From an uncultured Bacteroidia bacterium (GTDB lineage Bacteria > Bacteroidota > Bacteroidia > Bacteroidales > F082), in assembly GCA_902799345.1 (NCBI GenBank), contig CADBZW010000025.1:1-33397 (forward strand): 33,397 nt of DNA. Reading direction: 5' to 3'. Both the position numbers and the translations under genes were made by a program. The notes under the pieces were generated by a model. The model worked only from the letters and a program-made list of their open reading frames with translations, ran no database searches and had not been told where the DNA came from. Positions 1 through 33,397 of this stretch are shown in pieces (position 1 is the first letter of the stretch; every line of letters starts with the position of its first letter).

Positions 1-425
1 GTGAAAATCAACACGCTTTACGACAAGGGATTGCGCGACGAGGTGACACACGAATATGTCTACGAGCGCGATGGCAAACTATATTGGTGGAACAAGACTT
101 TGGAAGAGTTCACCGTGCTGTATGACTATGAAGCTGAAGTGGGCGACTCATGGGAAATCAAAGTCGGCACAAGAACCCTCGACATGCATGTGGACGCAGT
201 GGAAGAAATCGAATACGAAGGCAGAACCTATCGGATGCTGCGTGTGAGCGACCCCGAAGACCTCTTCAGCGGCAATATCGTCTGTGGCATCGGCCACCTC
301 ACCAGTTTCTTCCCCGAAAGGTTGATGGGCGACGGCGACCGAATGCGCGTGGAAGGTATGCGTTGCTATTGGAATGAAGGCGAACTGGTGTTCAAATACG
401 GGATGTACACGGTGTGGAGGAGGAC

Positions 426-450
426 GGCCTTTCGACAGGCTCAGGGGCCT
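426..450. repeat. 24-bp dispersed repeat, copy 1
   Basis: The core reads CTTTCGACAGGCTCAGGGG, flanked by GGCC on the left and CC on the right. The reverse complement recurs at 5957-5980 with one mismatch in 24. It sits where the reading frame of the exported-protein gene breaks. Confidence 0.75.
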
Positions 451-488
451 TGACGGTTTATCCTAATCCTACAAACCATGTTTTATTT

Positions 489-516
489 GTAGAGACGCGA
501 TTAATCGCGTCTCTAC
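489..516. repeat. 28-bp perfect palindrome, REP-like copy 1
   Basis: The left arm GTAGAGACGCGATT is followed at once by its exact reverse complement. A relative with the same GTAgAGACG/CGTCTCTAC ends but a different centre lies at 9414-9445 between groES and groEL. Here it is read through as the residues between FVE and DQ of the sorting tail. Confidence 0.75.
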
Positions 517-681
517 CAGACCAAACATACCATATCACCAACCTGATGGGCCAAACCCTATTGACTGGCCAAATCACGGCTGAAAACCAACAAATTAATG
601 TTTCGTCATTGCCTCAAGGTATGTATTTCATTTCCGTAGGCGATGTGACGCGGAAATTTGTGGTGCGATAGAAACAGTATG

Positions 682-713
682 AAAAAAGCCTCAGCAATCG
701 CTGAGGCTTTTTT
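682..713. terminator. Bidirectional terminator between the left-edge gene and the S9 peptidase
   Basis: A 14-bp perfect stem (682-695 with 700-713) closes a 4-base loop. It has GCCTCAGC at the core and six A / six T at the ends, so it can act as an intrinsic terminator for both convergent genes. Confidence 0.9.
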
Positions 714-715
714 CA

Positions 716-2875
716 TTACAGGTTATCCTTGAAATACTGCGTAATCTTCGTAATCAAATGTGCCCTGTCCATGCCGTAGACGTTGTGGTCGTGGCCGGGA
801 TAGACGAAATAATCCAACTGCTTGCCGTTGTGGATGCAGTTCTCGACGAAGACGAGGCTGTGCTGCCACATCACCACGGGGTCGGTGGTGCAGTGGATCA
901 TCAGGAGCTTGCCTTCCAGCTTGTCGGTCTTGTTCTCCAGGCTGGTCAGCTCGTAGCCCTCGGGGTTCTCTTGGGGCGTGTCCATGTAACGCTCGCCGTA
1001 CATGATTTCGTAGTACTTCCAGTCCAGCACGGGACCGCCAGCCACGCTCACCTTGAACACCTCGGGGTGGTTGATCTTCAGCGAGGTCGACATGAAGCCG
1101 CCATAGCTCCAGCCGTCGCTGCCGATGCGGTTGGCGTCGACGTAGGGCAGGGTCTTCAGCCATTCGATGCCCACCATCTGGTCGCGCATCTCGAGTTGGC
1201 CGCACTGGCGGTGGATGCACTGCTCGAAGGCCTCGCCACGGTCGGCGGAGCCACGGTTGTCGAGGGTGAAGACGAGGAAGCCTTCCTGGGCGAGGTAGTT
1301 GAGGTAGATGCCTGCACCAGCCGTCCATTCATCGGTGATGAGTTGGGCATGAGGACCGCCGTAAACGTAAACCACGACGGGATATTTCTTCGAAGCGTCG
1401 AAGTTGTAGGGCTTGATGAGGCGGGTGTAGAGTGTCTGTCCGTCTTCGGCTTTCAGCGTGCCGAGGGTGGTCTCACCGATGTTGTAGTCCTTCAGCGGGT
1501 TCTCGGCCTCGTGGAGGCGGCTGACGAACTTGCCTTTGGCATCTTGCACGTCAACGTTGTAAGGCACGTCGGTGCTGCTGTAGAAATCGAGGAAATACTT
1601 GCCGTTGCCAGAGGGGATGCCGTCATGCGTTCCATGTTCCTTAGTGAGTTTTGTCACCTTGCCACTCTTGATGTCCATCACGTAGCAATGGCGTTCGAGC
1701 GGGCTGACTTCGGTGGAGCGGTAGTAGATCTTGCTGCCGTCCTTCGAGAAGCCGTTGAAGTCGGTGATGACGAAATCGCCCTTGGTGAGTTGCTTGCAGG
1801 TGCCTTTGCTGATGGTATAGAGATAGAGGTGATAATAACCATCACGTTGAGCCTTCCAGATGAACTGGTCGCGGTTGTTGGGCAGGAAGTAGGCGGGACC
1901 TTGCGGCTCCACATACTGCTCGTCGCGGTCTTCGAAGATGGTCTGGATGAAGTCGCCCGTGATGGCATCGTATTCGTTGAACTTCAGGTGGTTCTGCTCG
2001 CGGTTGAGCACACCGATGTAGATGCGTTTGTTGTCGGGGTTCCAAGTGATGGCGGTGAGGTATTGCTCGACGGGTTCGCCCGTCTTGACCACGATGTCAG
2101 TGCCTTTGGCGATGTTGTAGACATGCAGCGTCACCTGGTGGCTCGTCATGCCGGCCATGGGGTATTTGATGGGCTTGGCCGTGGCGATGCGCTCGTTGAT
2201 GTCGACCAGCGGGTAGTCGGCCACCATGCGCTCGTCCATGCTATAGTAGGCGAGGAGCTTGCCGTCGGGCGACCAGAAGATGCCACCGTTGATGGCGAAC
2301 TCGTTGCGGTGCACGCTTTGACCGGCAATGACGCCTTCGGGGTTGTCGGTGATTTGGATTTGCTTGTCGCCTTTGGCCACATAGAGGTTGTTGCCGATGG
2401 TATAGGCCACATTCAAAGTGGGTTTGCATATATTCTGGTTCTCGGCATCTTGCGGGACGGATGTGATGGCGTTGATGGTTCGTTTCTTGAGGTCCATCTT
2501 GTTGAGTGTGATGCCGTTGTCGCCCAAGGCAAAGAAATAGGCTTGATAGTCGTTGATCCAGGTCAGCTGCGGGATGCGCGTCAAGTCGTTGACGCCTTCG
2601 CCTTTCGTGTAGCCATTCAACTCGTCAAGGGTCAGGAAGGTGGCTTCTTTCTTGTTGCCGGGCATCATGGAGATGATCTCGTTGCCCTTCACCTTCATCA
2701 GGATGTCGGAGTCGCCCACCCATTTCAGTTGGTTCGGACGTTGGGCATAGATGGCGCGGTTGTTATACGAAGCGTCTTCGGGGGTGAACATCTTCTTTTC
2801 TTGTGCCAAAACGGGCATGGCGAAAGTCGCAAGGACAGCCAGCGATAAGAGGGTCAGAATTTTCTTCATTTTCAT
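716..2875 (-). CDS. S9 family dipeptidyl peptidase (DPP IV-like), exported
   Basis: This 719-residue serine peptidase removes N-terminal dipeptides, usually after proline or a small residue, and probably acts in the periplasm or outer membrane. It starts with a signal peptide (MKMKKILTLLSLAVLATFAMPVLAQ cleavage region, residues 1-25). A beta-propeller follows over roughly residues 50-470, then an alpha/beta hydrolase domain. The catalytic triad is visible as Ser590 in GWSYGG, Asp665 in CTTDP and His697 in GHDHNVYG. An NEFAINGG stretch near residue 190 lies where family members carry the acidic residues that hold the substrate N-terminus. There is no T9SS tail. It ends at the shared terminator 682-713, and its promoter overlaps that of the divergent toxin-antitoxin operon. 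The exact specificity (DPP4-type against related S9B peptidases) is not settled by sequence. Confidence 0.93.
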   Translation of the reverse strand: MKMKKILTLLSLAVLATFAMPVLAQEKKMFTPEDASYNNRAIYAQRPNQLKWVGDSDILMKVKGNEIISMMPGNKKEATFLTLDELNGYTKGEGVNDLTRIPQLTWINDYQAYFFALGDNGITLNKMDLKKRTINAITSVPQDAENQNICKPTLNVAYTIGNNLYVAKGDKQIQITDNPEGVIAGQSVHRNEFAINGGIFWSPDGKLLAYYSMDERMVADYPLVDINERIATAKPIKYPMAGMTSHQVTLHVYNIAKGTDIVVKTGEPVEQYLTAITWNPDNKRIYIGVLNREQNHLKFNEYDAITGDFIQTIFEDRDEQYVEPQGPAYFLPNNRDQFIWKAQRDGYYHLYLYTISKGTCKQLTKGDFVITDFNGFSKDGSKIYYRSTEVSPLERHCYVMDIKSGKVTKLTKEHGTHDGIPSGNGKYFLDFYSSTDVPYNVDVQDAKGKFVSRLHEAENPLKDYNIGETTLGTLKAEDGQTLYTRLIKPYNFDASKKYPVVVYVYGGPHAQLITDEWTAGAGIYLNYLAQEGFLVFTLDNRGSADRGEAFEQCIHRQCGQLEMRDQMVGIEWLKTLPYVDANRIGSDGWSYGGFMSTSLKINHPEVFKVSVAGGPVLDWKYYEIMYGERYMDTPQENPEGYELTSLENKTDKLEGKLLMIHCTTDPVVMWQHSLVFVENCIHNGKQLDYFVYPGHDHNVYGMDRAHLITKITQYFKDNL

Positions 2876-2916
2876 TCAAATTATAGATTTAACTCCGTTG
2901 AATTTCCAAATTGCCG

Positions 2917-2924
2917 CAAAAATA
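2917..2924 (-). promoter_or_regulatory. -7 promoter box of the S9 peptidase gene
   Basis: On the minus strand this reads TATTTTTG, which fits the Bacteroidota -7 consensus TAnnTTTG. It lies 41 bp upstream of the start codon. No clear -33 element was found. Confidence 0.5.
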
Positions 2925-2937
2925 GGAAAATTATGCA

Positions 2938-2945
2938 TATCTTTG
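2938..2945 (+). promoter_or_regulatory. -7 promoter box of the YoeB-type operon
   Basis: TATCTTTG matches TAnnTTTG. It lies just inside an in-frame upstream ATG (2933), so that ATG cannot be the start of the antitoxin and the start at 2963 or 2969 is favoured. The box is back-to-back with the S9 peptidase promoter. Confidence 0.55.
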
Positions 2946-2968
2946 CAGTCGGATCAAAAGATATGATT

Positions 2969-3235
2969 ATGACAGCTGTACAATACGAAGCCATGAATAC
3001 ACAGTTATGGCAAAACATTGGCGCCATTGCCGACGACAAATCTCTTATGAAAAGGCTGGCAAAATATGTCGCTAAGTTGAGGAAGGAAAAGGAAGACCCA
3101 ACCTTGATGACCAAGGAGGAGTATTTCGCTATGCTTGATGAGGCTGAGCAACAAATGGAACGCGGAGAGTATTCCGTTTTGCTACCTGGCGAAGATCTAA
3201 CCACTCACTTAAGACGTTTGGGTTATGATATATGA
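2969..3235 (+). CDS. Antitoxin of a YoeB-type toxin-antitoxin pair
   Basis: An 88-residue, charged, mostly helical protein that should bind and neutralise the toxin encoded immediately downstream and repress the shared promoter. Identification rests on its position and size and on its resemblance to the small proteins usually paired with Txe/YoeB toxins in Bacteroidota. The middle is rich in Lys/Glu (KYVAKLRKEKEDP) and the C-terminus carries the LLPGEDL segment. The start at 2969 (MTAVQYEAMN) was chosen because the promoter box overlaps the more upstream ATG; ATG 2963 is an alternative adding two residues. The stop overlaps the toxin start by 11 bp, which indicates translational coupling. No classical DNA-binding fold could be recognised by eye. 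Confidence 0.8.
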   Translation: MTAVQYEAMNTQLWQNIGAIADDKSLMKRLAKYVAKLRKEKEDPTLMTKEEYFAMLDEAEQQMERGEYSVLLPGEDLTTHLRRLGYDI

Positions 3236-3500
3236 AGTGCGACTTTCGCGTAGAGCTGATAACGATATGGCACGACTCGCCATAAGCGAGCCAAAGGCTT
3301 TTATGAAAGCCCAACGTTTCTTGGAGGAACTACGCATACATCCCAAAACCGGCCTCGGGCACCCAGAGCCGCTGAAAGGCAAGCCCGAAAACCGTTGGAG
3401 CCGTGAGATCACGAAGAAACACAGGCTCGTGTATCGCATTTTCGAGACTGAGGTCTTTGTGGAAGTGCTTGCCGCCTACGGCCATTACGACGACAAATGA
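3225..3500 (+). CDS. Txe/YoeB family toxin (ribosome-dependent mRNA interferase)
   Basis: A 91-residue toxin of the RelE fold; YoeB relatives cut mRNA in the ribosomal A site. Family hallmarks are present: GHPEPLKG with Glu48, WSREI, HRLVY with Arg67, and a C-terminal GHY (His87, Tyr88). These correspond to the Glu, Arg, His and Tyr used by E. coli YoeB, so the enzyme looks intact. It overlaps the antitoxin by 11 bp. Its TGA stop overlaps the ATG of the transporter gene in an ATGA motif (3497-3500), so toxin and transporter probably share one transcript. That linkage is uncommon for an addiction module. Confidence 0.92.
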   Translation: MIYEVRLSRRADNDMARLAISEPKAFMKAQRFLEELRIHPKTGLGHPEPLKGKPENRWSREITKKHRLVYRIFETEVFVEVLAAYGHYDDK

Positions 3501-5107
3501 AAAAGCGCAAAGTCCCACATACTTTTGTAATAGTTTTCGCCATCATCGTCATCGCGGCGGTGCTCACGTGGATTATCCCGCCAGGGAAATACGTCACGGA
3601 GCAGGTCGGGGATGAGACGGTGATGACGTTTCATTACGCCGACCAACTGCCAGAGTCGCAAGCCGCCGAATTTCACGCTGAGCCTCAGACTTGGCAGATT
3701 TTCTCTGCTTTCTACAAGGGCTTCGTCAAGCAGAGTAACATCATCGTGTTCATATTAATCATCGGTGGCGCCTTCTGGATTATGAACAAGAGTAAGGCCA
3801 TCGACATGGGCGTTTTGTCGTTCCTGAAGTTTACCAAACGCCTGGAACGCAGCAAGTTGATGCAAAAAATCGGGGTGAACAACATCGTCATCATCTTGAT
3901 CATGTTGCTGTTCAGTCTCTTCGGAAGTGTGTTTGGCATGAGCGAGGAGACTATCGCCTTTGCCTTGATTATCATCCCTTTGGCCGTCTCGATGGGCTAC
4001 GACAGCATCGTGGGACTCTGCATGGTGTATGTGGCGGCGCACATCGGTTTCTCGGGCGCCATGCTCAACCCGTTCACCATCGGCATCGCGCAAGGCATCG
4101 CCGAAATACCTTTGTTCACGGGTATCGGCTACCGCGCCGTCTGCTGGGCCATCTTGACGGTGGTGGGCATTATCTTTGTGCTGTGGTATGCCAACAAAGT
4201 GAAGAAAAACCCGCAGTCGTCCATCATGTATGAGGATGACGCCTACTGGCGCAAGTCGGCAGAGGTGAAAGAAGAGGAGTTGGAGCGTTACACGCCTCGC
4301 AAGGCATGGTTTGTCTTCGCTTTCCTGATGGCGGTATTGATTGTGTTCTCTGTGCTTTACCCTATGACCACCTTGAAAATCGGGAACAGCACGGCCACTT
4401 TGCCGCTGCTGCCCATCGGCACGGCGTTGTTCGCCCTCTTGAGCGTCATCACGCTTCGTAAGACGGTGCATTATTTCGTGTTGACCCTGCTCTTCGCCAC
4501 GGTGTATTTCTTGGTGGTCGGTGTGTTGGGCTACGATTGGTACATTATGGAGATTGCCTCGTTGTTCTTGGTGCTCGGCATCGCCAGCGGCTTGTCCGTC
4601 GACAAGAGCGCCAGCGACATCGCCAAGCTCTTCCTCGAAGGCATGGGCGACATCCTCTCGGCGGCGGTCATCGTGGGTTTGGCAGGTGGCATCGTCATCG
4701 TGTTGCAGGACGGCGGCATCATCGACACTATCCTTTATGGCCTCTCCAAGTTGATGAGCAACATGGGCAAGATTGCCTCGGCTGAAATCATGTACGGCAT
4801 CCAGACCTTGATTAATATCGTTATCCCCAGTGGCTCGGCCAAGGCCGCCATCACCATGCCCATCATGGCACCGTTCAGCGACCTCATCGGCATCTCGCGT
4901 CAAGCCACGGTGGTGGCCTTCCAGTTTGGCGATGGCTTCACCAACATGATTACTCCAACCAGTGGGGTACTTATGGCCGCCCTCGGCGTGGCACGCATCC
5001 CGTGGGAAAAATGGGTGCGTTTCATCTGGAAGTTTATCCTTGTGCTGGTCATCATTGGCGCCTTGCTGCTCATTCCTACGGTGACGATGGAGTTGGCAGG
5101 GTTTTAG
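3497..5107 (+). CDS. YfcC family transporter (C4-dicarboxylate / amino-acid antiporter superfamily)
   Basis: A 536-residue inner-membrane protein with about 12 hydrophobic segments. It starts with a membrane span (VIVFAIIVIAAVLTWIIPPGKY) typical of YfcC proteins. Conserved-looking loops include MSEETIAFA near residue 150, GFSGAMLNPFTIGIAQ near 190 and PSGSAKAAITMPIMAP near 450, the last resembling the helical hairpins of ion-coupled transporters. YfcC relatives are usually annotated as arginine/ornithine or basic amino acid antiporters, but the substrate cannot be read from sequence. The start codon overlaps the toxin stop (ATGA), and no separate promoter box was found just upstream. The stretch 5108-5390 after it has no gene. 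Confidence 0.85.
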   Translation: MKKRKVPHTFVIVFAIIVIAAVLTWIIPPGKYVTEQVGDETVMTFHYADQLPESQAAEFHAEPQTWQIFSAFYKGFVKQSNIIVFILIIGGAFWIMNKSKAIDMGVLSFLKFTKRLERSKLMQKIGVNNIVIILIMLLFSLFGSVFGMSEETIAFALIIIPLAVSMGYDSIVGLCMVYVAAHIGFSGAMLNPFTIGIAQGIAEIPLFTGIGYRAVCWAILTVVGIIFVLWYANKVKKNPQSSIMYEDDAYWRKSAEVKEEELERYTPRKAWFVFAFLMAVLIVFSVLYPMTTLKIGNSTATLPLLPIGTALFALLSVITLRKTVHYFVLTLLFATVYFLVVGVLGYDWYIMEIASLFLVLGIASGLSVDKSASDIAKLFLEGMGDILSAAVIVGLAGGIVIVLQDGGIIDTILYGLSKLMSNMGKIASAEIMYGIQTLINIVIPSGSAKAAITMPIMAPFSDLIGISRQATVVAFQFGDGFTNMITPTSGVLMAALGVARIPWEKWVRFIWKFILVLVIIGALLLIPTVTMELAGF

Positions 5108-5176
5108 TCACGTAACAGCCTCGTTGTTGCCTTGCAATAGCATGAATACTTACGCAATCTTTTCACATTTCTTATC

Positions 5177-5231
5177 CGATTGTTCTTCGATATTGAATCG
5201 AATAACAATCGAATAACAAACGAATAACAAT
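5177..5231. repeat. Three tandem 11-mers with an inverted partner
   Basis: CGAATAACAAW occurs three times without gaps at 5199-5209, 5210-5220 and 5221-5231. An inverted relative, CGATTGTTCTTCG, lies at 5177-5189 and can pair with 5199-5211 with one mismatch. This is the only structure seen in the 283-bp gap 5108-5390 apart from the promoter box of the next gene. Confidence 0.7.
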
Positions 5232-5363
5232 CTAGTAGATTTTTTGCTTGATACTGTGCTTCTATGAGGCAACTCTTTGGCTGTTGTCTTGTAATGATAT
5301 AGATTTTTCAATAATCAATGGCTCCAGAAAGCATAGACCTGCAATACGAAATCAAAAAAAGAG

Positions 5364-5371
5364 TATCTTTG
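5364..5371 (+). promoter_or_regulatory. -7 promoter box of the GH95 gene
   Basis: TATCTTTG, a perfect TAnnTTTG match, lies 19 bp before the start codon. No obvious TTG-type -33 element at the usual distance. Confidence 0.55.
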
Positions 5372-5390
5372 CAAACCTTGTTTATCCAAG

Positions 5391-7613
5391 ATGAAGCGTC
5401 TTTTTCTCCTTATCGTCCCTTTCCTCGCTTTCATCGGATGTCAAAGACAGCCTGATGCTGCGATATGGAACCTCACCCGCACCGCCCCCGCCCAGATCTG
5501 GGAGGAGTGCTTTCCCTTGGGCAACGGTCACCTTGGCATGATGCCCGATGGTGGGGTGGAGCAGGAGACCATCGTGCTGAACGACATTACTTTGTGGTCG
5601 GGTGCACCGAGCGACGACAGTAACCCCAAGGCCTTGCAGTCGCTTCCGGAGATTCAACGTCTGTTGAAGGAAGGCAAGAACGACGAAGCCCAAAACCTGA
5701 TGTATGAAACCTTTGTCTGCGGTGGAGAAGGCTCGGGCCATGGGCAAGGCGCTAAAGTGCCTTTCGGCTGCTACCAGACCTTGGGCAACATGATAATAGA
5801 TTATCATTATCCCAATAACGATTCCATAACCAATTATAAGCGAACGCTTTGCCTCAACGATGCCACCCATAAAGTCTCGTTTGAAAGAGGCAGCCTTCAC
5901 TACGAACGAGAGGCCTTAATCTCCCGGACAGATGATGTGGCAGTGATAAAAGTTAAGGCCCCTGAGCCTGTCGAAGGGCCGACTCTCACCTTAAATCTCT
6001 CCCGTCCCGAGAAAGCCGAGGTTTTCACCTATGCTGACAGTGTCATTATGTGCGGACAACTGGAAAGCAATGTCGATGGGGTAGAAGGGATGAGGTATTA
6101 TGCCAAAGCCAACATTGTCAGGCAAACCGATGAAGCCATCATTTATTTTTGTGCCGCCACGGATTTCATGTGTGACGACCCAGAAACATACGTCAATGAG
6201 CGCCTTCAAAATGCCATGGCAAAAGGCTTTGAGGCCGTGAAAAGCGACCATCGGAAAGCCCATCACGAGCTGTTCGACCGTGTGGAGCTGGTGGTTGGCA
6301 ATCCAAAAGAAAAACAAGACCTGACTTTGGAAGACCATTGGAAGGACTTCCTCGTGAACGATGACCCGTGGCTGCCCGTGTGTTATTTCCATTTCGGGCG
6401 TTACCTGCTCATCAGCTCGACGCGCGAGGATTTGTTGCCACCCAACCTGCAAGGGCTGTGGGCCAACACGATACAAACGCCTTGGAACGGCGACTACCAC
6501 CTGAATATCAACGTGGAGATGAACCATTGGCCCTGCGAGGTCTGCAACCTTTCGGAGCTTCATCTGCCTCTGATCCGTTATGCGCAAGGGCTGATGGAGT
6601 CGGGGAGGAGGACGGCGCAGTCGTTCTACGGTGCCCGAGGCTGGACTGCCCACGTGGTCTGCAATCCGTGGGGCTTCACTGCCCCCGGCGAGCATCCTTC
6701 GTGGGGCGCCACCAACACAGGCGGTGCCTGGCTTGCCCTGCACGCATGGCAGCATTTTGAGTTCACCAATGACACGGCTTTCCTCCGCCAAGCCTATCCA
6801 TTAATGAAAGAAGCCGCCTTGTTTTTTCTCGATGCGATGATTACCGAACCTGAGCACGGTTGGCTCGTGACCGCCCCGACCACCTCACCCGAGAACGCTT
6901 TTTGGCTCAACGATAGCACAGCCGTCAGCGTGTGCATGGGTAGCACGATGGATGTGCAGATTGTCAGCGAGTTGTATGATGCTGTTTGTCGGTCTGCGAG
7001 CATATTGGGTGTTGACGCATCTTTCGTTGATAGCCTAAAAACCGCAAAATCACATTTTCCGCCCATGCAGGTCAGCGAGCAGGGCTATCTACAGGAGTGG
7101 CTGAAGGATTACAAGGAAGTGGAGCCGCAGCACCGCCATGTGTCGCATCTCTTTGGACTGTATCCTGGCACCATGCTGACCCAGTCCAAGACGCCAGCAT
7201 TAATGAATGCCTGCCGCGAGACCTTATCTCGCCGTGGCGACGAAGGCACAGGCTGGTCGAGGGCGTGGAAAATCTGTTTCTGGGCACGGCTTCACGACGG
7301 TGACCATGCTTATCGTCTGTTGAGGAACCTGCTTGAGCCGGCAGTCCGGCTCGACGGAATCCATCGTGCAGGCACCTATCCCAACCTCTTCTGCGCCCAT
7401 CCTCCTTTCCAGATTGACGGCAACTTCGGTGGCACGGCTGGCATTGCCGAGATGCTGCTGCAAAGCCACGACGGCGAAATCGAGTTGCTGCCCGCCCTGC
7501 CTTCGGTATGGAAGGACGGCCATTTCAAAGGGCTTTGCGCCCGTGACGGCAAGGTGGTGGAATGCTCATGGAAAAATGGCAAGGTCACGGATTATTCCGT
7601 GACTTCGCGGTAA
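5391..7613 (+). CDS. GH95 family alpha-L-fucosidase, lipoprotein
   Basis: This 740-residue glycoside hydrolase releases fucose, typically alpha-1,2-linked, by an inverting mechanism. The N-terminus [17 protein letters not shown] is a lipoprotein signal with Cys17 as the lipid anchor. Family motifs: [10 protein letters not shown] near residue 41, [16 protein letters not shown] with Asn372 and Asn374, TSPEN with Glu501, and DGNFGG with Asp676. By comparison with the bifidobacterial GH95 enzyme these are the catalytic Asn pair, the general acid Glu and the Asp. Residues about 189-197 (APEPVEG) are encoded by an inserted 24-bp dispersed repeat in frame, in the N-terminal domain away from the active-site motifs. 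The 3' end overlaps the convergent MATE gene by 29 bp. Some GH95 members act on galactosides, so fucose is likely but not certain. Confidence 0.92.
5957..5980. repeat. 24-bp dispersed repeat, copy 2, inside the GH95 gene
   Basis: It begins GGCCCCTGAGCCTGTCGAA and ends GGGCC, the reverse complement of 426-449 with one mismatch. It is in frame and encodes the peptide PEPVEG. Confidence 0.75.
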
Positions 7614-8976
7614 GCACTCTGCTAATCCACACAGCAAACGGCAGCGAAGTCAAGAAGGTGCAAACGTCGGCGACGGCTTGCGCCGCTTCGAGACCCGTGA
7701 TGCCAAACAACCACGGCATGACAAAGACCGCGGGCAGGAAATACAAGCCTTGGCGGCACATCGAGAGCAGGGTGGCCTGCCAAGTGTAGCCGATGTTCTG
7801 AAACAGCATGTTGGTACAAGTGCATAGGCCCATCAGTGGGAAGGCGATGCACTGCCAGCGCAGGGCCTCACTGCCCACGCGGATGAGCTCAGGGTCTTCG
7901 CCTCGGAACCATGAGATGATGTCGGGCGCGAAGATATAAACCACTGTACCTAACACGATTAGGAAAGCCGTAGACAGCGTGATACAAAACATATAGCTCT
8001 CTTTGACGCGGGCATAAAGCTTGGCACCGTAGTTATAGCCGCATACAGGCTGGAAGCCTTGTCCGAACCCGATGACGATGGCAAAGCAGAACATAGTGAT
8101 GCGCGACACGATGGTGAAGGCTGCCACCGTGGAGGCTTCGTTGCTGGGCAGGGCATAATGCACGGCCATACGGTTGAGGCTGATGGTAGCCACCACCGAC
8201 AAGGCCTGTCGCGCCAACGAAGGCAAACCGCCCCGCGTGATTTCCTTGTAATAGTATAGGGTAGGAGAGAAGTTCTTCGGCTTGATGTGCACGTTGCCCG
8301 GTCGCGAAGTGCCCCATAGTAAGATGCACCAGCCGAAGCATTGACTCACAGCCGTAGCCAACGAAGCCCCGCTGACACCTAAGTCAAGTACAAAGATGAA
8401 GATAGGGTCGAGGACGATGTTGAGGATGGCACCCGAGGCGATGCCAATCATGCCGAAACGGGCATTGCCTTGCAGTCGCAGCTGGTTGTTGAGCGTCAGC
8501 GACGACATCATGAAGGGCGTGGCAATCAGGATGAAGCGTAGGTAGTCGTTGGCGTATGGGAGGATGCTCTCGGTGGCGCCCATGGCCCGCGACAAAGGGG
8601 AAATGAAAATTAGACAAACCACACCTGCCATAGTGCCGATAATCAACGGAGTGAAAAAACCTGTGGCAGCCATTTTGCCCGCGTTTTCCCCGTGTTTGGC
8701 ACCCAAGGCTCGCGAAATGTAGTTGCCAGAACCATGTCCGAAGAAGAAGCCGCAGGCATTAATGAAGGCCATATAAGCAAAGGAAACACCCACGCCTGCC
8801 ACGGCTTCGGTGCTCAGATGTCCCACATAAAACGAGTCCACCATATTGTAGATGGTGGTCACGAGCATGCTGATGATGGTCGGCACGGCCATCTTGAGGA
8901 TCAGCCGCCTTACGGGCTGCTCCGTCATCATCTTATACCGCTCGTTGATCTTCCGCTCGTCGTTAATGTTGGACAT
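7585..8976 (-). CDS. MATE family efflux transporter
   Basis: A 463-residue inner-membrane exporter with about 12 membrane spans; MATE proteins expel drugs or metabolites in exchange for sodium or protons. The N-terminal half carries typical motifs ([24 protein letters not shown] near residue 30-50, then [10 protein letters not shown]), and the second half has [17 protein letters not shown]. The start at 8976 (MSNINDERK) was chosen because a promoter -7 box lies at 8995-9002, and the ATG at 8982 is an alternative two codons upstream. The last 29 bp overlap the end of the GH95 gene in the opposite direction. The substrate is unknown. Confidence 0.92.
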
Positions 8977-8994
8977 GGTCATCGAATTCGAGCG

Positions 8995-9002
8995 CAAAGA
9001 TA
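8995..9002 (-). promoter_or_regulatory. -7 promoter box of the MATE gene
   Basis: TATCTTTG on the minus strand, 18 bp before the chosen start codon; it fits TAnnTTTG exactly. Confidence 0.55.
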
Positions 9003-9016
9003 AGCCCTTTTCGTGT

Positions 9017-9065
9017 CACTTTGTCACCCCAACTGACAAAAACCTGCCATTTTCCACTTTGGCAC
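9017..9065. promoter_or_regulatory. Candidate groESL operator/promoter region
   Basis: CACTTTGKCAC occurs twice (9017-9027, 9055-9065). The segment also holds the inverted repeats TTGTCA...TGACAA (9021-9039) and TGCCA...TGGCA (9045-9064). No TAnnTTTG box precedes groES, so these sites may serve a heat-shock control. TTGGCACG at 9059-9066 resembles the -24 part of a sigma-54 promoter, but the expected -12 GC is missing. Confidence 0.35.
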
Positions 9066-9130
9066 GAAATGTGACCAATAGCGGTCGTCAATTTTAAATC
9101 TTGAATTTTAAATTTTAAATCAGAATAATT

Positions 9131-9409
9131 ATGGCAAAACTATCAATCAAACCTTTGGCTGACCGCGTGGTCATCGAGCCCGCCGCCGCCGAACAGAAAA
9201 CCGCAAGCGGTATCATCATCCCCGACACCGCAAAAGAGAAACCCCAACAAGGCACTGTAGTCGCCGTTGGCCCTGGCACGAAAGATAACCAAATGACCCT
9301 GAAGGTCGGTGACAATGTCATCTATGGCAAATATGCCGGCACCGAGTTCCACCTCGACGGCAAGGATTACATGATCATGCGTGAATCTGATGTCATTGCT
9401 ATCATCTAA
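9131..9409 (+). CDS. groES: Co-chaperonin GroES
   Basis: A 92-residue cap protein that forms a heptameric lid on GroEL and helps fold cytoplasmic proteins. The N-terminus has the family signature [12 protein letters not shown], followed by the mobile-loop region [18 protein letters not shown] and the VVAVGPG and [13 protein letters not shown] segments. Length is standard. It is the first gene of a groES-groEL pair, and an AT-rich stretch (ATTTTAAAT repeats, 9090-9120) precedes the start. The 83-bp gap to groEL contains a palindromic repeat. Confidence 0.98.
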
Positions 9410-9413
9410 TCTG

Positions 9414-9445
9414 TTGTAAAGACGTAGCGCGCTACGTCTCTACAA
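9414..9445. repeat. REP-like palindrome between groES and groEL
   Basis: Arms 9414-9428 (TTGTAAAGACGTAGC) and 9431-9445 pair with one mismatch. The ends match the palindrome at 489-516, while the centre differs. It begins 5 bp after the groES stop. Confidence 0.75.
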
Positions 9446-9480
9446 AACAACAATTAAACACTTAAACAGTCAACAAATAA

Positions 9481-11127
<1,647 letters not shown>

Positions 11128-11151
11128 TCCGCGTATGACACGCTTCGCGTC

Positions 11152-11171
11152 ATTGCGAGGAACGAAGCAAT
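11152..11171. repeat. Short palindromic repeat with GAGGAACGAA loop
   Basis: The stem ATTGC/GCAAT encloses the loop GAGGAACGAA. It belongs with the larger elements at 20028-20075 and 21293-21336, which carry an extended form of the same loop. Confidence 0.6.
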
Positions 11172-11197
11172 CCAGTCCAAAAGTTTTGGAAACGAGC

Positions 11198-11232
11198 AAA
11201 AGGCTGACTGCGTGAGCAGGCAGCCTTTTTTT
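11198..11232 (+). terminator. Intrinsic terminator after groEL
   Basis: The stem AAAAGGCTG (11198-11206) pairs with 11221-11229. An inner CTGC/GCAG stem follows after a one-base mismatch, and the structure ends in a run of seven T. Confidence 0.85.
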
Positions 11233-11253
11233 ATGCATATCGCAATTTTTTTC

Positions 11254-11261
11254 TATCTTTG
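11254..11261 (+). promoter_or_regulatory. -7 promoter box of the M23 peptidase gene
   Basis: TATCTTTG, a perfect TAnnTTTG match, 34 bp before the ATG at 11296. It rules out upstream in-frame Met codons (11212) as starts. Confidence 0.55.
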
Positions 11262-11295
11262 CAAGTTATTAATACCTAATTTATTAATAAGCGAC

Positions 11296-12234
11296 ATGTC
11301 AGAAGCAAAAAAAGATAGAACCATCACGCTTGCCAGGTTGCGTAAGTGGCTTTCGCTCAAGAAGCTCAACCGTAAGTATGACTTCGCGATGTCGCATGAC
11401 GAAACGGGGCACACCATGCTCAGATTCAGGCTTAATCTACTCAACCTCATTTTGGTCATCCTCGGCATTGCCCTGTTGCTCATCGTCATCACCACCTTCA
11501 TCATCGCCTTCACGCCGCTGCGCGAATACATACCGGGTTATACCGACACTAACCTCAACCGCGAGGTGTATGAACTCAACCTCCGTGCCGACTCTCTCGC
11601 CAAGGAGATGCAGAAAAAGGACGTCTATTTCGAGAACATCAAGAAAATCATCGAAGGTTATGACTTCGCTGCCGACAGCGCTTTGGTGTCTATGAATATC
11701 TATGAGCCTCTTCCGAAGGGCGTCACCGATACCATTACCTTGAAGAAATCGGTGCAAGACAGTGTACTACGTTCCGAATACGAGGCCCAAAGCCAATATA
11801 ACCTCTTCGGTGACGACTACCTGCCGACCACCAAGCCCAACTCTTTGGTGAAGAACTTCTTCGTACCGCTCAACGGCACCATCGTCAACGGGTTCAATGC
11901 CGACATAGGTCACTTCGGCGTCGACATTGCTACCGACGGAGACCAAATCATTAATGCCACCTTGGATGGCACTGTGGTGTTTTCCACATGGAGTATCAAC
12001 AATGGCTACTGCATTGGCATCCAGCATGAAGATAGCTATTTCTCTGTGTATAAGCATAATGCCACCTTGCTGAAAAAAGAAGGCGACTACGTGAAGGCGG
12101 GCGAGGCCATCGCTATCTTGGGCCACTCGGGCGATGGCACAGACCCCGAACACCTCCATTTCGAGCTGTGGCACAACGGCATCGCCATTAATCCTGCCGA
12201 ATACATGACCATTATTAATCCCGACGCAAACTAA
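11296..12234 (+). CDS. M23 family metallopeptidase, membrane-anchored
   Basis: A 312-residue protein predicted to cut peptidoglycan cross-bridges or act as a regulator of such enzymes. A cytoplasmic stretch of about 46 residues is followed by one membrane span (residues 47-72), a charged linker of coiled-coil character and a C-terminal LytM/M23 domain. The zinc ligands are all present: His206 and Asp210 in HFGVD, and His288 in HLHFE; His286 is the second catalytic-site His. Enzymatic activity is therefore plausible, unlike in degenerate LytM regulators. The start at 11296 follows a promoter box, and the coding sequence is followed by rseP after 47 bp. Confidence 0.88.
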   Translation: MSEAKKDRTITLARLRKWLSLKKLNRKYDFAMSHDETGHTMLRFRLNLLNLILVILGIALLLIVITTFIIAFTPLREYIPGYTDTNLNREVYELNLRADSLAKEMQKKDVYFENIKKIIEGYDFAADSALVSMNIYEPLPKGVTDTITLKKSVQDSVLRSEYEAQSQYNLFGDDYLPTTKPNSLVKNFFVPLNGTIVNGFNADIGHFGVDIATDGDQIINATLDGTVVFSTWSINNGYCIGIQHEDSYFSVYKHNATLLKKEGDYVKAGEAIAILGHSGDGTDPEHLHFELWHNGIAINPAEYMTIINPDAN

Positions 12235-12241
12235 AAATCAC

Positions 12242-12249
12242 TATATTTG
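12242..12249 (+). promoter_or_regulatory. -7 promoter box of rseP
   Basis: TATATTTG fits TAnnTTTG and lies 32 bp before the rseP ATG, so rseP may be transcribed separately from the M23 gene. Confidence 0.5.
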
Positions 12250-12281
12250 CACGCTTTTTCACCCTTTAATACGATTCAATT

Positions 12282-13760
12282 ATGACTATATTAATAAAGG
12301 TATTACAGTTTTTCCTTTCACTTTCCATATTGATTTTCGTTCACGAGCTGGGACATTTCCTTGCCGCCAAGGCCTTCAAGACTCGCGTCGAGAAGTTCTA
12401 CCTCTTCTTCGACTGGGGCTTCTCGCTCTTCCGCTGCAAGAAGGTGAACGGCAAGTGGCGTTTCAAGTTCTTCGCGAAGAACGACCCCGAGAAATACACC
12501 GTCACCGAGTATCGTGATGCGGCAGGAAAGAAACAGAAGAACTACGAGCCTGTCGACTTGAGCACCTTGCCCGAGGACGACTGGCGTCGCAGCGACGAGA
12601 CGGAATACGGCATCGGCTGGTTCCCGCTGGGTGGATACAACAAAATCGCCGGCATGGTCGATGAGTCGATGGACAAGTCACAGATGGCCCAGCCGCCGCA
12701 GCCGTGGGAGTTCCGCTCCAAGCCCGCCTGGCAACGCTTTATCATCATGATAGCGGGTGTGACTATGAATGTGCTCCTCGCCTTCGTTATCTACATCGGC
12801 TTGCTCACCAAGGAAGGCGAACAGTATCTTCCCACTACTGAAGTCAATAAGTATGGTATCAGTGTCGACAGCCTGGGTTATGAGCTAGGCTTCCGCGACG
12901 GCGACCAAATCCTGTCCGTCGACGGCGAGGAAATCGAGCGATTCCAGGATATCCCCATGCAAATCATTCTCGACAAGGCCAAGGCCGTTGAGGTGAAACG
13001 CAATGGAAGAGACACGGTCATCAACCTGCCCGAGGATGCGGTCACCAAACTGCTTAGCTCACAGGATCCCAATTTCATCACGTATCGTTTCCCCTTCGTG
13101 GTGGACCAGGTGATGGACCAGTCAGCCGCTCAGGCTGGCGGATTGAAGGAAGGCGATGCCATCATCGGCATTAATGATATCGAAACGCCTTATTATCAAG
13201 ACTTTGTAAAAAATATCAAGCAGTTCAAGAATCAAGATATTGAAGTCGTTGTGCTGCGCGACAACGACACGGTATCCTTGGCTATGCATCTTCCCGAAGA
13301 GGGTGTGATAGGTGCCTATTGCAGGACTTATCTACCTGATTATTATGAAATTGAGACCAAGGAATACACCTTCTTCCAAGCCATTCCTGCCGGCTTTTCA
13401 AAGACCTTTGACGAGCTAGGCGACTATTGGAAGCAGGTGAAACTGATTTTCAGTCCCAAGACCAAGGCTTACGAGAGTGTTGGCGGCTTCATCAGCATCG
13501 GAAAGATCTTCCCTGACCAATGGATTTGGAGCATCTTCTGGCGTATGACGGCCTTCCTCTCCATCGCCCTCGCGGTAATGAACATCCTGCCCATCCCAGC
13601 CTTGGATGGCGGGCACATCCTCTTCCTCCTGGTCGAAATCATCACGCGTCGCAAGCCCAGTGACAAGTTCATGGAAGTGGCCGAAACCATCGGTCTCGTC
13701 ATCGTTTTGGGGCTGGTCATCCTGGCCAACGGCAACGACATCATCAGGCTCTTTAGGTAA
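12282..13760 (+). CDS. rseP: RIP metalloprotease RseP (site-2 protease)
   Basis: A 492-residue zinc protease that cleaves transmembrane segments of regulatory proteins such as anti-sigma factors, and leftover signal peptides, within the inner membrane. The active site is HELGH at residues 21-25 in the first span, completed by Asp442 in the later NILPIPALDGGH span. Two PDZ-like domains lie between them (about residues 195-260 and 275-345), and a membrane span near residue 150 is followed by the periplasmic part. It is somewhat longer than the E. coli enzyme because of an insert near residues 40-110, a region often extended in Bacteroidota. It has its own promoter box and precedes the T9SS genes. 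Confidence 0.95.
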   Translation: MTILIKVLQFFLSLSILIFVHELGHFLAAKAFKTRVEKFYLFFDWGFSLFRCKKVNGKWRFKFFAKNDPEKYTVTEYRDAAGKKQKNYEPVDLSTLPEDDWRRSDETEYGIGWFPLGGYNKIAGMVDESMDKSQMAQPPQPWEFRSKPAWQRFIIMIAGVTMNVLLAFVIYIGLLTKEGEQYLPTTEVNKYGISVDSLGYELGFRDGDQILSVDGEEIERFQDIPMQIILDKAKAVEVKRNGRDTVINLPEDAVTKLLSSQDPNFITYRFPFVVDQVMDQSAAQAGGLKEGDAIIGINDIETPYYQDFVKNIKQFKNQDIEVVVLRDNDTVSLAMHLPEEGVIGAYCRTYLPDYYEIETKEYTFFQAIPAGFSKTFDELGDYWKQVKLIFSPKTKAYESVGGFISIGKIFPDQWIWSIFWRMTAFLSIALAVMNILPIPALDGGHILFLLVEIITRRKPSDKFMEVAETIGLVIVLGLVILANGNDIIRLFR

Positions 13761-13774
13761 TTTTTTCAAATTAA

Positions 13775-13807
13775 TTTGTCCGAGTAAAGATTAATTCCGT
13801 AACTTCG
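13775..13807 (+). promoter_or_regulatory. Promoter of the porP/T9SS gene block
   Basis: TTTG at 13775-13778 and TAACTTCG at 13800-13807 are 21 bp apart. This fits the Bacteroidota arrangement TTTG-N19-21-TAnnTTTG with one mismatch in the -7 box. It lies 21 bp before porP. Confidence 0.5.
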
Positions 13808-13828
13808 CAGTTTCAAACTCAACCCCAC

Positions 13829-14797
13829 ATGTCGAATTTGAAGAACAAGGTCAAACATATCCTCCTCTTTATTGTCGCGTTGTTGATGACGCGTGGTGCC
13901 ATGGCTCAGCAGTTGCCCATTTTCACGCAACACCACAACTCATACGCATTCGCCAATCCTGGTTTCTTTGGGATGAGCGAGGGTATTAATCTCATGGGTT
14001 TGTATCGTCAGCAGTGGGCTGGCTTTGTCGATGCCGACGGCAACAACGTGGCGCCACAGTCTTTCTTGTTGTCGGGCGACATGCCGCTCAGGGTGTTGCA
14101 TGGCGGCCTTGGCTTTTCGGTGCTTCAGGACCACATCGGCTTTGAAAACGATGTCAACATCGGGCTGGGCTATTCCTACCATATGGATTTGGGCGGCTCC
14201 ACCTTGGGCATTGGATTATCGGGTACCTTGATTAATCGTTCCGTCGACTTCTCTCAGCTCCATCCCATCAGTGAGGGCGACCCGCTTCTGGTGGGCTTGG
14301 GCGAGGAAAGCGCCATGCTGTTCGACTTCAACGTGGGTGTTTTCTGGCAAATCCCCGAGTCGGTTTTTGTGGGTTTCTCTGTTGTCAACGTGCTTGAGAG
14401 CATGACGAAGGCCCTCAACGACAATGCTGAGAGCAGTGCCAGCTTCGTCACCGACAGGACGTTCTACCTGATGGCGGGTTATCCATTCCAATTTGAAGGG
14501 CTGCCTAATTTCAAGTTCGTTCCTTCAGTGAACTTCATGACCGACATCTCCGCATGGCAGCTGAACGCCAGTATGAAAGTGGTGTATCGTGACCTGTTCT
14601 CTTTGGGTGTCAACTACCGTCCCCAGGAATCTGTCGGTCTCATGGTAGGCCTTACCATTAAGGACATCACCGTAGGTTATGCATATGATATCAACACTAT
14701 GGGTCTGCCGGGCTCACATGAGATAGCACTGAGTTATTGTTTCAAACTTGACCTCGACCGCAATCCGAGGGATTATAGGAGCGTAAGATATTTGTAA
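13829..14797 (+). CDS. porP: PorP/SprF family type IX secretion outer-membrane protein
   Basis: A 322-residue outer-membrane beta-barrel protein of the PorP/SprF family, which links the T9SS to cell-surface cargo. A signal peptide covers residues 1-26 (ending GAMAQQ), followed directly by the family start QLPIFTQHHNSYAFANPGFFG and RQQWAGF. Alternating hydrophobic segments through the rest fit membrane beta-strands, and the end (GSHEIALSYCFKL) is a typical last barrel strand. Its place immediately before gldK matches the porP-porK-porL-porM-porN order known from Porphyromonas. A separate promoter box precedes gldK, so porP may be expressed both alone and with the block. Confidence 0.93.
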   Translation: MSNLKNKVKHILLFIVALLMTRGAMAQQLPIFTQHHNSYAFANPGFFGMSEGINLMGLYRQQWAGFVDADGNNVAPQSFLLSGDMPLRVLHGGLGFSVLQDHIGFENDVNIGLGYSYHMDLGGSTLGIGLSGTLINRSVDFSQLHPISEGDPLLVGLGEESAMLFDFNVGVFWQIPESVFVGFSVVNVLESMTKALNDNAESSASFVTDRTFYLMAGYPFQFEGLPNFKFVPSVNFMTDISAWQLNASMKVVYRDLFSLGVNYRPQESVGLMVGLTIKDITVGYAYDINTMGLPGSHEIALSYCFKLDLDRNPRDYRSVRYL

Positions 14798-14881
14798 AAA
14801 TTGAAGAAAAAAAGAGGCAGCTTCAGTTCGGATTAATGCACATTGAGAGAAAAAAAGTGGAAAAAAAATCAAAAAAATAGG

Positions 14882-14910
14882 TTGCAGATACATAATATTT
14901 TCTAATTTTG
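14882..14910 (+). promoter_or_regulatory. Promoter of gldK
   Basis: GTTG ending at 14884 and TAATTTTG at 14903-14910 are 18 bp apart. The predicted leader of about 100 nt before the gldK ATG at 15016 is A-rich. The 218-bp gap 14798-15015 shows nothing else. Confidence 0.55.
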
Positions 14911-15015
14911 GCGGTTTTTAATTCTAAACCGTACCCCCAAAAAACGAGAAACGGATCGAAAAAAACTAGTCGAGATAATAAAAGTAAAAATAGTAATTAT
15001 ATCATTGTCAAGAAG

Positions 15016-16425
15016 ATGAAAAGACTACTGTTCGTATTTACCATGGCACTGCTGCTTGCGGGCTGTGGCAATTCAAATCAAGGCGAGTTGGTTGGAGTCA
15101 GAAAGTCCAACAAAACCTTTAACCAGCATGACCCCTACGGGATGGTCTTCGTCCCCCAAGGGAGTTTTACGATGGGTGTTGGTGGTGAAGACATCACGGG
15201 CTCCTATTTGAACGAACCCAAGACGGTGTCGGTTTCGGCTTTCTTTATGGACGAAACCGAAATCACCAACAACGAATACCGCCAATTCGTGTATTGGGTG
15301 AGAGACTCCATCGCAAGAAGAATACTGGCCGACAATTTCCCGGAAAGGTTCGCCATCACCGAGAGCAAAACGGGTGAGGTGTATGACCCCCCGAGGCTGA
15401 ATTGGAAAGAAAAGCTCGATTGGAATGGCAAGGATCAAGAAGTTCGTGAGGCTCTTGAACCTATGTACCTTCCCGAGCATGAAAGATATTTCCGTAGAAA
15501 GGAAATTGACACGAGAAAGTTGTACTATTCTTACTATTGGTTCGACATGGTTGCCGCTGCCAAGAAGGACTTCTCGGATGACAAGCTGATGGGCAACGAC
15601 TATTCGATTGGCGAAGCCGATGCCGGTATCAACGTCGATAGGAAGGGTGCTTGGTCGAACCGTAAGCAGGGCTATAGCGACCGTTCGGTCTATGCCCGTG
15701 CCGAGGTTATCAATGTGTACCCCGACACGCTCTGCTGGATTCACGACTACAGCTATTCGTTCAACGACCCGATGACGGAGCGTTACTTCTGGCATCCTGC
15801 CTACGATAACTACCCGGTGGTGGGTGTCACCTGGCAACAAGCTCGTGCATTCTGCGTGTGGCGTACCGAATTGCTCAACGCCTACTTGCGTACGCGTAAG
15901 GGCGTTGACATGTCGGAGTTCCGTCTGCCCACAGAGACCGAATGGGAATGGGCAGCACGTGGTGGCCAGATGCTGAATCCTTATCCGTGGGGTGGTCCTA
16001 ACCCCGCTAACGCCAAAGGCTGCTTCTTGGCCAACTTCAAGCCGAGAAGAGGCAACTATCTCGCCGACGGTGGTCTGCGTACCCTCGTCGTGGGTTGCTA
16101 TCCTCCCAATGGCTGGGGCCTTTATGACATGGCCGGCAACGTTGCCGAATGGACCAACACTGCCTTCGACCCCAACTCCTACAACTTCACTTGGGACATG
16201 AACCCCAACTATACCTATAACGCTAAGATCGACGACCCGCCGGTCATGAAGCGTAAGGTGGTGCGCGGTGGCTCATGGAAGGACATCTCCTACTATATGC
16301 AAGTCACCACCCGCGACTACCAATATCAGGATTCAGCCAACTGCTATACTGGCTTCCGTTGCATCCAGCCTTACCTTGGCCGTAACAAGGGCGACAATCC
16401 GAGAATGTCGAGAGTGTACAGATAA
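15016..16425 (+). CDS. gldK: T9SS ring lipoprotein GldK
   Basis: A 469-residue lipoprotein that, with GldN, forms the periplasmic ring attached to the outer membrane in the type IX secretion system. The start at 15016 gives a clean lipoprotein signal, MKRLLFVFTMALLLAGC. The body is a formylglycine-generating-enzyme-like (sulfatase-modifying) fold: GMVFVPQGSFTMG, then FFMDETEITNNEYRQF, VVGVTWQQARAFCVW, RLPTETEWEWAARGG, GLYDMAGNVAEWTN and VVRGGSWKD...TGFRC. The family uses this fold structurally. Upstream in-frame Met codons (14908) were rejected because the -7 box overlaps them and they would hide the signal peptide. It is first of gldK-gldL-gldM-gldN, all on one strand with short gaps. Confidence 0.96.
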   Translation: MKRLLFVFTMALLLAGCGNSNQGELVGVRKSNKTFNQHDPYGMVFVPQGSFTMGVGGEDITGSYLNEPKTVSVSAFFMDETEITNNEYRQFVYWVRDSIARRILADNFPERFAITESKTGEVYDPPRLNWKEKLDWNGKDQEVREALEPMYLPEHERYFRRKEIDTRKLYYSYYWFDMVAAAKKDFSDDKLMGNDYSIGEADAGINVDRKGAWSNRKQGYSDRSVYARAEVINVYPDTLCWIHDYSYSFNDPMTERYFWHPAYDNYPVVGVTWQQARAFCVWRTELLNAYLRTRKGVDMSEFRLPTETEWEWAARGGQMLNPYPWGGPNPANAKGCFLANFKPRRGNYLADGGLRTLVVGCYPPNGWGLYDMAGNVAEWTNTAFDPNSYNFTWDMNPNYTYNAKIDDPPVMKRKVVRGGSWKDISYYMQVTTRDYQYQDSANCYTGFRCIQPYLGRNKGDNPRMSRVYR

Positions 16426-16478
16426 AACATAGAATAATCAATTAATTAAATAAAAATCAACTTAAAAATCAAATTGTC

Positions 16479-17327
16479 ATGGCAAAGAAAGAACTTAGCA
16501 AATTCCAACAATTCCTCACTTCGAGAAAGTTCAAAACCTTTATGGGATACCTCTACGGTTGGGGTGCCTCCGTCGTTATGATTGGTGCTTACTTCAAGCT
16601 GACCCACATCCAAGGTGCTGACCTCATGTTGGCCATCGGTCTGGGTGTTGAAGCATTGATCTTCTTTATGTCGGCCTTTGAGCCTCAGCATGTCGAATAT
16701 GCTTGGGACAATGTTTTCTGCGAACTTGATGAAGAGTGGGATGGAAAAACGCGTACTCAGTTTGCCACTACTAATGGCGGTTCCGCTGCCAGCAACCTCA
16801 CCTCAGCTGAGGATGCCATGCTGAGCAAGATGCTTGAAAAGATGAACGTCTCCGAAGATACCTTCAAGAAACTCGGAAGAGGCATCGACAAACTGGCTGA
16901 AAACGCTGGTCAGATGGCTGACATCTCCAACGCTATGGCCGCTACCACCAACTATGCCGCTGCTATGGACCGTGCCACGAAGTCAATCGGTGATTTCTCG
17001 AATGCTTACATTCAAACCAACCAGAAGCTGTCTGATTCTTTGGGCAAGCTCGACTTCAGCGCCCTCGATGGCAACACCATCAAGAAAGTGGCCAGCAGCA
17101 TGACTTCTCTCAACTCCATCTACGAGTTGCAGCTGCAAGGTGCAGAGCAGACCTCTGCCGCCAGCAAGAAGTTGACCGAAACTATGAACAAGTACATGGA
17201 TAACCTCAACGCTTCATCACAGAACGCCGGCCAACTCAACCAGCAGTTGACTCAGTTGTCACAGCGCTTGACCGCTTTGAACAACGTCTATGGTGGAATG
17301 TTGTCAGCAATGAATATCAAGGCATAA
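16479..17327 (+). CDS. gldL: T9SS motor protein GldL
   Basis: A 282-residue inner-membrane protein that, with GldM, forms the proton-driven motor of the type IX secretion system. It has two membrane spans, about residues 20-40 and 47-67. The second holds Glu58 (GLGVEALIFFMSAFEP), which corresponds to the membrane glutamate implicated in proton flow. The rest is a long cytoplasmic region rich in Ala, Ser and Asn with coiled-coil character. Its length is closer to PorL of Porphyromonas than to the shorter flavobacterial GldL. It lies 53 bp after gldK and 44 bp before gldM, and no promoter box was seen in either gap. Confidence 0.96.
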   Translation: MAKKELSKFQQFLTSRKFKTFMGYLYGWGASVVMIGAYFKLTHIQGADLMLAIGLGVEALIFFMSAFEPQHVEYAWDNVFCELDEEWDGKTRTQFATTNGGSAASNLTSAEDAMLSKMLEKMNVSEDTFKKLGRGIDKLAENAGQMADISNAMAATTNYAAAMDRATKSIGDFSNAYIQTNQKLSDSLGKLDFSALDGNTIKKVASSMTSLNSIYELQLQGAEQTSAASKKLTETMNKYMDNLNASSQNAGQLNQQLTQLSQRLTALNNVYGGMLSAMNIKA

Positions 17328-17354
17328 TTCTACTCAATGCGATTGTATAACATA

Positions 17355-17363
17355 AGAAAGGAG
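17355..17363 (+). promoter_or_regulatory. Strong Shine-Dalgarno sequence of gldM
   Basis: AGAAAGGAG is complementary over nine bases to the usual 3' end of Bacteroidota 16S rRNA (CUCCUUUCU), and lies 8 bp before ATG 17372. It supports this start. Such sites are rare in this phylum and absent from most genes here. Confidence 0.7.
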
Positions 17364-17371
17364 TAAGAATT

Positions 17372-19108
17372 ATGGCAGGCTATAAAGAAACCCCAAGACA
17401 GAAGATGATCGGTATGATGTACCTGGTCTACACTGCCTTGTTAGCTATGAATGTCTCGAAAGACATCCTCGATGCCTTCGACACAGTGAATGCGGGTGTT
17501 CAAACTACGAACATCACTCTCTCACAGCAAATCGGTCAGAAATATGCTGCTTTTGAAGAGCAGTATGGTCTGGACAAAGAAAAGGTCGGCCCCTATTGGG
17601 AGCAAGCTCAGGCTTTGAGAACAGAAGCCGACGAACTCATCAACTACGTCGAGGCCCTGAAATGGGACTTGGTGAAGAAAGTTGAATGCGAAAAGGCTAA
17701 GACTCCAGCCGAAGCCGCTTCGATGGCTTTGACAAGCGGTCTGCTTAGATCTGCCGATACGGTGGGTATGAATGGTCGTAAGATCTATAACATCAATACC
17801 TCCAAAGTGCAGTCAAGAGACAACTACAACAAACCCACCGAATACATGATGGGTAACCCAGAAGGTACTGGCGTGGCTTTTGAACTCTCACAGAAGATTA
17901 AGAAATTCCGCGCCGAGGTTGTGAAAGCTATGGGTCCGGAACACTCCCACGAAATCGGTCTGATTACCGATAGTATCTATGGCCCGAAGAAGTTCGTCAT
18001 GGAACAAACCGGTCTCGCCGAAAGCGCTCTGAAGAAGTTGCCCGTCGAAGGCGATTTCTATGCTGCCAAGATGAACTATGATCCCACTGCCAATGATGCC
18101 ATTTCGCAAGGTTGGGAATATCACAACTTCCACCACACCGTGTTGGTCGCCGACGTGACCTTGTTGAACAAGATCATCTCTGAGGCACAGACCGCTGAAT
18201 TGGATGCTGTCACCGAATTGATGTCTGACATCCACGCTAAGGACTTTACGTTTGATGAAATCGGCGCCAAGGTGTTTGCTGAGAGTGGCTATCTCCTCTC
18301 TGGCCAAACCTATAGGGCTCAGGCCATGGTGACCGCTTGGAAGAACTCACAACTCACCGCCCGCGTCAAACTCGATGGTGGCGCTGAGAAAGAATATACC
18401 AGCAACGCCCAAGGCGTGATTCCGTTGGAGTGGAACGTCGGTGTCGGTTCGCACAACTATACTGGTGTCATCGACATGCTTGATCCCTCGACCAACAAGA
18501 TGGAAGAGTTCCCGTTCCAGGGTTCCTTCGTCGTGGCTCCTCCTGCGGTGAGCGTTTCGGCCACCAAGATGAATGTGGTGTATCGTGGTATCAACAACCC
18601 GATTGCTGTCGGTGGCGGTGTCGGTGGCGAAATCAGCGCCTCGGCCAGCAGCGGCACATTGACCAGAACGGGTAATGGTACCTACAACCTGCTTCCTGGC
18701 GCTGCCGATGAAGTGACCATCAGTGTGACTTCCGCTGGTTCCAGCCTCGGTAGCATGAAGTTCCGTGTGAAAGACCTGCCCAAACCTCAGGCTCTTATCC
18801 GTAACGTGGTCAATGGCCAGGTTTCGAAGAGCGCCCTGCAGGCTGCTGGTCGTGTGGAAGCCGAGATGAAGGACTTCGACTTCGACGGTGTCCACTATGA
18901 CGTGGTTGGTTACACCTTCCGTTACAAGACCAAGAGTGGTACCACCAAGGAAGCCAAGGCCAACTCAGGCGGCTTTACTGATGAGATCAGGACTGCTATC
19001 AGTCAATCCAATGTGGGCGACATGTTCCAGTTCACGGCTATCCAAGTGCGTGGTAACGATGGCAAGACCAAGACCCTTGAGACGCCTATCGGTGTTGAAA
19101 TCAAGTAA
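17372..19108 (+). CDS. gldM: T9SS motor/shaft protein GldM
   Basis: A 578-residue protein with a short cytoplasmic N-terminus and one membrane span (about residues 11-30, MIGMMYLVYTALLAMNVSKD). A long periplasmic region forms a dimeric shaft that transmits GldL movement to the GldK/GldN ring. The N-terminal GYKETPRQKMIGMMYLVYTALLAMNV stretch is highly characteristic of the family. The periplasmic part splits into a helical domain (about 30-220) and successive beta-rich domains; the third contains Gly/Ser-rich loops (GGGVGGEISASASSG). It is slightly longer than the roughly 510-520 residues common in other species. A strong Shine-Dalgarno sequence precedes it, and gldN follows after 24 bp. Confidence 0.96.
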   Translation: MAGYKETPRQKMIGMMYLVYTALLAMNVSKDILDAFDTVNAGVQTTNITLSQQIGQKYAAFEEQYGLDKEKVGPYWEQAQALRTEADELINYVEALKWDLVKKVECEKAKTPAEAASMALTSGLLRSADTVGMNGRKIYNINTSKVQSRDNYNKPTEYMMGNPEGTGVAFELSQKIKKFRAEVVKAMGPEHSHEIGLITDSIYGPKKFVMEQTGLAESALKKLPVEGDFYAAKMNYDPTANDAISQGWEYHNFHHTVLVADVTLLNKIISEAQTAELDAVTELMSDIHAKDFTFDEIGAKVFAESGYLLSGQTYRAQAMVTAWKNSQLTARVKLDGGAEKEYTSNAQGVIPLEWNVGVGSHNYTGVIDMLDPSTNKMEEFPFQGSFVVAPPAVSVSATKMNVVYRGINNPIAVGGGVGGEISASASSGTLTRTGNGTYNLLPGAADEVTISVTSAGSSLGSMKFRVKDLPKPQALIRNVVNGQVSKSALQAAGRVEAEMKDFDFDGVHYDVVGYTFRYKTKSGTTKEAKANSGGFTDEIRTAISQSNVGDMFQFTAIQVRGNDGKTKTLETPIGVEIK

Positions 19109-19132
19109 TTGAATATTTAAAACCCAAATAAG

Positions 19133-19975
19133 ATGAAAAAGACACTTGTTTCACTGTTGACTCTTGTGGCGCTCTTTGGTAGCCTGTGCCTCAACGCTCA
19201 GACGACCGACATCAAGCCCCCGAAGAACAGCATCCTCTCGGGTCAGCAGCAAATCATGAACGAAAAGACCCCTTCGCCGCTTCCGGTGATTGATGAATCC
19301 AACATCATGTGGAAGAAGACGGTGATTAGGGAAATTGACTTCCGTCAGAAGATCAATCAAGTGTTCTACTACCCAATCAATCCGACCGAGGACTGGAGAA
19401 ACCTCATCACGGTGATTTATGATGCCATCCAAAGTGGTGACATCACACCTTATCGCGTCGAGAACAACATCGACGACATGGTGACGCCCCTGACCTTGGC
19501 TGATTTTGAAAAAGAAAACACGAAGATTGGCGACCCGCCTGTCATCTGGAAAGATGGCGAGGAAGTGCCCAATGAGATCATTTTCGCTGACCGTATGCTC
19601 AATGTGACCCGTCTGCGTATCAAGGAAGACTGGTACTTCGACAAGAAGTTGTCGCAGTTCCTCGTCCGCATCATCGCCCTGGGCCCCATCGTCGTCGACG
19701 ACGACGGCGGTCTGTCGCAGGTCTGTTGGATTCCTTACGAAGAGTCTCGTGACGTGCTGGCCAAGGCATTCTGCTTTAACCGCAACAACACGGCCCAGCG
19801 TCGCACCTACGATGAAATACTGCAGAAGCGTGTCTTCGACAGCTATATCATCAAGGAAGAGAACGTCTACGACCGTTACATCAACTCCTATGCATTCAAC
19901 ATTGATGCTCTCTATGAGTCAGAGCGTATCAAGAACGCAATGACTGACTTCGAGCAAAGCCTCTGGGAGTATTGA
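19133..19975 (+). CDS. gldN: T9SS ring protein GldN
   Basis: A 280-residue periplasmic protein that partners GldK in the outer-membrane-associated ring of the type IX secretion system. A signal peptide spans residues 1-22 (ending LCLNAQT). Family segments include MWKKTVIREIDFRQKINQ near residue 60, NPTEDWRNLITVIYDAI near 85, and the C-terminal VFDSYIIKEENVYDRYI. The length is normal for the family. It is the last gene of the block, followed 20 bp later by a strong terminator at 19995-20022. Confidence 0.96.
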   Translation: MKKTLVSLLTLVALFGSLCLNAQTTDIKPPKNSILSGQQQIMNEKTPSPLPVIDESNIMWKKTVIREIDFRQKINQVFYYPINPTEDWRNLITVIYDAIQSGDITPYRVENNIDDMVTPLTLADFEKENTKIGDPPVIWKDGEEVPNEIIFADRMLNVTRLRIKEDWYFDKKLSQFLVRIIALGPIVVDDDGGLSQVCWIPYEESRDVLAKAFCFNRNNTAQRRTYDEILQKRVFDSYIIKEENVYDRYINSYAFNIDALYESERIKNAMTDFEQSLWEY

Positions 19976-19994
19976 TGGTATGCTAATGACAATG

Positions 19995-20022
19995 AAAAAG
20001 GACGCCACGGCGTCCTTTTTTT
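19995..20022 (+). terminator. Intrinsic terminator of the T9SS operon
   Basis: The stem AAAAAGGACGC (19995-20005) pairs with 20010-20020, closed by a CACG tetraloop and followed by T residues to 20022. Confidence 0.9.
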
Positions 20023-20027
20023 GTTGT

Positions 20028-20075
20028 CGCTTTGCGTCATTGCGAGGAGGGACGACGAAGCAATGACACAAAGCG
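20028..20075. repeat. Palindromic element with conserved loop, copy B
   Basis: A 16-bp stem (20028-20043 with 20060-20075, one mismatch) encloses the 16-nt loop GAGGAGGGACGACGAA. The same loop with an unrelated outer stem lies at 21307-21322. Confidence 0.8.
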
Positions 20076-20084
20076 TGTCAAACA

Positions 20085-20116
20085 AAAAGAGCAGCCGATT
20101 ACTCAGCTGCTCTTTT
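20085..20116 (-). terminator. Terminator of the tRNA-Pro gene
   Basis: On the minus strand, AAAAGAGCAGC pairs with GCTGCTCTTTT (11 bp) and is followed by a T stretch. It starts just after the tRNA 3' end. Confidence 0.8.
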
Positions 20117-20117
20117 G

Positions 20118-20191
20118 TCGGAGTGGCCCGACTCGAACGGGCGACCGCTTGCACCCCATGCAAGAATGCTAGCCAACTGCACCACACCCCG
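20118..20191 (-). tRNA. tRNA-Pro (anticodon GGG)
   Basis: All four arms fold. The acceptor CGGGGTG pairs with CACTCCG. The D stem GTGC pairs with GCAT. The anticodon stem CTTGC/GCAAG carries the loop ATGGGGT, giving anticodon GGG, and the T stem GCCCG/CGGGC carries TTCGAGT. The C1-G72 pair fits proline, and it reads CCC/CCU codons. The terminal CCA is not encoded. It has its own -7 box and terminator, and opposes both flanking genes. Confidence 0.93.
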
Positions 20192-20207
20192 ATTGCTTTT
20201 GCGGCTG

Positions 20208-20215
20208 CAAAGATA
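20208..20215 (-). promoter_or_regulatory. -7 promoter box of tRNA-Pro
   Basis: TATCTTTG on the minus strand, 16 bp before the tRNA 5' end, fits TAnnTTTG. Confidence 0.55.
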
Positions 20216-20257
20216 CGAATGTTTTTTGAATTGATGTTCACTTTCCGAAAAAAAAGT

Positions 20258-20265
20258 TACCTTTG
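20258..20265 (+). promoter_or_regulatory. -7 promoter box of trxB
   Basis: TACCTTTG fits TAnnTTTG and lies 48 bp before the trxB start. The -33 element is unclear. Confidence 0.5.
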
Positions 20266-20313
20266 CACAGAATAAATATAACTAAACAACTGAACAACTA
20301 ATAACTGACAACT

Positions 20314-21252
20314 ATGGAAAAAGTTGAATGTCTGATAATTGGCTCAGGCCCTGCGGGCTATACAGCCGCTATTTATACTTGCCGCGCCGACGTGAAAACT
20401 GTCGTCTACGAGGGTATGCAACCCGGCGGTCAACTCACCCAAACCACCGAAATCGAGAATTTTCCAGGCTATCCCAAGGGGATTAATGGTCCTGACATGA
20501 TGGAAGACATCCGCCAGCAGGCACTACGTTTTGGCGCTGAGATACGCGAAGGCGAGGTGACAGCTATCGATGTCAGCCAACGTCCCTTCAAGGTGACGAC
20601 GGAATATGATGGTGAGATTTTAGCCGACTCCATCATTGTCTCTACGGGTGCTGCTGCACGCTATCTTGGCTTGCCCACGGAAGAGGAATTCAAGGGTGGT
20701 GGCGTGTCGGCTTGTGCCACATGCGACGGCTTCTTCTATAAAGGCAAGGATGTGGCAGTGGTCGGCGGTGGCGACACGGCCTGCGAGGATGCCACTTATC
20801 TGGCCAAGCTCTGCAACAAGGTCTATCTCATCGTCCGCCGCGACGTGTTGCGTGCCTCCAAGGCCATGCAGCACCGTGTGCTCAACACGCCTAACATCGA
20901 AGTGCTATGGAAGCACCAGACCAAGGAACTCTTCGGCGAGCAGCAGGGCTTCATGAAGAAGCTGAAAGGTGCAGTTTTGTACCATAGCGACACCAAGGAG
21001 GAACGTACTATTTACGTGGACGGTTTCTTTGAGGCCATCGGCCACACGCCCAACACCGAGCCTTTCAAGGGCATCCTCGACATGGATGAGGAGGGCTACA
21101 TCATCACCAAGCCCAAGTCGACGGCCACCAACGTGGAGGGCATCTTCGCCTGTGGCGACTGCCAGGACCGCATCTACCGTCAGGCCATCGTGGCTGCCGG
21201 AACGGGTGCCATGGCCGGCATTGAGGTGGAGCGGTTCCTCATGGGCCATTAA
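20314..21252 (+). CDS. trxB: Thioredoxin-disulfide reductase
   Basis: A 312-residue cytoplasmic flavoenzyme that reduces thioredoxin with NADPH. The FAD site GSGPAGYTAA begins near residue 12, the redox-active CATC is at Cys134/Cys137, the NADPH site GGGDTACEDA near 150, and the second FAD motif GIFACGDCQD near 275. All match the bacterial low-molecular-weight TrxR family, and the length is standard. It follows its own promoter box and is separated from the GSCFA gene by a palindromic repeat. Confidence 0.97.
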   Translation: MEKVECLIIGSGPAGYTAAIYTCRADVKTVVYEGMQPGGQLTQTTEIENFPGYPKGINGPDMMEDIRQQALRFGAEIREGEVTAIDVSQRPFKVTTEYDGEILADSIIVSTGAAARYLGLPTEEEFKGGGVSACATCDGFFYKGKDVAVVGGGDTACEDATYLAKLCNKVYLIVRRDVLRASKAMQHRVLNTPNIEVLWKHQTKELFGEQQGFMKKLKGAVLYHSDTKEERTIYVDGFFEAIGHTPNTEPFKGILDMDEEGYIITKPKSTATNVEGIFACGDCQDRIYRQAIVAAGTGAMAGIEVERFLMGH

Positions 21253-21292
21253 ACTACGACGCTTCGCGTCATTGACTCGTTTCGCATCGTCG

Positions 21293-21336
21293 AATCTTCG
21301 ATTTGCGAGGAGGAACGACGAAGCAAATCGAAGATT
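21293..21336. repeat. Palindromic element with conserved loop, copy C
   Basis: A perfect 14-bp stem AATCTTCGATTTGC (21293-21306) pairs with 21323-21336 around the loop GAGGAGGAACGACGAA. The sequence just to the left (CGCTTCGCGTCATTG, near 21259) resembles the flank of the copy at 11152. Confidence 0.8.
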
Positions 21337-21377
21337 GGCTAACGCCGAATTATCATTTCAACGGAGTTAATCTAGAC

Positions 21378-22325
21378 ATGAAGCTTCTGACAGAAATAAG
21401 TATTAATCCTTTGGAGCAGACTATCCATTACGGCGATGGTCTGCTCTTCCTAGGCTCCTGCTTTGCCGACGAGGTGGGCGGCATTTGCCGTGGCTTGGGC
21501 TTCGATGCCCTTGTGAATCCTTTTGGCGTGCTCTACAACCCCGCTAGCATCGCTCAGTCGGTGGAACGGTTGAATAGTGGTATGCCCTTCAGCCACGATG
21601 AAGTGATTAGGGTAGGCGAGGGGCAATACTGCACTTTCAGCCACAATACGGCGTTTTGGAGGCCCTCTGAAGAAGCGCTGCTGGAATATGTCAATTTGTC
21701 ACTTGGCACAGCCCAGGAGCATTTTGTGATGGCGAAATGGGTCATCGTCAGTTTGGGCACCTCGTGGGTGTTCCGAAACAAGGGAAACGGCCAGGTGGTC
21801 TCCAATTGCCACAAGTTGCCTGCCGATCAGTTTGAAAGACATTTCCTGTCGGTGGAGCAATCTTCGGAATACCTTTCAGGAATCGTTCACCGGCATCCCG
21901 AAAAGCAGTTTATCTTCACCGTTTCGCCCTTGCGCCATTTGAAGGACGGTTTGCATGAGAATCAGTTGAGCAAGGCGGCATTGTTGTTGGCTGTCGACCA
22001 GGTGTGCAAACGTTTTGGCAACGCCCATTATTTCCCCGCTTACGAAATCCTTTTGGACGAGTTGCGCGACTACCGTTTCTATAAGGAAGACATGGTGCAT
22101 CCCACCGAGCAAGCCGTGCAATACATCTGGGAACGCTTCACGGATTTCGCTGTTGACCCTAAGGAAAAGCCTGCCATGCAAGCCGCTGCCGAGTTGCGGA
22201 AGATGCTCAAACACAAGCCACTATTTCCAGAAAGTGAGACTTATAAGAGGTTTGAGGAGCAAAAACAGAAGAAAATCATTGAGTTGAAGAGAGATTTTCC
22301 GAGCGTATGTCTTGATAATTTTTAG
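21378..22325 (+). CDS. GSCFA domain protein
   Basis: A 315-residue protein with the GSCFA signature itself at residues 25-29 (LFLGSCFADEVGG). The domain is widespread in Bacteroidota and related to SGNH/GDSL-type hydrolases, but its substrate is unknown. Further family-like stretches are LGFDALVNPFGVLYNP, LGTSWVF and TVSPLRHLKDG, and the late YEDMVHPTEQAVQYIWERF-like segment (EDMVHPTEQAVQYIW) fits the Asp/His end of such a fold. No signal peptide is seen. The start at 21378 was preferred because the in-frame ATG at 21303 lies inside a palindromic repeat. It ends at an inverted repeat (22325-22372). Confidence 0.88.
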   Translation: MKLLTEISINPLEQTIHYGDGLLFLGSCFADEVGGICRGLGFDALVNPFGVLYNPASIAQSVERLNSGMPFSHDEVIRVGEGQYCTFSHNTAFWRPSEEALLEYVNLSLGTAQEHFVMAKWVIVSLGTSWVFRNKGNGQVVSNCHKLPADQFERHFLSVEQSSEYLSGIVHRHPEKQFIFTVSPLRHLKDGLHENQLSKAALLLAVDQVCKRFGNAHYFPAYEILLDELRDYRFYKEDMVHPTEQAVQYIWERFTDFAVDPKEKPAMQAAAELRKMLKHKPLFPESETYKRFEEQKQKKIIELKRDFPSVCLDNF

Positions 22326-22372
22326 TTCACAAACTTGTGGTCTACATTTTTGGGGTCCACAAAATTGTGAAC
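22325..22372. repeat. Inverted repeat after the GSCFA gene
   Basis: GTTCACAAACTTGTGG (22325-22340) pairs with 22357-22372, with two mismatches, around a 16-nt loop. No T run follows, so it is a weak terminator candidate or a protein-binding dyad. It overlaps the last base of the stop codon. The remainder of 22373-22546 holds only a promoter box. Confidence 0.6.
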
Positions 22373-22476
22373 CGTTATTGTGTCACCTATCCGTTTACAT
22401 TTCCGACAACAAAAAAGGACAATCTTTCGCGCCAAATGGATGACGCTGAAAATGAATGTCCTATGTGGGTTGTTTT

Positions 22477-22484
22477 TACCTTTG
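22477..22484 (+). promoter_or_regulatory. -7 promoter box before the small exported protein
   Basis: TACCTTTG fits TAnnTTTG, 62 bp before the GTG start at 22547. Confidence 0.45.
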
Positions 22485-22546
22485 CGAGGTATTAATTAAC
22501 CTTAAAACCGACGCGCCCGATGGGATAGAACTGGGCAAAGAAAAAA

Positions 22547-22933
22547 GTGAAAAATGTATTATTAACTCTTGTTACTGTAATGAGTATGGCTGTATGCGTT
22601 TATGCATCAGACAATCACAAATCTCAAAATTTTTCAAATAAAACCGAAATCATTGTTGATGGTGATTTCGAAATGGGTGTTGTTTTTAGAACAACCCAAA
22701 ACCTTTGCCATGGTCAAGATCAATTGATTCTTTATCGGAGTGGTAGTTTTGAATTATACCAGAATGGTGTAGAAGTTTATTCTGGAACATATACTATTGA
22801 CACCGAATACTCTATAGTTGTCTTGTTTGTTGGTGATTCAAAACTAAGATGCAAGTTCCAGTATAAATCTGATCGTCAAAATATTGCATCCTTGACATTT
22901 CAAAATGAAACGTATTGGCCTTGTAATAGATAG
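22547..22933 (+). CDS. Small exported protein of unknown function
   Basis: A 128-residue protein starting with GTG. A signal peptide spans residues 1-20 (MKNVLLTLVTVMSMAVCVYA). The mature part is about 108 residues, rich in aromatic and beta-forming residues (LYRSGSFELYQNGVEVYSGTY), with three cysteines (in LCHG, LRCK and PCNR). I do not recognise a family. Its base composition is clearly richer in A/T than the T9SS genes to the left, as is that of the next gene. A hairpin terminator (22983-23018) follows, so it is probably a single-gene transcript. A secreted or periplasmic beta-sheet protein is the most that can be inferred. Confidence 0.7.
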   Translation: MKNVLLTLVTVMSMAVCVYASDNHKSQNFSNKTEIIVDGDFEMGVVFRTTQNLCHGQDQLILYRSGSFELYQNGVEVYSGTYTIDTEYSIVVLFVGDSKLRCKFQYKSDRQNIASLTFQNETYWPCNR

Positions 22934-22982
22934 TGCATCATTTAGATTACACCATCTTCATAAACAACTCTGAACGATATGG

Positions 22983-23018
22983 AATGCTCCTGCTTTTTAC
23001 AAACAAGTTAGGAGCATT
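22983..23018 (+). terminator. Hairpin terminator after the small exported protein
   Basis: AATGCTCCT (22983-22991) pairs perfectly with AGGAGCATT (23010-23018). The U-tract is short (TTCTTG), so strength is uncertain. Confidence 0.6.
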
Positions 23019-23066
23019 TCTTGTTCGTACATAATAATGAATAATAAACTCAAATAGAACTAAATA

Positions 23067-23882
23067 ATGAAAAACTACATATTCGCCTTATTACTAATTT
23101 GCACCTGTTCTATTTCGATAAATGCAATAGGACAAATCACTATAAACAGTGAACCAAGCGGAGCTAATGTGTACCAAGAAGGGAAGTATATTGGAACTAC
23201 TCCTTGCAAAGCATCTTCAAATATGAAGACCAAAGAACTTGTTTATGACATAGATGCTAATCGAGTACGCGATCCTTCTAAACCTCCCTACTCGATTGAA
23301 TTTACTATAACCTTGGATGGTTACGAACCAGCAACTGTTTATTTTGAAGGAAAATATGAATACCATCAAAGTGGCTTTGGAGGGCAGAATAAGTATTATC
23401 TTGTGAAGCCTAAAACTTTCAATCTTTTTGCGGTATTGAAAAAAGACCAAAGTGTATCCGTCAGTACTGTACAGACACCAAATCTGGAAATACAACAGAC
23501 AGTTTTTCAAGAAAGTAAGCCGGATATTCGATGGCATTTTGATTCTGAACCAGAAGGTGCAAGAATATATTGGAAAGTAATATCAAAAGAACCTGATGTT
23601 GTAAAAAATACCGCACCTTTATATCTTGGCATTACACCTTATAATGAAATAAAGCCATTTAATATCAAAGGATTAGATAGTGAGAATGCAGAGAATGTCA
23701 TAATTGAAGTTGAAATTGTCAAGAAAGGTTACAAAAAGCAAGTAAAGAGTATCTCCGCGGAATCAATAACTGAGCAACAAGAAATAAGTTGGTTCTTTGA
23801 GCTTGAAGAAGAAAAGATAGAATCTGATACTATAGAAACGTCAACGGGCTCCATAAAAGAGTCAATTGAAATTGAAAGATAA
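23067..23882 (+). CDS. Exported PEGA-domain protein
   Basis: A 271-residue protein with a signal peptide (residues 1-22, ending INAIGQ). A PEGA-type beta domain starts at once: ITINSEPSGANVYQEGKYIGTTPCKA. A second related stretch appears near residue 160 (FDSEPEGARIYWK, then LGITPYNEIKPF), so the protein has two repeats of the same small fold. PEGA domains occur in many surface and periplasmic proteins and are thought to bind other proteins or the cell wall. The C-terminal 35 residues are acidic and Ser/Thr-rich (EEEKIESDTIETSTGSI) and look unfolded. The gene is A/T-rich, stands alone between two hairpins, and lacks a T9SS tail. Confidence 0.78.
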   Translation: MKNYIFALLLICTCSISINAIGQITINSEPSGANVYQEGKYIGTTPCKASSNMKTKELVYDIDANRVRDPSKPPYSIEFTITLDGYEPATVYFEGKYEYHQSGFGGQNKYYLVKPKTFNLFAVLKKDQSVSVSTVQTPNLEIQQTVFQESKPDIRWHFDSEPEGARIYWKVISKEPDVVKNTAPLYLGITPYNEIKPFNIKGLDSENAENVIIEVEIVKKGYKKQVKSISAESITEQQEISWFFELEEEKIESDTIETSTGSIKESIEIER

Positions 23883-23930
23883 GTTTCAAAACCGGCTGAA
23901 CAATAAAAAAAGTTTTGTATTTGCGGCAAG

Positions 23931-23965
23931 AATAGAGGCTGATCTTTGTCAGTTTGGCCTCTATT
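23931..23965 (+). terminator. Hairpin after the PEGA gene
   Basis: AATAGAGGC (23931-23939) pairs with GCCTCTATT (23957-23965), followed by ATTATTTG. A weak intrinsic terminator. Confidence 0.55.
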
Positions 23966-23992
23966 ATTTGAATAATAAATGAGGTTAAAGCG

Positions 23993-24021
23993 TTGCCCAT
24001 TCAAAATATTCTGTACTTTTG
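23993..24021 (+). promoter_or_regulatory. Promoter of the small HTH gene
   Basis: TTG at 23993-23995 and TACTTTTG at 24014-24021 are 18 bp apart, a good Bacteroidota promoter. It predicts a leader of roughly 250 nt before the start codon at 24285. Confidence 0.55.
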
Positions 24022-24108
24022 CCTCATAAAAGAAAGGACATTTAGAAAGACAATAGAACATAGATATTATTAAACTGAGCTTTACGCTCTTATTCTTTGT
24101 CTTGTAAA

Positions 24109-24282
24109 ATCGGCAAAATTTAGCAGTGGAGAATAAGTTGGCGAAAGGCTCACGTCGTTAGGGCGTGAGCAATTTTGCTTATTCACTGCTATGGCGTTTG
24201 CCGATGCCTTCAAGACGGGTAAGCAGATACGGTTCCGCCCTTTTTGTTTGCCTAAAGCGCAAGGCTCTCCGCAAAGGCAAAC
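24109..24282 (+). promoter_or_regulatory. Structured leader with nested and competing hairpins
   Basis: Helix 1: ATCGGCAAA (24109-24117) pairs with TTTGCCGAT (24197-24205). Continuing inward are AGCAGTG (24123-24129) with 24184-24190, AATAAG (24132-24137) with 24178-24183, and GCTCACG (24148-24154) with CGTGAGC (24164-24170). A competing helix joins GCAAAATT (24113-24120) and AATTTTGC (24171-24178). A second hairpin, GTTTGCCT (24246-24253) with AGGCAAAC (24275-24282), ends two bases before the ATG at 24285. GGCAAA and TTTGCC each occur twice, so partners can be exchanged. The layout suggests a cis-acting RNA control element. I know no family name for it. Confidence 0.55.
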
Positions 24283-24325
24283 CGATGAACGAAGAACCGC
24301 ACATAGGGAAACTCATCAAGGCTGA
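24191..24325 (+). CDS. Possible 44-codon leader ORF overlapping the HTH gene
   Basis: ATG at 24191 follows the nested hairpin directly and opens a 44-codon frame, MAFADAFKTGKQIRFRPF onward, ending TGA 24323-24325, inside the HTH gene in another frame. It is basic and has no recognised domain. It could be a real small protein, a translated leader that controls the HTH gene, or chance. It is listed because its ATG lies between two helix strands of the structured leader. Confidence 0.25.
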   Translation: MAFADAFKTGKQIRFRPFCLPKAQGSPQRQTDERRTAHRETHQG

Positions 24326-24521
24326 ACTGGCAAGGCAGGGACGCAGTGTCACATGGCTGGCTGCGCAACTCAACTATTCGCGGCAGTACCTCTACAAACT
24401 CTTCCGCCGCAAATGGATTTACACCGATTTGCTGCTCAAAATCTGCGATTTGCTGGACTACGATTTCTTTAAGTGCTTTTCGGAATGGCGGGAGCAAAGA
24501 AACGAAATCTCTACCAAATAA
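24285..24521 (+). CDS. Small XRE-like helix-turn-helix protein
   Basis: A 78-residue protein. Residues about 18-62 (RSVTWLAAQLNYSRQYLYKLF followed by the second helix pair up to LLDYDFF) resemble a lambda-repressor/XRE DNA-binding fold. No other domain is present, so it would act as a small dimeric regulator, with an unknown target. The start at 24285 was chosen because the Met fits the start of the family-like region, and the upstream in-frame extension runs through the structured leader. It ends 11 bp inside the convergent RelE/ParE-type toxin gene, whose stop lies at 24511-24513. A plausible role is control of a nearby gene or of its own leader. Confidence 0.75.
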   Translation: MNEEPHIGKLIKAELARQGRSVTWLAAQLNYSRQYLYKLFRRKWIYTDLLLKICDLLDYDFFKCFSEWREQRNEISTK

Positions 24522-24819
24522 CCATTTTTGAAGGAATTATTTTATGCACAAAGACGTACCTGTCAGTCTTATGGAATATGAAACACCATTTCCTGTTGTT
24601 GCTCAACAACCTTTGTGCAAGAGGATGATATAAGGATAAAGTTTTGGAAGGAATGTAGGCCATAGCATCGGCCAAATAGGACAATTGATTGATTTCGTCA
24701 ATGAGTTCATCGGCATATCGTAGGGCATTCTCTTCCGAGGTGTTGTAAGTGATGAACTCGATGATTTCTGAAAGGTCATTCCTGACTTGCGGCAGAATGA
24801 TTACTTCTCTGATCTTCAT
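24511..24819 (-). CDS. RelE/ParE family toxin
   Basis: A 102-residue toxin candidate. The pattern is that of the RelE/ParE superfamily: N-terminal LPQVRNDLSEIIEFI helix, middle helix ENALRYADELIDEINQL, then beta-strands including NNRKWCFIFHKTDRYVFVHKII. The target (mRNA cleavage or DNA gyrase) is not readable from sequence, and ParE-type proteins differ in their key residues. It overlaps the antitoxin gene by 44 bp at its start, more than usual. It is the second toxin-antitoxin pair in the window and is unrelated in sequence to the YoeB pair. Confidence 0.85.
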   Translation of the reverse strand: MKIREVIILPQVRNDLSEIIEFITYNTSEENALRYADELIDEINQLSYLADAMAYIPSKTLSLYHPLAQRLLSNNRKWCFIFHKTDRYVFVHKIIPSKMVIW

Positions 24820-24985
24820 AATGCTTCCTGATGCCGTTTTTTAATAATGCGCCAAATTGCGAAACAGTCATGCTGCCTTCGGGTATAGTCTCGTCAACAG
24901 TTGCTAATCCAGAGCTAATCAGATTTCCAAGAGCATCAAGCACCATCTGATTGTTTTCGTCGTATCTCAAAGTTATTGTGGTCAT
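24776..24985 (-). CDS. Antitoxin of the RelE/ParE-type pair
   Basis: A 69-residue protein immediately upstream of the toxin, with the N-terminal sequence MTTITLRYDENNQMVLDALG. The first 12 residues may form the beta-strand of a ribbon-helix-helix-like or similar DNA-binding fold. The C-terminal part (MTVSQFGALLKNGIRKHYE) is a helix that could mask the toxin. The start at 24985 was chosen because a -7 box lies 22 bp upstream; an in-frame ATG further up (25018) would place the box inside the gene. Identity is inferred mainly from position. Confidence 0.75.
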   Translation of the reverse strand: MTTITLRYDENNQMVLDALGNLISSGLATVDETIPEGSMTVSQFGALLKNGIRKHYEDQRSNHSAASQE

Positions 24986-25006
24986 TTTTCCGAATGGTTT
25001 CTGCTG

Positions 25007-25014
25007 CAAAAGTA
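25007..25014 (-). promoter_or_regulatory. -7 promoter box of the RelE/ParE-type operon
   Basis: TACTTTTG on the minus strand, 22 bp before the antitoxin start. It is about 40 bp from the divergent rluB promoter box. Confidence 0.55.
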
Positions 25015-25055
25015 ACAATTATTTACTAAATCGCAATAGTTTCCGAATTTCTTTG

Positions 25056-25063
25056 TACTTTTG
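25056..25063 (+). promoter_or_regulatory. -7 promoter box of the pseudouridine synthase gene
   Basis: TACTTTTG fits TAnnTTTG and predicts a leader of about 115 nt, which holds short AGTC-CG repeats (near 25110-25150) and argues against starts upstream of 25186. Confidence 0.5.
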
Positions 25064-25185
25064 CCGCCCATTATCGGACTTTGGGACCTCAATTCTTCGA
25101 AACGATGGGACCTGAAAGTCGCGAGTCTCGCAGTCCCGCGTCCCGTAGTCCAATACCACTTATACATTATTTATATACCAACACA

Positions 25186-26646
25186 ATGACTGAAAACGAA
25201 AGATCTGGCAAGCGTCCGCGCACCAGAAAGCCTGCTGATGATGAATTCCAGCAGAGAAGGTCCTTCAAATTCTATCACCGCGACGGTGACGAGGAAGGAC
25301 GCGAAGAGAGAAGTTTTGGCGACAAGCCGAGAGGTGAGCGCCGATTTGATGACAACCGTGGCGACCGTAGGTTCGGCGACCGTAAGTTCGGCGACCGTCC
25401 CCGCCGCCGCTTCGACGACGAAGAACGTGGTGAAGGCCGTCGTGACGACCGCCCGCGCCGCCGCTTCGACGATGACGAGCGTCCGCGCCGTCGTTTTGAT
25501 GACGACAAGCCGCGTGAGCGCCGTTTCCACGACGACGACCGCCCACGTCGCCGCTTCGACGACGATGAAAAACCGCGCCGTCGCTTTGATGACGACAAGC
25601 CGCGTGAACGCCGCTTCCATGACGACGACCGCCCACGTCGCCGTTTCGACGACGTTGAAAAACCCCGTCGCCGCTTTGATGACGACAAACCCCGTGGCGA
25701 ACGTCGTTTCGATGACCGCCCTCGCCGTAGGTTTGACGATGACGACCGTCCGCGCCGCCGTTTCGACGACGACAAGCCGCGTGAGCGCCGTTTCCATGAC
25801 GATGAGCGTCCCCGTGGAGGCCGCCGTTTCGACGACCGTCCGCGCCGCCGCTTCGATGACGAAGAAGAACCACGTCGTGGCCGCAAGGGCTATGTCCGCG
25901 AGAAAGACCCGCTGTACGACCGCCCGAAAGCCACTGGCGAAATCCGTTTGAATAAATACCTGGCCGACTGTGGCATCTGCTCACGCCGCGAAGCCGACGA
26001 CCTGATCAAGGCCGGCTGCGTGGAGGTGAATGGCGAAGTGATCACCACCATGGGTTACAAGGTGAAGACCGACGACAAGGTGGTGTATGGTGGCCAGACC
26101 CTCAACCGCGAGAAGCTCCGCTATATCCTGCTCAACAAGCCTAAAGGCTTTATCACCACGTCCGACGACCCCTATGAGCGCGACACCGTGATGGAACTCG
26201 TCAAGAATGCCTGCCCCGAGCGCGTCTATCCTGTGGGCCGTCTCGACAAGCAGACCACGGGCCTGCTGCTGTTTACCAACGACGGCGACCTCGCCAAGAA
26301 ACTCACCCATCCGAGCAGCGAGATCCCGAAGCTCTACCATGTCATCCTTGACAAGCCCTTGACCAAGAACGATATGCTGCGCATCTCTGAAGGCATTGAG
26401 TTGGATGACGGTCCCATCGCCGCCGACAACATCGCCTATGACCAGGATGACGACAGCAAGAAGAGCATCGGCATCGAACTCCACTCGGGCCGCAACCGCA
26501 TCGTTCGCCGCATCTTCGAACATCTCGGCTACGAAGTGACCAAACTCGACCGTGTGATGTTTGCCGGTCTCGATAAATATAAACTGCCCCGTGGCGAGTG
26601 GCGTTTCCTCACCGACCTCGAGGTAGCGAATCTGAAGAAAATCTAA
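25186..26646 (+). CDS. rluB: 23S rRNA pseudouridine synthase (RluB/RsuA family) with Arg/Asp repeat tail
   Basis: A 486-residue enzyme that isomerises a uridine to pseudouridine in 23S rRNA. The C-terminal half has an S4 RNA-binding domain (from about residue 252, IRLNKYLADCGICSRREADDLI) and the catalytic domain with GRLDKQTTGLLLFTNDG, where Asp354 is the catalytic aspartate. The first 240 residues are low-complexity: RRF followed by DD or HDD occurs 16 times, interspersed with PRRR and DDDK. At the DNA level the unit repeats with a period of 90 bp (25486, 25576, 25666). The tail should be unfolded, highly charged and able to bind RNA or ribosome. Related enzymes in Bacteroidota carry similar but variable tails. 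The start at 25186 (MTENERSGK) is favoured by the promoter position. Confidence 0.9.
   Translation: MTENERSGKRPRTRKPADDEFQQRRSFKFYHRDGDEEGREERSFGDKPRGERRFDDNRGDRRFGDRKFGDRPRRRFDDEERGEGRRDDRPRRRFDDDERPRRRFDDDKPRERRFHDDDRPRRRFDDDEKPRRRFDDDKPRERRFHDDDRPRRRFDDVEKPRRRFDDDKPRGERRFDDRPRRRFDDDDRPRRRFDDDKPRERRFHDDERPRGGRRFDDRPRRRFDDEEEPRRGRKGYVREKDPLYDRPKATGEIRLNKYLADCGICSRREADDLIKAGCVEVNGEVITTMGYKVKTDDKVVYGGQTLNREKLRYILLNKPKGFITTSDDPYERDTVMELVKNACPERVYPVGRLDKQTTGLLLFTNDGDLAKKLTHPSSEIPKLYHVILDKPLTKNDMLRISEGIELDDGPIAADNIAYDQDDDSKKSIGIELHSGRNRIVRRIFEHLGYEVTKLDRVMFAGLDKYKLPRGEWRFLTDLEVANLKKI
25396..25880 (+). repeat. Coding tandem repeats, 90-bp period
   Basis: The unit encodes roughly RRRFDDDKPRERRFHDDD; successive copies begin near 25486, 25576 and 25666 and then degenerate. 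Third-position changes between copies show that the protein pattern is maintained. Confidence 0.7.
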
Positions 26647-26687
26647 TTGCCCATGTCATTTATCTCACTTCGTATCGATGAATCTTC

Positions 26688-26767
26688 GATTTCGAGGTTT
26701 TTGACGGCATAGATACACTCCATCGTTCCTCGGTCGGTATGACATGCCGTCAAAAACCGAAGAAATC
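26688..26767. repeat. Palindromic element with long stem and nested loop
   Basis: A 15-bp perfect core (26696-26710 with 26744-26758) sits inside a longer imperfect stem reaching 26688 and 26767. The loop holds the reverse complement of the GAGGAACGA motif seen in the other elements (ATCGTTCCTCGG, 26722-26733). The left flank GAATCTTCGATTT matches that of the copy at 21293. Confidence 0.75.
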
Positions 26768-26774
26768 TATGGCT

Positions 26775-27965
26775 ATGGATAGTATTACTAAGCAGTATAT
26801 CAGGGAAAACCTGAATGCCGACGTGCCGACGCTCGCCTTGAAAAAGGCGCCCGTCGGCATTGACGTTTCTTTGGCATTGCGGCAAATTGAGGCACGACAA
26901 CTCCTGCAGAAAAAAGTGCCGTTGTGGAGCGAGAACGAAGACCTGCTCTTTCCTGCCCATCTTTCCCTTGAGCAATGCTCGTCGGAAGCCAGCGCGAAAT
27001 ACAAAGCCAGTCTGCTGCAAGGACAATCATTTACCGACTTGACAGGCGGATTGGGCGTCGACACCTATTTTATATCACAGCATTTTCAACAAGCTGAGTA
27101 TGTTGAACGGCAAACTGAACTCTGTGACTTGGCCCGACATAATTTTGAAGTGCTGAAGACCCGTGTCAACGTATGTAACGAAACGGCTGATGAGTATTTA
27201 AACCGTTGTTTACCAAAGAGTTGTATTTTTATTGACCCCGCTCGTCGCGATGCCTACGGACGCAAGGCCGTTTCTATCAGCGACTGCACACCCGATGTGG
27301 CTGCCTTGCAGGATTTGTTGCTTGAAAAGGCTGAAATAGTGATGGTAAAGCTGTCGCCCATGCTTGACATCAGCAAGGCTTTGACGGAGTTGCAGCATGT
27401 GAAGGAAGTGCATGTGGTGGCCGTCGCCAACGAGTGCAAGGAATTGGACCTTGTCATGCAACGAGGTTTTGAAGGTGAACCTCAATTTGTCTGCGTTAAC
27501 TTGTTGACTTCTCAGCCGGAGTTGAGATTCACGCAAGAGGAAGAACGCAATTGCGTAAGTCGAATTGCCGATGGGGCTTCCAATTACCTTTATGAACCTA
27601 ATCCTGCTGTGCTGAAGGCGGGATGCTTCAAACTGTTGACGCATCGATATGATGTATTTAAATTGCATAAAAACAGTAATTTATATACCTCTGTGCAACT
27701 TGTTCCCGACTTTCCAGGGCGCATTTTCGAAGTGGAAGGCTGGGCACCTTATAATAAAAAAGTACAACAGACTTTGCTTCGCGACGTGGACAAGGCCAGT
27801 ATCGCCGTGCGCAACTTCCCGCTGTCGGTGGCAGAGCTTAGGAAGTCCTTGAAAATTGGCGACGGCGATGAGACATATTTGTTTGCTACCACGTTGAAAG
27901 GGGAGCAGAAGATCATCATACGCACAAAAAAACCGCATCTTAAGATGCGGTTTCATGTGTTTTAA
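26775..27965 (+). CDS. Class I SAM-dependent methyltransferase with THUMP-like domain
   Basis: A 396-residue methyltransferase-like protein. A helical N-terminal region (to residue 70) precedes a Rossmann fold with the SAM-binding segment DLTGGLGVD (residues 88-96). It continues with FIDPARR (residues 152-158), the catalytic-loop-like segment of this family, and KLSPMLDI. The C-terminal region (about 290-390) matches the THUMP-like domain that follows such methyltransferases. The substrate, probably an RNA, is unknown. ATG 26769 would add two residues. The last ten or so codons lie in the hairpin at 27930-27953, so the extreme C-terminus (PHLKMRFHVF) is a read-through of a terminator. Confidence 0.82.
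   Translation: MDSITKQYIRENLNADVPTLALKKAPVGIDVSLALRQIEARQLLQKKVPLWSENEDLLFPAHLSLEQCSSEASAKYKASLLQGQSFTDLTGGLGVDTYFISQHFQQAEYVERQTELCDLARHNFEVLKTRVNVCNETADEYLNRCLPKSCIFIDPARRDAYGRKAVSISDCTPDVAALQDLLLEKAEIVMVKLSPMLDISKALTELQHVKEVHVVAVANECKELDLVMQRGFEGEPQFVCVNLLTSQPELRFTQEEERNCVSRIADGASNYLYEPNPAVLKAGCFKLLTHRYDVFKLHKNSNLYTSVQLVPDFPGRIFEVEGWAPYNKKVQQTLLRDVDKASIAVRNFPLSVAELRKSLKIGDGDETYLFATTLKGEQKIIIRTKKPHLKMRFHVF
27930..27953. terminator. Bidirectional terminator overlapping the methyltransferase 3' end
   Basis: AAACCGCATCTT and its exact reverse complement form a 24-bp perfect palindrome preceded by an A run. It lies before the stop codon of the methyltransferase gene and next to the stop of the convergent small gene. 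Confidence 0.75.
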
Positions 27966-27978
27966 AATTGGAAGAAAA

Positions 27979-28290
27979 TCATCTTCTGTCAGGGATTCCG
28001 AACTTGTTCCACCAGGTTTGGTCATACTTGTTCTTGATGGCTTTTTTGACCGTTTGGGTGCGATTTTTCAAGGTGTTCAAGGCAGCATGAGCCTCTTCGG
28101 TTTTCTTGCGAAGGTCCTCTTGCATCTTGTCCATTTCGGCCGAAAGTGATTCGAGGCGTTTGCAGTCTTCTTCGAGTTTCTGTATCACGCCATCCTCGAC
28201 GCCGGCCTCACGACCCAAGCGCTGGTTTCGTTTTACTCCTGTCAGAATCAGTTTTGATTTTTCAAGTTGGTCTTTAAAAATTTGATACAT
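27979..28290 (-). CDS. Small coiled-coil protein of unknown function
   Basis: A 103-residue, highly charged, almost wholly helical protein. Residues about 30-90 (KLEEDCKRLESLSAEMDKM and onward) show a strong heptad pattern of Leu and Ala between charged residues, so it should form a coiled coil. The tail DQTWWNKFGIPDRR is aromatic and basic. No signal peptide or membrane span is present, so it is probably cytoplasmic. I recognise no family. The divergent gldF lies about 100 bp away, and their -7 boxes nearly overlap. It ends 14 bp past the methyltransferase stop. Confidence 0.75.
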   Translation of the reverse strand: MYQIFKDQLEKSKLILTGVKRNQRLGREAGVEDGVIQKLEEDCKRLESLSAEMDKMQEDLRKKTEEAHAALNTLKNRTQTVKKAIKNKYDQTWWNKFGIPDRR

Positions 28291-28343
28291 GGTGTTTTAC
28301 AATTTGTATCCTTTCAATTGGGATGGTTTTAAAATTGGAAATG

Positions 28344-28351
28344 CAAAAATA
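28344..28351 (-). promoter_or_regulatory. -7 promoter box of the coiled-coil gene
   Basis: TATTTTTG on the minus strand; a CAA (TTG on the minus strand) at 28372-28374 stands 20 bp away as a -33 candidate. It overlaps the gldF promoter region. Confidence 0.5.
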
Positions 28352-28363
28352 GGAAAAAACTCG

Positions 28364-28371
28364 TATTTTTG
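28364..28371 (+). promoter_or_regulatory. -7 promoter box of gldF
   Basis: TATTTTTG fits TAnnTTTG, 21 bp before the gldF ATG at 28393. Confidence 0.5.
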
Positions 28372-28392
28372 CAAGCCAAAAAGTTTTTGCAA

Positions 28393-29124
28393 ATGTATGC
28401 TCTCTTCAAGAAAGAAATCAGCAATTTTCTCAGCTCGCTGATAGGCATCATGGTGATCGTGGTCTTCCTCCTCATCACCGGTCTTTTCCTTTGGGTGTTC
28501 CAAAGCGACTTCAACGTGCTAAACTATGGCTATGCCAACCTCGATAGCCTCTTCGTCTTGGCCCCTTGGGTGTTCCTGTTTTTGGTGCCGGCGGTGACGA
28601 TGCGCAGTTTTGCCGAGGAAAACCGTACAGGTACCATTGAGATGTTGGTCACCAAGCCTCTTTCGGACTGGCAAATCATCTGGGCTAAGTTTTTGGCGGG
28701 CGTGGCTCTCGTGTTGCTCGCGCTGATACCGACTTTCATTTACTATTTCTCGGTTTATCAATTGGGTCTGCCCAAAGGCAACCTTGACAGCGGCGGCATT
28801 TGGGGCTCTTACATCGGTCTGTTTCTGTTGAGTTCGAGTTTCGTGAGTATCGGCGTGTTCTGTAGCTCGCTGACCAACAACCAGATATTGGCTTTCATCA
28901 TCTCCGTGTTTCTCTGCGGATTCCTGCTGATAGGCTTCGAGTTCATCTATTCGCTTTCGCTGTTCGGTAGAGTCGACTTGTTCATCCAGCAGCTGGGAAT
29001 GAATGCCCACTATAGCTCGCTGAGTCGTGGCGTGGTCGACACGCGCGACGTGTTGTATTTCTTGAGTGTGATAGCGCTGTTCCTCAGTGCTACGAAATTG
29101 GTTTTGGCAAGCCGCAAATGGTAA
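28393..29124 (+). CDS. gldF: Gliding-associated ABC transporter permease GldF
   Basis: A 243-residue inner-membrane protein with six predicted spans; it is the membrane subunit of the GldA/GldF/GldG ABC-type complex. Family features are the N-terminal MYALFKKEISNFLSS, a short loop MRSFAEENRTGTIEMLVTKP between spans two and three, and the late HYSSLSRGVVDTRDVLYF. The length fits known GldF. The start at 28393 was chosen over ATG 28369 because the promoter box reaches 28371. The ATPase partner GldA is not in this window. Its stop codon is part of the Shine-Dalgarno sequence of gldG. Role in motility here is inferred, since many non-motile Bacteroidota carry these genes. Confidence 0.92.
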   Translation: MYALFKKEISNFLSSLIGIMVIVVFLLITGLFLWVFQSDFNVLNYGYANLDSLFVLAPWVFLFLVPAVTMRSFAEENRTGTIEMLVTKPLSDWQIIWAKFLAGVALVLLALIPTFIYYFSVYQLGLPKGNLDSGGIWGSYIGLFLLSSSFVSIGVFCSSLTNNQILAFIISVFLCGFLLIGFEFIYSLSLFGRVDLFIQQLGMNAHYSSLSRGVVDTRDVLYFLSVIALFLSATKLVLASRKW

Positions 29125-29132
29125 GGAGGTGA
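29122..29132 (+). promoter_or_regulatory. Near-perfect Shine-Dalgarno sequence of gldG
   Basis: TAAGGAGGTGA starts with the gldF stop codon and ends three bases before ATG 29136. The run AAGGAGGTGA pairs over ten bases with the usual 16S rRNA 3' end. It fixes the gldG start and suggests tight coupling between the two genes. Confidence 0.75.
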
Positions 29133-29135
29133 GAG

Positions 29136-30884
29136 ATGGAAAACAAGCGTAAGAATCTGAAAAAGAATCAAATTGTTGCCTTCTTGATTACGGCAGTGAT
29201 TGTGGTAGTGCTCAACGTGATTGGCTCGTTTGTCTTTACCCGTTTCGACTTGACAAGCGAGAAACGCTATACCCTGTCGCCAACGACGAAAGAAATCCTC
29301 GGCGACCTCAACGACTATGTCTATTTCAAGGTGTATCTCGAAGGAGATTTCCCTGCGGGTTTCAAGAAATTGCGCCGTGAGACCAAGGAGATGTTGGATG
29401 AATTTCGTGCCTATTCGAAATACATCGATTACGAGTTTATTAATCCTTCCGAAAGCTCCGATGCCGCTGAACGCAACGACACCTATAAGCAGCTTTATCA
29501 GGCCGGCCTGAACCCCACCGACATGGTGGTCAAGAACAGCGACGGCTCATCGAGGCAAATGGTGATTTGGCCAGGGGCTTTGGTGAGTTACCGCAACAAT
29601 ACGGAAATCGCCATCGATTTGCTTGAAAACCAGTTGGGACAGTCGTCTGAAGACGCATTGAACGCCTCGATGCAGAACCTGGAGTTCCGTCTTATCGACG
29701 CGGTGAAGAAGGTGACGCGATTGCAGAAACCTAACGTCGCTTTCATCCAAGGCCATGGCGAGTTGGGCGTGCAGGATCTGTACGACATCATCCAGACATT
29801 AGGCCAAAACTATAACGTGGATACGGTGACCATCAATGGCAGGATTGATGCTTTGATACACCGTACTCAGCACGAAGACAGGGAAGTGAAGGCCTTTGTC
29901 TCCTATGATGCCATCATCGTCGCCAAGCCAACCCAACCGTTCGACGAGAAAGACAAGTTCCTCATCGACCAGTACATCATGCATGGGGGCAAGGCGCTGT
30001 GGCTTGTGGAGCCTGTCTATGCCACCATGGACAGCCTTCAAAACCAGGAGTCGACCATTGGTTTGGAACAGGATCTTAACCTCGATGACATGCTCTTCAA
30101 ATACGGTGTGCGCCTCAACCGTGACTTGCTCCTCGATTTGAATTGCGCCGCCCTTCCCATCCGCACGGGACAGGTGGCAGGTCAGGCCCAGCTTGAGTTC
30201 TTCCGCTGGTATTATTTCCCCTTGCTGCAGGCCGCATCCGAACATCCCATGGTGCGTAACATGAATGCCATCAAGGCCGACTTTGTCAGCTCCGTGGATG
30301 CCACTACTTCTGCCAACGGCATTGAACAGATACCGTTGCTCAAGACCTCGGATTATACTAAGGTGTCGGGGACCCCTGTGTTCATCACTCTGGCGATGCT
30401 GCGTCAAGCGCCTGACAAGCGCATGTTTAGCTCCAAAGGCAAGAACGTGGCCTATCTGTTGAAAGGCACTTTCCCGTCGTTGTACGCCAACCGCATCCCG
30501 CAGGAAATCGTCGACGACCAAGCCACCGATTTTATGGAGGAAAGCAAGCCCACTGCCATGATTGTGGTGACCGATGGCGACATTATCCGTAACCAAATCG
30601 ACATCAAGCGCAAGACCCCGTTGCCCTTGGGTTATGACCAATACACGCAAAACACTTATGCCAACAAGGAATTCATCGAAAACGCCATCAGCTATTTGGT
30701 GGACGGTGAGGGCTTGATCGACATCCGCTCGCGCGAGCTGAAGGTACGTCTGCTCGATGTGACCAAAATCAACCAAGAGAGAACAAAATGGCAGGTAATC
30801 AATACCTTGGTTCCTATTGCTTTGATTATCGCTTTGGGCTTTGTCATGGCGTTCGTCCGAAAGAAAAAATATAGCAAACAATAA
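29136..30884 (+). CDS. gldG: Gliding-associated ABC transporter component GldG
   Basis: A 582-residue protein anchored by an N-terminal span (about residues 12-35) and a C-terminal span (about 551-575, VPIALIIALGFVMAFVRKKK). A large periplasmic part between them belongs to the ABC-transporter auxiliary family. Family stretches are TRFDLTSEKRYTLSPTTKEIL near residue 35 and the later IQGHGELGVQDLYDII near 205. It partners GldF, and the next gene follows after five bases. It is not a classical substrate-binding protein; its role in the complex is not settled. Confidence 0.93.
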   Translation: MENKRKNLKKNQIVAFLITAVIVVVLNVIGSFVFTRFDLTSEKRYTLSPTTKEILGDLNDYVYFKVYLEGDFPAGFKKLRRETKEMLDEFRAYSKYIDYEFINPSESSDAAERNDTYKQLYQAGLNPTDMVVKNSDGSSRQMVIWPGALVSYRNNTEIAIDLLENQLGQSSEDALNASMQNLEFRLIDAVKKVTRLQKPNVAFIQGHGELGVQDLYDIIQTLGQNYNVDTVTINGRIDALIHRTQHEDREVKAFVSYDAIIVAKPTQPFDEKDKFLIDQYIMHGGKALWLVEPVYATMDSLQNQESTIGLEQDLNLDDMLFKYGVRLNRDLLLDLNCAALPIRTGQVAGQAQLEFFRWYYFPLLQAASEHPMVRNMNAIKADFVSSVDATTSANGIEQIPLLKTSDYTKVSGTPVFITLAMLRQAPDKRMFSSKGKNVAYLLKGTFPSLYANRIPQEIVDDQATDFMEESKPTAMIVVTDGDIIRNQIDIKRKTPLPLGYDQYTQNTYANKEFIENAISYLVDGEGLIDIRSRELKVRLLDVTKINQERTKWQVINTLVPIALIIALGFVMAFVRKKKYSKQ

Positions 30885-30889
30885 TCCAC

Positions 30890-31987
30890 ATGAAGAAAAA
30901 TAACCGCATTACCCTTATTATTGCCGCATTGCTGGTGGTCATCGCCGGCGTGCTGATTTGGAACAACCGTTACCTCTCCACGATTCAAGGCGAGTCGTCG
31001 GATTTCCAAGTTTGGGATACGGCATCTGTGACTAAAATCTATCTCGCCGACCGCAGGGAAAACGAGTCGCTGTTGGAACGCCATGAGCAAGGCTGGACCT
31101 TGAATGGCACCTATAAGGCGCATCCCAAGCAGGTAAGCTATCTGTTGACCACCTTATATAAGATCCGTGTCAAGATGCCTGTGTCGGTGGCCAGTCACGA
31201 CAACATCGTCAAGCAGTTGGCCGCGCAAAGCACCAAGGTGGAGATCTATCAGATTGTGCCGACCATAAATCTGTTTGATAAGATTAAGCTGTTTTACCGT
31301 GAGAAGCGCACCAAGGTGTTTTATGTCGGTGATGCCACCATGGACAACAGCGGCACGTTTATGCTGAAAGAAGGTGCCGACAAGGCTTATATCGTTTACA
31401 TCCCTAGTTTCAGAGGCTTCATCTCGACCCGTTTCACCGCCAACCCCGACGATTGGCGTGACCATACCGTTTTCCATGCGAATTTGTCCGACATCCAGTC
31501 GGTTCAAATCGATTTCAACGAAGACCCTGAAGGCAGCTTCCGCTTAGACAACATTGGCAAACACCAGTACAAGCTCACGCGTCTTTGCGACAACCAGGAT
31601 ATGCCGTTCGATACGCTGAGGGTCATCAATTTCCTGTCGTCGTTCGGCAACCTCAAGTTCGAGGCGTTGTTCACCAACACCTTGCCGCAAGAACGTATCG
31701 ACTCCATCACGCATTCTCCTTATGTGCATAATGTGGTGCTGACCGTCAAGGATGGCACGACCCAGGACATGAAGACGTTCAGGAAGCTGGTGCTGAATGG
31801 TGTGAACGACTTTGGCGGCGACTACGGCGATGAAGACCACGACCGCATGTATGCGCTGATTGAAGACGGGGCTGACTTTGTGCTCATCCAAAACTACGTC
31901 TTCGACAAGGTGTTGCACGACGTTCGTTATTTTGACCCACGTACACCTATCTATGAAGACTCGGGATATTGGGAGGAAGTCAAATAA
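30890..31987 (+). CDS. DUF4340-type membrane-anchored protein
   Basis: A 365-residue protein with one N-terminal membrane span (about residues 7-26) and a long periplasmic region resembling DUF4340. The region contains repeated beta-rich stretches (VTKIYLADRRENESLLERHE near 45, VFYVGDATMDNSGTFMLK near 145). It starts five bases after the gldG stop, so gldF-gldG-DUF4340 form one operon, an arrangement often seen in Bacteroidota. I infer that the protein is a further periplasmic subunit of the GldFG complex. No enzyme motif is visible. Confidence 0.78.
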   Translation: MKKNNRITLIIAALLVVIAGVLIWNNRYLSTIQGESSDFQVWDTASVTKIYLADRRENESLLERHEQGWTLNGTYKAHPKQVSYLLTTLYKIRVKMPVSVASHDNIVKQLAAQSTKVEIYQIVPTINLFDKIKLFYREKRTKVFYVGDATMDNSGTFMLKEGADKAYIVYIPSFRGFISTRFTANPDDWRDHTVFHANLSDIQSVQIDFNEDPEGSFRLDNIGKHQYKLTRLCDNQDMPFDTLRVINFLSSFGNLKFEALFTNTLPQERIDSITHSPYVHNVVLTVKDGTTQDMKTFRKLVLNGVNDFGGDYGDEDHDRMYALIEDGADFVLIQNYVFDKVLHDVRYFDPRTPIYEDSGYWEEVK

Positions 31988-31995
31988 CAAGTCAG

Positions 31996-32049
31996 CCTCC
32001 TATGTCATTCCTGCATGGGCAAGTGCGTTGGAGAGGAATCTATAGGAGG
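31996..32049. repeat. Nested inverted repeat between DUF4340 gene and holB
   Basis: CCTCCTAT (31996-32003) pairs with ATAGGAGG (32042-32049), and inside it ATTCCT (32007-32012) pairs with AGGAAT (32034-32039). The core resembles the widespread GTCATTCC...GGAATC intergenic repeats. It fills the gap between convergent genes. Confidence 0.6.
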
Positions 32050-32068
32050 TGGATCAAGAAGCAATAAC

Positions 32069-33202
32069 CTATTTCTTCTTCAGCAGCCCTACCATCTTGA
32101 ACCCCACATCCGTGAAGACAATCTGTGCGTTGCCGTTACGTTCGATGTGACGTATGGCTTCCTCGAAAAGCGCAGCGATTTGTGCCAGATTGGCAGGGTT
32201 GACAAAAGGTGCAAACTTCGAGTTGAAGGTCTTTTCGTCTTCAGGTAGCATTACGATTTCCGCAAGGTTGTTGTTGAACAACAACGAGTTGCGTACGATA
32301 CGCAGGCCGTATTGCAACAACTCCTTCTGTTTCTCGCGACCTATGGTTTTGATGTTGGCTGAGAAGTCAATCAGTTCGGAATAGGCCCCACGGAAGCAGA
32401 GACGCATCCATTGCTGGAAGGTGGAGAAGAAGAACTTGTGGTCTTCAAAGTCCTTAAACGATTGGCAGGCCGTGAGCCAGTTGCCTTCCGAGACCATGGC
32501 GGCGTCATGGGCCTGCTTGGGGTCGCAGCCATAGCGTTGTTGCAAAGCCGTTTCGATGGAGGTGGTGTCGAGGGCCGGGATTTTGACCAAGGCCGTGCGC
32601 GACTTGATGGTGGCCAACAAGTCTTCGGGGTCTTCGGCGATGAGCAGGAAGACGGTCTTCTCGGGCGGTTCCTCAAGGAGTTTCAGCAGTTTGTTGGCTG
32701 TGTCGGGACGCATCTTCTCGGCCATCCAGATGATGGCGATTTTGTACTCGCCCTCGTAGGATTTCATGCTGAGTTTGCGCAGCAGCGAGGCCGCATCGCG
32801 CACCGACATATAGCCTTGCTTGTTCTCGATGTCGAGGAAGGCGTACCAGTCGTTGTCGCTGAAATAACCGTCGTTTTTCAAGGCAAACTCACGCCATTCT
32901 TCCATGAAGAGGTCCGATTCCGGGTTGCTCTTGACGCTTTTGGTGGTGTTGGTCGGAAATACGAAATGCAGGTCAGGATGCACCAATTTCTGAATCTTTT
33001 GACAGGTGGGGCACACGCCACAGCTGTCGGTCTCGGTACGGTTGGGACAGAGGATATATTGGGCGTAGGCCAAGGCCAAAGGCAGTTTCCCGCTTCCGGC
33101 AGGACCCAAAAAGAGTTGCGCGTGAGAGACATGGTTTTCCCTCACACTCTGGATAAGCCTTTGTTTAACGGCGCTTTGGCCTATGACGTCTTTGAACTGC
33201 AT
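32069..33202 (-). CDS. holB: DNA polymerase III subunit delta'
   Basis: A 377-residue clamp-loader subunit that helps place the sliding clamp on DNA. Walker A-like GPAGSGK is at residues 33-39, followed by a zinc-binding set of Cys52, Cys61, Cys64 and Cys67 (CPNR...CGVCPTC). Next come MRPDTANKLLKLLEEPP near 160, and the SRC-like SRT of the AAA+ fold (IKSRTALVKIP). The N-terminal FKDVIGQSAVKQRL is typical of the family. The gene is divergent from lysS, with a 96-bp gap carrying promoter boxes for both. Confidence 0.93.
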   Translation of the reverse strand: MQFKDVIGQSAVKQRLIQSVRENHVSHAQLFLGPAGSGKLPLALAYAQYILCPNRTETDSCGVCPTCQKIQKLVHPDLHFVFPTNTTKSVKSNPESDLFMEEWREFALKNDGYFSDNDWYAFLDIENKQGYMSVRDAASLLRKLSMKSYEGEYKIAIIWMAEKMRPDTANKLLKLLEEPPEKTVFLLIAEDPEDLLATIKSRTALVKIPALDTTSIETALQQRYGCDPKQAHDAAMVSEGNWLTACQSFKDFEDHKFFFSTFQQWMRLCFRGAYSELIDFSANIKTIGREKQKELLQYGLRIVRNSLLFNNNLAEIVMLPEDEKTFNSKFAPFVNPANLAQIAALFEEAIRHIERNGNAQIVFTDVGFKMVGLLKKK

Positions 33203-33221
33203 AGTGACTCTATTTCGGGGT

Positions 33222-33229
33222 CAAAATTA
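33222..33229 (-). promoter_or_regulatory. -7 promoter box of holB
   Basis: TAATTTTG on the minus strand fits TAnnTTTG; it lies 19 bp before the holB start. Confidence 0.5.
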
Positions 33230-33250
33230 CAATAATTCCGCATTGGTTGG

Positions 33251-33279
33251 TTGTCATAACGAATTAAAACGTAAATTTG
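33251..33279 (+). promoter_or_regulatory. Promoter of lysS
   Basis: TTG at 33251-33253 and TAAATTTG at 33272-33279 stand 18 bp apart; the box lies 19 bp before ATG 33299. Confidence 0.55.
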
Positions 33280-33298
33280 CACAAAATTTCAACGCATT

Positions 33299-33397
33299 AT
33301 GTTAAGCGAACAGGAACAAATCAGAAGAAATTCGTTGGCCGAACTCTACAAGCTCGGCATCAACCCGTATCCGCAGGCCGCGTTCCCCGTGAGCGTG
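33299..33397 (+). CDS. lysS: Lysine--tRNA ligase, N-terminal fragment
   Basis: The first 33 codons of a gene cut by the right edge, starting MLSEQEQIRRNSLAELYKLG and continuing INPYPQ. This is the usual beginning of class II lysyl-tRNA synthetases, which load lysine onto its tRNA. The later domains cannot be seen, and the identification rests on this short stretch and its promoter. Confidence 0.8.
   Translation, partial: MLSEQEQIRRNSLAELYKLGINPYPQAAFPVSV

Follow-up and report, generated by a model that had tools for sequence, protein, structure and literature searches.

What is the strongly folded stretch that precedes a small HTH gene in an uncultured Bacteroidia bacterium, and does it serve that gene alone? 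The window (the whole stretch of DNA that was analysed, 33,397 nucleotides) was first described in an earlier note, which proposed that the leader of this gene is a switch-like cis-regulatory RNA, one that it could match to no named family, and that homologous leaders and covarying base pairs should be sought. Both were found, and the comparison bears the proposal out. The region from 24100 to 24300 has a computed folding energy of -76.9 kcal/mol, as against -57.08 +/- 4.55 kcal/mol for its shuffles (z -4.36; none of 200 shuffles equalled it). We conclude that the leader is a real, structured and conserved RNA that is not confined to one HTH gene. Its parts, with the gene behind it, are the following.

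23993-24021, plus strand: promoter-like pair TTG (23993-23995) and TACTTTTG (24014-24021, TAnnTTTG), from the sequence and the enrichment of the motif.
24077-24089, plus strand: small hairpin H0 (GAGC/GCTC), the first part of the conserved element, with 93.5% of cells paired in 31 homologues.
24089-24096, plus strand: strand 1, of which 24090-24096 pairs with 24130-24136 of strand 2 as hairpin A.
24099-24216, plus strand: helix P1 (24099-24104/24211-24216), loop A to loop C, from pairing percentages and the swap test.
24110-24204, plus strand: helix P2 (24110-24117/24197-24204), loop A to loop C, from pairing percentages and both-side changes.
24121-24191, plus strand: helix P3 (24121-24127/24185-24191), loop A to loop C, from pairing percentages in alignment A4 and the swap test.
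24130-24154 (about), plus strand: strand 2, from the swap test of 2·3.
24148-24170, plus strand: hairpin B (24148-24154/24164-24170), the top of the putative 2·3 antiterminator, from pairing in homologues.
24161-24184 (about), plus strand: strand 3, common to the putative antiterminator and terminator, from the swap test and cell pairing.
24217-24240, plus strand: strand 4, which gives the predicted terminator stem through stem c (24176-24184/24217-24225) and D (24161-24165/24236-24240), from the swap test.
24241-24249, plus strand: U-tract TTTTTGTTT after the predicted terminator stem, from the sequence.
24246-24282, plus strand: hairpin ending before the start codon, in HTH-type leaders only, from core-cell pairing in 31 homologues.
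24285-24521, plus strand: gene downstream of the element, which codes for a 78-aa HTH protein, from its translation, with Pfam HTH matches below the cut-offs.

The TAnnTTTG motif suggests a transcription start near 24028, ahead of 24109, the first position given in the earlier note, and upstream of 24205; a start downstream of 24205 is what that note had named as arguing against a leader RNA. TAnnTTTG is the consensus of a Bacteroidota-type promoter in those parts of PMC6414381 and PMC9723704 that deal with it, and it occurs no more than 100 nt upstream of 56 of 94 copies of the element, compared with 3.7 expected from mononucleotide shuffling. By eye, no TAnnTTTG lies between the U-tract and the start of the HTH gene, so that expression from the upstream promoter needs read-through.

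The conserved, mutually exclusive helices of the element are 1·2, 2·3 and 3·4. The second is made of hairpin B and 24131-24137/24178-24184, and the third of stem c, which encloses the loop of hairpin C, followed by B3'·D, together a nearly unbroken stem in two relatives (L205 and L118). P1, P2 and P3 join the loop of hairpin A with that of hairpin C; being nested with 2·3, they make the putative antiterminator one long rod. Conserved AAA/UUU and GG/CC flank P2, where a riboswitch might have part of its aptamer core, and can also pair as the tips of the hairpins, AAA..UUU around P2 in A and GG..CC around P2 in C.

Pairing was evaluated in a sequence-only alignment of 31 HTH leaders (A1, MAFFT) and in an alignment of 75 copies, 74 of them distinct, that was made without the rod and fitted to the hairpin set (A4; like A5, it was made with covariance models). 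The hairpin set is paired in 95.7% of A1 cells versus 40-47% in slid controls, the terminator set in 93.9% versus 46-52%, and the rod in 83.6% versus 32-48%; 18 rod pairs are changed on both sides, a number that 44 of 500 shuffles reach. Rod pairing rises to 88.3% in A4, where 28 of 39 pairs show both-side changes (0 of 500 shuffles) and 412 cells are changed on both sides, compared with 73-177 in slid controls; the hairpin set, to which this alignment was fitted, is paired in 93.7%.

Among the 31 homologues, pairing of the individual helices is found in 94.5% of cells for hairpin A (1·2), 217 of 217 for hairpin B, 95.8% for the lower part of 2·3 (24131-24137/24178-24184), 98.6% for stem c and 90.3% for D. 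P2 pairs in 95.1% of A1 cells, with four of its eight pairs changed on both sides, and in 91.5% of A4 cells. The values for P1 are 54.1% in A1, where the alignment shifts the helix, and 74.8% in A4; those for P3 are 67.5 and 41.3% in A1, where it is poorly aligned (MAFFT shifts P1 and P3), and 75.4% in A4. Finally, G·U cells far outnumber A·C cells (326 versus 40 in the model-fitted alignment, 152 versus 28 in A1), an excess that is expected if RNA of the transcribed strand folds.

We then compared, in 30 non-redundant copies (of 95), the pairing of each strand with its own partner and with the partner strands of other copies, using 5000 permutations. Loop A·loop C was by far the most copy-specific pairing (own -27.1 versus swapped -9.8 kcal/mol, 0/5000), with the own partner best in its row for 28 of the 30. 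Means for 2·3 were -22.1 (own) versus -16.3 (swapped) kcal/mol and for 3·4 -23.6 versus -15.3 kcal/mol, each 0/5000. Helix 1·2 was the weakest pairing, at -4.5 versus -3.1 kcal/mol (0/5000, 20 of 30 copies above the median swap). Pairings 1·4, 1·3 and 2·4 were non-specific (990, 2239 and 1893 of 5000), and the closing helix 1·4 (P0) was rejected as a specific pairing on this result, though 85% of its cells pair in a rod-fitted alignment. A smaller test of 17 copies again placed the own loop A·loop C partner best in its row in 14; B3'·D agreed in the mean only (5/17).

The 3·4 stem has the form of an intrinsic terminator, being GC-rich with a U-tract directly behind it, and the U fraction in the eight nucleotides after D is 0.74 across the 30 copies. 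A terminator scan left 3·4 unreported, its loop being above the limit of the scan, and flagged hairpin B at chance level. In the window, hairpin B itself precedes a U-rich stretch (24148-24178 for the two together); this stretch is not U-rich in several copies of the type found in genus g178.

Folding of successive prefixes of the window showed 1·2 present at 24150 and lost by 24186, once strand 3 was out. The lower part of 2·3 appeared at 24186 (five of seven pairs) before neighbouring pairing took over, and P3 and then P2 were in place by 24206, about 30 nt ahead of the synthesis of D. The nested helices that had been read from the letters can be found where they were placed, and they covary, but one of them, 24131-24137/24178-24184, is replaced by neighbouring pairing in the full-length fold of the window itself (0/7 pairs); the outer helix P1 falls outside the range given for them. 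The rod is more stable than the terminator fold in all 30 copies, by 15 kcal/mol on average. With so large a difference, termination would need a factor or a kinetic trap; left to itself, the RNA would be expected to allow read-through, and for silencing hairpin A would have to be held or its loop blocked.

Pairings, copy-specific coevolution, U-tract, promoter motif and co-direction with genes are all computed features of the element, and we consider it likely that they belong to a cis-acting transcription attenuator, one of a multi-copy Bacteroidota family that would serve accessory, surface and defence genes. Hairpin A (1·2) would form first, after which strand 2 would pair with strand 3 as the antiterminator. 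The loops of hairpins A and C would then pair through P1, P2 and P3 into the long rod, and transcription would continue into the gene; the hairpin tips suggest that the loops may kiss first through P2 and then zip up. If hairpin A were held closed or its loop blocked, strand 3 would be free for strand 4, stem c and B3'·D would form an intrinsic terminator before the U-tract at 24241-24249, and the transcript would end at a length of about 220 nt. We infer termination at 3·4, its prevention by the rod and read-through as the unaided state, a direction of the switch that follows thermodynamics; a protein, an RNA or a ligand would presumably act on hairpin A.

One candidate for such an agent, which we offer as speculation and think quite unlikely, is the terminated leader itself, which would also act in trans when its own gene is transcribed anew. 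Loop C (or A) of the released RNA might pair with loop A (or C) of the nascent leader, so that the rod breaks and termination is forced. The copy-private loop pairing (-27.1 versus -9.8 kcal/mol) could then serve as an address, through which a dozen or more accessory genes per genome would be independently self-silenced. Plasmid copy-control RNAs offer a parallel for self-silencing of this kind.

How far does the element extend beyond the HTH locus? The window's own genome contains at least 14 diverged copies at separate places; the 13 others are 47-65% identical to the window's copy and retain its architecture. A covariance model built from the 31 HTH leaders (R1) found 13 places at E<=1.2e-3 and the fourteenth at 0.049, to which the model R2 gives 56.4 bits. 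Two of these RNA copies (L074 and L076, on contigs C13 and C28) precede related small proteins, and related opposite-strand genes (MYGVYDRREVF...) lie beyond them, as they do in L204; we regard this as a duplicated locus.

Surveys of wider scope indicate a multi-copy RNA family spread across Bacteroidota. At the DNA level, complete or partial relatives of leader and gene were present in 53 of 99 genomes of the genus, and a model survey found relatives in 92 of 98. Four of the six genomes of the genus without a match were searched again with R2 and full scoring, and three gave matches at E<=1e-3; the fourth is 62% complete. Across the order, 90 of 247 genomes and 69 of 173 genera carry matches (the own genome and two others of its genus included), and across the phylum 19 of 198 genomes, namely the own genome, 14 others from the same class and four from different classes. 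In these large surveys of genus, order and phylum the filters were stricter and 9-24 candidates were scored in each genome, which makes their copy counts lower bounds. Candidatus Limimorpha equi, at 84.7 bits, is among the carriers, as are three Paludibacteraceae MAGs at 35-37 bits; two Salinivirgaceae loci are borderline (19.9 and 21.9 bits), and full scoring of four genomes gave weaker candidate matches of up to 26.7 bits. Prevotella sp. MGM2, at only 9.7 bits, is unsupported as a carrier. Positions 24000-24300 showed no DNA similarity to plasmid and phage records, and the exact pattern of the window's subtype was absent from the viral contigs searched. The exact g178-type pattern is present on two IMG/VR contigs (L233 and L234), classed as viral.

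The genes behind the element are mostly read in its own direction. When the nearest downstream ORF with an ATG start and a length of 60 aa or more is taken, 102 of 112 loci show co-direction. Other rules for choosing the ORF give weaker co-direction: 78/94 (largest ORF), 76/91 (at least 100 aa) and 71/94 (65 aa). The nearest upstream ORF is also co-directional in 26 of 36 loci (100 aa) or 39 of 60 (65 aa), so that part of the bias is general. Thirteen loci of the own genome were checked, with L082 left out, and in 12 of them an ATG ORF that is co-directional and no shorter than 60 aa starts within 900 nt, the exception being L076.

The description of the RNA as the leader of a small HTH gene is correct for this locus, but the family is not tied to such genes. 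HTH proteins of the window's kind account for 40 of the 105 downstream ORFs scanned (108 less three near-duplicates), in a sample that leans to HTH because it was drawn mostly with R1, a model built on HTH leaders. Matches at Pfam E<=0.01, among the 25 families listed of 73, include the TonB plug (8), the T9SS sorting domain (7), BspA LRR (3), WG repeats (3), N6 methylase (3), N6_N4 methylase (2), AAA_14 (2) and nSTAND3 (2); the PADLOC models matched by downstream ORFs are mostly those of methyltransferases. Six of the seven g178 loci have an ORF that appears SusC-like by eye, starting 381-829 nt after the start of the element. We found no common metabolic theme, and no hint of a ligand, in the downstream genes examined.

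Several neighbouring genes may be described here. An ORF about 770 nt behind the RNA in L139 and L147 presumably resembles the AbiEii-type nucleotidyltransferase toxins; in L147 an HTH ORF lies between the two. In the window, two overlapping ORFs lie on the minus strand at 24511-25018: one for a 102-aa protein that matches ParE_toxin weakly (E 0.012, below the cut-off) and, upstream of it, one of 80 aa. These look like a toxin-antitoxin pair converging on the HTH gene, with an overlap of 11 bases between the end of the pair and that of the gene. Beyond, on the plus strand, 25081-26646 encodes a protein whose N-terminal part is long, repetitive and DDRPRRRFDDD-like and precedes what we take to be an S4 and pseudouridine synthase part.

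Could the copies instead be free-standing small RNAs that act in trans, each with its own promoter and with 3·4 as its 3' end, so that the gene behind is incidental or read through? The promoter motif of 56 of 94 copies, the terminator-like stem with its U-tract in the 30 non-redundant copies and the many paralogues per genome would all fit, and multicopy small RNAs are described for Bacteroides in the part of PMC11697453 that covers FopS. Such RNAs would not be expected to keep the downstream ORF co-directional in 102 of 112 loci, nor would a plain small RNA need 2·3, which coevolves within each copy; we therefore regard this explanation as unlikely.

Very unlikely, in our estimation, is control of translation, by which the start-codon hairpin would hide the start region until an exchange of pairing upstream, or possibly temperature, opened it. 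Of 31 HTH-type homologues, 22 do keep all six core pairs of this hairpin (24247-24252/24276-24281), and 91.4% of the cells are paired, but the hairpin is absent from the minimum-energy fold (0/7 pairs), and its columns pair in 80.4% in the R1-fitted A4, which includes other gene contexts. The earlier note had derived the exchange from two features of the window. One, the exclusive helix GCAAAATT/AATTTTGC, is present there, but all eight of its pairs occur in only 2 of the 31 homologues (74.9% of cells). The other, the sharing of GGCAAA and TTTGCC between the two hairpins, is fully kept in only 19 and 20 of the 31, respectively, and is lost in copies with another P2. Hiding and exposure of the ribosome site through these elements is thus unsupported by conservation among homologues; the exchange that the swap test finds conserved is that of terminator and antiterminator, upstream of the start-codon hairpin. 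Least probable of all is a DNA-level repeat, a palindromic mobile or recombination site whose symmetry merely resembles RNA structure, since the many dispersed, nearly self-complementary copies (seen as antisense matches) and the exact pattern of one subtype on two IMG/VR contigs are outweighed by G·U far above A·C on both kinds of alignment and by the U-tract, the promoter motif and the co-direction with genes.

We return to the attenuator and its relation to known systems. The RNA, which the earlier note could not match to a named family, fits none in Rfam: Rfam 15 at curated scores gave no match in the window, and on 16 + 16 homologous loci none on the element, with tRNA outside it only. 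Below the cut-offs, three eukaryotic-type families (E 0.18-4.3) matched around 23914-24112 of the window and mir-556 (E 0.4) outside the element of L062; L218 has a tRNA and two overlapping weak Rfam matches, also outside the element. The trp leader has the same order of strands, 1·2, 2·3 and 3·4, and in it too an antiterminator competes with an intrinsic terminator. Our element resembles trp-type attenuators, including Bacteroid-trp RNA (RF01692), in its exclusive 1·2, 2·3 and 3·4 with a predicted terminator, and it differs in the additional pairing of hairpin loops, the many copies per genome, the unrelated genes and the lack of an Rfam match; membership in RF01692 was rejected. A leader peptide over strand 1 was likewise rejected for the window, which has no ATG ORF of at least six codons there; of 112 copies, 17 have such an ORF close to strand 1, and by eye these share no peptide (ATG starts only).

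Other dispersed RNAs of the phylum were also considered. FopS of Bacteroides thetaiotaomicron, as outlined in PMC11697453, has 14 paralogues per genome, canonical sigma-ABfr promoters and a Rho-independent terminator, in an architecture of a single-stranded 5' stretch (the seed) and one terminator hairpin. Both RNAs are multicopy, but ours has interlocking hairpins and precedes co-directional genes; membership in FopS was rejected on this difference of architecture, the window having no Rfam match. Flavo-1 (RF01705) and other Bacteroidetes motifs of Weinberg et al. 2010 (PMC2864571, in the part concerned) are dispersed structured elements, and Flavo-1 occurs sense or antisense of transcripts, according to the relevant section of PMC9723704. 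Flavo-1, of 76 positions, and the present element are thus both dispersed and structured RNAs of Bacteroidota; membership was rejected because no match fell on the element in the 16 + 16 homologous loci. Flavo-1 itself has at least 107 matches in one genome (G363) and is above the cut-off in 21 of 31 genomes.

Overlap is most conceivable with the 15 candidate structured RNAs within 25 bp of HTH_XRE genes that Fremin and Bhatt (2021, PMC8040213) describe from human microbiomes; their study also has some palindromic candidates from Bacteroidetes for which terminators are predicted. Those that the running text of that paper mentions by name are 38-132 bp long, and the text reports neither such an architecture nor such a mechanism; the two sets may overlap. 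A literature search, among the titles and abstracts listed, returned no recognisable description of the element. The RNA is apparently undescribed. The logic of attenuation is already known; the rod without a leader peptide, the copy number and the range of genes are apparently unmatched in the literature searched.

If this reading is true, the element would be a widespread, multi-copy cis-regulatory RNA of Bacteroidota that is absent from Rfam 15 and precedes restriction-modification genes, TonB-dependent (SusC-like) receptors, secreted or BspA-type surface proteins and small HTH regulators. Accessory genes of bacteria from the gut, the rumen and the environment would then share a type of switch, with predictions that could be tested base by base.
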